DNA from: Choanephora cucurbitarum
Lineage: Eukaryota > Mucoromycota > Mucoromycetes > Mucorales > Choanephoraceae
NCBI GenBank assembly: GCA_025331435.1
Contig: JAIWNI010000102.1
Location: 36,465 to 100,464, forward strand
Length of the DNA stretch: 64,000 nt
Direction: 5' to 3'
Shown here piece after piece: positions 1 through 64,000 of the stretch. The position numbers were made by a program, and so were the translations under genes. The notes below the pieces were generated by a model. That model ran no database searches and was not told the origin of the DNA. It was given only the letters and a program-made list of their open reading frames with translations. Position 1 is the stretch's first letter. The number at the start of each line of letters is the position of its first letter.

Positions 1-643
1 GGATTCATTGCTACTGCCATTGAACTTCCTGCGACTCATAATAAATGTAATCTGCTTTTGGTACATTTCATAGCCACTCTTTACATATCGACGAAAATAT
101 ATCTTTTGTGAAGATACATGTACCTCTTTCTATATAATCATGATACTTGTTAGAAAACAAAAGTACTCCTTGTGCATCTAAAATGAACCAGCATCGGCAT
201 GAATACTTGACACTAAATCATGCTCACAGTTATCCTTATATGTCAATGATGATCATATTTTGTAACTTGTTATGTCGACGTTCTAATCGACTCTAGACAA
301 AGATAACGAAGGAAGGTATTAAACAGGATATCGAGAGTATTATCATGTGTTGTTCAGTAAAGCTCAAGTCAGTTTATAGTTTGGATATCATCTTTTGTTG
401 CTACGCTTGTCACCCCCCTTTCGCAAACAACAAATGATTTTGCTTTTAAGAACACAAGAAGAGTAAGATAAAACGAAGAAAGCTTTTATAATCAATTTGT
501 ATAAAGAGGGAGATGGTAAGAAAATATACAGAAAGAAAGGAGAGAGTGAGATGGAGAGTGATATGATATTATGCTAAGTCATGATACTTTGATGAAAGCT
601 TGTGTTAGGTCTTTTGTATTCAAGATAAAGAAAAAGACAGAGT
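1..643. other. Intergenic, no gene seen
   Basis: This AT-rich sequence has no long open frame, RNA gene or repeat that I can recognise. It ends at the 3' side of the minus-strand gene that stops at 644, so its last part is probably that gene's 3' UTR. Confidence 0.5.
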
Positions 644-952
644 CTAATTCTCTTCATCTTCACCATCAGACTTGTCATCTTTTTCATCGTCTTTTTCATC
701 CTCTTCCTCTTCTTGCTCCTCATCTTCTCGTTCATGCTTCTCCTCGTCATTACTAGATTTTGTTTTCTCCACTTGAGCACGACGAGCAAATGCCTTTTTA
801 TACAGCAAAGCAGAATCATAAAGTTGACGTCTTTGAAGCGAGGCATCTACTCGATAAACACCAACTGTTTCCTCATTACGTCTTGGGTTAGCGAATGAAT
901 ATCCAAACAGAAAGGCAGCAACTAGACCAAGAGACAAAGCAGTGGATCGCAT
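644..952 (-). CDS. Small single-pass membrane protein with acidic tail, unknown
   Basis: This is an open frame of 102 residues from the ATG at 952. It starts with a hydrophobic helix (about residues 4-19) directly followed by an NPRR turn. A charged Arg/Lys/Gln stretch comes next (about 25-55), then a C-terminal tail almost wholly of Glu, Asp and Lys. The same frame is open to an ATG at 1039, which would add 29 hydrophobic/aromatic residues. I prefer 952 because the extra part looks like pyrimidine-rich leader. The layout (short N-terminal membrane helix, then a basic amphipathic helix) recalls mitochondrial ATP-synthase subunit e/g-type proteins, but I see no GxxxG motif, so this is only a possibility. 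Confidence 0.45.
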   Translation of the reverse strand: MRSTALSLGLVAAFLFGYSFANPRRNEETVGVYRVDASLQRRQLYDSALLYKKAFARRAQVEKTKSSNDEEKHEREDEEQEEEEDEKDDEKDDKSDGEDEEN

Positions 953-2085
953 ACTAAACCAGAAACGAAATAAAGTCGAATAGAAAAGAGGAGAGAAAGA
1001 AAGAAAAACGTCTTTTTTATAAGCCGTTTCTCCTTTCATTGTTCTCTTGCACGTTTCTTTTTAGCATTTAAGTTTATACACTTTGTTCATCTCTTCTCTC
1101 ACAAGAAAAAGAGTTTGAGGCTCGATAAGAAAAAGCCATATTCTCCCCAAACTGTACCTTAATCCCTTGATGTGCAGACGCATTTTATTGGCTTAAAGAA
1201 ACCCCAAGAAAACTGTCGGTCTTGGCATGATCTGTTGGATTGCAGTAAAAGGAAATTTTATTGCTGAACACAAGTTGCAGATCTCATAAGAGATATGAAT
1301 TGGACTCATTCTAAACAAAAAAAAGTGAGAGCAAGCTTTGCACCCTTTAGCCGCTTTCATCATCAGCAAAATTATTTGGTAAATAGGCCATTTTCTTCTA
1401 TCTATCTCATTCTCTTCTCATATATCACAACTATCAAGTGTTTGCACTGTGCACTAATACTATAAAATGCATATCTTAGAATAATTGGATTGCATTACGA
1501 AAGGCTTGAAGGAGAGAGGGGAAGTAAAACTAATGCTCTAGCGCCCCTTTCCCTTTCCCTTTTTTTTGGTCCTTATTGCTCTGTTTTGCTTGAATAGTGT
1601 ATATAACAACAGATATTGCAATGGAATGAAGGCAATACTTCTTGTCAGCATTGACTATACACAGAAGATTCTCTAACAATACAATGTGATGAAATAAAGA
1701 GAAAGAGAATAGTTTGGGCTTAATTACAGGAATTAGAGAAATCGATTGAACACTGAACAACATTTCTGAGATAGAGCATCGCAAATGTACAAATATGAAC
1801 GGACCTCCTCCCAAAATGTCTATTTCGATGCATGCTTTTACTGCTTGAAAAATAGAAGGATTCAGAGAATGTGAAACGTACTATACTCTAAGCTTTATCG
1901 TAAAAGTAACATCAGTTTGCAAAAGAAAAAAAAAAAGAAGCTGGCTTTTTGTTGGGCATTGTTATCTTTTATCAACTCTTTGATTCATGATGAAGGTATC
2001 CATGCCTTAAAAAAAGAGTGCTTCAGTTCAACAAGTTTTTTTTTGTATATCATTTATCCATTTTAGACTTTTTCTTCTTCTTTTG
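953..2085. other. Intergenic, no gene seen
   Basis: This 1.1 kb lies between divergent genes and should hold both promoters. A minus-strand open frame at 1530-1814 has no recognisable family and looks like chance. The last part before 2086 is T-rich, as is usual just upstream of starts in this window. Confidence 0.45.
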
Positions 2086-2860
2086 ATGCCAACGTTTGAA
2101 TATAAAATATGCCAAGTTGCTGCAAAAAACCTTATCTATCGCAAATGCAGTGAATGTTCCAACTCCATCGTGTTCATTGCTCAACAAGAACTTGTTCGCC
2201 TAGAAGAAGAAGTCTATTGTCCGAAATGTAAAAAAGTAGTTACAGATTACAAGACAGGTTATAAACTTAGCCTGACTGTCTTGGACTACTTTTATAATAA
2301 ATTAGAAACCATCACACTTTATGATCAAGTGGTTGAAGAGTTGATTGGTTGTTCTTCAGATCAGTTTCTAGCTGTAAGCTCCTTCCTTTTCGGAGAGATT
2401 AAAAAAGAAGTGCTAACGGTCATGACAGCATCTAAAGCGAGATGCTCTATTAGGACACAGATTTGAAGATCTCTTAGTTGGCATGTATTGTGCTATTGAG
2501 TTCTCTTCTGGAAGTAAGAAGGGATCTAAAAAGGTAATGCAGAGCTGCTTCTATAGTCTTACTGACTAATTTTGTTTCTGTTGTTTAAAGCGAGCGAAAT
2601 CCATTCGATTGCAATATCAAGATAGCCCTGAAATCATTAACGTATTGCTTGAGTCGCGACATATCATTACGTATGATTCTTCTTTGCTATAAAAAAAAAG
2701 AGAAGTGAGAAGAGAATGTTATTTAGAATGTTATGACTGCATTTTAGAAATATTCAGTGAACATGGTGTTCCCATATCAACATGTCACATTTCCAAGTCT
2801 CACTTGACAAGATGTAAAACAGGCTTGTCTCATATTACATTCATTTGGCACAATCAATAA
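2086..2860 (+). CDS. RPA1-C/DDIAS-like zinc-ribbon OB-fold protein
   Basis: This is a probable single-stranded-DNA-binding protein of about 191 residues. I see four exons: 2086-2373, 2429-2533, 2591-2670 and 2758-2860. All introns are GT-AG and the phases close to a TAA. A zinc ribbon begins near residue 20, with CxxC in KCSEC and a second CxxC in CPKC about 20 residues later. It is followed by the TGYKLSLTVLD strand pattern and an LGHRFEDLLVG segment. That order matches the C-terminal DNA-binding domain of RPA1 and the N-terminal domain of DDIAS/Noxin. The protein is essentially this one domain, much shorter than RPA1 or DDIAS. The function (replication or repair) is inferred. The ATG at 2086 is the first in frame and the leader is T-rich. 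Confidence 0.65.
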
Positions 2861-3631
2861 ACTACATGGTGTATTTTTCTTTTTTGACTCACTGCTTTAT
2901 TAATTCAGTTCAGATGCGTAAAATCCCCCTGAGTATATTTATATGCACTTAAAATGTCAAAAGATGATCGTGTGTTGAAGACACAAACGCATGTATTTGC
3001 CGTCTTATTTCTCCAATTAAGGGTGCCTTGGCAAAGGGCTTCTTAAAACCTTTGACCTTCTTTCATACACTATCGCAAAATCTTCTTTTTGGCTAATCTA
3101 TCTCTCGAACGTCATCAGGCTCAAGAAGATAGATATCGACATGTCTGTTTCATTCAAGTTGTCCTCCTTTTTTCCTTCCGAGCTCTTGATAGCTATTTTT
3201 GCCAGCTTCTTTCATTATCTACCAAATGCACAGAAGCTTCTAAGACTTAGGAAAAAACACAACCTAGGTTCGAGGATAAAACCAAAAGATTTTTTAATTA
3301 TTTCAAGAGCCACTTATAAGTTTTTCTTTTCCACAGAAACCAAAGGCTGCTTGGTACATATTTGCTCATGTGCCAAAAAAAAATCGTTGAGCTTAACTAG
3401 CTCGCTAGCATTCGTCTCAGATACTGCAAATCCCACGAAATAGTCTGCGTCTTGTCCTTTAAAAAAACCAGAAAGTAAAATTGGAAAAGACGAAATAATG
3501 CAGCAATGCTCTTTCCCAACTTGACTTTCAAAAAAAAAGCGGTCACCTAAAAAAAAGGAAGAAACTACTTACATGAAATGCACTTTAAAACTTTGCCTTT
3601 CTCTTTCCTTTTTCCCTTAAAAAAATCAAGC
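2861..3631. other. Intergenic, no supported gene
   Basis: A 100-residue plus-strand frame (3141-3443) is open here, but it shows no family features, splice continuity or biased composition, so I do not call it. The segment probably holds the 3' UTR of the OB-fold gene and the promoter of the RING gene. Confidence 0.4.
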
Positions 3632-5015
3632 ATGGCTTCTCAACAAGATTTATTAAATCAGATAGCCAAGCTTAAAGAAGGTAGAATAAAGCCCTTGATT
3701 GCATAATGATTACTCATTTGCTTCTATTAGAATTGACATGCACCATTTGCACAGGTGTCATTGATGACCCTCATGTACTTGTATGCGGTAAGACTTTGAT
3801 TCTATCCGCAGCTTATCCATTGATTAAATTCTTTGTATGCTTATCTTAAGGCCATACCTTCTGTGGTGTCTGTATCTTACAATGGTTGCCTACAAAGAAA
3901 ATCTGCCCAGTTTGTAGAGTAGCAGTGATGCGTCAACCAGTGCATGTGAACATGATCCAGAAACTATGTAATGATTTTACTTGAATCATGTTGTGTATCA
4001 TCTAATACCTTTAATTAGCTGATTTCTTTAGAGCGCTAGATAATACAAAATCAATTGAACGTTTGACTCGTGCTCATTGGCAAGACCTGTTTCCTACAGA
4101 GACACAATCCACTTTTATTCGTGATATAGATCAAGACGGTATCATGTGAGTATACAACTTAATGTTATCTACATATCTAAGCTAACATTGTCTTGTAGTC
4201 ATCGATGTTCACAATGTGGATGGGAATTAGACGAAGATAACTTCTGTGAGAACTGTCAGATCAGTTTTGATGGAGAAATCAATCAGACCATTCGAGACGA
4301 TTCAGATCATGCCTCTCACTTCGAGCAAGATGAAGAAGATCTATCCGGATTTGTGGTCAATGATGATGAATCAATTGTATATTCAGATAGTGATACAGGT
4401 TCTATAAGACCGCCTGTGACTATCAATCTTGAAGAGAGCGATGAAGAGAGTATGTTTGCAACACGTCGATCTAGACAAAATCGTATTATTGACTTGAGTG
4501 ATGATGACAGTATACAAAGTGAGTCCATGGCTGATATACCCAATAGCGAAGATGATGAATCTTTGCATTATCATGGACCTGATTTTGGCTTGTCTGAAGA
4601 AGACGACGACGACGACGATGATGATGAAGACGAAGAAGAATATAGACGTCAGCAAAAGAGATCTAGATACATTGATGACTTTGCAGAATCTGACGAAGAA
4701 GAAGAAGAAGAAATGACATCCTTACCTAGACATGAAACACCTGTAGACAGTATCACTAGAGCCATCAGCCAAATGAAATCTAATCACATAACTCAAGCTC
4801 CTGTGAGCATAGACAGCAGCACAGACACCAGTAGTGATGAGAGTGATGCACCTGATTATGAAAACATGACAGCTCCTCTTTCAAATTCACAAACAATCAG
4901 TAAACCAACCACCTCAACTGAGACACCTAAAGCACTATCAGAGCCAAAAGGTCAAAGTAGCTCTCAGAAGAAACGCAAACATAAACAAAAGAAGAATAAG
5001 CAGAAAAAGAAATAG
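3632..5015 (+). CDS. RING-HC finger protein, probable E3 ubiquitin ligase
   Basis: Five exons (3632-3680, 3731-3787, 3851-3967, 4019-4145, 4199-5015) encode 388 residues with all phases closing. Residues 20-57 form a C3HC4 RING: Cys20, Cys23, Cys35, His37, Cys40, Cys43, Cys54, Cys57. A second CxxC...CxxC zinc knuckle lies at Cys120/123/133/136. The rest (about 140-388) is low-complexity and acidic, with a run of seven Asp near 4600-4625 and a Glu run near 4700. It ends in a very basic Lys-rich tail that could act as a nuclear or nucleolar signal. RING domains recruit E2 enzymes, so ubiquitin ligase activity is the likely role. The substrate is unknown. The acidic-then-basic tail suggests a chromatin or nucleolar protein, which is inference. 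Confidence 0.75.
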
Positions 5016-5399
5016 ACGTTTATTCAATAAAACAAAAGAAACTGAATCGACTGGGTCTAAATTGCCCCAATTGATTGTTGTAAAAAAACTGACTTATCCC
5101 AAAACCTTTAAGCATGTACATCAGAAGTGCTATTTGTATAAAAATCGATTATTAAATAAAGTATAAAGCTGTCATACAAAAAGACAAAAAGTAAATAGAT
5201 TTGAATCAGACAAACTCAATGTGACACTATTCGGAGATGAAAAAGAGAGGTTAAATCAAGCAGAATAGTTTGTGTTAGCTGGTAATGACATAAAGTATAC
5301 GATGCTGAACCTGTGAAACTTTTATTTTTCTCTTATAGCCCTATATTGGCAAAAGAAAAGGTATATTTATAGTCTTGCAATGTTTGTAAGCGAATCTTG
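5016..5399. other. Convergent 3' region
   Basis: This stretch lies between two converging genes. It contains AATAAA-like signals on the plus strand (for example soon after 5016 and near 5155) and otherwise no structure that I recognise. Confidence 0.4.
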
Positions 5400-7007
5400 C
5401 TAATTCGTTTTTAAGTGATCCTTTGCTTCTTGTTGTTGGTCGTTTGCCCAGGTTGTCAAGGACCTTTCTAGAGACAAGTATATCAAATTGGATTGTGTTG
5501 AAATAAAGCTATACATTTCATTAGATAACGCGACAATATCTTCGGTCATCATCTTCCAGCAACCCATTGACTTGATCCATTGAAATGTTTGGTAGATGAC
5601 TCCTGCCAATATAGGTGCTTGCTTGTTTAACCATAGTTGGGTGATTTGGTATAATTGCACAGTGTAAAAGGATACAAATTCATATGATTTTAAGCATCCT
5701 GCCCAAATTTGATTAGCTAATTGCTGAGTCAAATAACTTTTCAAGATAGTGAAAGCACTATACACCTTAGCATAGGCAGGGATAGCGATATGCTGATATG
5801 CCCAATAAAGAGGCCTATTCAAATAAGGGTATATTTTAGCCCAGACAGGATACAGATAGAGCTTGGTCCATTGATCAACATAGTCCACCATTGTCTTATA
5901 AGCCAAAGACAATTTTGGCATGACATGCTTGACAAAAAGCCGATAAGCTGGAACAATAAGTTCATGATTCAATAGAGCTGTTCCAGAAATCAGATTCATC
6001 AGCCAAAGATCTAGCTCCATCAAAGTCCATACGATGACAGGAGAAACAAAGCGATACCATCGAGCTAACTTTTCTTGGAAAGTGTTTTCTTGAAGTATCA
6101 AAATGATCTTGTCAATCAACTTGACGGTCCAGGTTAGTAATCGACCAACTGTAGGCTGCAGTATATAGGTGCTGAGATACAAGCTGGCCCGTTGAATTCT
6201 TTGACCTATATAACAGCTAGCTCGGTATGTACATTTGACTAGTCTAGTTGATGCTATATATTGAACTGTACTAGGCAAAGCTACCGTCACAAACCATTGG
6301 CACTCTTGTACAATGGAGACAATCACTGAAGAAAGACCTCCATAGACAATGCGTGACAAGTCATATAACCGAAATACAGTCCATACAAAAGGAACCCAGC
6401 AAATTTTATGGGCAATGTCAAGTAAATCAGAGGCAAGCTGATGCCAATCGTGGCGTTGCACAAATCTATCCCAAGCTCTCTTCAGATCAACTAAACTGTT
6501 TTTCACTGTACAGGAAGCATGGTAAATAGTGATAAAAGATACTTCCAGACCATTAACTGTGAGCGGAATAACATGATTGTGCGTATACTGTTTTATCTGA
6601 ATGCACTTGGGTTTTCCGGATTCTATCCACCATGCTTCTGTCTGGTTGTATGCTCGAGGTAGAGTGATTGTAAACAAATCGTAAAGCCAGTCGTCGATGA
6701 GGGGCAATGCTTGTTCGCAAGACCACAAAGAATAGTATAAGCTATAACGCACAATGTCAAGAGCAATTCTGCCAATTAAGTAGACTACCGTGAATGGTGA
6801 CACCAAAATGTAATGCACCAAAGATACTTTCTCAATTGAAGGAGGTGGCGGTGTATTGTTACTCTTCTGATCGACCTGCTGTGTATCATCTTTTTGCTGT
6901 TTCGACGCTCTCCAAGCTGGATAGTCTCGAAGAAACAGGAGCAGCAAGGCACTAAAAGCAATCCATGCCAGACTCTTTTTAGAGAACAGCAAGCTAGGTA
7001 TAAGCAT
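5400..7007 (-). CDS. Aromatic-rich membrane-associated protein, unknown family
   Basis: This is a single exon of 535 residues from the ATG at 7007. The frame is open further upstream to 7322, but that part is U-rich and looks non-coding. Residues 1-25 hold a hydrophobic helix that could anchor the protein. A Pro-rich linker (PPPPS near residue 55) follows. Then come about 450 residues of repeated helical segments rich in Trp, Tyr, Leu, Ile and Val and short of acidic runs, with many Trp-Leu and Tyr-Pro pairs. The amphipathic, aromatic character suggests a protein lying on or in a membrane or lipid droplet. I recognise no domain and assign no reaction. It diverges from the INTS4 gene across a 377-bp spacer. 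Confidence 0.6.
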   Translation of the reverse strand: MLIPSLLFSKKSLAWIAFSALLLLFLRDYPAWRASKQQKDDTQQVDQKSNNTPPPPSIEKVSLVHYILVSPFTVVYLIGRIALDIVRYSLYYSLWSCEQALPLIDDWLYDLFTITLPRAYNQTEAWWIESGKPKCIQIKQYTHNHVIPLTVNGLEVSFITIYHASCTVKNSLVDLKRAWDRFVQRHDWHQLASDLLDIAHKICWVPFVWTVFRLYDLSRIVYGGLSSVIVSIVQECQWFVTVALPSTVQYIASTRLVKCTYRASCYIGQRIQRASLYLSTYILQPTVGRLLTWTVKLIDKIILILQENTFQEKLARWYRFVSPVIVWTLMELDLWLMNLISGTALLNHELIVPAYRLFVKHVMPKLSLAYKTMVDYVDQWTKLYLYPVWAKIYPYLNRPLYWAYQHIAIPAYAKVYSAFTILKSYLTQQLANQIWAGCLKSYEFVSFYTVQLYQITQLWLNKQAPILAGVIYQTFQWIKSMGCWKMMTEDIVALSNEMYSFISTQSNLIYLSLERSLTTWANDQQQEAKDHLKTN

Positions 7008-7384
7008 ACTTTTGGTATAAAGAAAGAAAAAAGGATAAGGAAAAACTACAATAAGCTTGGCAAAAAAAGAGAAAAAAGAACAAAATTTTAGCACAGATGA
7101 AGTCATTGTGTGACAATTATGCGAGATTGTTGTTTTTTTCTGATATGTAACTTTTGCTGATATATAAACCAAGCACCTTGCCAAGACTTTGTTTTTGTAT
7201 ATGCAGTATAGAAAAGAAGATGACACTGGCATAAAAAAAAGTATATCTGGCATATAGCAAAGATACCGCTGTGAACATTCAGTATAAAAGACTTTGCTCA
7301 AAGAATGACTACATAAAGTCAAAATAACATTGAAAACTCACTAATAAATCGTGCATTTATAGTGAATTGACCTCAAAAGCAAAC
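7008..7384. promoter_or_regulatory. Shared divergent promoter region
   Basis: This 377-bp spacer lies between the start of the minus-strand gene (7007) and the INTS4 start (7385), so both promoters must be here. It is AT-rich with pyrimidine tracts. I see no clear TATA box in a fixed position. Confidence 0.4.
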
Positions 7385-10300
7385 ATGGTCTTGGTACAAC
7401 ACTTTGAATTAATCCTATACAAAATTGATGCAGACACGCTCTTTAAAGTTGGTCCTGTGACTTTGACTTCTGAGTTGACTTTCTCTCTGCTATTTTTTCT
7501 GGCTATCCAAAGTTTCATGCTACCTTAATAGACACTTGTAAAGCACTATGAAGCGCTCATTTATCGAAGAGACTTCAGTCAACGACAACATATACTCATC
7601 AGAAACCCACAGCAGGCAAGTAGTCCTTGATAAAAAAAAAGAAAAGAAATAATTAGCTAACCTGTCTTTAATAAGTTTAGTTCAATTGCTTCAAATAAAC
7701 CAATCTCATGTCTTGCAGCTAATGGGGCTAATTGGAATGAAGTGAGTCTAATTCAGAAGAAAACAGCTTTAGTATATTCACATCTATGTCAGTTGAAACT
7801 GAGCAACTTAGATTCAGACAGAATAGACGATCGCGTGCAGGTAAGACGATGCTGCATCAAGAAGATTATGGTTAACATCATTTTACCACTCCAGTGTTTG
7901 TTGTTGATTGCTCGAAGCGCTCCTTTGTTTACAGTAGAGCAACAAAAGCTTATCATAGAGATACTTATTCCACACCTCGAGAAAGAGAAAGACGACGATG
8001 TCAAAGTAAGCCAGCGTTGACATGGCGCACTATAGATTAACTAAACAGTTTGTAAACAGGCCATGTTTATCTTGCTCATTGAAAAATGCTCCAGATGTCC
8101 AAACACAAACGTCTCCGCAGTGTTGAGCAGTTTGATAAAACAAGTAAAAAAGTGGACAGTTGGCGATTTCAATGTATGACTCATATCGTTCTGTAGGTTG
8201 AGTCAGAGTCAACTAAGGTCAAATGGCATGTTTATAGCTGCATCTGTCAAATAATCAAAGTAGGTACTTCCCTGTTGATTTAAGCAATGACTTATAGACT
8301 CCTTTTCGTTAGCATCGACACATCTCTCAGAAACTAGAAAGTCCTCAGTTTTTTGAGTTTCTTCTGGGTCAATTGACAAAGGATTTGTCGAACACGCATC
8401 ATAAAGTTAGAGCTGTCAGTATTTCTTTACTATCCTTGCTACCCTTCGCGAGTAAGCAAGAGATGAGTACAACACAGATGCAGATACAAAAGACGATCAG
8501 TAATTATGCTAGAGATAGTGATCCTCGAGTTAGAAAGAGTGCGCTTGATGCATTGTTTCAAATGCATATCAGAGGGTGTCCACTTGATTTGGCAATTTAT
8601 AGTCTGTCTGTGACATCCTTGCGTGATGATTATGAGGAAGTTCGTATGGCTGGATTAAATTTGATGGGGTAAGACTATTTCCAGTGCATAAGCTATATTC
8701 ATGTACATCGTGAAAAAAACAAGAGGGTGTTGGAGAATTTATACAATTCGAGAAAGAGGCAGTGTTGTATTTGTATATGAGAGATAAGTAACACGCTTCT
8801 ACCAATCACAGTGTTCTCAGTTCTCTCTATCCTGAACATCGCATGAAACTGGCTCATGAAGATGTAGATGAAACTACCCGATTGATCGATGATGCATTTA
8901 ACAAAGTATGTGACCTTGTGAATGATTCTGCCATAACAATTCGAACAAAGGCTTGTGTCATGATGGCTTCTTATCAGCATGTTGGTTCAGACATGTTGAA
9001 CCAAACCTTCAGTAAGCAGATCATGTCGCATTTGAAACGTAAGGTACCTAGATATAAGCAACAGCAGAAGCGTTATGCCAATGGTGCCATTCCTGTGGCT
9101 GAAGGTGATATTGATGTTGAATCCAATGAATTTCATCTGCTGGATTCAGGAGCCTGTGGTTCATTCATTCATGGCCTTGAAGATGAATATCAAGAAGTAC
9201 GAAATGCAGCCATAGGTAGGTTAACAAGCCTATCGCATAGAGAACAAAATTCAAATTAGACCAATAGATTCAATCTGTGAACTATGCATGTACAATGAGC
9301 AACTCACTAAAAAAGCCATTGAATTCCTTGTGGGTAAGACGCAATGCTCTCAAACAACAAGCTAACAAGAGAATTGACTGTTTGGTTGTTGTAGACATGT
9401 TTAATGATGATATCGACAAGATTCGACTGAATGCAATTCAAAGTTTAAGGAAAATTGGAACAAAATCACCTATCGAATTCGATGAAGAACAGCTTGAGAT
9501 TGCCGTAGGCGCACTAGAAGATAGTGATCCTATAGCCAGACAAGCTACACATGATCTGTTTACGTAAGCAACACACCCTCTGATTCTAGTATTGTTCGAC
9601 TGACATATGCAAAAATAGGGTAATTCGATTGACTGCACGTATATCTTTGACAACCTTGCTGGATGCCCTGGAGGCTAATACTAAGCGATACCCAATGGAT
9701 GTTTTATCTATCTATCGATGCTTGGCTGATGTCGGAAAAAAACATGAAGATTACGTAGAGATACTTGTGCCTGAGCTGCTCAAGTTAGACAAGCGATATT
9801 TGCCCAAAGAAGCCAATGTTGAAGATGTCATGTGTAAGTAGATTTTGGCTGTATGCCATCTGTCCTTTTTTCTTGGTTCATTTGATTGATGTTTTATCAC
9901 CTTCTAACCCGTGTCCTGTTTAACAAAAATGAAGACACTGCCTATGTAATATTGATTGCAAATGCCTGTGTTTCCAATGTCAAAATCCTAAATCAGCTAC
10001 CCAAATATGTGTTTCGTCATTTTGCTTATTTCAAAAGCAAGTATCCTAACTGTGTACCTGATCTAAGAGTAAGTAGATAGGCCTTGAAGTGTCTGTAAGA
10101 ACAAGACTCCTAGCATTGATCCAATTTTGTTTTTGTGATATAGAAACTTTATAAAACAGCTGGTTTGAAATTAGAAGGTGATGTTGATTGCCTACCTATG
10201 ACATTTAGTGGTAAGAAGGATGATGGAAACAAAAGAGAAAGAAAAAAAGAGAGGTTAATATAGGAATGATTCTTCATTAGCTTCAGCAAAAAAGTTGGTA

Positions 10301-11631
10301 GCTTCCGATGCTGATAGTTATATGGCAACTACTGTGGAAATGCTTCAAACAATCAAAAGCCAAATAGACCAAAACGAGCTATCGACAGCCCTCTTGACCA
10401 TTGAGGTAGCAACCAGAAATTTCAAATACATCTCTAGCTTGAAGCCATCTTTTTTCGGTAAATCTGAATTGGCTCACCTCTATTTGAAATGTTGTGAGAC
10501 TATGATCAAAGTAAAGCAGAGTCATTCATCCACCTGCGCATCTACTGCACAACTTGCTGCTGCATCTCTCTTACGCCATTCTTATACTATACAACATACC
10601 TTTTTTGGGCTCTCCCCAAGCACACTGCATGCTGCTATGTGTTTCCGTGTCTTTGCAAATATAGTATGGATGTTTGGTACTTTAAAGCAAATGCCAACGT
10701 AAGTGTTGTGTTGAATAAGTATTCTAGGCATCAACAAATGTAATTCTTTTTTTTTGTTTGCTTGCAGGTCGAAAAATGCGTCCTTTAACATAAAGAATAT
10801 GTTGTTGGCTTCTCATGAGCGGATCAAGGCAATTCAACGTTACTTTGGCGATAGGGGGACAGACAAAATACCAATCCTGTCGAATCTCAAGACACAGTTA
10901 TTATCTGCTAGCGAGTGCCCAACCACCAAAAAGATGGCATTAATTCAATCATTTATTCCTGTAAGCATGGATCATTATACTAAAAGGAGAACACGGTCGC
11001 TCATTCTTTTCTATAGAATTTCCTACCGTTAGACATATGCCTTGATAATCCTGTGAAACATACAACTGCTGTTATTCTTCAGCCTTTACCCAATTCCGAT
11101 AAACCATATAAATTCACTTCTCAGTTTCCTGTCAAAATGCATGTTGAAGCAGAAGTGCTTAATGCCTTTAACACAAACTCACTAGCTGTCGAGGTAGACT
11201 AGATGTGAACAGTTGTGATATGTGCCAAATAGAGCTAATATGATACAAATATAGTTTATCCTGCCGGACCAATCTTCATATATGTTCTGGCCTGCTCCTG
11301 GTCACTTCAAACAAACAACACCCTATTGTTATAAACTCAATACTGACATCGAACTCAAGTTATCTCCATGGACAGGTAAGCACGTATTCTATTGATAACA
11401 TGGACCATTTTTGACACGGAACTGTTAGAACCTGGTGTTGTTATCATCCGTATCGTTCAGTCATTTGAACCGGACTTGCCTGGATTAGACGAGTATATAA
11501 TGAGATATCCCAACTGTTCAGCAGTAACCAACTCATTGAACTCTAACTCGACCGTATCTGTATCATCAGCCGTTATTAGCGAGCATCTAAAGTACCATTT
11601 GTTTCCCATGTACACTAAGCAGAAAAGCTAA
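7385..11631 (+). CDS. INTS4: Integrator complex subunit 4 (INTS4)
   Basis: INTS4 is a HEAT-repeat scaffold of the Integrator cleavage module, where it holds the INTS9/INTS11 endonuclease that processes snRNA and terminates transcripts in the nucleus. I can build 18 exons with closing phases: 7385-7447, 7532-7619, 7719-7840, 7895-8005, 8060-8143, 8197-8259, 8313-8668, 8812-9215, 9268-9333, 9395-9563, 9619-9833, 9935-10068, 10144-10210, 10281-10698, 10768-10960, 11017-11193, 11255-11375, 11429-11631. They give about 1017 residues, close to the animal protein (about 960). Signature stretches of the family are present: SGACGSFIHGLEDEYQEVR, LVDMFNDDIDKIRLNAI, and FRHFAYFKSKYP near the middle. The first exon is the least certain, because its donor is GTTGGT. 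The C-terminal beta-rich part is also present. Confidence 0.9.
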
Positions 11632-12974
11632 ATAAACTTATTTTGGTGTAATCTATACAGCCTATTCTATTTTTCGGAAGATTGCTTCCTATCTATACCA
11701 GATTTTTTGAAGCTATTTCTTGATTTGCTGTTATGACTGATTTTCTTCTTTCCACACATAAGCTCTCAGATAGTACAGATAGGGTCAGATTGTTTGACTT
11801 TTTTTATCCAAGTGATACAGCGTGGTTGGCGACCTATTGACCATTCCATAAAAATAAAGGTAAATGTTGTCATTTTCAAAGTCTTGCGTTGAGATTTTTG
11901 TTGATTACACATCAACAGATCTTCATTTATGCCTAAATTAACTGTTTGAGAAGCATCAAGAGTTCTTGATTGATAGAAATAAACCCCAATGTCTTTTCTG
12001 CTCAAGCAGTTTTTCTAAGCACTAGTGAGAATGACTTGCAAGCCCAACATCCCATTTGAAAAAGTGATTAGATATCAGCCAGAGCAAAAGCGACAGTTGA
12101 GGCATCTACCTTCTTTATGCCAGCGTCTACTGTAATACAGATAATGGTGCTCATAAACAGCCTATAAGCTAGTTGTACAACCAAAGCACTATTACAGCCT
12201 TAGACTATTGGATTTATACTGGCAACTTATTTTGAGGCGTCCTTTAAAAAGAGAATGATTTCATTGAAAATCCTAAAGACTGATGCTTTAGAACTTTGTG
12301 AGAAGCAATAGACTTTATCTTCATCATCAGTAACAAATAAACAAACAAAAAAAACACGATTTCCTTATATGAAGTTTACTTTTTCTTTTTCTTTTATAAA
12401 GATGAAGCTGATACAAGGCTTGGTTTTAGAAAATGGTACTTGAAATCAATTCCTTTTTTTGGAGCAACAATGAAAGTCTAAGTTTGAAACGAAACAACAA
12501 ACATCGACTACTCTTTTCGTGTGTTCCATATATTATTTAAGCAAGGAAGTACTAAAAGCATTTTTGGCCAATCAACCAGCCTTAAAAGAAAAAGATAAGA
12601 TACTAAGTTTAAGGTTCATTCGTAGACAATCAATATCTACAACATTACAAATATATGTTGCAAATCTATTAAAAAAAAGCTCATAACTAGCTATTTAGCT
12701 CAAAATTGCAAATAAGTGCATCAAGGTTAGGAAAAGTAATAACATCCAAGCACATTTATGTCTAGACCATCTGTTGTTTCACAGAAAAAAAAAGAATCAT
12801 GATTCGCTTTCTATAAGACGCCTTTTAATGTGTGTATCAATAAATTACAAATGAATGAATGCATGGCAAAATGTATGTGCAAGTTGTATGACTGCTTAAG
12901 GTATATATATGTATATATATGTGTGTATAAGTGGGTGTATATGAAGAATGCATAAAAGAGAAAAGAAACGGATA
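11632..12974. other. Intergenic between converging genes
   Basis: This is 1.3 kb between the INTS4 stop and the Mga2-like stop. It is AT-rich and carries one TA/TG microsatellite near its right end. A 79-residue minus frame at 11766-12005 has no family features. Confidence 0.45.
12901..12940. repeat. TA/TG microsatellite
   Basis: A short run of alternating TA and TG units, seen directly, lies in the 3' flank of the Mga2-like gene. Confidence 0.8.
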
Positions 12975-15619
12975 TCAAAAAGACAAAAAACTATTGCAGA
13001 GCATTTCTAGCTTTGGTAATCCGAAATAACCATGAGCCTGTAAACCAAGTAATGCGGCTATGACTAGAAAGTCAAAGAATGGCTGAACGTTAGCCTTATC
13101 GCAAAGTATCGACATCCGAAGACAGCACAGGCAATGATCTACCGTGTTTATGTTTGAAGGGACTAAATCTGTTGAGGCGATAACATGGATTGAGTCAGTG
13201 ACACTCAAACCAGGGAATAGCCAACTCATATGATCATGTTTTCTAGAAACCAATTCCCGCCATGTTGAGTTCTTCTGATACAAATCAAGTAAATCTAAAA
13301 GATCCGAATCTTCTTTGCCACATGACACAGACGGCAAGCCCCAATTAGATGAGAGATTTGTACTAGCACCTGCATAAAGTAAAATGTGAACAAGATTGTT
13401 TGATTTTAGTTGACAAGCGAAATGAAGAGCTGTCACTTTGTTTCTGTCTTGCATATTCAGTAACCTCAGCAGTTCCTCTTTTGGACGGCACTGATAGTTC
13501 TTGATGATTGCCTTGACTAGTGCTTCGTTATTGAGCAAGACAGCCAAATGAAGTAATGTGTGACCATTAGTGTTTACTTGTGTATAGTCTACTGCTGTAT
13601 CTGATCGCTCAACTGCTTCTAGAACAGAGCTTTGATAAGAGTCTTGCCGATCACCTTGAACGATACGCATGGCAACATGCTTTGCATCCTGCAGTTTTCC
13701 TGTCATCTTTAGACCGACTACTTGTAGAGCCAGCTCCAGTAATGCCCTATCGCTTGCATCGTAGTATATGAAGATAGCCACATCCTGACCTTCTAGCACA
13801 AGCGGATGTTCTTTAAATGAAACAACCACTGGCCCAGTCTGTGTGGCAGGTGGTAATACGCAGACCATCGTGTTGGCATTCCAATGGATAGTTGTAGCAG
13901 CGTGTTCCCCAAACATGCAAGTTAAGCCTCGGTAGAATCCGGAGCCCAAGAGAGTCACTTCAATGCCACCATATGTGGGTCCTTGTGACGGGACAAGACG
14001 ATCAAGTTGAGGCACAGTGTCAAGCATTGAATTGATAAGTGTGTTGGTTGACATGTCAGCCGGTGCAAATCCTTTCACAGTTCGGCGACGCCGGTTGTAA
14101 GGCCATTCTTCGCTCTGACTAGCTGTTGGAAATACAGATAGTTCTGGTTGAATTGGGAGGAAATCATTTGAGATGAGATATGTAGATTCAAAGTTAGTGG
14201 GTGTGCGTGTATGAACATCTTCTTCGCTGCAGTCATCTTCTTCCATTGGCATTGCATTTTCATCTGCAGTCATTGAACTTCGACGAGATATAGCTGGTGT
14301 TTGTGGAAGAGACGAGATACTTTCATCTCTTGACCGTTTGCGATACCCTTTTTGCTTAGAACCCTTATGGTCATCCGTAATCATGATAGGAGGAGATAAG
14401 CCAGTGGCCACTACACAGCCTTTGTAGTTTTTCATTGTGAAGGAAATTCTATTTTAATCTATTTTAGTCTCTAGTCTTTTTTTTTTTGGGCAAATAGAAA
14501 ACCAACCTAAAGCCCACTTTTTCATCATGATGTCTACAATAACACGTAATACGAGAAGGTAGAATAGCATCCCCTGAAGAGAAATCGACCAAAGTGTTGC
14601 AGTTGAACAGTAGGATCCGATTTCTTTCGGCCTCTATATCTTTTGGAAGTAAAGATGAATCAGATTTTGGTTTTCCATCTTTTGTTCGTTCGGCCCGTCT
14701 CCTCTATATTTAGCAAAAAAGAAATGGAGGGTGTATGAGTTTCTTGTCATTTTATCATTTGTTTTAAGCTTTAAATACCTCTCGTCCTACACAGCTGGCA
14801 CACATTCGAATTGGGTGATCCGTGTTACTAGCACATATCACCTTTGCTTCCAAATCCAACACTTTGGATTCGTCTGATACCATACTCAGCATTGGTCCGT
14901 CTATTGCTTTCGACTGTTGTTTTTGTTGGTTTCTACGCAATTTAGATCTTGCCAGCATGCTTTCGCTCAAACGAATATGAGACCAATCAAGTACTTTTTT
15001 TTCATCCTTTGTCATTAGTTGTATACACAACTTTATCTGGGTTTCAACACGCGACTTGGCGCCTGTTTTTGGCACACCAAGAATCCGAATCTCAAGATGC
15101 TCACTTTTTGTTTAGATAAGAGAAACAAGAAGAAGAGTATCAGTATCAATTGATACAAACTGAAACATTTCTAGTTTACCTATCATCTTTCAATGACATT
15201 GACTTTTCGGATTGACTGAAAAGTAAACAATAGAATAAAATTTAGAAACAAAGTAATCTTTGTTATGACAACTCTTACATGTCGCCATTTAAAAAGTCGA
15301 AAAAGAAATCATTGGTAGGTTCCTAAAAGTAAATGTTGCAAGATAAGCATGATAGTTATCCTTCTCTAACTATCACTACACTTACATGTACAATAGGCTC
15401 GAACTCCTTAAAATCATCGACATATTGCGAATTGGGTGAGGCAGATGCATTGTCCGAGAGTGAATCCAATGTCCTTGGAGATGATGCTTCAAAAACAGGA
15501 GATAGGGTCTGTAAAAGAGACAGATTGGCATCAGGTTCAAACAAATCTCTCAGATCTGTCTCATTCAGCGTTTGAATAGGGTTGATATATTGCTCATTTG
15601 TTGTGCAATAACTAAACAT
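12975..15619 (-). CDS. Mga2/Spt23-type IPT-ankyrin transcription factor
   Basis: In yeast Mga2/Spt23 are ER-tethered activators, released by ubiquitin/proteasome processing, that control fatty-acid desaturase and hypoxic genes. Six exons close in phase: 15619-15386, 15322-15279, 15215-15180, 15103-14779, 14703-14507 and 14448-12975, giving about 769 residues. Diagnostic stretches are GAKSRVETQIKLCIQL and the CxxC near the end of exon 4, ITCYCRHHDEKVGF in exon 5, and VVATGLSPPIMITDDHK in exon 6. These are followed by an IPT/TIG domain (RLVPSQGPTYGGIEVTLLGS) and ankyrin repeats (NGHTLLHLAVLLNNEALVK, VTALHFACQLKSNNLVHIL). The C-terminus has one moderately hydrophobic stretch (VQPFFDFLVIAALLGL), a weaker anchor than in yeast. 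An alternative start at 15712, with an intron removed before the shared sequence, is possible. Confidence 0.85.
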
Positions 15620-17360
15620 GATAGAGGAAGTAAACAGAACAAAAAAAGAGAAGAAAAGAGAGAGGATAAGTCTAATTCTGTACCTTTCTAACAATGCTGC
15701 ATTTATAGTCAAAAAGTGTGACTATCTTCAGGTTGTACACTTTCAAGATAGTGAATATACATGTTTTTATGTGTGTGGGAAATTGCCTAAAATTTGTTGA
15801 TAGTTAAAAGATAAAAGGCGCCCTTTTTTTGTCTTTTACATCAAACTTTGATACACAAAGACAAAGTAGTACATTGTTTCTACTAAAAAAATCAAACACC
15901 GGTTGGTTGGTTGGTCTGACCGCAAGGTGACACAAAGAAATTCAATACAAAAAAATATGAGAAAGAGAGGGAGAGGGAGTGTTGAAAGTTGATGTGCAGT
16001 GTGATCACTTTCACATGCAACTGTTATTTGAAAAGTATATAAAGACTCTCATATGGCTTTCTTTTTTCTTTCTTTTTTCTTCTTCTGTCTCTTCTTCTTG
16101 ACTCGCCTTTCTTTTTTTTTGTTTCTGTAAAAGAAAAAAAGGATATGTGAGAATGGGCTGACCTCTCATATAAATAAGCACTCTTTTTCCCTTGGGCTAG
16201 ATAGAGGAACAAGTATAATGTCCTACACTTTGCTGATGTTTCAAATTATCTATGAAAGTTTTAAGTTAATCCATGAGAATCCCTTATCTATACCTTGTCT
16301 CCTTTTTTAAAAAGAAAAGTTCTTTACTCTTTTATTTTTGCTTTGACATTTGCTGAAAGTCTTGCCGTTTAACTTGCTTAAAAGTATCTCTTTTTTTTTG
16401 TACAGTAAAAAGGAAGGGAGGGAAGAGGCTCAGTCTTTGATTTCTTTATCTGGCAATTGCTTAACCTAGTAATAAACAAGACGTAATGCAGATAAGTTTT
16501 CGGGAAAATGGTTGAACACTAAACTCAATTTGTCTTTTCTGACTTCCGGATCTGACAAAGACCTGGCTATTATATTCCAAAGAAAGAAAGAGAGAGAAAT
16601 CACCTTTAATAATCTTGTCAATGAAAACAGCTAATGATAAGAGCAAGAAAAAAAGAAGAAGAAAGACCAACTGAATAGTCAAGACCATCACTACTCAGGA
16701 AGTCATCAGGATATATGCCTTTCAGATGAATTAGGTAAGCTTATGACTAATTAGGCCTGACTTCATCCATAAAAGTTCATTCTATTCGTCTGACTGTGTA
16801 TACGCTCTATTCTTAATTATACATGTTGCTTCCACAAGTTTAAATTGACCACACCTTTTTTCAGAATATAACATATTATTGATGACATTTTGTTTGTCTT
16901 AGCTTCCACCATATTTATTCAATGAAATACCAAACAAATCGTCATAAAACAGAGCACCCTTGACCACATTCTCAAATTCATAATGGCAAATCGAGACAGC
17001 AGGTCAACATAAAAAGACAACATAGCGTTGATTTATTCTCCTCGTGATACTGAAACATGTATATGAAGATGTACCCTATTATATGCAGTTTTCTATACAA
17101 TAAAGTACATCTTTTTTTATCGAACTTTGTTTAAGAAATTTGATAGGAAATCTGACTTTCTTCCAATCCTACCACGGCAAAGATGTTGTGAAAGTGTGTT
17201 TGAATTAACCTATTGAGACAAAGTTAATATGTTCCTGCAAAAAAGAATAACTTTTATTGCCTTCAAAGTTGGAGACTTCAAATGTAGTGCAACAAAAACC
17301 TTGGTCTCTCTGCTTAAAGTCATATTTCAAATATGTTCATTTTGTGTGACAACACATATA
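15620..17360. other. Intergenic, no supported gene
   Basis: This is the promoter side of the Mga2-like gene, followed by pyrimidine-rich and A-rich sequence. A hydrophobic minus frame at 16461-16691 could be the start of a very small membrane protein, but I cannot close it with convincing splice sites. No RNA genes were recognised. Confidence 0.4.
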
Positions 17361-17379
17361 CAATAGTCTCTTTACTTAA

Positions 17380-17530
17380 GAGTGTGCATATTCTTGAGAA
17401 ATGCACTCTTATATTGAGCATACTCTTGAACCGAATGATATTTTAGTGCCTGAAGCGATTTTCAAGTTAAAGGTTTGCACACTTATATTAAGCATACTCT
17501 TAAATCAAACCCTTTAAACCGAACGACCAC
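17380..17530 (+). repeat. Dispersed repeat, copy 1
   Basis: About 150 bp here resemble 24288-24430 on the same strand. Shared landmarks in the same order are AAGAGTGT, AGAAAT(G/A)CACTCT, CATA(C/T)TCTT(G/A)AA, TTAGTGCCTGA, and a later TTGCAC.CTTA.ATTAAG block. The copies differ at many positions, so the family is old. It is not coding and its class is unknown. Confidence 0.6.
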
Positions 17531-17539
17531 TGCATGATT

Positions 17540-18880
17540 CAGGGACTTATCAAAATATGACAAACTTTGACTTCTTTGAAAGTTGTGGAAAAAAATGCTA
17601 AAAACTCCATTAAAAAAGTCAAGAATGAGAAACTTGTCAAAGCTTACAGTCAATGCTAAAAAGGCATGTAGTCTTCCAGTTACAGCTGTTTAACTTCAAG
17701 CTGCTCCTATAGACATGGGTGTTGATTAGGTTGTCGAGATCTCAAAACCTCTTGAAACCATCGTTAGTCTGGCTCGGACTACAGAAGCAGAAGTTTCAAT
17801 TAACAACACAAGTTAGGCGCCTCTCAAATGGCCAAGTATAATGCCGTGTACCTTTACTTCAGAATAATGGATAGTAGTGGTACGTGGTGCAAGATGAAGG
17901 CTTTAATGGAAGCAGTAATGATTGTGTAGAAGTGCAAGGCCATTACTTACAAGGCCAAAGTCGCTAGAGAGTATGCTAAGGGATACTTGGCCACCGATAG
18001 TGTTTCTATTGGTGCTCAAGGAAAACACAAAAAAAAGAGCTTCTATCCTCGATGATAAAGATATCAAGATACAGACAGTTGAATGGTTAAGAAGCTAGCC
18101 CAAAGCCAACAGAAAGCATCCCTGTTTTGGTGAATCAGATTTGAACTATCATTTTGCCAAGAAAAACAAAATATCCAACATTGAACAAGGAAGCGTTTGC
18201 TGATGGAAGTGTGGTATGGCCACTTTCTGCTGAATTGGTTGGAAGAAAACTTATTTCTTGAAGGCTTACCTCTTTTCAAAGTATTGCAAAGAGAACGAAC
18301 ATAAATGCAATTGAGATCAAGGATGGTAAGTCAAGCCAAGGTCATTTTTTTCTGACAAGGCATTTTATGTCGAGGGAAAATTCAACTATTAAGATTAGCA
18401 GAAGGTCTACTTTAAAAGAAAATGATGCAAGCAATATCGCAAAATATGTTCAGAGACTCATCCAGTAATTAAACATTATGTTTTTTAATAGCTTGAGCAG
18501 ATAGATATTAACATATGCGGTTAGAACGGTGAAGCTAAGAAGCATTCCATTAGTACAGAGGTATATTGTTAGCACAAACCCTCTTTTCGAATGGAAAAGG
18601 AAAGCACAATACGATAAGATATTGCAACAACACGGCAGCTTCAAACCATGGGTATTATGCATTACACCTATTGGCCTCTCAGCCAGACTTTCCTCAACAG
18701 AATTCTATTCTCGCCGAAACTATTGAACGCAGTAAATTCGTTTTTGGGCTTTATCCAAAGTTCGAGTGTAGCTGGATTGAGAGGTATTGATGAACTGCAA
18801 AAAGAGAAGCACTCTAAGAATGCAATTGTTCGTTCAATAACAATATTCATAGTTTCTTAGATAGCGCTTCTCCCATGGAT
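17540..18880 (+). mobile_element. Degenerate coding debris, probable transposon relic
   Basis: Short open stretches in all three plus frames are separated by stops: one around 17830-18040 with GYLATDSVSIGAQGKH, then WL.SQPKANRK-like text near 18090, and further blocks at 18240-18450 and 18540-18860. The pattern of one ancestral frame broken by many stops suggests a dead mobile element. The order of the fragments recalls large DDE transposases annotated in Mucoromycota and Rhizophagus, but I cannot place it firmly. Confidence 0.3.
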
Positions 18881-20647
18881 GAAAGAATCTTTGTTGACAA
18901 AAAGGCTTTTCAACAAAATCATTGCCTATATATAAGCCTATGCTCAGGTGAAAAATGTCAAAGAACCTTTGAGCAATTTTTGAAAGTATTACTTAATTTG
19001 GAAAAGGGGTTTGAAACTCGAAAATGTTCATTTCTTTAGGATGTGCTCTATAACAAGCAATTTAAAGATACAGATGCATATTTGATTGGGTTGTATTCTT
19101 ACATCTCAGACTACACATTGGCTTCTAAATGGTTTTTTTTTTCTTTCTCTTCTTTGTAAGTATTAGAATTACAAGTAGCAATAAGAGTAATTCAAGCATA
19201 TAACTTAAATGAGATTCATCAATAGAGTTTACTGCTTCCTTTTAGCATGTACATTTTTAGCAAGTACGCAGAAATAAAGAAATGCTATTTGTAATTATGA
19301 TAAGATTGCTCTTTTTTTTTCTTTAGAATTTTCTTCTTGTCATTTCAAGAATCTTTACTTACGGATTTAACCTCAACAATCATACAACAACAAATAGGGA
19401 GCTATTACGATTGGTAGTTCATCTTGAACTCAGCCAAGTGTAGCATTTAAACAGAGAATGTAAAATACCAGAAGTGGCAGGCTGAAAAGAGAAAAGGAAG
19501 TGTTACTTTCTCCTAATCTAAGTTATGCACCTGACTCTGTATTATATTTTGCATATAAAAGACATTGAACAAATAAAAATGATCTGATGAAATAATACTT
19601 GTTTGTAGCGAACTAGTGGCCAAGCAGGATTCAGGTACATCATTCAATTGAAAAAAGAGGCATGATATGTTGCCCATGTATGCATATATTCTCAAGTGAT
19701 GACACATAGGTGAACATCACGCTATTTAGCTCAAGTTCAACTTGTCTAAATACAAAAGAAGAAAAGAAAAACGTCCATTGAATTCTGTGATATCACCATA
19801 ATTTGAAGGTTGAAATCAGTTGATTGAAGATCAGCCAATCAGTTTTGATTGTGGTTGGCTTTTCTGGTTCTCCCGTTAGTTAGAGTGATAGGCTCTCTTA
19901 TATCGTATGATTGAGAGCCATTCTTTCTTAAAAAAGAAAGATTAAAGGTGCATTAATTTCCTTTTAGCTTATGTGAGAATAAGAGACTTGCAGAAACTAT
20001 ACACAAACAAAAGCAGTGGATTCATTACCTTATCATTGGCACTTCAGACCAATGTTCATTTCATCAACATTTGATTGCTTCTCAAAATTGGAGGGTGTAA
20101 ACCATTTAGATTCAAATTCCGGAATCACCCAATTGAAAGTATCACAAGCTACATCAATCCTAATCTGGCATTCAACCGAATTGGGAAAATAGAGATTGTG
20201 TGATCTCAAAAAAAAAAGAAAAACTCCCATTATCCCTATGTCTACTATCTGGCCTTCCACTTTTTATAAATTTACTTGCTCAACAACATTATTTGACTCT
20301 TCTTTTGCACAAATTCACATCAGTACTTGCATAGAATACTGCTTTTATTGCTAACACGGCTATCAAAGTTTAAAATTAATGAGGTGATTAATAAATGCCT
20401 TCTATGAATCGCCTTACCAAAGTTTCGGAATAAGGCTTTATCTCTTACGTCAAGCAAAAAAAAAATTATAGCATTTTTTTGTTATGCAATTTCATCGTTC
20501 AACGTTCGATCTTTTAGAAATGATTGGATACTTTTATACAAGAAAAATCAGGCCGTTTCTGAGATGAAAAAAATAAGGCACAAAATGCACATTGAATATC
20601 CGAAAAGAAACATGTTTATTTGGGTATCAAATGGTAAAAATATACAT
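18881..20647. other. Intergenic, nothing recognisable
   Basis: This is AT-rich sequence with only short chance frames (for example minus 19513-19707 and 20033-20260), neither with family features. The right end is the 3' side of the cyclin gene. Confidence 0.4.
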
Positions 20648-21538
20648 TCACTTTTCTAAACAGATATGCTTTGAAGCTGGCCAATCTTCTTGTTCTTCAA
20701 GTGGTCGCTTCTTAATTGTGTTATTGGGTAGTAAAGGAGGTGTGTTAAGAGGAGAGGCTGCAGCACTACTACTGCTACTACTACATACACCATTTGGCAA
20801 TGATACTTCACTACAACTGTCGTCGTCGCCATTAGTGCTGCGATCATCATCACCAGCTTTAGTCAGGGGACAAATGAATGGAACTGCGGATTTGTGTTGC
20901 GTATTTGAGGCGAAGGTGCTGTCTTTATGCTGCTGGATTGAATCTTGCTTTTGAATGTGCTGATACAGCAGAGAAACCCATTTGTCGTATAAAGGTTTGG
21001 AAACATAAAGTCGATAGTCAATGAGCTTGAGGAAGACCAGTTCGGAAGCAGTGATTTCAGCAACACTTAAGCTAGCAATTTTAGCCCATGTTTGAGTTCG
21101 ATAGTTTCGATCATGAAGATATTTAGAGGCAAGTATCAATGCAGCTAAAAACATACGTCGACTGCAAGAAACGAGACAGTGTGTGCTTGAGCTGACAAGT
21201 TTTTTGATACGAAAGATGTAAAACAAAGCAAGCTGAAGCATTGAATAAGTTGCCCTTGATCGTTGAAGTATTTCTCTGATAAACACTTTAGTGGGCAATA
21301 TAGGATTTTTTGTTGGCTTCTGCTTGTTGAGCCATATGGAGTCAATGATTTCCGCCGATATGTCAATCAGCCGATCAATCATCATAGATTTTTGTTGGCA
21401 AGGAGCATTTGAGAATGGATGATTTATTTGAAACAACGCTTTTTGAAGCGATGGTATATGAACTATGCCTCTGTAAGCATTTCTAAAGCAATCCAACGTA
21501 GAGTCTGTTAGGTATTTTTCGACAGTGTGTGAAGACAT
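20648..21538 (-). CDS. PHO85-type cyclin (Pcl family)
   Basis: This is an intron-less gene of 296 residues from the ATG at 21538. The centre carries a cyclin box of the Pho80/Pcl type, with the typical RRMFLAALILASKYLHDRNY stretch (about residues 127-146) followed by WAKIASLSVAEITASELVFL and LIDYRLYVS. Such cyclins activate the Pho85 (CDK5-like) kinase in phosphate, polarity or cell-cycle control. The N-terminal 120 residues match the helical lead-in of Pcl1/2-like members. The C-terminal 80 residues are low-complexity (Ser, Asp and Pro runs), likely a regulatory tail. Which Pcl subgroup it belongs to cannot be decided here. Confidence 0.85.
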   Translation of the reverse strand: MSSHTVEKYLTDSTLDCFRNAYRGIVHIPSLQKALFQINHPFSNAPCQQKSMMIDRLIDISAEIIDSIWLNKQKPTKNPILPTKVFIREILQRSRATYSMLQLALFYIFRIKKLVSSSTHCLVSCSRRMFLAALILASKYLHDRNYRTQTWAKIASLSVAEITASELVFLKLIDYRLYVSKPLYDKWVSLLYQHIQKQDSIQQHKDSTFASNTQHKSAVPFICPLTKAGDDDRSTNGDDDSCSEVSLPNGVCSSSSSSAAASPLNTPPLLPNNTIKKRPLEEQEDWPASKHICLEK

Positions 21539-21749
21539 AAAAGTAGTTAGAAAATGATAAAATAAAGAGAAAGAGAGAGAAAGAGAGAAAGGAAATCAGA
21601 AAAAAAAGGCCTGATATTTATTACAGAGCTTCCACTGCCATTTGAAAATCGTTGAGCGGGATTTAGAAACCAGTGGGTTGCTTTTTTTTTAGAATCATTT
21701 GGCCATTCGTTTGAGCTTCTTGTTATTTTATTTTACAATGAGCAATAAC

Positions 21750-22735
21750 ATGAGTACTTGCTCTTCTCTATGAAGACGGTACTGGTGGGATTCATGGCGA
21801 GCAAGGTCATGAAGCATCGAATTACGTTGAACACAAGTAATTTCTCTTGAAGAAATTGGCAGGTCTTTGAAGTGTATCAAAAACCAGGACATTCAGTGGA
21901 AGCCAACATATGAAAATGATCCTGAGAGAAATATCCCAGTTGAGAAAAAAAAACAAATAAGACTGCTCATAGAATAGTCAACCGTCTAAATGAAGCACAC
22001 AAGTCTCATTTGATCGATTCTTTTTTGACAAAGATTCTACGGCAACAATTCAGGACGTCATAGAAGTACTTGACTGCGAAGTTCACGGGGGTGGCCGAGT
22101 TTATGAAGGAGAAGTGCAACCTTACTGTTAGGATTGTAAGTCGATATCTTGTTGCCAGAAACAAAGAATGAAGCCCTTCAGAAACGTGCGAATTGTGCTA
22201 AGAAGTGGGCTCAAGATGGTATGGACCATATTGAGAACTGTATATTTGCTTATGAGTCTGGGTATGATATTAACATGTGTCGTAGTTGAGGCTGTTCATC
22301 ACGCGGCTCAAAGTCAATCACTGAGACTCTATCGACAAAAGCTACTTCGCATAATACTCTTGGCATAGCCTCGGCAATCAGTGTTATGAATATGAAGCTA
22401 AGAGAGTCTGGAAATTTGAAGAGAAAGAAAGTAGTGGGAGTTACGAAAAAAAGAAAAGCACCCGAGGATCAATTGTCTGTACCTAAGGGCACTACAGGTG
22501 AACACTATCTTCAGTTCATTAGTGATATCCATGGAGTTTTTAGAAATGAAAGGATCTTTTTCATCATTATGGATAATGCTACAATTCATGTCTCTGAAAT
22601 AATTGATTCGATAATCATGCAGTAAGGTTACACCCTCAGTGTACCTTCCAGAGTTAAACTCAACCAAAAAATTCTGGTCAATCTTAAGGTAAAACGAGCC
22701 AAACTTAGTGGAATAGAAATTCTTATTGTTTGACT
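21750..22735 (+). pseudogene. Decayed Tc1/IS630-type DDE transposase
   Basis: One ancestral coding region is readable across shifting plus frames. Near 22100 there is an HTH-like piece (FMKEKCNLTVRIVSRYL). Around 22490 GTTGEHYLQFISDIHGVF appears, then the catalytic block FFIIMDNATIHVSEII near 22556-22600 with its Asp still present. At 22640 the third motif is readable in another frame as YLPELN followed by FWSIL, with the usual PYSP part deleted. Multiple stops and shifts mean it cannot encode an active enzyme. The upstream end shows no clear terminal inverted repeat. Confidence 0.7.
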
Positions 22736-22967
22736 AATTGAGGCTATACCAATTATTCATCTTGGGAGTATCATTCGATATTCAGTAAATCAGTTTGAAA
22801 AATGTCAAAATAAAATGATCAAATGATTCTAAGAAAAAAAAAAAAGTTTCTAAATTCTGACCAACACTATATTTTTCAGGGAAAAAAATCAGTCGAATTT
22901 ATTTGATTGACCCATAAAACGTATGATATGTGCATATCTTTCTTTGTACATATGTGTATATCGACTA

Positions 22968-23306
22968 TCATTGGTACAAGTGTACTAAGCCGTACAACAA
23001 AGTATGAAATAGAATATAAGAAAGTAAGCCACCTAAAGCACCATCTAGAACTACATCGCGGTAGCCATTCACAAAGTAGATCTTGCTACCACCTGTCTTT
23101 ATCAGTAGTAGTGCTGACAAGACAATCCAACTTATAGCGTAGAACAAGAAGCCAGACAGATTGCGAAGACCCAAGATGCCAGCAGCAGATCCAGCTATGG
23201 CTGCAAAGCAAGAACGTATAAACTGAAGTTGTCGAGCATTATGCATAACGTGAGATTGTATGTATTTATGCGCGTCTTGGCCGAGTGTTGGTGGTGGGGC
23301 GTTCAT
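22968..23306 (-). CDS. EMC6: ER membrane protein complex subunit 6 (EMC6)
   Basis: A single exon of 112 residues, the usual length for EMC6, a core transmembrane subunit of the ER insertase that places tail-anchored and multipass proteins. The conserved start of the domain, NARQLQFIRSCFAAIAGSAA, is followed by GILGLRNLSGFLFY. Two further hydrophobic helices come next, with the GALGGLLSYILFHTLLYGLVH end that is typical of the family. Three membrane helices are predictable by eye (about residues 31-55, 57-72 and 88-112). There is no intron and no sign of damage. Confidence 0.92.
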   Translation of the reverse strand: MNAPPPTLGQDAHKYIQSHVMHNARQLQFIRSCFAAIAGSAAGILGLRNLSGFLFYAISWIVLSALLLIKTGGSKIYFVNGYRDVVLDGALGGLLSYILFHTLLYGLVHLYQ

Positions 23307-24786
23307 TTAGAATATGTGGTAAGTTTTTCCTTTTCTTTTGCTGATAATCAGAAACAACAAAAAAGGAGCATATTTAAAGTTTCTTTTTCCAAAAAAAGAG
23401 TAGTAATCCTATTGGTTTTCAAGACTCAACTTGCGCACCCATCCTTTTTTTTTACGTATAACCGTTCAATCGGGGCATTCTATTATTAAGGCTCATTCGA
23501 TTTGTACATTGTGCAACAACACTGGAGTGTTGAGTTAGCTGTCAAATTAGAGTCTTTCTTCAAGAAAAAAGGAGAGCATGTTCACATATACTTGCTAATC
23601 TCTTACAAACTTATCATTCTGAGAAATTCAGTGCTCTCGTATGAATAGTAGAATAATCTCCAATAAAAGAAAAATCAGCTAACGACGACAAGAAAATAAA
23701 TAAAAATAAGAACCACCTCTCTTTAAACAAAAAAAAACACTTGATATCTAAATTAGTACTAAAGGAAAACGACAACAAGTATATCCGTAAACAAATATCT
23801 CCTAGTCGAGAGCGATCAAGAAGTATTCAAGCGTCCGATAGAGTTATATGATAGCAAAGTGCTCCTTTTAAAGTTGCTATCGTAAACTTATATAAGCTGT
23901 TGTATCGGAACAATCTATTTGTTTTTCAACTTAGTCAAATCTTCAGTTACATTAACTGCTTAATGTTAATTTGTCATTCAGCTTAGTTTAAATAAAGATG
24001 ATCCCATATACCATCACCTAGATTAACATCATGTCATATTCAAGAAAAGTGAAACAATACTAAACTCAAGAGGGGCTTTATCTCAGTGATAGCTCTGTTC
24101 TTTTTCATTGATACTTTTGAGGCTCTGGAGCTTATTTTGACGACACTCATAAATGTAAAAAAAAAAAGCTGTTTCCCTAAGTGATGCGCGTCGTGCATAA
24201 GGCAATCTGATACGATGTACTACCAATTTCCACTCAGCACAAACAGCTGATTAAAAATTTTGTGTTGCATTATACAAAAGTCGCTTTATTCAAGAGTGTT
24301 AGTGTTATTCAGAAATACACTCTGTGTTGATCATATTCTTAAATCAAACGACGTCTTAGTGCCTGAGACGATCTTTGTTCTGGAGAATTGCACCCTTAAA
24401 TTAAGTCTATTCTGATGTCAAACAGCTACTGTAATCTTTGCCAAACTCCCCAATCTTTCTGTTGATGAATGCAAACGTTTTGTGTCTTACAAAAGATCGA
24501 TGCTATTCTCAATACGCATCTGCTGCTTTTGTAATTCAAATAGCACTAGAAAGAGAAGCGAAAATCAATTACAATCAACGAATACTTGCTTTAACCAACA
24601 TCTCTTGAAAAGGTTAGAAATTCAACAATAAAGCTCAAGTAGCTGCATTACTTTCAATGTACGGTCAATAGTAGTCTACAAACAGCATCAAGCGATATCA
24701 TCCTTTCTCCAAAACAACTGAGATCACTCGACGTTTAGGACGTAACCTTGAAACATACATGCGATGATGGTGTCTTCCAATTTATT
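23307..24786. other. Intergenic with a repeat copy
   Basis: About 1.5 kb between EMC6 and the arrestin gene. The only structure I see is the second copy of the dispersed repeat at 24288-24430. The sequence after it (24440-24740) has short coding-like blocks with stops, comparable in style to the relic after copy 1. Confidence 0.4.
24288..24430 (+). repeat. Dispersed repeat, copy 2
   Basis: This is the same-strand counterpart of 17380-17530 with the same order of short conserved blocks, including TTAGTGCCTGA. It is diverged mainly by transitions. Confidence 0.6.
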
Positions 24787-27010
24787 TTATCTTCTTTTGT
24801 TATGTGCTAATACAGCCAACAAATCGGATTCGGATAGACTCTCATCATCACTAGACAAGTCACTTAAAGCATTAGGTTTGTGAAAGGCTACTTCGTTTTC
24901 GGAGTCAGGTTGATCAGGTTTCGCTAATACATTGAATGAATGTTGACTAGAGCGTGCCTCAGTCTCATTTACACTATCATCATCCGAATCACTGTCTTCA
25001 AACATCTGGAACACTCTTTGTGATGGAGCTGGCTTGCTTGATGTTGGCTGTTCTTGTTGAGCTGACTGATCATTCTTTCCAACCTCCAAGCTTTGAACAA
25101 TCTCGTTTTCACTGTCACTATCATCATCAGGAAACATCTGAAACACCGTTTGATCTGTCGGTGGAGACACAAATACAGGAGGAGTGATGGATGTAGACTG
25201 GGTGTTATTTTCGTCATCTGTAAGTCTGTCATCAGCAAAGATGTCAAACACACCTCGCTGTTCAGTTGCTTTTGAAGTTGAAGATTGTATCAGTTCTGCA
25301 GGTCGTGGAGGGAGCAAAGGCGGTAGTTCAGGTGATTCTGATTGCGATAATTCATTCACTTCTTCCTCTTCTTGTTTTTCATTACGGCTATATAGCTTTA
25401 GGCTTGAAAAAAACCTCTTCTTCTTATCTGATGATTGGGTAGACGTGCTTCCTGTAGATGATTTTCTAAATATACCACTAAGGCTATTTCTTTTGGGCTC
25501 ATTAATAGATAGCAAAGTCGAGTTAGGTGAAGTGGGTAATGACTGTATATAAGTTTTGGGTGAAGTAGGTGATGAAGTCGCTTTCGATAAAGTAGGTGAT
25601 GAAGTCTCTTTTGGTGATGACACAGACAATGGTGATGTCTTGGGAGACACTGGCGATAATACAGGTGATGTACTGGTACGAAAGGACGACTCGGATATAC
25701 TTGATGAAACAAAATCAAAAGGTTGCTGTAGCATGCTTTGATGTCCAGATAGATTAAATGCACTTGATATGGATCCAAATGTGTGTTGAGGAGAAGACAT
25801 TGGGGTATTTATCGGCGAAGATGAAGAGGAGGAAGAGTTGCCAGCTTGTGGTGTTGTCAATGTACCCACAGAAAAGGGTATGTCAACAACCATGAATTGT
25901 GATGCTTTACCATCAGGCGTTATATAGACACCTTCTTGAGCAAGCACTTGAACTCGGACAAAATAAGAAATGGATAACAATTGACTCTGTTCAAATGTCA
26001 CAGTTGGAGTAGTACCCTTAGGCACAGGTAGTCCAACTCTTACAGTCTGAAACTTTTGGTGGCTTTGATTGTCTTGAGATGTGATCTCCAAATCTGCTAC
26101 TACACGGTTGATCTTTTCACCTTGGGATGTGTATGCTCTAATATACAGCAAGCATCAAAAGAAATCAATGTCAACCAATCAACAACCACAAGAGAATATC
26201 ACAATGTCACATCATGCTCTAACTCCTTTTCCTCCTCTTTTCCATTTACCTTTCATTAGCTAACACTTGGTTGACTCTAAATAAAGAGACAGATATTCCT
26301 TGCCTTCGAACAAACTCCACATCGCTCCATAATGAGATTGATACAGGAATCGCAACACCAGCCTGGCAGCTCTGACAAGGTAGCGTCACTCGCATGGCCA
26401 TTGCAATTTCTTTCCTCTCTTGGCCAGCAGTCGATATCATAAACGTTTCCTCAATTCGTATAGGTATCAGCTTGTCTTCTGTACGAGTATAGATGGCTTC
26501 ATAGACAGATACTTGTTTTCTTGTAGTAAAGAATTTGGTGTCCTGATCCAGAATGAAAGCTTCAAGGAAATAGATGATTTTGTTGGACGACACATTGAAC
26601 TCGGTACAACTGGGCAAAGGTCGGTCATTGGGTACTTGAACAGAAAAGGATAAGGCGATAGGTTTGTTCTTTGATAATTTTAGCTTTGGCTCGGGATCAT
26701 ACATGTTTGAGGCCAGGATAAGATCAGTATGGTAAAGAGGCACGTTGCTGTTTCCCATAGATGTCTTCGATTTTGATTTGGTTAAGGTAGGACCAAGTCG
26801 CCAGCACTCGTCAAAATAGATGCGGGAGTCTTTGTTGGATGAAACAGGCTGTACTAAGATACGTCCTGACCAGTTGAGGCGAAACTCATGTAAACTACAA
26901 TTTTGGTTGGACGTTAAAAATATTTTGCCTTCAATTGTATCTCCAGGAAAGTATTTTACATTGTTCTTGTCTAATGCAATTTCTATTTTTATGTCTAAGG
27001 AACGTGTCAT
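24787..27010 (-). CDS. Alpha-arrestin (ART-type trafficking adaptor)
   Basis: Two exons, 27010-26250 and 26137-24787, give 703 residues with closing phases. Residues 1 to about 300 read as an arrestin N plus C fold: IEGKIFLTSNQNCSLHEFRL early on, LSFSVQVPNDRPLPSCTEF in the middle, and VTLPCQSCQAGVAIPVSIS near 230, followed by WSDVEFVRRQGISVSLFR. Fungal alpha-arrestins link Rsp5-type ubiquitin ligases to plasma-membrane transporters for endocytosis. The C-terminal 400 residues are disordered: Ser/Thr/Pro-Lys repeats (SPKTSP, SSPTLSKATSSPTSPK) and then three acidic copies of a VFxxF motif. I see no classical PPxY, so ligase binding may be indirect. Many SP and TP sites suggest phospho-regulation. 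Confidence 0.85.
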
Positions 27011-28099
27011 TGTTTTCTTTTTTTCAAATAAAGAAAGGAAAGAAAAGAGAGAGAGAAAGAAAGAGATAAATTAAGGTGAAACCACTCTTTATAACCAAGA
27101 CTCAGCCACACCTTATAATTGTAACACATTGATTACTTGCCACCGACCTGAGTGCTTAGCCTGATTGTCGGTCTTGTTGTCGTTGAATTTAAGGATCTAC
27201 CTTTCAATGCTGAAAGAAGAGCAAAGTAGCTCCGAGTGTAATCAAAAGTTTTTTTTTTGGGTTGAATTTCTTTCTATGATATGCTTAGGTGAATCCGTAA
27301 TTCAGCATGTCTTTTGCTTCTGTGTGCTATAGTGCTTTTCAATTATCTCAAGTAGGACTTTTGGAAAGTAAGATCGAATAGAAGAAGTTTCTTTTTTCTG
27401 ACTGAGCAAACCAGTTACACAAGAATATCTGATCTGGGAAAACCAATGGATCCATCTCCAACGATTGAGTCAAAACACTCCCGACAGATCAAAGAAACAA
27501 ATTGATCTTGATTTACGTCCTGAAAGCTCTCGGAGGAAATGTTGCAATCTTCAGGTCCATGAGAAGATACCGTATCTAGTTCAATTTCTTCAGCTTTCAG
27601 CATATTGTCATTCGAGAGATATACTGTTGCGCATACAGCAACCTCAAAATCTTAGGAATAGAATGGTTTCTTTCTGTCAGAAATGTTTTTAATCTTGCCA
27701 TTCAGATAGTCAATTGAGGGGAAATGTTATGTTTCCAGAACACGATCAATCAAGTAGCAATGAGCTGACATCCTTTTTGCCTGTTTGAGTTTTTGCCATG
27801 TTACTTTGGTGTCTCTGTCATTCTTACATTTCTCTGCTAGTACTGTCAAGGTATCAAAACTCATAAATGCGGAACTAGGCAATCCAAAAATACACCTTTT
27901 GCCAAAATCATGTCGCACTTTTAAAAAAGAGTGTTACACGATTATAAAAAGAATGTCTTGCTTTTTAAAATAGGATGGCCTGCAAGGCAGTCATCAGAAC
28001 GTCTATTAGTATAGCGCGCAAGCCCTTCAAAAGATGATTGAGCAACTTGGTTGCTAGTGTCTGCGACTATTTGTGGAAAAAAAATTTTTTAGTTCAAAC
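27011..28099. other. Intergenic with unresolved coding fragments
   Basis: This begins with the arrestin promoter. Two short minus-strand frames, 27415-27603 and 27727-27918, look partly coding (the latter contains LPSSAFMSFDTLTVLAEK), but they are surrounded by stops and match nothing I can name. They may be remnants of one dead gene or element next to the Tc1-type relic. Confidence 0.35.
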
Positions 28100-28800
28100 T
28101 TTCTTTTTACATTACTCTTAACAACAGATCAAAATTGTTCTATTGGGTTGAGTTCTGGAGAGTAAGGTGGTAGGTAAATGCAATCAGCCACGCTCTTTGA
28201 CCATCTCACCAATTATTTTACTTGTATGTATGGGCGCATTTTTCATGATTAGATAATGTCCCTTCGGTTCAGAAAATTTGTCCATCTCAGCCAGAACGTC
28301 TTTAATAAAATTGACATAGTGATCGATTGTCGTGCCCTTTGATTGCTGGCTTTCTTTTCTTTGGAGAAGGCATGGGCTTTCTCAAATTAATTTTGAACGA
28401 GCCTTTAGCAGAAATAGCGCGCAAGATGGAAATTGAATTGGCTCTAGCCGTAAGTACTTTGACTTTGGCAGCCTCCTCTTTTAGCGCCCAGCCTTGAGTT
28501 CTTTTCAGGTTTGCATTGGACCCTGACTCATCGACAAAAACATTGTTATTCATATAGTCAACACCAATATCTTTTAACATTTTCACCCATTGCTTTCTCG
28601 CCTTGATTCTATCTGGTGCGTTTCTTTCTACCGGCTCTAATTGGACCTTCGTAAAGATGAAAATCCACATGTCAGTTATGTAGCGGTAGAGCGTTCTTTT
28701 CAGAATGGTCAGTTTCTCAAAGCTGTTATTCATCCGATCCATCAACTGATCTATGGTACCAATAGGATACTTGTAATAGAAGTCAGACTCTAAGCTAAAA
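28100..28800 (-). pseudogene. Dead Tc1/IS630-type transposase, catalytic half
   Basis: Reading from about 28800 downward, the frame encodes a conserved helical part (DRIKARKQWVKMLKDIGVD), the first catalytic block NNNVFVDESGSN (Asp near 28532), GTTIDHYVNFIKDVLAEM, and the second block, which reads IMKNAPIHTSKII. There the catalytic Asp codon is replaced by Lys (28241-28243). A frameshift follows before YLPPYSPELNPIEQF, and the next Trp codon has become TGA (28129-28131). The element is therefore inactive. It is a different, better-preserved lineage from the copy at 21.8-22.7 kb. Confidence 0.8.
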
Positions 28801-28914
28801 TTAGCAGTAGTGGCCTGGTATGATTTTTATACTCAATCTAATTCATGCAAGCTCAATTCAACTAACATTATATTTAGTTGGTTTCAGTAAAAATCTAACT
28901 TATTTACATTCTTG

Positions 28915-30060
28915 TTACATCGATAATCTGTTTTGCTCTTGACTTCTTAGTGTACTTCTAGACTTAAATATCAGTACATAAAGGGAAAAACAATTCAATA
29001 CACTCTCTTCTTTATATACCATGTTGATAGACTTAATTTCTTTAACCTTCGTAGGAGTTAAATATACATTTGGTGACAGTTCTTTTGAGGCACTACCAGT
29101 ATCATCAGTACCACTAGCGATGCGAAAAAAAAGTGTTCTTCTTCTTTGGCAATCACTCCTCTCAAGATGGTATCCTGTAACTTGATATGATGATTTTTCC
29201 AAATATACATGTTTTTGAGCGTGGCTATGAACGAAGGCAATTGAAGTAGATATTCTGGTATGGAAAGGTTGTTAGTGTGTTTGGCTATATAAATATTGTT
29301 AAATAGTCAACAACCCTATTATTAAGATATGTATGAGTATGTGCTAGAAACAGTAGGGGATCAACTTACCAACCCAGTCCATACCAAGCGTATAAACATT
29401 TTTAGAATCATTTTCAGAAAGGGGTGGTTCAAAAGTCTACTAAGAATGGCTTTGTTCATTCTAATATTTTTACTTGCTGAATCAGGCATTGCTCCTGAGT
29501 ACCTTTTTTTCTTTTCCTTTTGTTAGTTGATAGTTTGATATTTCTTGTGTCTTCTTTCAGTAGTTTGTCTTTCAGCAGTGGTATTGCTTGACGAAGCAAC
29601 AAGGTTGATATTGCTAGAGATCACATTGCAGTTTATTTTTATACGGTTAATTGACTCATCTTTGACAAGACATTGTTACAAACTAATGCTCAATGACTTA
29701 CCCGCTTGCTATAAATTTCCTTCAGGTATCTGGTTTTCATCTTTGTTTTCACTTTCTTTGACAATATTGTTTGCAGAGTCTTTCAATTCTTCACTGATTG
29801 ATGGATCCTTTGCTGTGCTTTTCAGATGGTATAAAAACGTACTTTCGAGGGCTTTTTTGCTCTTTCTGTAGATGTTGTTCTTCGTAATATTCAATGTAAT
29901 TAGGCAAATCCCATGTTTGTGATGGTACTGTTTGGAACAACTCTCCAGTACTGACATTGTCACTGATAAAGATTTGAGGGAAGTGAATACTCTCAAAACG
30001 AGCAACAACTACAGATTGATGCTCAAAATGATTTATCAAGAAGTTGTAGCTTTCACTTGG
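28915..30060 (-). pseudogene. Broken Mucoralean-family gene, C-terminal part
   Basis: Several minus-strand blocks look like exons of one gene. The first (about 30060-29850) contains FPQIFISDNVSTGELFQTV and WDLPNYIEYYEEQH. A second (about 29840-29700) contains DPSISEELKDSANNIVKES. A third (about 29460-29370) ends YTLGMDWV before a clean GTAAGT donor. It joins in phase to a block after 29290 with SIPEYLLQLPSFIATLKNMY and WKNHHIKLQ. The frame then shifts at a run of eight T near 29130 before the last 70 residues and a stop at 28915. The WKNHH-type C-terminus is one I associate with expanded Mucoromycota proteins. At least one frameshift and one in-frame stop argue for a pseudogene, although an unusual intron cannot be excluded. 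Confidence 0.45.
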
Positions 30061-30237
30061 TATTCAGCTATCACAATAGTGTGATTTCAAGAAGCACAAG
30101 TAAATACTTCTCAGTTAGAATTAGACAACCATATATCTCTTCGATAAAATATGTTTTTTGTTCCTATCTCTTTTTTAATAAATTTGTGTTTTCTATCTTC
30201 TTAGTTGCAAGGTTTCAGATAACCTTGAAGTTTACAT

Positions 30238-32333
30238 CTATTTCAATGCTAAAGAAATTCTTTCAACCTTGGTAGTGCTATTTCGCAACCATGACAAAGG
30301 CGTCTTGTCTTGTGTCTCACGTCCCAAATGCCGGTTTATATAGCATGCTTTTACGGCCTGTGCAACTTTTAGTGTAAACGCCTATCAACAAAAGAGAGAG
30401 AAAAACGGTTAGTCTCTTGTATGATTTCAGAAAACTTTCCGTTTATACCCGTAGGCGCATCATGTCCTCAAAAAAGCTTGGAAAAAGTGGGAGTTGTCGA
30501 AAGGAAAGACATAAATCTGATTTTGACAACTTCACAAACCGGTATACACCGTCATATGCTAAATCCATAGCAAACGTTTCACACTTTGATTCTATCAAAT
30601 GAAATAAAAAAGAGCTTTTATTATACTGGTTGTCTATATCAATGTTGTGTATACTTTGTATTAAGATTCCACAGGCAATAGGTCGAACCACACCAAGATG
30701 TATTAATTGATGTAGTACTAGCTTCATTTCTTTTGCCAGCTTCACATAATCCGATACAAATCCAGGATTTCGCTTGTATGATACTTTCAATTCTAGTGTG
30801 CCAATCACAGTAATTACTGGGTTACCGTTTGCAAATACTGCCCAGTCCGGTTTATAGACAGTTTCTGCGACGTCTTTGCTGCTGCCTACATCAACTTCAG
30901 CATTATCGTTATCATCTTCATCGTCATTTTGCTTCCTTTTTGTAGTAGGCAATAAGGCTCCATTGGCCCTGTGGACAATACATGACGATCAATTATGATT
31001 TCATTCAAACTCAATCCCTTTTTCTTCTTTACCAATCTTGCTTGAGGCATTCATCAGAGCCAAAAATGGTTTCCAATATGGGATCCAGATACTGATGCGC
31101 GAAGCTGTCTTCCAGCATGCGCTTCCCATCGTTACTTTTGATCAAGCGACCTGATCTGTAAACGATATGTTCAGAGATATGTGAGCTGGAATATGATTTG
31201 ATGAACTTACAAGGCATGAATAATCTCAGCAGCAAGAAGATCATCATCATTATCAGTATCAGCTGCTGCACATATGCATTTGGCTGTAGCCAGCTTGACC
31301 TCTCTCCAATTTGGGCTATCCATCTGCATTTGCAATAAAATCAATACGGTTTGTAGTCTAACAGACTAGCATGCTACAAGCCCAACCTTCGTTGCAGTAA
31401 TAAAATTAGCACCCTCGCTGCGCTTTGGTTAATTTTATTGACCTTCACTATGGTTCGGTACATTGCGCTTCGTAAGATGCTAGTATAGTTTAATAGGTTT
31501 CTTACTTTTACAAGGTCGTTACACCATTTGATTGCAAATTGATTTGTCTTCACTGACTGTTGCATCAGCGGAATATCTGCAATTACCGTTTTATGCTGAT
31601 CATCTGTAAAAACAGGAGTGCTTTCGTTGACATTCTTTCCGAAAGGAAAAATATAGTAAGTGCTCTATAGTAAAGACAGATGAAGATGTAAGCCATGCCT
31701 TACTCTTCTATTCTTTACTTACAAGAGATCAATGTCTGATAATGGCTGGCCTTTGTTGTGTCGAATAACGACTTGGTCGCGAAATGAATGTAACAGATCA
31801 GATACCAAAATATCACCAATGATCCACTGTTAGCAGTGATTCCCATACAGTTAGGTTCAATAGACCATCTTTTTAATTTATCGATTTCCCCTCTTTACCT
31901 TTGCTTCAGCTTCAATAGTGGCAGTGCTGGCATTGACATTCTTGATATCGTATGAATAAGTACGGCGATTATGACTATGGATCTAAATAAACAAATAAAA
32001 AGATTAAAACACCTGCTTCTTTTCAATTCAAAAAAAATTACTTACTACTGTCGTGATAACATGATCATTTTCAATGTGCTTTTTGAACACTGCTTCGTCG
32101 TCAAAGAACATTTTGCAGAAACAACAACCGAAACAAGTGCGTGAGTTCGGGCCCGGCTCTGTGACAAAAGTAATTTCTTTGGTTCCTTTACGTCGCTCGC
32201 TTGTGAAGTTACATTTCAAGGTATGAGAATTTTCAAGGTGATCTCTCAAAGTTTTTGATCTGGTCACGCTAACATGGCAATATGGAAAACGGTTTATCAA
32301 ATAAATAAGGGACGACATAGGTAATAGGAACAA
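30238..32333 (-). CDS. Mucoralean-family protein: C2H2-like finger plus PD-(D/E)XK-like domain
   Basis: Nine exons close in phase: 32333-32046, 31982-31899, 31826-31723, 31662-31506, 31323-31211, 31155-31033, 30968-30655, 30591-30449 and 30381-30238, giving about 489 residues. Exon 1 holds zinc-finger-like text: SKTLRDHLENSH and then CxxC-x12-H-x4-H in CCFCKMFFDDEAVFKKHIEN. Exon 7 has an acidic linker, then PDWAVF and, 13 residues on, ELKV, the spacing and order of a PD-(D/E)XK nuclease core. A helix with KLAKEMK follows, and then the MDLAYDGVYRFVKL block. It is the least damaged member here and looks functional. The function is unknown: DNA-binding plus nuclease-like is inference. The exon 4 acceptor uses the second of two adjacent AGs, and the first-exon start is the least certain part. 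Confidence 0.65.
31399..31439. repeat. 10-bp inverted repeat with GC-rich loop, inside an intron
   Basis: AATAAAATTA at 31399-31408 is exactly matched by its reverse complement at 31430-31439. The arms are separated by 21 nt that are much richer in G and C than the surroundings. It lies in the 182-nt intron between exons 4 and 5 of the nuclease-like gene, the longest intron of that gene. Confidence 0.6.
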
Positions 32334-33710
32334 AGAATTGCTAGAAAAAAAAAGCCCTATCTCAAGACATTAGAATTCAGCTGTTAGATGAAGGTATCAC
32401 AAGATTCCCATCTGATCCTTAAAAGCTTTATGCGCCAGAGAAACATATTTGTTTGAGTTTTGCCTCGTGTTTTTGAATAGAAGTGAGTGAAACTTACAAT
32501 TGACTTTGCCCTTGAACGAAGCAACATTCCATAGTCGAACGCACTTTTCAAGCCAAAATTCCTTGTGGTAACAAACAAAGCTTATCTTCTCCTTTTTGTG
32601 TATAGTATTCGCTTGATTTGAGAGCATTTTGTTAAACATTATACTTCATGTATGAGTACAAACTCTAAGAGCATTGACACTCTCAAACAAGCCAATTGTT
32701 GTATCATTCAAACAAAATGAATAGTCCAGCATTGTAGCGCAAACAACTATTGGAAGCTATCTGGTAAATCCTGATTAAATGCCGTATGCAGAACTAGGTT
32801 TGCCTCAAAAGAAAATGCTTGGAGAGGTAAAAGAAATACAATAAAAGGTTATTCTCTCTTGCAACAACTTAAATAACAAAAATGATGTTATTCATTTATC
32901 TTCATTTTTATTGGTGCATAAGTTTGCCACTGTCTTTGTTTGATTATGATCAATCTGTAACTGATTTATTGAGATAGATAGATTGGAGCTTTCAGTTAAA
33001 GCTAAACGAGCGAATCAAAAGATTTTCATAAACAGAATACATTGAGTAATAGTTTATCACTGTTTTTTTTTATAAGAGATGTTATCAACTGCGGGTATGC
33101 GTATGAACTAGTTTGGGTCCACTAGAGCGAGGGACTGATTCAGTAAGTAGTAAAGTTTCGATAAATTCTCATATGCTAATGCTTTAATTTAGTTAAGAAT
33201 GTAAGAGCATGTAACTCGTTTTCACTTAATACACCAATGGTTCAGCTAGAGGTTGATGATGTTCTGTTTATTTCAGGGTAATATAAACACTTTGACTCTT
33301 CTGAAGTAACTTGGCGTCATTAGGTTTTGCTATTCTGTTGAATTGAGATTGAGTCCCTACGTAGGCATAGTTCTTGCTATTTCAGTCACTTCTGATACTT
33401 CTCTATGTGGATAGTTGCTAAGGTTGATTTCAAGCACTCCTCTTATTTAATTCTTACATAGCTATCGAAGACGCTATCCATACTACAAGATCTGTTATCA
33501 ATTGCATTTCAGGGGCACTGATAAAATGTTCTTAATATGTTGAATTCTCTTCTTCAGGTTCACACTTTTTGGCCTATAATGCTAATGAATGCAACCAGCT
33601 TAGGAAGTCGTCATACACAAGAAGATTGGTCTCAAACCAGACGATTATTCCTTCATTTTCAGACCGCTCACTGAAGCTAATGATAGGATTGCACTGTTTG
33701 ACTACAATGT
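32334..33710. other. Intergenic, upstream of the nuclease-like gene
   Basis: About 1.4 kb. The minus-strand frames at 32384-32639 could be an additional 5' exon of the gene that starts at 32333, but I cannot join them convincingly. A single stray unit resembling the downstream array (AATGTAAGAGCATGTAACTC) occurs at about 33198-33217. Otherwise nothing is recognised. Confidence 0.4.
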
Positions 33711-34010
33711 TGTAAGAACAAGCAGACTCCGTTGTAAGAGCAAGTAGATACTGTAAGAACAAGCACAATGTTGTAAGAGCAACTCAACTCCGCTAAAAGA
33801 GCATATCAACTCCGATGTTAGAGCGAATGAAGAGTCTAAGAACACGTCAACTCCGATATAAGAGCATGCAACTCCGATAAAACAATAGGCAAATTTGTCA
33901 AATCAAACTTACTCCGCTACAAGAACAAGTGAATGCTATAAGAGCAAGCACATTGCTGTAAGAACAAGTCAACTCCGCTGTAAGAACAAATGGATGTTGT
34001 AAGAGCAACC
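33711..34010 (+). repeat. Degenerate tandem array of ~20-22 bp units
   Basis: About 13 imperfect units are read directly. Each contains (T)GTAAGA(A/G)CAA or a close variant, and about half continue into (TC)AACTCCG. Good units start at 33711, 33732, 33751, 33771, and near 33958-34000. A central part (about 33875-33915) is more diverged. The array ends in an A-run about 88 bp before the ATG of the flavin-reductase-like gene, so it lies in or next to its promoter/5' UTR. Confidence 0.85.
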
Positions 34011-34098
34011 AAAAAAAAAATTGTAACAATGGCTCTTACATCACTTTACTGAGTGTAATTCTTATGTAACTTTTCTTTCCCTTTTCTTTTTTCTACTC

Positions 34099-35103
34099 AT
34101 GCTTTTTCAGCGACTTGAATGTCTTGTATCCCGTAAAAGCAGGCCTTGGATAAATAGTGTTCGTTTGTTTTCAGCTCATTCAGGACTGACAGAGAATGTC
34201 AGAGGCATCATGAGAAAGGTGCCTTTACCTGTGGTCGTTGTGACCACCTCAAGACCCGAAGACCGCAACCACAGAAGAGGCATTACTGTAGCTTCATTTA
34301 CTTCAGTCTGTTTGCATCCTCAACCACTTGTATCTTTTTGTGTTCGAACTCCTTCACGTGCTTCTGATCTACTTCATTCTTCAGGCAGCATGGTCTTGAA
34401 CCTCTTGTCTCACGAACAAGTTCAGCAATCTGTTGCCTTTTCTTCACCTGACAAAGATCAGTTTAAGGATATTCCGTTCTATGACGATCCAATTACAGGC
34501 TTACCTGTACTCATAGGTACTCTTGGTGCTATGCACTGCAAAAAGTTCAAGGTAATGGAGCTAGGTGATCATGAACTTTGGATTGCGCAGGTGCTCAAAG
34601 TGGAGGAAGGCGTTGGCGGAGAGCATGGCGTACGGGAGGAAGCACAACCATTGTTATACTATGAAAGAAATTACTGTAGTGTAGGGGATCAGGTATTCAT
34701 GAAGTCGTTTATGGACAACCAAGATCAGTCAGCACATAATTGGATGCATAGAGCTCACCTTAGAATGGCATGGAATATGATTAGAGAGTTAGGGCCTGTG
34801 GCAGCTGAACCTGCCATTAAAGAAGCCTTAAGGACACACTTTAGTCACGCAAAGTCATATAACAAGGATTACCATGAGACCATCACATCATTCTATATAG
34901 CCCTTGTCTCTGCTGCTATCAACTCTTATAAAGGACGAGATAGTCATGACTTCTTTGCCCTTGTAGAAAAATTTCCTCAACTTTTAGACGTCAAGTTGAT
35001 TGAACAGTATTATTCTCCACACATTCTTTACGCTAAAGAAGCAAAAGAAACATTCATCAAACCGGATTTGCAACCTCTACCAACCCAACTAATTGAACAA
35101 TAA
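34099..35103 (+). CDS. Flavin-reductase-like (FMN-binding split barrel) protein, probably mitochondrial
   Basis: A single exon of 334 residues. The first 25 residues are rich in Arg, Ser and Leu and lack acidic residues (RLECLVSRKSRPWINSVRLF), which fits a mitochondrial presequence. Residues about 30-205 match the flavin-reductase-like split barrel: an RKVPLPVVVVTT strand, the GITVASFTSVCLHPQPLVSF core, RTPSRASDLLHSSGSMVLNL and the YYERNYCSVGD end. These domains bind FMN and reduce it or pass electrons to a partner. Residues 215-334 form a mostly helical extension absent from bacterial reductases (GPVAAEPAIKEALRTHF onwards) whose role I cannot name. The partner oxygenase is unknown. Confidence 0.8.
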   Translation: MLFQRLECLVSRKSRPWINSVRLFSAHSGLTENVRGIMRKVPLPVVVVTTSRPEDRNHRRGITVASFTSVCLHPQPLVSFCVRTPSRASDLLHSSGSMVLNLLSHEQVQQSVAFSSPDKDQFKDIPFYDDPITGLPVLIGTLGAMHCKKFKVMELGDHELWIAQVLKVEEGVGGEHGVREEAQPLLYYERNYCSVGDQVFMKSFMDNQDQSAHNWMHRAHLRMAWNMIRELGPVAAEPAIKEALRTHFSHAKSYNKDYHETITSFYIALVSAAINSYKGRDSHDFFALVEKFPQLLDVKLIEQYYSPHILYAKEAKETFIKPDLQPLPTQLIEQ

Positions 35104-35154
35104 AGACTTCGGCTTTTTTTTTTACTATCCGTTAGATAGTTATATTAAAGAGAT

Positions 35155-37823
35155 CTAAGTTCGTATTTCAATATAGAGATTAATGGCTGTACAAATCAAA
35201 TAAATAGCAATCCAACTATAACCGAATCCTCTGGACATTTTGAATCCATTCAATGGTACCAATATTAAGGAAGAGATTAGTACTACCAGCAGTCCAATTG
35301 AGGTCACAACAATCGTCTTTGAAATGCCAATAGGATAAGGTGCGTTTCGTTGAGAAGTTACGCAAATGGCGCCTATACCGATACCTAACATGATATCTGA
35401 ACCAACTAAATTAATATACTGTACTTCATGTTGTTTTCAAAAGAAAAAAAAAAAGACTTTACTAAGCATAGGTCCTCCAAAACAAGCACTCATTGCCATT
35501 AGTGGATATCCCATCTTGGCCATTGTTACATTAGCCACAAAGTCACCCAAGCTGTTACCCTAATATGTAAGAAGAAATTGAGCAAAGTCTTTTGAGCAAA
35601 AAAAAAAAGAAAGGAGGAACACTTACCAAAGCAAACACAGTAAGGCCCAACACAGCTTCACTTATTCCCAATGCCATACCTATGGCCTGCAACACACTAA
35701 CTACTTCATTTGCAATCAAGAATATCCATACGACAGATACAACAAACCCTACAAAGCATGTCATCCAATGAAGTCGAGGCGGTATGTCTGCTGAAGTAGT
35801 CAAACAAAACACAAGCGATACAATAACACTAACAGAGAGAGCAACAGGGAGCACAATTGAAGCAGGCGCCACTTCCTGAGTAATCAAGACAAAGGATACT
35901 AAAAGTGGCCCTCCGACAATCTGTACAGCAGTTAACCATTTGACCCATCCTTTTTCTGATTGAATCACCATATCTGTCACTACTGGCTGAGACTCATTTT
36001 CCATATCATCGAAATCTTGCAATAAATGTTCAGTGCGCTCGTCTAATTGAATCCCGTTATTCTCGTTCAAGGCACTTTCACGTACAACCGGTAAGGTGAC
36101 AGTCAAGAGGAACATAACAGGTGTCGAAGCAATAGAAAGGACTTTGCTAAATAAAGATTTCTGTCGAAATCCAACTAAGGCAGGAAACAGATATTTGCGA
36201 GCCTGACGCCGAGCTTGTGGGCTAAACAATGTGTTTACTAATCTTCGAAAAGCATAGCGAGGATGAAAGTTCAGTCGATTGGATGTAACGGTAAGATGTA
36301 GAGGTGGCGAAGATGATGCTTGAGATTGATTGTACATGCTCTCTGTCCGATGAAGTGACACTTCATCTATGTATCGCTCATGTTGGGGAACAGATCGAGA
36401 ACGGTGTGGAAGGAATAGTTGAGGATGTGAATGACCGCTTTGAAGGGATTGTACAACGTCTTGAAACTTTTTTTAGAAGGTTAAGAATGATCTATGTCCA
36501 ACATAAATATAGGTTTACCTCGATAGCAGAGAATAAAGAAGTACGGATACGAAGTTTTGGATGTGGGCCATTTCTATGATGATTCATTTCTCTGTATCCT
36601 TCTGTCTCAAATCCTTCATCGTACAATTCCATTTCATCTTCATCCACTTGATCTAGCAACTATATGTTAGAAAGAGAGACTTCTCATCTTTCATCAGCAA
36701 TATCATCTCACCTTGCGGGAAGTTGCCTCTCAATAAGGTATCCACTTCGCTACTGTTTTCTTCATATTCCAAACGCGCTCGCTCAACAAGATTGAGATAG
36801 TTGGATCTTCTCTTCATGTAATAATTGCCGCCTACTACCACACATACATAGAACACATAAAACGCAATCAACAGGACAGCTTCATAGAAATAAATCAAAC
36901 CATCCGAAACAATCAACATGACCAAAACAATAGCGCAAGTGAAAAAGGAGACGTCTCTAATAAAGCTGAACTTTTTGGCACGAAATGGCTTGATGGCACA
37001 CATGGATCTAATTCAGTTCAAAACATGAGTTTTTTTTAGTGTATTTCTCAGTATATCTATTACGCACCCTGCCACCACGCTTACAATGAATGCAGCAGCA
37101 CCTATCAGTTCGCCCAAAGCCAATGATCCCATGTTGGATTGCATAGCACTGAATGTAGAGAATAGATCAGGACTTCCATTACCAAACGCCAAAAAAGTAA
37201 CGCCTGTCTACAAATCGATTGAGTCAGATTGATAGAGCTTCACTAGACGACCCTTACCAAACTCTCAGATAAATGAAGCACAGATGCAATTGTTTGAAGA
37301 TTAGGACCTGTTGTCAAAAAGAAGAAAAAAAGACAGTTCAATAGACAGATTTTGTATGATTTTCTCTCTGACAACTTACAGAAAAAGTCAGAAGCAGCAA
37401 TACCCACAAATCCAAATAGATAAATCAACCAACCACACTAGATCTAAACTGTCAGACACTACTAAAAAAAATAATACCGATGGCTTAATCGTATTACCAT
37501 CAACAAAAGTATCACAGGCCTGACTGGAGAGCAGTAATATAGTTGCATATAGTTGAATAGTCCAGGTGTTGCATCTACGCAATACTCTTTCACATAAGCA
37601 CACTGATCTTGTTGTAACTGAATATCACGACACTATTTAAAAAGAAAACGAAGCATAAATAGCGGTCTCAAGAGAATCAAGACTACAGTAACAGACTCAC
37701 TTGCGGATCCGCTAAGTCTCTTTTATGTAACTGATGTATATTTGAACTAGACCAAGCAACTGTAAAACATTTAACAATAAGGAAGATAGATAACAATATC
37801 ACTGCATTTCGAGCAAGAGCCAT
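35155..37823 (-). CDS. Na+/Ca2+ exchanger, NCX/NCLX type
   Basis: This is a multi-exon cation antiporter of the CaCA superfamily, probably in an internal membrane. The start at 37823 gives a signal-anchor-like N-terminus (ARNAVILLSIFLIVKCF), a Cys-containing lumenal stretch, then the helices and first alpha-repeat near 37200-37070 (GNGSPDLFSTFSAMQSNMG, LGELIGAAAFIVSVVAG). Exon 37003 onwards carries four more helices. A long cytosolic loop (about 36700-36000) is acidic, with DERTEHLLQDFDDMENES. The second alpha-repeat is LGISEAVLGLTVFA joined across an intron to GNSLGDFVANVTMAKMGYP. The last exon ends at 35155 after further helices. The GNS(L/P)xD motifs coordinate cations. By architecture it is nearest to NCLX/SLC8B1-like exchangers. 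Exon borders other than the first are approximate. Confidence 0.85.
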
Positions 37824-38091
37824 ATTCTGCTGGTATATTTAATATGATAGACTTAGAAAGAGAAGAAGAAAATTATAACGAAAGCACAACGATGACTCAA
37901 TGCAAGTGCCATTCAAACAAAAAGGAGAAATGCGGTTGACTTTTATCCACACATTTCAAGCGAGCTTTTAATTTTCCGGTAACCGGACAACTTCGTCATA
38001 GTGTTTATTTAAGCTCATGGAAAAGTAGACTATGCTTGGATAAACTCTTCATTAGGGTTTTGATTGTGAGTGATACTTTCAGCTGATTTCT

Positions 38092-38241
38092 TTAGTGCGT
38101 ACTGATAGAAGGAATCTTTTGCTTTACTTGATCTATACGATCCTTTGCAATCTTATAAGCATCATAGCCCAAGCCAATGTTGCTAGGAATGATTAAGGTT
38201 AATACAATGAGTACAGCTAATGTAGCATAGGTTTTCATCAT
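38092..38241 (-). CDS. Very small membrane or secreted protein, unknown
   Basis: An open frame of 49 residues from one of two adjacent ATGs (38241/38238; the frame is also open to 38280). It begins with a strong hydrophobic helix (YATLAVLIVLTLIIPS) followed by a short charged helix (DAYKIAKDRIDQVKQK). It could be a small single-pass protein or a signal peptide plus peptide. No family is recognised, and short length makes chance possible. It lies on the same strand as the exchanger, upstream of it. Confidence 0.35.
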   Translation of the reverse strand: MMKTYATLAVLIVLTLIIPSNIGLGYDAYKIAKDRIDQVKQKIPSISTH

Positions 38242-38280
38242 TTTGATATGGAGAGTCGTCTTTAAGAAAGGATAAAACAT

Positions 38281-38978
38281 GATGCTACGTAATTTTATCG
38301 GTCTCTTTAAATACAGAAAACAAAAATGATGTATATCACTGCTTGATTGATCCTATCCTGGTCCTGATATGGGGGTTTTTCTTCACAAGTAAAGCCTCCT
38401 TTTGAGTTGCTTGGTATTTATGCTTCTTGTAGCACTGATTAATAAGGCTATCTTATAAGAAACAGCATATGTGTGAAAGATTTGTTTGAGAGTACTGTCC
38501 TAAAAGCCTTACACAAGACAGTCTTATTTTGTCTACAGCAACTTTTTATATTCTATGTGAAAACGGTTTGGCTTTGTCTATATCATGAAATCTTCTTTAT
38601 AAGGTCTATCAAATTATATATCGAAAGCACTAACCTGTCTTGAAAACCTTTTGTCCAATGACATTCTCAGGTAAGCAATTCAAATGCTCCAATAGTAGCA
38701 ATCAGTTTTATAAGAATGGCTGATCGTTTAATCGTGCGAATAGATTTCAACGGTTTTTTAGGGCTTTTAGCTTGAAGATGATTCAAGTTACCTCATCTTT
38801 ATAGCATTGAAGAAATCTACCTTTTTATGCGATATCGTTTTTTCTCTCCAAAAACAGAAAATTCTGTCTCAGGACTTATGCAAAATAATTTTAAATTGCG
38901 CTTCCCTATCTTTTTTTTCTTCAACTTTCTTTTACAGTTTCAATCTTTCTTTATTCGTTATATTCTTTCAATATTAAA
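38281..38978. other. Intergenic, no gene seen
   Basis: About 700 bp between divergently arranged genes. It is AT-rich, and a long pyrimidine tract precedes the start at 38979. Confidence 0.45.
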
Positions 38979-40570
38979 ATGAGCGATATCCAAGAGCGTT
39001 TTACTCAACTGGTCAAGCAAATTACTCAACTTCAATGGGTTCGAGAGTCACTTCCGGCTCACTCCAAATACCATGAAGGATTAAAGAAAAAGCTTGAAAA
39101 ACAAATCCGACTTAAAGAGTTTTCTGAAAAAGAACTGCAAGTATTATGGAACAAACAAACCAAAGAGCAACGGCTAAACCTTCTTTTTTTTTTTGCTTAC
39201 AGTAAGAAAGTCCAGGCAGAAAAAGACCATTACGGCTCAACTATAAAGCGCAATTTGTTTAGCTCTTCAAACAGTGGCAGTGCAACTAAATCTTACAGTA
39301 ACACAATCGAGTCTGTACGATTATGTGAGAACACTATTCAACAATTAGAAGGTCAAATAGAACAAGCCAAACTGATGGTGAGCATACGAAGACATCAAAC
39401 TGAAGATGAATTGATTAACATTGTTTAGATGGAAGACTTAAATAAAGAGAAAGCGAAGCTGGACTCTTTGTGTCACCAACTACATGAATTGTATGATGAG
39501 GTAACCCGATAAAAAAAAACATTGGAAAAATACAATGACTGAAGATGGCGGCAGATTATTTTACCAGATGCAGAAGATACTGCCTATGTGTTTGAACAAC
39601 ATTTGAAGAAAGATGTGGAACAATTAGCACAAAGTTTACCTGACGTAAGAAACCGGAGCCTTCTTTATTCAATTTTTTTTCCTCCAACCATTATCTGTAG
39701 ATAAAGCAAAAGATTGACATCTACACACAAGTGCAGTCTAAACTGTATAGAGCAAGGGACTTGATAGAGACGGCGATGAAGTCACTACCCGGTGCATCTG
39801 CTTTTATGGACAGACAGGCCATTGTGGCAAGCCATAACAGCAGCTCTAGTAACAGTAATGGCAATAGCTTATTCAGCAAATCGAGCATCATTTCTTCTAC
39901 AATGGATCCCATCAAAAATGCAGAAAAAATTGCTCAAAGCGCTTACACGTTAGTGAATGAAGCCCATGAAATATGTCAAGATGTCCCTAATATACCCATT
40001 GAATGTAACGATCATGCTAATGTGATATCTATCTTGACTAATTACCGAGGATATCGTCTTAAAATTGAATACACATTGCGTACACAAGTTAACCCACGTC
40101 TCCATGGCTTTGAGAATCAATTGGCCAGTACCAAGTTTCATTACGAGCAGCGATCGATTGAATGGATAGATTATCAGATAGTGACACTTGAAGCCTATTT
40201 GAAGACCAATGGCTGCACAATTGACATTGATAGGGAGATCAGTCAATTGAGAGTGGGATCAAGAGCGGCTATAGCTGCTGTTGCTTCGGAAGCAAGTGGT
40301 CGAGTAACGGTGGATGACGTATTAGACATTCAGCCCGTATCTGATATAGGTGCTACTTTGCCCGAGTACGAAGAACAGCCTCAAAGCGCCTCTAGTAGTG
40401 ATAGAAATAGTTTAAGCAGTCATTCTTTAGGTAACAGTACTCCTCCTTCTGCTCATATTCCACAGTTAACTCAGCAACATACAATGCTTTGTGATCCACT
40501 ATCAATGGCAGGTTTGCCTTCCTATGCCTCTGAACATATTGAGCTTTCACCGCCTGCCTATAGCCAGTAA
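38979..40570 (+). CDS. Coiled-coil protein with C-terminal PPxY, unknown family
   Basis: Four exons (38979-39377, 39429-39500, 39555-39644, 39701-40570) give 476 residues. The apparent stops at 39426 and 39510 fall inside GT-AG introns. Residues 1-180 are strongly helical and charged (LVKQITQLQW, LKKKLEKQIRLKEFSEKELQ), consistent with coiled coil. A Ser/Asn-rich linker follows and then a second helical domain (about 240-380) with YTLVNEAHEICQDVPNIP and a region describing paired helices. The C-terminus is disordered, has LPEYEEQPQS, and ends in SPPAY. Both PEY and PPAY fit WW-domain ligands, so binding to a Nedd4/Rsp5-type ligase is plausible. I recognise no known domain and assign no function. 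Confidence 0.65.
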
Positions 40571-42356
40571 AACGAGTTGGAACAAAAGCGAAGAAAAATA
40601 TAAGCTCAAAAAGAATAAAAACTGATAGAGTATTTGAAGAAGGGAGTCAGTGATTTGCTCTAGATTTTATGTGGGCTATAGCCTGACTAGAGTCTGTTAT
40701 TTAGAAGAACGGAAAAACAATTTCTCTTTTCGCGTTTGTGTCTATAAGGGTTGAGAAGGTCATATTGATGTGCTCAGTCCTCTTTTATATTACAAACACT
40801 CTGTGTCTTAAGCGAAGACAGATTTCGAAAGACACTCTATGCTTTACTTCATGGCTATTTCTTGTTCTAGTGATCATTGGAACAGGCTCTGATAATACTT
40901 TGATTTGAAACCTTTGATGCGAGCAGCAAGCAAAATCTATACTTGAGATACAGATTTGAAATAGTATCAGACAACTGGCCAAACTGCACAATAGTTCGCT
41001 CGTTTGACATATCAGTTCATGATGTCACTTGGCTTTTGTGAAGCGATTGGTTTGAAGAGGACGATAGAGGAACTAGAGGTTTCGCTCGTTAGTCTCCGTT
41101 ACCAAAATAGCGAATGATGCTCAAAAACTTCCGTTAATATCTAAAAATATTGCTTGTACAAATAAACTCTTTTTTCAAACATACTGATTTAATTAAAATG
41201 GGTCGAACCAAGCGTGAGCAAACCAGATCCTTTTGAGACGCTTCTTGTCGAGTTTCTTGATATCGGGCTAGCTAAGCATAACAGTATACAAGTGCAACTA
41301 TCTCTACTTACAGGGGGAAGGTCATGCAAATAGCATTCAAGCGGTTCAGGCAAAGTCAGCTGATGCTGAAATCCAAAAGCCTATTACCAGTCTAACTTCC
41401 ATAGCCTATATGCTACCCAGCTTGGTTTTTAGTCGTATTTTTTAAGCTTGCATTTGTTTCAGAAAGAAAAACAGGAGAGTGGGCGAATGCTTTGATTAGA
41501 AGTATCTGACAAAGTTTTTTTTTTAAGGTCATGTATGAAGCAAACAAAAGGCAGTTTCATTCTGTAAGTCAAACAGTTTTTAAACAGGTATTCTATTCTC
41601 TTCTAAGGCCTAGATCAACGGTACTATGAGGACCTTTGACTTGACTTGATCGAATCGTTTTGATTATCAGAAGCCATAAAAAAAAAGATATCCTTAAAGT
41701 GCCCTGTTGATAAGTTTCTAAAAGGAAAAAGAGGATATGCAGAAAATGGATAGAGGAAGTGTTGAATACCAACTTCTCCATTAGACAGACATTCCTACTC
41801 GGGAAAAAAATAGATGACAAAGCTGCATGGTTTCATTGCATTCTGTATCCATTGTGTCCCTGATGAATTACATTTACGATGATCGTTTTTGCTAATTAGA
41901 GTTTTTTGTACAACGCTCAGAGACGCAAAGGGAATAGCTTCGTTACCAGATCTTTTTTGTGTTATTTTTATCAGATAGAGGACTTTGATAGAAAAAATAA
42001 GCTAAAAGGAAACGTTATCAGATATGATCAAGTTGAAGACACTTGCTTATTATCGCATCTATTTTGATCTTTTTATTTTAAGACAACAAAGCATAGTATT
42101 TACTTTGATAGGAAGCCTAAAAAAAATAAAAACGCCGAGTGCGTGCACCCCTCAATGTTTATGTATACATAATTTTTCAATTCCTGTGTTCACACTCTGT
42201 TGCTTTTGGTTTCCTTTCTCTCCCTTCCATCTGATTATGGAAGCTATGTACGAATGCATGTCTGTTGTGCAGCTGAGTAACAAAGCCTTGCTGTTCCTGC
42301 GTTCCTTCCATGTGTAACCTGTCTATTTTTGTTGAAAAGGAGATACAAAAAAAGGG
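40571..42356. other. Intergenic, no gene seen
   Basis: 1.8 kb of AT-rich sequence with only short chance frames (for example 42024-42317 on the plus strand). The right end is the amine-oxidase promoter. Confidence 0.45.
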
Positions 42357-42362
42357 TATATA
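42357..42362 (+). promoter_or_regulatory. TATA box of the amine oxidase gene
   Basis: TATATA lies 58 bp before the ATG, and pyrimidine-rich sequence with TCATTTC/TTTCTG follows. This is a classic core promoter spacing and one of the clearest TATA boxes in the window. Confidence 0.55.
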
Positions 42363-42419
42363 GAGATCAATACAGAAACTCAAAATCAGACTTATTCATT
42401 TCTTTCTGTTTCTCCAACC

Positions 42420-44091
42420 ATGCGCTCGCTATTCTTAACATCATCTATACTATTGTTCTATGGGATGTTGGCTCAGGCTAAAGAGTACCATACTAAAGTA
42501 GTGATCTTAGGTGGTGGCGTGAGTGGTATCAGTGCAGCATTGAACTTGACTGCCAACAACATCTCCGATTTTATGATGGTTGAAGCAAGAGACATACTGG
42601 GAGGTAAGGCACTCTATGCCATTAAAGAGAAACTCATAACTCACGTATATATGTCTCTTTGAAGGTCGTGCTCAAGATGTACCTTTTGCTGATGTGAATG
42701 TTGAAATGGGTTGCAATTGGGTTCAAGGGCTCGGTACTAACCCTATCAACCAATTGGCTATAAAATATAATCTTCGTACAGCTGATACAGATGGTGACGA
42801 TGTAGTATTTTATAACGAGAAAGGCAAGGTGAATGCTACTGAGAGATACAAGGATATGAATGATGCCTATACAGCCATGTCTGAAATTGCAGGTACGATC
42901 AATTGATATATGTATCAGCCGTCCTGATCCTTTCTGTTTCTTCAACAGACAAACGAGTCAAGAACGATCAAGTTGATATCTCAGGTCGTGTTGGCCTTAG
43001 TCTAGCCGGTTGGTATCCCAAAAACTCTGTGGATGATGCTATTGAGTATTATGTTTGGGACTGGGAAATGGGAGAAAATCCCGAATTATCATCAACTCTT
43101 TTTACTGTTGTCAACGATTATTGGACTTATGGAAACAAAGCATTTGGACCTAATAGTGATGGCGATCATATGGTGATTGATCCTCGGTAAGTACCCCTTT
43201 CTTTTATTTTTGGTTTGATATCTGATTGATATGATGAGCAGTGGTTTCAAGCACATTTTCTTACAAGAAGCCAAAAGAGTATTCAAGCACAACGATCCTC
43301 GTCTTCTATTAAATACCACTGTTGCAAAGATAGCTTACAATGACAAAGGAGTGACAATCTCTACACGCCAAGGAGACACAATTCATGCCGATTATGCCAT
43401 CACTACTTTTAGCCTGGGTGTACTTCAGCATAGAGATGTAGAATGGGAACCACCTCTACCTGAATGGAAACTTGAAGGGCTCTATGGTTTTCATATGGCT
43501 ACTTACACTAAAATATTTCTAAACTTCCCTCGTAAATTCTGGGATGATCAGCAGTTCATCGTCTATGCTGATCCAGATCAGCGCGGTTATTATGCAGCCT
43601 GGCAAAATCTCAATGCACCTGGATTCTTACCCAATAACAGCCATAGCCATATTTTCTTTGCCACAGTGACTCAAGATATGTCATACCGTGTTGAAGCCAT
43701 GGAGGACAATGAAGTAAAGGAAGAAATTATGCAGGTTTTAAGGCGCATGTACGGTGATGACATTCCCGAACCTACCGATTTTGTATTCCCGCGCTGGCAC
43801 AGCAACCCACTCTTTCGAGGTAGTTATTCTAACTGGCCAATTGGTGAGATGGATGAGCATCATGCCAACATGAAAGCGCCCGTCAAAAACCGTGTGTTCT
43901 TTGCTGGCGAAGCTATGTCTGAAGAATACTACGGCTTTTTACAAGGCGCGTGGTTAAGTGGTGCTGAAACAGCTATTCATGTAGCTCAATGTGTCAAATC
44001 AACATGTCCACAAGCCAAATTTTATCCAGAGATTAAAAAAGCTAAATTAGAAGCAAGTATCGTGCGTCGATCCATTCTAGAAAACAACTAA
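42420..44091 (+). CDS. Secreted FAD-dependent amine (polyamine) oxidase
   Basis: Four exons (42420-42603, 42665-42892, 42949-43186, 43242-44091) encode about 500 residues. Residues 1-20 are a signal peptide (LFLTSSILLFYGMLAQA). The FAD-binding dinucleotide motif follows at once: VVILGGGVSGISAAL, then FMMVEARDILGGR across intron 1. GCNWVQGLG and, near the C-terminus, VFFAGEAMS and GFLQGAWLSGAETA are the other FAD-contacting motifs of the flavin amine-oxidase/polyamine-oxidase family. The expected reaction is oxidation of polyamines or other amines with release of H2O2. Secretion suggests use of external amines or signalling. The substrate is not readable from sequence. Confidence 0.88.
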
Positions 44092-44164
44092 AAAATAAAA
44101 GATTTAAGCAATTTATTCTAAGAAAAGAAAATGATAGATATAAACAATCCTGTAGGCAAATATG

Positions 44165-44237
44165 CACACACACAAACACATACATACACACACTCATACA
44201 CACACGCACATCCATACACTCATACATACACACATAT
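44165..44237. repeat. CA/CATA microsatellite
   Basis: Imperfect CA and CATA units run for about 70 bp between the converging 3' ends of the amine oxidase and the MYND gene. Confidence 0.85.
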
Positions 44238-44290
44238 AACATTGAAACAAACAAATAACAAAGGAGGTTGTAATGACTAAACCTTTTTTT

Positions 44291-45818
44291 TTAATCCACG
44301 TCCATAGGATCTGTTGGACGTTGATGAGAAATGTCTGAATTATCTGCTTCAACTTCTGTAGAGCTCCCAGATGCAATATTTCTTACTAAGCGGGAATTCC
44401 TTCGCTGCTCTTGATGTTCTTGTTGTTGCGCTTGTTGATAAAACAGTAAATCGCCATCACGACGACTGGTAGACGCGGTGGCTGCGACAACAGGGAGAGA
44501 AGATCGTCTTGCAGTAGGTGAAGTTGGATTAGTCGTGTTTGGTGTATCTTGGTTATCTCCTATAGGTATAGCCATCATATCCGATGTAGTGTTATCTTCT
44601 AGATGAACCACCTGCTCAGTAGGTGGAGGTGGAGGGGGAGCAGCAGCAACTACGGCAGCAGCAGCAGCCACTGTAGTAGAAGATGTAGCAGTTGGATTGG
44701 GAGGATGACTACTATGTGTTCTCTCAACACACCACCATCGATGACCATCACCCCAAGCTTTTGATTGACATTGTTTTGAACAATATTTTGCTTTTCGACT
44801 AACAGAAAAAAAAAGAGAGAGAGAGATCAATAAAGAAGAAGAAGAAACATAGAAAAATATAATTCTTGTTTTCTTACCATCGGCGACATTTGGCAAATTC
44901 ACGAGGAAATCGTTCCCATTTTCCACAGTGCATATTAGCACATTGGCGAACACCGCCTCTCGCTTCATCCTTTCTGCAGGCGTTTCTCATGATCACGCCA
45001 GCCCAATAGACAATGGCTGCTGGATGCAGGCGATGTGTAAATTTTTCAACCACCGAAAAGACATTGGACCGATGATTTGAATGAAATGCTTGACGAATAG
45101 AAGGGTATTTGGACAGATAGGCGAGTAATTGGAGTGAGAGAAGGATGTCCTCTTCACGATGCAATGTAGCATCCGTAGATAGATTGTTGAGGAGGGGGAT
45201 ACTGGAAAGAGAGGCGGTATAGGGTTTAGTTTTTGGTTTCTCTGAGCGGGTCATGAAGGTGCGTCGCTTAGGGATTGTGAACAACATATTTAGCTGAGAT
45301 GTGGGTGTGGTTGTGCTAGTTTTCGACATGGACTTGAGTATCTGCTTTTCGCTGTCTAATAGACTAGAACTGGATGTAGATAAAGAAGACAGTGCCGAGG
45401 GCTGTTTTCTCTCTTGATCTTTTTCAATTCTAGCCTTCTCAAGTGCACACATAAAGTTTTCGAGGATAGCGAGCACAACATGAACAGCGCCTGCCTCTAC
45501 CACACGGGACCTGATAGCCTCCGTACCACGCACACCCACATTGACTACACACTGAAAGGCTAGTGACCACTTCCATAGGGAGTGTTTATCTGTATGCTGG
45601 CAAGTAGCCAATATTTTAACAAGTCTTTCTAGTCCTCCATCTGCTGCTAAAATCTCACGGATGCGTGGTGATGTTGAGGTCATGTAGGCCAGATGGGTAA
45701 GTGAATTAACAAGTGGTAAAGTAGCTGTACAATCTAAAGCTCTTCGATCATATAAAGTGGATGTAATGACAACAGCTGCTCTGTTTTGTGCTGGTGAGCT
45801 AAAGTTAGGTTCGCGCAT
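44291..45818 (-). CDS. Mub1/SamB-type MYND zinc-finger protein
   Basis: Two exons, 45818-44878 and 44798-44291, give 482 residues. The N-terminal 300 residues have armadillo-like helices (TLPLVNSLTHLAYMTST, ILAADGGLERLVKILATC, WKWSLAFQCVVNVGVRG). The MYND finger spans the intron: CANMHCG, then CRRCRKAKYCSKQCQ with WGDGHRWWC. This order is that of fungal Mub1 (yeast; adaptor of the Ubr2 ubiquitin ligase that controls Rpn4) and SamB (Aspergillus; polarity). The C-terminus is low-complexity (Ala and Pro runs, Gln-rich) and ends DPMDVD. Ubiquitin-ligase adaptor is the best guess by family. Confidence 0.88.
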
Positions 45819-48767
45819 GCTTATAAGTGAGAAAAACGAGAGATGAAGATAAAAGAAAAAGAAAAAGAAAGAGAGAGAGAAAAAAGGGAAAAAAATATTA
45901 AATTGACTTGCGTTTTATTATTATATTTTTATTATCTAGTTTGAATGATTATTTTCTGTATTATAATCTTTCTTTTTATAGTGTTTCTTTTATGGCTTCT
46001 TATTGATAGTACAAATAAGGAGAGGGGATTGATTGGATACTTCACTTTTCAAGTAACTTTTCTTTACCTTGTTTTTACTTGTTCTTTGTTTGTAAAAAAA
46101 AAAGTTATAAGCGGCGGAGATGGAATCTTTTCGACATCACACACTTGCCTAATTTGCTCGTTTTTGCTTACCTGTTGTAACAAGGCCATGCTTTTCTACC
46201 AATAGAAAATAAGATGGCATTGGCGCGATTTTAAAATAGGTTAGCACACTTGAAAGGAAATTGACGTATTACCATTTTATTGATATTGCTCATTGTCAAG
46301 GTAATGGTTGTTAACCGAACTGATCTATGTCATTGGACAATGCTATACATTAAATTAAATACACTATTGGCTCCCTTAAGCCACTGCTTAAAACAATAAT
46401 TCTCCTTGTTTAGGAGCACTGACTCATCTTTCTCTTTTTGCTAAGGCATTGTCTGAAGGGGTTTGAATGATGACTTGCTTTAGATGGAAAATAACCTATA
46501 GAACATCAAAAGAAGAAACAGACATGTCATTCTATAGGGCTTTAAGAGAGAAAAAGAAAAAGTAGGATATGAAAAGACGAAAACAAAGAGAAATTGCATA
46601 CGCTGTTGAATACAACAAATTTGATCTCCAAGAACATGTTTTGCAAGCTTATTTTATTTGTAAAGTGCCTTGAACATATCCATCTAAGCTTGTTTCTTAG
46701 TAATTTGAGGCACAGAAGTGATGCATGTACAAATAAGGAAATTCATGCAAATCAATATTCTTTTGTCTCTTGGAAGATTTTGCTACTGATAATTCGAAAA
46801 ACAAACTGAGTATACCCATGATAGATGGCGCCTCTCAAAGGGTTTCTTTTTCTTAGAGGCTTCTTTTGGTTCTGTGGTCACAATATCTAAATGGCATGAA
46901 TGGCTCTTGAATGATTGAAACAGCAACATTAAAGAGGTGGAATTCTTTTGTTTGCCAACTCTTTTTTTTTTGCACAGACAATATGTCTTGACTTGAATCT
47001 TATATGTGTGGGCATCTACGAACACCTATTATGTATATGTCCGAGCTACTGTTGAGCCAAAACAATTACTTCCGTATATTTCGTTCAATCATTACTAGTC
47101 TGCTTACCTTATTTACTTTATACAAGTAGTAATGAGTTTGAACATAGTATCTGACTATAGTTGTGTCTATTTCTACTCTACCTGTCTGGCTTGAACTCTA
47201 ATTTTTTTTATAAAAAGTTGACTAACCATGTGCCAAACTTATATATAATGATCCGAATAGTCATCTCAAATGACAGCAGATTATTCTACTTTTGAGTCCA
47301 ATTTATAATAAATACAATCTATATGTGAACTAGGAGTTTCGTTTTTCTTTAACCTTTAATACTGGTTTACTAGTCGTTCTCTACAAGCTATTGTCACTAA
47401 TATTGTTTAGAGCTATTTTGTTTCACAATCTTTTGCACTGGAATGGTAAACGTCTTGCTGCTGACTAACAAAACTGAATTGTCACCAGATAAACTAGAGT
47501 GAAGTAAGCATTACTAGAGATCAGTTGCAACTTATTGCTTGAAATGTAGCATAGCTAAAACTCTTTCACTACATTCAATAAAGAAATTCCCCAAGTAAGA
47601 TATCTTTTGAATCAGTTCATAGCAGTATAGCAGTAATAACAACTTGAACATCAACTGTCGTCCCCTAAACCAAAAATTGCTCCTTAAGCTGATATGGAAT
47701 TATACAAACTCTCCCTCCTGCCTTTACCTCTTTTCAATCGAAGACAGTGCTTGACGTATGCAATCATTGTAAGATCCTTTTGGCATGTTTCAGTCTTCAA
47801 CTGCTCACCAACAAATGCTAGCAAAAGACTTGCTTTCACCTTTAAAAACCTTTTGCAATAGTACTCCTAAAAAAATGTAGACTCGTTTTTCAGATACAAA
47901 TGACTATAACAAAGAAACTGGATAGATATGGCAAAAAATCATGTAGGAAAGCTATGTAGCGGGCATTAAGCCTTGAATGTTTAAAATAAATAACATAGAT
48001 GTAAACAAGAAATAGAGAGACGAAGAGACAATAATATACGAAATTATGTATGTACAGTCAGTACAATCACATACCTTCTAGATATCTGATTTATATAAAC
48101 CAGAACAAGCAAAACAAGTCACTACATGTAGGCGGAAGAGATTCAAGAATACCTATTGCCATCAGTTGAGCTTTTGTACCGTAAGCCAATATCTATTTTT
48201 CAAAAATGCAATTTTTGATTTGGCTAAAAGAGAAAGATACAGCCATTTGATTCCTTTGCTCTAACTGTTCATATTTCAAAGCTGGACACTTTTAGTTTAG
48301 GCGAATTGCGAAACTTTACTGGCCTGATGTATATGTGTATCAAATGATGTCAAACGGTGAATGCGATTTCGGAGTTGGCCTCGTGTACCAAGATGGAAGT
48401 GACACACACACATAAAAAAACAATTGCATCTCGATGTAACGCGTGTGGCAAAATAAATTACAGTCTGTCTAAAAAGCCAAACTATTTTTTTGTAACCTTT
48501 GTTGTTTCTTTTTTCTTCTTTTCGGCGCCATTATTATTTTATTTGGTCTTGAGTCTATTGAAGTATAGGCAACAATTCTAGGGCTATATAGTACAATAAG
48601 TTCCATTTTATGCATCAGCTTGATATCAGTCTGGATAGTATAGGTTATATATGCTCCCGACAATTGCTTGAGTTTCATCCCAATCAACCATTACCTACCG
48701 CTTTAGAGTCTGTGGTAAATAAACAAACACCAATATTCATATCTTGTCATAAACATGTACAAAATAA
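45819..48767. other. Long intergenic region, no gene seen
   Basis: About 2.9 kb without a supported gene. The left end is the MYND gene promoter, with GA-rich runs near 45860-45890. Short frames (45945-46205, 46594-46809, 48357-48581) have no family features. No repeats of note apart from short homopolymers. Confidence 0.45.
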
Positions 48768-51700
48768 ATGAAAACGATGCTCATTTTTGCTGCGAAAAAA
48801 TTAAAAAAAAAGTGCCATTACTATGATATTTTAGTCCAAGATTCATCTTTGACTGGAAGTGATACTAGTTCAGGTACATGCATAAAGACATACGTTTCGC
48901 TAATATTTCTAAACCTTATTTTTATTTGCTTTTTGGAATCCCAGCAGTATTTAGCGATTTTGAGGACATTATTACTTCCTCAGAACCATCTACATCACTT
49001 TATCATCATGACAATACATTATTGGCTGAAAAAAGGCAATTTATAAAGGTAATGTTATTGTTTTTTTTTTCTTTGTAACTGACTAATTAAAAAAAAAAAG
49101 AATAATGAGAGAAGAAATGGTTTAGTTGAAGAGTTTATGCATACTGAGATTAGCTATCTGAACAGTCTGAAAACTTTCAAGAGCGTATGTTCAACAATTT
49201 GAATTTATTTTGAAATATCATGCATTAATGCCATTTTTTATTGTAGTGCATTGTTGATCCGTTGCGACAAGGCTCAAAGGATAAAGATCAAGCTATCCTT
49301 GGACAGTATGAATGCACCAACATCTTCATGAATATCGATGAACTTATCCAAGTTTCAGAGAATCTTTGTCAGAACTTACTGCAATTTGATCCAGAAACAC
49401 GAAATCTAGGTGATTTGCTTCTTTCACATGTAGAGTAAATTACTTTGAAGCTTGCTATAGCTTATTACTAACCAAGCTAAAACAGATGAACAATCTTGGC
49501 TGTTATAACAGATATCTGCTGGGTGTACATAATGCTCGTATTTTGAATGAGAAACAGATGAAGAATCCACGATATGCCAATTTCTTACGAGTAAGTAATT
49601 TGCTTTTTTCTTTCTTAATCTGTTATAGTTTCTGAAATGATACAAAGCATGCAAGTAGTTATTCAAAGGATGGCAACCAGACAGTCTATGATTATCTGGT
49701 TTTGCCAGGTCAGCGAATAGGGAGATACACAATGATGCTAAAAGGTTAGCCGATGACATACGGTAAAGAGATGTATTCTGACATTTATTTTTAGAGTTGA
49801 TAAAGCATACAACCGACCAACATATTGAAATGCCTGGTTTATCCGCCGCCCTCTCAAAAGTAGAGGAAGTTGCTAATATGAGAGAGAATGTAGAAGGCGA
49901 ACTAATGAAAGTCTTTCACTCATTGCTTCAGTATATTCAATATTGCCCTGTAACGTATCTTTCTCTCTCTATTTTTTTTGTTTAATGTACATGTAACGTT
50001 TCCGTGTATTCTTACTAGAGTTGTAATTAGGAATCTTTGATGAGCTATCAGCGCCGATTATTATACTACCTTGATATTGCCGAAATCGACTCGATCAGCC
50101 TAAAGCCGATACGACCGATGACCATTTTTCTCTTTTCCGACAAACTGATGATTGCCAAAAGACCCTCCTATGATATGGACGGACTCGAACTATGTGGACT
50201 TGGACAAAGGATGAGCGGTAAACAAAAAGAGTTTTACTTAAGTTCCCACTATGATTGTGGTAAACTAAAGTTTGTTGGCTGGGCTCATTTGTCTGAATTG
50301 AACATATACCATGATCCGTCAGGTAATTGTATCACAATGACACAAGAACTGAATCGGCAAACGTTAACTTTTTGATTTCAGATGTTTTGCATACTTTGAC
50401 CTTGGCCTACAACAATTATTCAAACCTGTTTATCACTTCACCTGATACTGACGAAACGACTCAAAAATCCTTGGAAGCTTATTTCCATCATGATCAGCAA
50501 CAGCACTTTTTCTCACTCAGTTTGAGTGGCGGCAATATACATAATAAGGCTTACTTTGAAAACTTAAGCAGCATTAAATCAGATTTTATTTATCAGTTTG
50601 GAAAGTCTAAACAAGAAATCAAGCATAATGGTATATATAGAGAGAGAGAAACAAGGGGAAAAAGCACAAGCATTAAGCTACTAACATCCTTATAATAGAT
50701 GATCTTATCAAGTCGATCCATTGTGAATGGAATAACCATCATTTCTTCGGTAGTGTTTATCCTGCATCGGAATATCATAAAATTGTAAACAAGGTAAATG
50801 AATGAAAGACTGAAATAATTAGGTGATATTGTAACCTGTTTTACTTTCTTTTTCTAATCTCACTATATACGTACGACTTTAGAGTGATATTGCCCTTTTC
50901 TTTATTGAAGAACGGTCGAAGATCGACATAAAATCAGTTCTTAGCCGTTGCTTTATGGCACCAAATATCGTAGGGTTTGTCTTGCCTAAACAAAACAGCG
51001 AAGGTGTTCAATTTCATTTCTCTATGCGAAGTAAATGTGCGTTAGGAAAGACAAATGGCGACGAACTATCAACAACAGTGTTTTCTAAAGAAGATATCGA
51101 ATCTGCTCGACACCAGCTGCTTGGAAACTGTGAGTAATCCCAACGACATGAAACAAATATAGCTTGTAGCTGTCAGACACTAATTACGATACTTATAGTG
51201 CTTGCTTGTGATCGCGATTTGTTGAAGTCTGCGTATATGGCTACTGCAAACTCACAAGTATCGTTGCCTACTTCAAATTCGACTCATAGCAGTGCTGGTA
51301 GTAACCATAGTCGATTCTCATTAGTCAAAAAAGACTTGATACGAAAAACAAGCAAAACGACCTTCAAAAACTTCTTTGCTCTAACTGGACAAGCACATAA
51401 GCCTAGGCAAAATGATGCTAAATCAAAAGCAAGTCAAGGTTCATTTACCGGTTCCTCATCTTCCACTTCCCCAAGCCAGAGCTCAATACTGGATGATACC
51501 GGAAAGCTGAGCACTAGTTCGACTGGGTGCAGTGAGTACCATGTCAACCTAGAGGCGTCAAGCGATCTGTCCCTGACTGGACAGTCTAGCGAGAAAAATT
51601 CCTTGAGGTCGCAACGGAGCTTTGGGTCGAGAACAACTTCTTCTAAAACTGATCACAGAGATGAAAAGCTGCTATCGCAATTCCAATTATCGCTACACCG

Positions 51701-52986
51701 GTTTGCTTCAGCTCAATCTGATGCCACAAATGCAAGTCAGCTTGATGTAAGACATGCAGAATCTGAACAGAGAAACAAGTTGACTGATTACAATACTATT
51801 ATAGACAAGTTCCCAATCCTCAAAAGCTCAGTCTATTGAGACCGAGGTAAGCAATCTTATATTCTTCTCATTGAGGAGCAGCACATAAATATCTGATACC
51901 ATAATCTAGCTGATCGCTGCATCTGCAGAAGGCAAAACAGAAGATAATAAGAGCACGTTGCATAAAGACAGCCTTACTAGGTTAGATTCTATGTTAACTA
52001 AAAGATCGAAAATGCCCCTCATTTTCCATGAATCGACGCTTTCCATGAGCGAGAATGAGAGCGACTTCTCCACACTCGATAGTCGACACAATTCTACTTT
52101 GTCTACTGTCAATAATGATTACTCGCATCCATATGCTCGCAATCTATCAGAACATTCGTCTTTACCAAGAAGAGTAAGACCTTAAATGTTGTTTTAATTC
52201 TGCTTCTTCAGAACTTACCTTTTTTTTTATATAGTTAATTGAATCATTACCTGCTCGACCTGTATCAGATGTGATTATCCCTATTGCTCCCGCCATAAAT
52301 GGCTCAGGGTTTTATGCTAATGACTCTTACTTTCACCATCGGCCATCTTATGACACTAATATTTACATGGAATTGGAAGCCAAACAAAAAGCAGTTCGAT
52401 ACCTCAACTCACAATTAGAAAAGGTTAGAAAAGCAAAACAGGGCATCGGTTCATTTACATGTCATTTAACAAGCATATGGTTACATTTTTTTTTCTCCCT
52501 AGAGAGATATTGAAATCGAACATCTAAAAGCCGATCTTAAGGACACCATCTCTATACTTGGGTCTGTCTGCGATGTAGGTTTAGAATTTCATGTATTGAC
52601 AGGATGGACTAATTTTTTTCTTTGAAGAAATTTAATCTTGAATTAGATGCTTTGGCTAACATGTACAAGGATCAGAATATGGATCAAATAAAGCTCCAAT
52701 TGCATTCAGCATTACAGGAGAGAAATGAATATCATTTGAAAACAATGCAAGTATCACACTTGGCTATTAAGTATTTTGTTATTTACACAACCTATATTTT
52801 AGTGAACTTGAAGCCAAGCTTAATCGCCTTTCGCTGGCTACTACAAAGCCACGTTCTGACAGCAATCGCTCTTCTCGACAACAAAAAGAAAAACAAAGCT
52901 TAAATAAGCCAAGACGCCCTTCACATCCAGCGCTGATCAATAAAACTATTGCAAAGAGCACTACCACGACAGCCACTACACTTTGA
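48768..52986 (+). CDS. Dbl-type Rho guanine nucleotide exchange factor
   Basis: Many exons. Exon 1 is 48768-48873 and exon 2 is 48945-49048. A DH domain starts with ERRNGLVEEFMHTEISYLNSL and continues with QYECTNIFMNIDELIQVSEN. It contains the CR3 signature LVLPGQRIGRYTMMLKELIK (about 49695-49805), which contacts the GTPase. A PH-like region follows (KPIRPMTIFLFSDKLMIAKR, near 50100-50160), then a long Ser-rich, poorly conserved middle (51200-52190) and a short coiled coil (52380-52900) ending in TGA at 52986. It should activate a Rho/Cdc42-type GTPase in polarity or cytoskeleton. The ligand GTPase is unknown. The first ATG (48768) is in phase but the true 5' end is uncertain. Confidence 0.8.
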
Positions 52987-53229
52987 TTAGAATCCGTAAA
53001 GAAACAACAAACTAGGACATATACCCCTTTTACCAATTATACACATGTTTCGCTCTTCTTCCCAAACACAATCCAATCCTTTCACCTTCGTTTCTTTCCT
53101 TTTTTTTTTTTTGCAAAGACAATATAAGCCAAAAAAAAAGTTAAAAACCAATGTCTTTTAATGCCATGATGCAAAAGAAAGAGTAGTCATTCAAATAAAG
53201 CATTTAAAGCATGGCGGTTTTCTTCCGAT

Positions 53230-56200
53230 TTATACTCTTCGGTTCCTTCTTGCACTTGCTGACAATCTAGCAGATGCGTTGTTATGACCTGCGTTTAAAC
53301 TGTTGCCCCCACCTCCTAGATTGGTGCTGCCACCACTATAGTTTGGGTTTGATAGAGATGAGTTGTTATTCACTGTTCCACTACTACTGCTGAGGCTATC
53401 ATTGCTATTGTTTGATGCATTTGAATAATGACCTGAAGTAGGTGAGAGCCCTAAACTGGCCATGCCATGCCGGATGCCTCCTCCACCCACGATGAGATTG
53501 TTGTTTATTGTTGAACTGATTCCTAATCCTTTGTTTTCCTGGCTAAAAATTTGGTTGGGTGATCCTTCTGCACCATTACCACCATAAAGCGTTCGAGGTC
53601 TCCTTGAGCGTGAAGCACTGTTTATGGCTGAAGTGCGAGATGTGCTTTGTAATACTATGCATGTATATATATATGTATTTAAGTTTCCAGTCGAGACGCA
53701 ATATATCCAGTACACAACTCCCTTTTACCTTGCTTTCTTTGCTTTTCATGTCTGGCCTGCACGGATTTGAAATGAGTCAATAAGTCTTGATATTTAATAG
53801 TACTGATTTCTTCTGCTTTTGTCTTGCCTAATTGCTTTCGATCAGATGATGTTGTCGTAGAAGAAGCAATAGGGCTAAACAATTGAAAGAAAAAGAGCGG
53901 TTAGCTATCTACTATATAATTGTAGGATAGATTGGTTATAAAGACATCTAACCTTTTGGGCAAGACGTGTAAAAATCCTAACGAAGAGACACTGTTGAGT
54001 CTATTCCTTAATGTCGAGAATGCGGATGATTGTGGTAGTAGCATTAAGATACCATATAGGCACTTGAATAAATATGGGTATTTTCCAGGTTCAAGTAATT
54101 GCAAACGAAGATCTACAGAACATGTTAAAACTAATCTATCCATCTAACCTCTTTGTTTTTTTTATCACGTACAAGTAAAAACTGGTGACTCTAACAACTG
54201 AACTAATTTGTCAATTTGAATCAGCATGTTGACTGTAATCTCTAATTCAGCACTTGATAGGTGATGTCAGTGAACAAATGCATTTTGCTGTATCTCTTCA
54301 CTTACAATATCTGAAGCATGTTAGCAGCATGCTCGTATACTTGAGATAATAAGCACAAGGAGAGAGCAGACACTGCATTATGACACCATGAACGATACAA
54401 GGTGTTGAACAATCGTTGATTGTCTTTCAGTTCTAGGTTACGCAATCGTTTTCTCAAATCAGACAATTCAGAGGAAGTAACCAGGATGATGTTCAGATTT
54501 TGGATCATGATACTAGCAAACTCCAGGTCTTCATCTTGCTCTAATATATCAGCAATAGCACAATAGATACGCTCAGGATCAAGGCTCATACACAATTGAC
54601 GGATAATCAAGCTACCACGTGTCTCCAAGAGACGCCTATCTGTGCTAAACAAAGAGAGCAGAGATACAATGAAGCTGCGAAAGTATTCATGATCTGAATG
54701 AGATGAGATTTGCGCCAACAATTGCAAGTCGCGACGTACTACTTCTTCTGACGAGTCGGATAGTGTCTTTAATAGCGCTGGAAAGGTGCCATCATCAGAA
54801 GCAAGAATTTTGTTGGGTGCTTTCTTATGAAGCATAAGTAACCAATCCAGACTTGCTACTCTAGTTTCTTCATGCTGATTCAAAAACTGAAGGCGCAAGT
54901 TTGCTACTGTTGCTTGGTAATCAAAGGGATCTGCGTTTCCGTCTACTTGATTCATTAGGGCCGATTTGTTTTTCTTTTGCTGAAGTTGAATTCCACCTGA
55001 AGGATCACTTTTGCTTGTGGTTGGCTCAGGTTGATGCACTGGTGTCTCGAGCACAAGTTTTTGAAGATTGTGGTTCATCTCAAGTGCAATTATACGTATT
55101 CCAGCTACAGGATGAGCTAGTGAAGGTAAAACTGCTTTTATGATCTCGGGTGTAAACTTGATAATCACATCCTTGGCAATCTCAATAAATGCATTAATCC
55201 ATAGCAAGGCTGTCTTCTGAATGTCTTCTTCTGCTGAAGAAAGATGTGGTACCAAAATCTCGACAATTCGACTATATTGAACAATCACGCCCTGACCTGG
55301 TACATAAGTTCCTTTACCATGTCCATCATTTTCCGTATCCGGTGTTTCTGGTTGATCCACAGGATTCTCCTCCCCTGTCTCCGGCTCTTGGTCAGTAGCC
55401 ACAGCTTCTGATAAACTCTCCTTGTCCTCTTCTTTTGTCCCAGTCTGGCTCACTCGTTTTCTTTGGTCCTCCCCTCGTTGAATTTGTAATGAACGTGCTG
55501 CTGCAGCCTCTTTAATTTCACTCAAGAAATCCTGCAAGAGTCCATTAGTGGCAACTCGAACATCTTCACTAGCATCGTTTAGGCAACGGATCAATCCATC
55601 CAGAAACTCGGGCAAAAATGAAATTAATTCGAGATCTGGAATAGAATCCAAAACGCACATCCAAGAGACCAAGAACTGCCTTGCTGCTGAATTACGTACG
55701 TAAATACGTTGGCTGAGAAGGGGTATAAATCGAGGCAAAGAAAAGGCTGTGTTTCTAGGTAAAGAGGATGGTGTCGGCAGCTCATCACCGCCTTCTTCTA
55801 CTGAATTGTAAGGCTCACTATAAGGTGATACATATGTAGTAGATAGCTCAGATACAATATCTTTGATAAGACGATCAAGCAATTCAGCACCATTCTTTAC
55901 ACTGATTTCGGAATCGGCTGAAAGCTATATGAAACAAAAGAAAGCGATCAACTATTTTGTTGGATAATAGCAAATCATAAAAAAGAAAAAGAACTATTTG
56001 TGCTTACTTTGCATAGTGCGTCGAAGACACTATTGAAATACCGCAAAACTTCGCCTTTAGCTACTTTGGCGATATTATACATACTTTCACATGCATAATA
56101 TCGCACTTTCTGATCTTGATTGCTAAAGCAAGACAAAATAGGTGGTACTATAATATCAAGGTACTGAGAAACGCCCTGATATACATAAGACAACGTTATA

Positions 56201-56543
56201 AATAAACACGCAATACATAGATGACTGAGAACTTACGGGGCCTAAAGCAATCGACGTAGCTGCTAACCCAATTAAGCCACCATATCGAGCATAGGGGTTA
56301 TTTGAATAGACAAACTCTTGTACTAAGGCGTCTACTATTTGAGTGATTCGCTCTTTTGAATCCTCGTTTTCACGTACAAGTCTAATGAGGCACATGTATA
56401 AGCATATAAACCTTTTTTTTTCATTTAGAAAAAGATATTACTTCAGCGTACCTTTCGATTTCTAGAGCTGCAGCTTTGCGTCTATCATAGATCTTATCGG
56501 TCAAGCCTTTTACGAGGCTTGGTGAAAATATGCTAGTTTCCAT
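53230..56543 (-). CDS. VAC14: VAC14, scaffold of the PI(3,5)P2 kinase complex
   Basis: Vac14 holds the Fab1/PIKfyve kinase and Fig4 phosphatase on vacuole/endosome membranes. The start at 56543 reads METSIFSPSLVKGLTDKIYD RRKAAALEIER split by an intron. The diagnostic NNPYARYGGLIGLAATSIAL block follows, then SQYLDIIVPPILSCFSNQD and VRYYACESMYNIAKVAKGE. The largest exon (55882-54302) carries HEAT repeats, including RQFLVSWMCVLDSIPDLEL. The C-terminal repeats continue past 54150 (RLQLLEPGKYPYLFKCLYGI) to a conserved LPKR end. After a further intron a low-complexity tail rich in Ser, Asn and Gly ends at 53230. That tail (about 150 residues) is longer than in yeast. Confidence 0.9.
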
Positions 56544-56959
56544 TCCTTTGGCTGTCTTGCTCAAGCAGTATTGTATCTAACAAAAAAAAGAGAGAGAGGG
56601 GAGAGAAAAAAGGAAAGTTTACGTTTGGCGGTTATTCAATTAAATTTCGATAAAAAAAAAAGGGCCATATGCATAAAAGTGCAACCAAACTTATAAGAAG
56701 CAGCTCTTTTGTGAGTATATATGAGCCTTGTTACAACATTGACTTAAATCACTGTGGATCAATTAGCGGTATCTCTGTATTGCTTCTTTCTCAAATAGTC
56801 TCTGAAATAAAGAGAGCTTGACAATAAGAGATACTAACTTTCCACTCTTTTTGCTTTAAATAAATGTATGCAAAGCAAACCTCCCCATTATCTATCATAT
56901 ATGACACAGTTCGGGTTTTTGCTATATTATTTGTCGATTAATACAGAAAAATTATTTAT
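56544..56959. other. Spacer upstream of VAC14
   Basis: About 400 bp. It holds the VAC14 promoter on the minus strand and the 3' end of the NmrA-type gene. No feature recognised beyond A- and GA-rich tracts near 56580-56660. Confidence 0.4.
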
Positions 56960-57844
56960 TTACTTGATTAGATGCTTGTTTTCAGTTAAATAGTGTTCCA
57001 ATGTCTCTGGCTTTTTGCCTGTCAAGATTTCGATGCATGCGGACACTCTCTGCTTATCACTACCTACTAGATTGTCTACCATATCCAATGCAATAGGTGA
57101 TGGTACATGATGCTCAACCATGATGCGATAGCGTTCAACAGGTGTCACTTGTTTATAAGAAATTTCACGACCGAGAATACGCGAGAAGATAGCAGCCTGT
57201 TCATTTGGAGTCACAACATCACTATGTAAACCATAGACAGCATCTCCGTGCTTATCGACATCGTCTTGTAAGATAACAGCAGCAACAGCACCAATATCGT
57301 TAGGAGAAATCCATGATTGAGGTTGATCAGCAGGAATATCATCGTATATGAACCCTTGCGTAGCTACGTTAGACATCCATAAGAGATTAGACATGAAGAC
57401 ACCTGGACGCAAAGCAACGAGTTTGCCACGATTAGGGATATTAAGCACAGCCTTTTCGCCAAGATAATGATGTTGACCGAGGAAAGAGCGTCTCCAACCA
57501 TGATCGACAGTGAAAGAGGAAATATCAACAATTTGTTTGACACCAGCAGCATAAGCATATTCAGCAACCTCACGCTTGGTTTCGGAAAATCTAGCAAAAT
57601 CAGTTACAAGTAAGAACAAACGAGTGTGACCTTTGACTCCTTCTTTAAGAGGTGAAAGGTCGCTATAATCGCCTTGGACTATTTGGATAAGATCAGTCTT
57701 GGCTGTAAAAGTGGACTTGACCTTGTTAGGGTCACGGGCATAAAGAGTAACAGGTACGTTGTTGGCAATAAGGTCGTTTACAACCTTGACACCTATGTTT
57801 CCAGTACCACCGAGAATAAAAACGCGTTCAGTTGCAGTAGTCAT
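56960..57844 (-). CDS. NmrA-type NAD(P)-binding Rossmann protein
   Basis: A single exon of 294 residues from the ATG at 57844 (the frame is open four codons further). It begins with the Rossmann motif VFILGGTGNIGVKVVNDLIA, followed by VPVTLYARDP, the KTDLIQIVQGDYSDLSPLKE step, and ISSFTVDHGW. Then comes RPGVFMSNLLWMSN, and later a stretch with ISPNDIGAVAAVILQD. These are the order and spacing of NmrA/HSCARG and related NAD(P)H-sensing or reductase proteins of the atypical SDR group. I see no obvious YxxxK catalytic pair. The substrate or regulatory partner is unknown. Confidence 0.82.
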   Translation of the reverse strand: MTTATERVFILGGTGNIGVKVVNDLIANNVPVTLYARDPNKVKSTFTAKTDLIQIVQGDYSDLSPLKEGVKGHTRLFLLVTDFARFSETKREVAEYAYAAGVKQIVDISSFTVDHGWRRSFLGQHHYLGEKAVLNIPNRGKLVALRPGVFMSNLLWMSNVATQGFIYDDIPADQPQSWISPNDIGAVAAVILQDDVDKHGDAVYGLHSDVVTPNEQAAIFSRILGREISYKQVTPVERYRIMVEHHVPSPIALDMVDNLVGSDKQRVSACIEILTGKKPETLEHYLTENKHLIK

Positions 57845-57877
57845 AATATAAAGCAATAATGATTAGAAAATGAAAGT

Positions 57878-57897
57878 AAAAAAAAAAAAAAAAAAAA
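57878..57897. repeat. Poly(dA:dT) tract of 20
   Basis: A run of 20 A on the plus strand lies 34-53 bp upstream of the NmrA-type start, between it and the TATA-like box. Such tracts disfavour nucleosomes. Confidence 0.7.
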
Positions 57898-57905
57898 CTC
57901 TGACA

Positions 57906-57915
57906 CCTTTTATAT
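57906..57915 (-). promoter_or_regulatory. TATA-like box of the NmrA-type gene
   Basis: Reading the minus strand, ATATAAAAGG lies about 62-71 bp upstream of the ATG at 57844. It is close to a consensus TATA box and correctly placed for a start site in or after the T-tract. Confidence 0.5.
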
Positions 57916-59078
57916 GTTCTAATGCTAATTAAAGTTCAGAAAATTATGCACAATTCCGGATAAATTTTCTCTATCTAACCGAAAGTTAATTTTGCCTGCT
58001 ACTTTTTTTAAAGTTCGTATATAGCGCCAATAAACATAGTATATGATCGACTATATAGTAATACATTTTTTTTCTTTTCTCTACATTTGCGAAAAAAGAA
58101 TTGAATACGAATAAGTTGTGTCTTTGGTTAGCACAAGATGATTAATCAATTACTTTACATACTTTGGATACTGGCCGTATTCATCCGTTTGTAACTACTA
58201 AAAAGAAATCCAAATAAAACCATTACGAATTCAATTGCCTTATTTAAAAATTGAACTCCACAATATTGATTTCCAAGTCCATAGTCAGAAATTGACTAGC
58301 TACACTTGTTATTATTCGATATCAAATTCAAGGGAAACTTTACATTGAATTATTTATGACACTAGGCACGCAAACCTGACATGCATCTGCGAGTAAGAGC
58401 TAAAATAGTTAAACTTGATTGAATCTAGTATGTATAGCCATATTGAACTTGGAAAATCCCCAAAGAAACAGTTCCAAAGATAATGCGCCTTTGTGACTCA
58501 GCAAAGAAAAAGACTGTTATGATTCAGGTTGATTGTATGGAAGTAAAGGAGCATGTGATAAATGCACTATAAATCTGTACTTTACTATAGAGAACAGGTA
58601 ATGAAGGATCCATAAGACTCTTCTGTTGTCTCAACAGGGATTCAAAAAAGATGATCTTATTTGCATTTGATCTAAAATAGCAGCCAATGAAAGAAATCAT
58701 GCTTCTAAGCAATTGTTTGTAACCAATTGCTTAAGTAATGTTAATGACTGAATTGACTTTTGATTTTCTTAAGTAAGAACGCAGGTCAGTTGGCCTTGTA
58801 CGTTGTTGTTTATATTCGAAAAGAATTCCTTGTTCACAACAGTCGATTCACAGTTTTTGGCAACATAAATCGGCATCATTTGTTTAACTGTACTTCAGGG
58901 TAAAAATGAGGCTTGATGTATGTGACCATCGGTATTCACAGGATTGAAAGCATCAATTTACAAATAAAAGATTGAAGTTATAGTAAGCGGCTTTCTCATC
59001 ATTCAATTTTGCTTCTATAATTCTTTACTTCTCAAAATGAAATAGTGAACGCAGATGTAAGAAAAACGAAAAGATTGT
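57916..59078. other. Intergenic, one inverted repeat
   Basis: About 1.2 kb of AT-rich sequence. The only structure seen is a 10-bp perfect inverted repeat at 58706-58733. No continuation of the Nic96-like gene is present here. Confidence 0.45.
58706..58733. repeat. 10-bp inverted repeat, 8-nt loop
   Basis: TAAGCAATTG at 58706-58715 is followed after 8 nt by its reverse complement at 58724-58733. It could be a transcription-factor site, a hairpin or a remnant of an element. Confidence 0.5.
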
Positions 59079-59764
59079 TTATTCGTTTGCATAATGTCCA
59101 GCGGAAGCGACACGTGTTGGGTCAAACTTTGTTTTAGATAAAGTGATAGAAGATCTATCGAATGCACTCACATTGAGCTCATTGATCAAAGTTGCCTGCC
59201 AGTAACTATCTAGATCATTTGTAAACAGTTTGTCTGATCCAAGCATAATCTAATGGATGGTTAATATGGCATGCAAAAATAAAAGAAGTCTACTTGGTAT
59301 ATACCTCCTGGCGTCCATCTTCAATGATTTTAATCACGGTCTCTGTACTTTGTTGCTCGATATGTTTTTCAACATCAGTATCTTGAATAGGCTGTCTATG
59401 CTCCTCAAGTCCTCCCAAGTGAATCGTCCCAAGCTCTTTCATCAGTACATGCGTATTCACGCCACCTTGAGCCAAGAAATAGTGTCTAAGATATGCTTTA
59501 GCTTATGAACAAAAATAGGATGTAGTCATAAACTTACGCTCTCACGTCCACTGGTTCTTCGGTGCTTTTTGCTTTAGAAGAAAGCTTCTTTGATTGAGAT
59601 TCAATCTGGCTTAATCCTCTTTCAATGGTTGGTAGTTCTTGAGAGAGGATCTTATTGTTTGTGAGTTTCGATCTGGCAAGGATCTGCTTTAAATTCGAAG
59701 TAGCTGTTTCTGCAGGTTCGTTTGGTAAGGTGGCGTTCTTGCTTTCGGTACCGTTGTTGCTCAT
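59079..59764 (-). CDS. Short Nic96/Nup93 N-terminal-region protein
   Basis: Three exons, 59764-59538, 59485-59305 and 59249-59079, give 192 residues with all phases closing. The sequence follows the beginning of nucleoporin Nic96/Nup93: NLKQILARSKLTNN, then LPTIERGLSQIESQSKKLSS, AHYFLAQGGVNTHVLMKEL, and QPIQDTDVEKHIEQQSTETV. It continues to SYWQATLINEL and ends 30 residues later at a stop. The whole helical body of Nic96 (several hundred residues) is missing and nothing that resembles it lies downstream. In the full protein the N-terminal helix recruits the Nsp1/Nup62 channel complex. This is either a truncated duplicate or an independent small protein. Confidence 0.7.
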
Positions 59765-61145
59765 TTTTGGTATATTTATGTGTTTACTCTACTAAGAAAG
59801 AACAAAGAGCAATCCATAATACACGTTAAAAGACATCAACACAGTCACACAAATTATGGGTGAGGACAGATATTTTGGGTGTCCAGAAGTTTGAGCTGTG
59901 TTGTCCTCTTTTCTTTATATTGTAAGTTGTCACTCAAAAACAACGATTTCAACATCATTTACTTTAAAGTGTAATACTCTGATGATGAGCATTCAAAAGG
60001 TCATGTTGTTGACTTGTATGATGCGAAACTTAGTGATTTATTCCAGTATCATATTGACATTGGGTGGGCTCCAGAAAGAAGGATCAAAATAATATTGTTA
60101 CCATCTTCATGACATATCTTAGTGCTACTTATTGCAGCAATTTCGACCTTTTCTTTCTCTGAGAAATGCTTGAAAACGGTTCAGAATCAATAATCTATTC
60201 CTTGAAGGATAAACTTACTTTAGTTTGTGATGGTAGTATCAAGCGCAACGTTTTTTATGTCAACAGTAAAAGCTTTTCATAGCATCAAAAATTGCTTCTG
60301 TTGATTCATAATATATGTATACGAAATACGAAAGAGTATAGTATTATTCAAGCTGCCATTGGTGTAGAGGCAAATAATTTTGCAGGATTATTTCATTCTA
60401 TCGTTCCAACAGAAGATAATGCCCAAGCATAATTTCTTGGATTTCTATGTAGCTTTATTTATGCTTATAAATGAAATGATTTGAAGAGACCTGAAAAAGA
60501 AAAGAACGCCAACACAACACATGATGAATGGTTACTCTTCTTGACTGTGTTCATTAAGAATAGCTAAAAATACATTCCTGTGTTCAGTTAGGTAATTTAC
60601 ATGAGATGGCTCAAACAAAAAAATCTGTCTCTTAAGACAAGGCACTCGCTAGTCTATCAGTCACCTGAGAAGTGTATTGAAAGGAACGTCTCTGAGCCTC
60701 TAGGCTATGGACTTTAAGGATCTTGAAATGGTGTTTTATTCAACGATAGGTACAAGAATATATACAACTTCCTATCATGGATTTGGGTAAATATTTAATG
60801 ACCAACACAAAAGACAATGATCAAACCAACATTAACTGTATGCTTGATTGTGCTTATGGTAGAAAGTTTCGCTTCTTTCAAAAAAAAAAGCTATATGTCT
60901 ACGTAGATAAATAAAATGATAAAATACTAGTTAAGAACAGGTTGATTTTCTTGGTCGTGATGAAGTGGGTGCTCATCAAGGAATATCTTTGCCGAGACAT
61001 TATACCATTCATTTCCAACTTGTACCCAGCCATATTCATCGACGCAATTTGGATCATATGTTAACGATGTGGCATTTGCTGTTGTGGCGATAGACTCTGA
61101 GGATGTTCATTATCTTCCGGGACCTTTGACTTTTTTTGATCTTTT
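59765..61145. other. Intergenic, no gene seen
   Basis: About 1.4 kb of AT-rich sequence with only chance frames (for example 59898-60092). A minus frame at 61061-61246 overlaps the end of the next gene in another frame and is a shadow. Confidence 0.45.
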
Positions 61146-62819
61146 CTAATAGGGGGGATACCAACTTGGCGCAATCCAGGTCGAATAATCAACAAATATG
61201 TCATCAGTAAAGGCAGGTGGAGTATATTTGAATGAACGGTGGTCACTATCGAAAAACTCGCTGCTCTTCTTTATCAAACTCGCCAGTTCCTCCATTTCAA
61301 TAATAAGAGTCATCATGCTTTCAAAAGTATCCCCAAAACCTTCCAATGATAAAATATTAGCAGGGATTCCAAAAGAAAACCGAGGGAGGGCAATGTACAC
61401 ATATTTTCGATACAAATAAACGGAGCTTGTTTGGCAAGCCAAACCACCAACTTGGAAACCTGTTCCCGACAGCATGCGTATATCTTCAACGTTAATGGTA
61501 CTGTTTGTAGATAAATCAACCACGTCTTTTGATTCGATTAATAGCTTAGCAGCGTCATATGCCTTCTTTTTTTCAGAGGGGAGTGCGTTTGCTGCTTCGA
61601 ATGCACCAACATCGATATCATTTCCATCAGAGCTGTTGGCAACGAATCTCAAATCTATCCTATGACCAATCACTTTGTCCTGATTACTGTACATGATGCT
61701 TTTCATAAACTGAGTGTATGGATTGGTGCATTCACCTCCTTTTACCAGAATGATGTTGTTGTGAATATTAGCCATTTTTCTTAACAGAGGGTTCCAGATT
61801 ACAGCCAAAAAATCGATTTCAGACCTTTTTTGTTTATCATCGAATATCCATGCATTTTCATCATATAAGTCTACCATGAAATCAAACACTTTTAAGATTT
61901 TGATGCTCTCGGAATGTGGACCCTTGCTTTTATACTTGGTATCCATCACCTGTCTGATATATTGCTTGGCTTTTACAGTGGAATTATTCTGGAGACAAAA
62001 TGCAGACAACAAAATCCATGTGACCTTCAAACCCTTGGGAAGATGGTACGTACGAGTTTGATAAATGGATTTAAAATATTCATAAAGAGGACCCCATCTT
62101 TGAGCTGACAGTGTCTTCTGTGAATCTTGGTCAGTATCACTAAAGTCAATAATCGATGATAGTCCAAGGCTCATTCGCTTGAACTGGGCAGGCTCGAGAA
62201 CAGTTCCTCTTGCAAAGATATCATGCAACGTTTTGGCTTCTTCCTTGAGATTACTCCTGATTTTATTAATATCGATAGCTGTGTCGGTATCTGGATTTAA
62301 GAATCTTGACATAGAAGGAGAGGAAGGTACAGTAGAACGGTAAGAAGAGCTAGACACGGATGATGACAAAGGTGAAGGCGTGCTAGTTTTCAAAGTCTTT
62401 TCTTGGTGTTTCTTTATGTTCGGTTGCTGTTCCGCTAATCTTTTTCTACCACGGGAGATACCCCTTGAGACCTCTTCAGCTGCTACAATATCTGCGTCGC
62501 GTCGATTCTCTTTATCTTTTTCAAGCAATTGGAATTTGTGTGAACAATAGTAGTTCTTTACGTTTCCTACGTATTTCTTTATCGATATGTTTCTGTGTTT
62601 GGCTGATATTGTCTTGAAAGCTGTTATAACTGCCTTGAACACTTCTCCTTGATCATCATCCAAATCTTGTTGCTTTAAATATTGACTAATGACTTTATCA
62701 AAATCAGAGTAATCAATTAGAGGTACATCAGCGAGTAGAATATCAGCTTTGAGTGTCTTCGACGTTTTTTCTGAAAGGGATTTCCCATCAGGAATGCCGT
62801 AAGGATATGACTTTCTCAT
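61146..62819 (-). CDS. Mucoralean-family protein with nuclease-like region, single exon
   Basis: An uninterrupted frame of 557 residues. Residues 1-130 are helical and charged. A Ser/Pro-rich linker follows (TSTPSPLSSSVSSSSYRSTV). From about 320 the text is typical of an expanded Mucoromycota family: RSEIDFLAVIWNPLLRKMA, then GHRIDLRFVANSSDGNDIDV with GAFEAAN, a helical AYDAAKLLIESKDVVD, and FQVGGLACQTSSVYLYRKYV and ALPRFSFGIP. The D...E pairing (IDLRF, GAFEAA) resembles the core of PD-(D/E)XK folds but lacks the usual Lys two after the Glu, so it may be inactive or diverged. A LINE has inserted 16 bp upstream of the ATG. The function is unknown. Confidence 0.6.
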   Translation of the reverse strand: MRKSYPYGIPDGKSLSEKTSKTLKADILLADVPLIDYSDFDKVISQYLKQQDLDDDQGEVFKAVITAFKTISAKHRNISIKKYVGNVKNYYCSHKFQLLEKDKENRRDADIVAAEEVSRGISRGRKRLAEQQPNIKKHQEKTLKTSTPSPLSSSVSSSSYRSTVPSSPSMSRFLNPDTDTAIDINKIRSNLKEEAKTLHDIFARGTVLEPAQFKRMSLGLSSIIDFSDTDQDSQKTLSAQRWGPLYEYFKSIYQTRTYHLPKGLKVTWILLSAFCLQNNSTVKAKQYIRQVMDTKYKSKGPHSESIKILKVFDFMVDLYDENAWIFDDKQKRSEIDFLAVIWNPLLRKMANIHNNIILVKGGECTNPYTQFMKSIMYSNQDKVIGHRIDLRFVANSSDGNDIDVGAFEAANALPSEKKKAYDAAKLLIESKDVVDLSTNSTINVEDIRMLSGTGFQVGGLACQTSSVYLYRKYVYIALPRFSFGIPANILSLEGFGDTFESMMTLIIEMEELASLIKKSSEFFDSDHRSFKYTPPAFTDDIFVDYSTWIAPSWYPPY

Positions 62820-62834
62820 TTGATAAGAGTAATT

Positions 62835-62849
62835 TGAGTGGTCAATAAA
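62835..62849. repeat. Target-site duplication, left copy
   Basis: TGAGTGGTCAATAAA at this position is exactly repeated at 63900-63914, flanking the LINE fragment. Confidence 0.9.
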
Positions 62850-63899
62850 TTGCCTGTATCTCTCACACAGATATGAAACAGCTCGATGACATCCAAAACC
62901 GGCTGGTCCGTGTGTTCATTGGTGGCTCTTGGTTCCAAGTAGCAAAACACATCACTTGCCTGCCTGCCATGATTCATAGGTACAATGTCCTTGTCACTAG
63001 ATACGCTCTACGTGCACAATACCTCCCTGATGACTGCTTGCTTGTGCTCTTATATGATCAACTGCGGTACCCTCGCCTCGTTAAACTTCTTCAACAGAAT
63101 GCTCTCTACCTCTCTTTCCCCGATCCACAGCCTATCTCTAATGCTGAGCTTCGTGCTCACTTTAGACGATATTGGCAGGATCAATTCAACCCCAAATGGC
63201 AAAACAAGCTTCTCTTGGTCGCTCTGTCCTCTTGCGTGCCTGTCGTCCGTGCACTTATAAGCCGGATCCAATCCTCTACCTCCCCATGACAACCACTGCT
63301 CGCAGTCGGCTTGTTCGTTGGCGTCTGGGTCGCTTCGTGAAGAATGCCCTTGTCTCTCTGGTGCCTTCATTTCAAGAGATCATTTCTTGTCTTGTCGCGC
63401 ACTTGACTCTGAACTCCTTTCTGCTCTCCCCTCTCCTCCTGCTGGCGCTCACCTGATCGACCATGCCCTCAACTCTCTGCCTGTAAAGGCCTCAACTGGT
63501 CCACCACCCTTTTGGTCTGCTCTGCTCCAGTTGCTCCATGCGATTGACTCTCTGGTGCATCCTCTTGCTACTATCGCTCCTGAATCCGATCCACAAGGAT
63601 CGTGGCTTCCTCATCGTCCTCCTCGTAGACGAAATGACCTCTTTAGTCTACTCATTGCGCAACCACGATGGTAAGTGAGTATCAAAGTTCCCATCCGTTG
63701 GGTTCTAAAGTCGTCTCAGTACTCTGTTGCTGTCTCTTTCTTTTTTCTCTTTCCTCTTTTTCCCCTTTTTCGTTGTTTTCTGCTGGGTTTTTTTGTCCCC
63801 ATTCCACCCTTTTTCATTTAGTTTAGTTCATACAATTTGACTTATGCTCCATAGAGTTGCCCATATAATTGTTTATAAATAAAAAGATAATGTTTAACC
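62850..63899 (+). mobile_element. 5'-truncated LINE (non-LTR retrotransposon)
   Basis: The insert is bounded by an exact 15-bp direct repeat. Its coding remains run from about 62873 to 63674 and change frame at least twice. The first piece (62873-63230) has IQNRLVRVFIGGSWFQVAKH and the LPAMIHRYNVLVTRYALRAQ stretch found after the reverse transcriptase. The second (about 63230-63345) contains PDPILYLPM and SRLVRWRLGRF. The third (63330-63674) contains a Cys/His knuckle (CPCLSG...HFLSC). The segment is GC-richer than its surroundings, which suggests recent arrival. The RT domain itself is absent, so the copy is dead. The tail before the right repeat is T-rich and then A-rich, without a long poly(A). 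Confidence 0.85.
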
Positions 63900-63914
63900 T
63901 GAGTGGTCAATAAA
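63900..63914. repeat. Target-site duplication, right copy
   Basis: This is an identical copy of 62835-62849 on the right flank of the LINE. The sequence after it was probably the original upstream region of the gene starting at 62819. Confidence 0.9.
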
Positions 63915-64000
63915 GTCAATAGTTGTGTGGAAAAAAAATAAAATAATTAGCGCACTCTTTTTTCCCGGATGATGTATCTGTTAAGTCAGGAGAATTAAAC
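63915..64000. other. Right edge, no gene seen
   Basis: AT-rich sequence that probably represents the old promoter side of the gene at 61146-62819, cut off by the window end. Confidence 0.4.

Follow-up and report, generated by a model that had tools for sequence, protein, structure and literature searches.

Among fungi, use of the PD-(D/E)XK fold in genetic conflict is known from the Spok genes, the products of which, according to two reports, kill by means of a PD-(D/E)XK domain and are considered to move between species (PMC6660238; PMC12693581). Domains of the restriction-endonuclease (REase) superfamily are, according to PMC5289972, also common in the C-termini of Crinkler proteins, and the mitoribosomal proteins mL37 and mL65 appear in PMC8998825 as repurposed endonucleases.

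The gene that is compared here with these systems lies in the window, by which is meant the whole analysed stretch of 64,000 nucleotides from contig JAIWNI010000102.1 of Choanephora cucurbitarum. Its predicted product carries C2H2 zinc fingers in a module at the N-terminus, followed by a helical domain and, at the C-terminus, by a PD-(D/E)XK core that is split by a disordered acidic linker. Choanephora cucurbitarum is a mould that rots squash flowers.

Gene model and state of the window copy

A splice model of nine exons gives a frame of 484 residues on the minus strand (32318-30238), with the start ATG at 32318 and not at 32333. The eight introns are all GT-AG and have lengths of 55-182 bases. 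In protein comparison the exon junctions are spanned by relatives, the query coverage being 74-90% for P0001-P0006. An eight-exon model was dropped, as it retained a stretch that is absent from every relative; when this stretch is read as an intron, nine exons result. The nine exons with GT-AG introns and closing phases, which had been proposed from the letters alone in the first-pass annotation, are thus borne out by the frame, by the relatives and by the matching Choanephora proteins described below, and so is the order of PDWAVF (from residue 325) and LELKV (from residue 343). The parts of the gene, all on the minus strand, are as follows.

32046..32318, minus strand: exon 1, N-terminal zinc-finger module, with finger 1 degenerate (FPYC) and finger 2 CX2CX12HX4H; common to P0011
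31899..31982, minus strand: exon 2, common to P0011
31723..31826, minus strand: exon 3, common to P0011 up to residue 154
31506..31662, minus strand: exon 4, acceptor 2 bases downstream of the relatives' equivalent, start 1 base shorter than in relatives
31324..31505, minus strand: intron 4, 182 bases, contains a MITE-like repeat
31211..31323, minus strand: exon 5, helical part; common to P0018
31033..31155, minus strand: exon 6, core helix A (LEDSF...) with a conserved Glu; common to P0018
30655..30968, minus strand: exon 7, basic cluster, acidic linker and PD...ExK active-site region; common to P0018 and P0023
30449..30591, minus strand: exon 8, C-terminal part of the core; common to P0023
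30238..30381, minus strand: exon 9, C-terminus and stop; common to P0023

The public annotation of Choanephora cucurbitarum divides the gene into three hypothetical proteins that are 99-100% identical to the model, namely P0011 (EDC96DRAFT_525422; model residues 1-154), P0018 (EDC96DRAFT_414229; residues 207-365) and P0023 (EDC96DRAFT_15671; residues 366-484). A protein of 144 residues from a second Choanephora strain (P0026, locus-tag prefix A0J61, which we take to be strain KUS-F28377) matches at 87% over 77 residues.

The gene had also been called intact. This is right in so far as a single frame of 484 residues closes, but it is overstated, since exon 4 lacks a base, its acceptor is shifted and finger 1 has lost a ligand. 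At the junction between exons 3 and 4, where the relatives read DLLALDYIF, the window stretch is one base shorter. An acceptor equivalent to theirs leads to a frameshift, while an AG 2 bases downstream keeps the frame and gives DLFTYYIF; P0011 diverges from the model at this same junction. In finger 1 the first Cys is replaced by Phe (FPYC, as against CPYC in P0001, P0005 and P0013), by which a zinc ligand is lost and the finger departs from the spacing CX2CX12HX3-5H that those three relatives keep. Finger 2 fits the C2H2 spacing (CX2CX12HX4H) with a score under the Pfam cut-offs. The earlier description of C2H2-like fingers in exon 1 therefore applies to a canonical finger 2, but to a finger 1 that is one ligand short in this copy. 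Furthermore, residue 390 is Lys in the window copy and Gly in 14/14 other rows that reach the position. On the other hand, of 74 columns without variation among the other sequences 4 are broken by the window copy, as compared with 0-11 in eight relatives, and in both trees its terminal branch has zero length. These two observations speak against decay; that this copy is already decaying is a serious proposition, somewhat short of an even chance.

Motif, fold and family

Taken by itself, the pattern PD-x(12-20)-ExK is found at two places in the 25,812 amino acids of window open reading frames of at least 60 residues, one in this gene and one elsewhere. From this follows that the motif alone is weak, and that its conservation has to carry the case. 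When 13 divergent members are aligned (4 homologues and 9 paralogues from the same genome, with 17-55% identity to the first row), no more than 8 columns are invariant: the four motif residues P, D, E and K, two Lys and two Gly. In an alignment of 21 rows (20 homologues besides the query, with two rows trimmed and with P0011, P0012, P0013, P0014, P0018 and P0023 left out), E is present in 21/21, D in 19/21, K in 19/21 and PD in 18/21, the exceptions being P0005, P0008 and P0024 at PD and P0007 and P0025 at K. Among 32 distinct cores from the Choanephora genome (what is left of 34 rows when the window row and an additional L044 fragment are taken out), PD is found in 28 of the 29 that cover it, E in 29/32 and K in 31/32, as retrieved with a profile from alignment A4, which itself includes nine of those paralogues; the cores that depart from the motif are L044, L038, L072 and L021. 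Helix A opens with Glu in 9 of the 10 rows that reach it, 3 further rows falling short, and the basic cluster is found in 11/16 rows.

The fold was predicted for P0003, the homologue from Phycomyces blakesleeanus, and not for the window protein (pLDDT 70, pTM 0.74). In this model the core has the order alpha-beta-beta-beta-alpha-beta, two adjacent strands carry the motif, and in structural search the model matches restriction-endonuclease-like structures. A second model (P0001 first) was set aside at pLDDT 45. The PD-(D/E)XK reading of the first-pass annotation is borne out by this predicted fold together with the motif, in which Asp and Glu-x-Lys are kept across homologues with the few exceptions given above; the structure prediction contained the restriction-endonuclease-like core, and no confident structure lacking it emerged. 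We are highly confident that the family has the PD-(D/E)XK fold, and it is predicted to be catalytically active with good probability.

The best structural matches of the P0003 model (residues 79-379) are mitoribosome chains, presumably mL37/mL65 by their chain names, which align over the helical part and the core for about 200 residues with an rmsd of 3.9-5.9. Restriction enzymes fit these two parts less well than the mitoribosome chains. In profile searches of PDB sequences there was no supported match and, up to E 10, no mitoribosomal chain. The open literature searched contained no paper joining mL37, mL65 and nuclease, while PMC8998825 does contain the word "endonuclease".

In searches with the query and three paralogues, the family comprises 58 merged loci on 41 contigs of the genome of about 33 Mb, nominally a lower bound, which redundant contigs or split genes could nevertheless inflate. 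Two of these loci are in the window, the second being the following borderline case.

61146..62915, minus strand: open frame of 589 residues, borderline second relative (E 9.7e-4)

Among the matches listed in word-based protein searches, 22 of the 26 proteins have a source name, and 22/22 come from genera that we take to be Mucorales; P0019, P0020, P0022 and P0025 carry none. Scans of Pfam, NCBIfam, PADLOC and PHROGs, with protein sets that differed between the libraries, gave no family above cut-off and weak scores at most, except that the transposase portion of P0007 matches DDE_3, and no paper naming this family was found in the open literature searched. The suggestion of a large and poorly described family of Mucoromycota, made in the first-pass annotation, thereby holds for Mucorales. 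Two candidate relationships were rejected. DUF5898, to which the best BFVD match (E 0.013) pointed, had no match in the genome, the same search being silent in the control genomes too, and 594 prokaryotic and 194 viral pattern matches gave 0 confirmed cases (one scan each, with alignment A2 and patterns narrow enough to miss distant kin).

Seven recent duplicate pairs are 96.6-99.95% identical; in six the copies share a contig (five inverted, one direct), and in one they lie on two contigs. Four paralogue pairs have a low dN/dS of 0.12-0.15; of three other pairs, L023/L024 gives 0.24 on six changes, L054/L055 are identical and L031/L032 keep only 4 codons. The seven duplicated units showed no terminal repeats; two of these units reach the edge of the sequence examined. 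The pairs L042/L043, L048/L049, L054/L055, L060/L061 and L066/L067 are near-identical and inverted on one contig at distances of 3-18 kb, and are either real inverted duplications or an assembly effect. Neighbouring pairs within 20 kb, 7 inverted and 3 direct, show no excess over kinases with 9 and 5.

Surroundings and relationships between genera

The gene had been described as sitting among dead transposons. One weak DDE_3 relic and one intronic MITE agree with this description, but the neighbours are mostly ordinary genes, which include a flavin reductase, an arrestin-like gene and a Na/Ca exchanger. The features around and within the gene are the following.

28302-28826: weak DDE_3 (Tc1-like) relic, about 1.4 kb from the gene, with 82 other genome matches
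29791-30063: open frame downstream of the gene, within a degenerate-looking coding stretch, no second genome copy
31365..31484: MITE-like repeat of about 120 bases in intron 4, with ends ACTAGCAT / ATGCTAGT

The MITE-like repeat has 42 other match rows, which correspond to 39 other places in the genome, three being second rows. Degenerate direct repeats are seen at 33705-34007 around TAAGAACAAG / CTCCG units. The gene has a 14-base inverted pair on its two sides (30154-30167 / 32324-32337, 93%), but 20 pairs of this kind occur in 6.7 kb, this one included; no convincing transposon terminal ends were found for the gene or for its duplicates. In the gene model of P0007 from Rhizopus delemar, a DDE_3 transposase continues into the counterpart of exon 5, and the junction is at the same place as the MITE-bearing intron of the window gene.

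The homologue count and the distance to transposable elements were checked in the Choanephora genome. The first gave the 58 loci, while proximity to transposons turned out weak: 6/58 family loci are within 5 kb of a transposase match as against 2/121 kinase loci (p 0.015; control from 128/147 match rows), the window locus counting by construction as the transposase query was taken beside its gene. No significant difference is seen at 2, 10 or 20 kb.

Relatives that share the zinc-finger module can be compared between genera. Over 153 core columns, the identity among nine rows (Choanephora, Phycomyces nitens, Syncephalastrum, Rhizopus, Benjaminiella and Zychaea) is 69-91%, and their identity to the window copy is 81-91%. 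The Rhizopus rows are 78-86% identical among themselves as against 84-91% to Choanephora, and the two Phycomyces species are 66% identical to each other. Identities thus do not follow genera, and the subfamily tree is star-like. A clade of the two Phycomyces rows is rejected (AU p 0.008) and a clade of the four Rhizopus rows is weakly rejected (p 0.026; p 0.097 for three rows without P0021). This Rhizopus test was repeated without rows lacking a source name; an earlier value of p 0.0002 was discarded, as source-less rows, one of them identical to the R. stolonifer row, had been placed outside the group. At the level of sequence, the pattern suggests mobility or horizontal spread of the zinc-finger subfamily, with old paralogy and loss as a possible alternative.

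Proposed function and known systems

The explanation that we prefer, and favour to a moderate degree, is a nuclear nuclease acting in genetic conflict. The finger or fingers and the basic cluster would bring the protein to DNA, where the core would cleave as a metal-dependent nuclease, probably in the nucleus. It is a weaker proposition that the zinc-finger subfamily takes part in genetic conflict, either as a selfish toxin-like nuclease or as one directed against mobile elements. The role in conflict, taken by itself, is tentative and somewhat short of an even chance. Members able to cleave DNA would be candidates for a part in nuclear conflict, be it genome defence, gene drive or another form. 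To our knowledge, few systems of genetic conflict or genome defence are known in Mucorales, and the present case is an expanded nuclease-like family, unnamed in four libraries, in a crop-rotting mould and related Mucorales.

Consider now the more specific readings. A genome-defence nuclease against mobile elements or viruses would agree with the many diverged copies, the purifying selection in four pairs and the predicted DNA-binding finger, but PADLOC, the models of which describe prokaryotic systems, gave no match, and proximity to transposases is weak, confined to 5 kb and partly due to the window locus itself; this reading is possible, at rather long odds. Slightly less probable is a DNA- or RNA-binding protein in which the nuclease fold has been retained for regulatory or structural purposes, as in mL37 and mL65; against it, the residues of the active site belong to the best-conserved positions of the family, unlike those of a retired enzyme. 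In a Spok-like killer or drive gene, the nuclease would harm nuclei without the element and the element would spread between species. The star-like relationships of the zinc-finger subfamily speak for such a gene, as do the killing through a PD-(D/E)XK domain and the suspected movement between species that are described for Spok (PMC6660238; PMC12693581). However, the Spok resistance kinase domain was absent from Pfam scans of the query and its relatives, and the close copy in this genome is single, which makes such a gene unlikely.

A host-directed effector of the Crinkler-like kind suggested in the first-pass annotation is very improbable. The N-terminus is a zinc-finger module, and the Pfam scan of a 505-residue version listed no Crinkler domain up to E 10, so that the suggested link is not borne out; a genome-wide Crinkler search gave no match in Choanephora, yet none in the control genomes either. 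The genera with close relatives are, moreover, mainly saprobes, which also counts against an effector. What speaks for one is that REase-superfamily domains are common in Crinkler C-termini (PMC5289972) and that Choanephora cucurbitarum infects plants (PMC5238444).

The nuclear nuclease in genetic conflict, which we prefer to these alternatives, also has a wider and bolder version. The roughly 58 loci in one 33-Mb genome would then belong to a Mucorales-wide arsenal of an undescribed PD-(D/E)XK class, its zinc-finger subfamily moving between genera in a selfish or toxin-like manner, as the early-diverging fungal counterpart of Spok and the REase-Crinklers; this we regard as rather unlikely.

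Compared with the DrdV nuclease domain and the PD-(D/E)XK superfamily at large, the family has an acidic linker within the core and has C2H2 fingers and a helical part added to it, and the scans of Pfam, NCBIfam, PADLOC and PHROGs linked its proteins to no family at the level of sequence. mL37 and mL65 are presumably the best structural matches of the homologue model, but this family differs from them in its zinc fingers and its conserved catalytic motif; the shared fold offers a comparison that is a possible clue to the origin of the two ribosomal proteins. With the Crinklers that carry REase domains, as described in PMC5289972, it has in common a C-terminal domain of the nuclease superfamily and an expanded eukaryotic family; Crinklers have an N-terminal domain of their own, zinc fingers stand at that end here, and membership fails on the domain. 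With Spok of ascomycetes, as presented in PMC6660238, it shares a PD-(D/E)XK domain in a fungal protein and an uneven, possibly horizontal spread. The N-terminus differs, and membership of Spok fails on the kinase domain, not found here, while the PD-(D/E)XK part is present in both.
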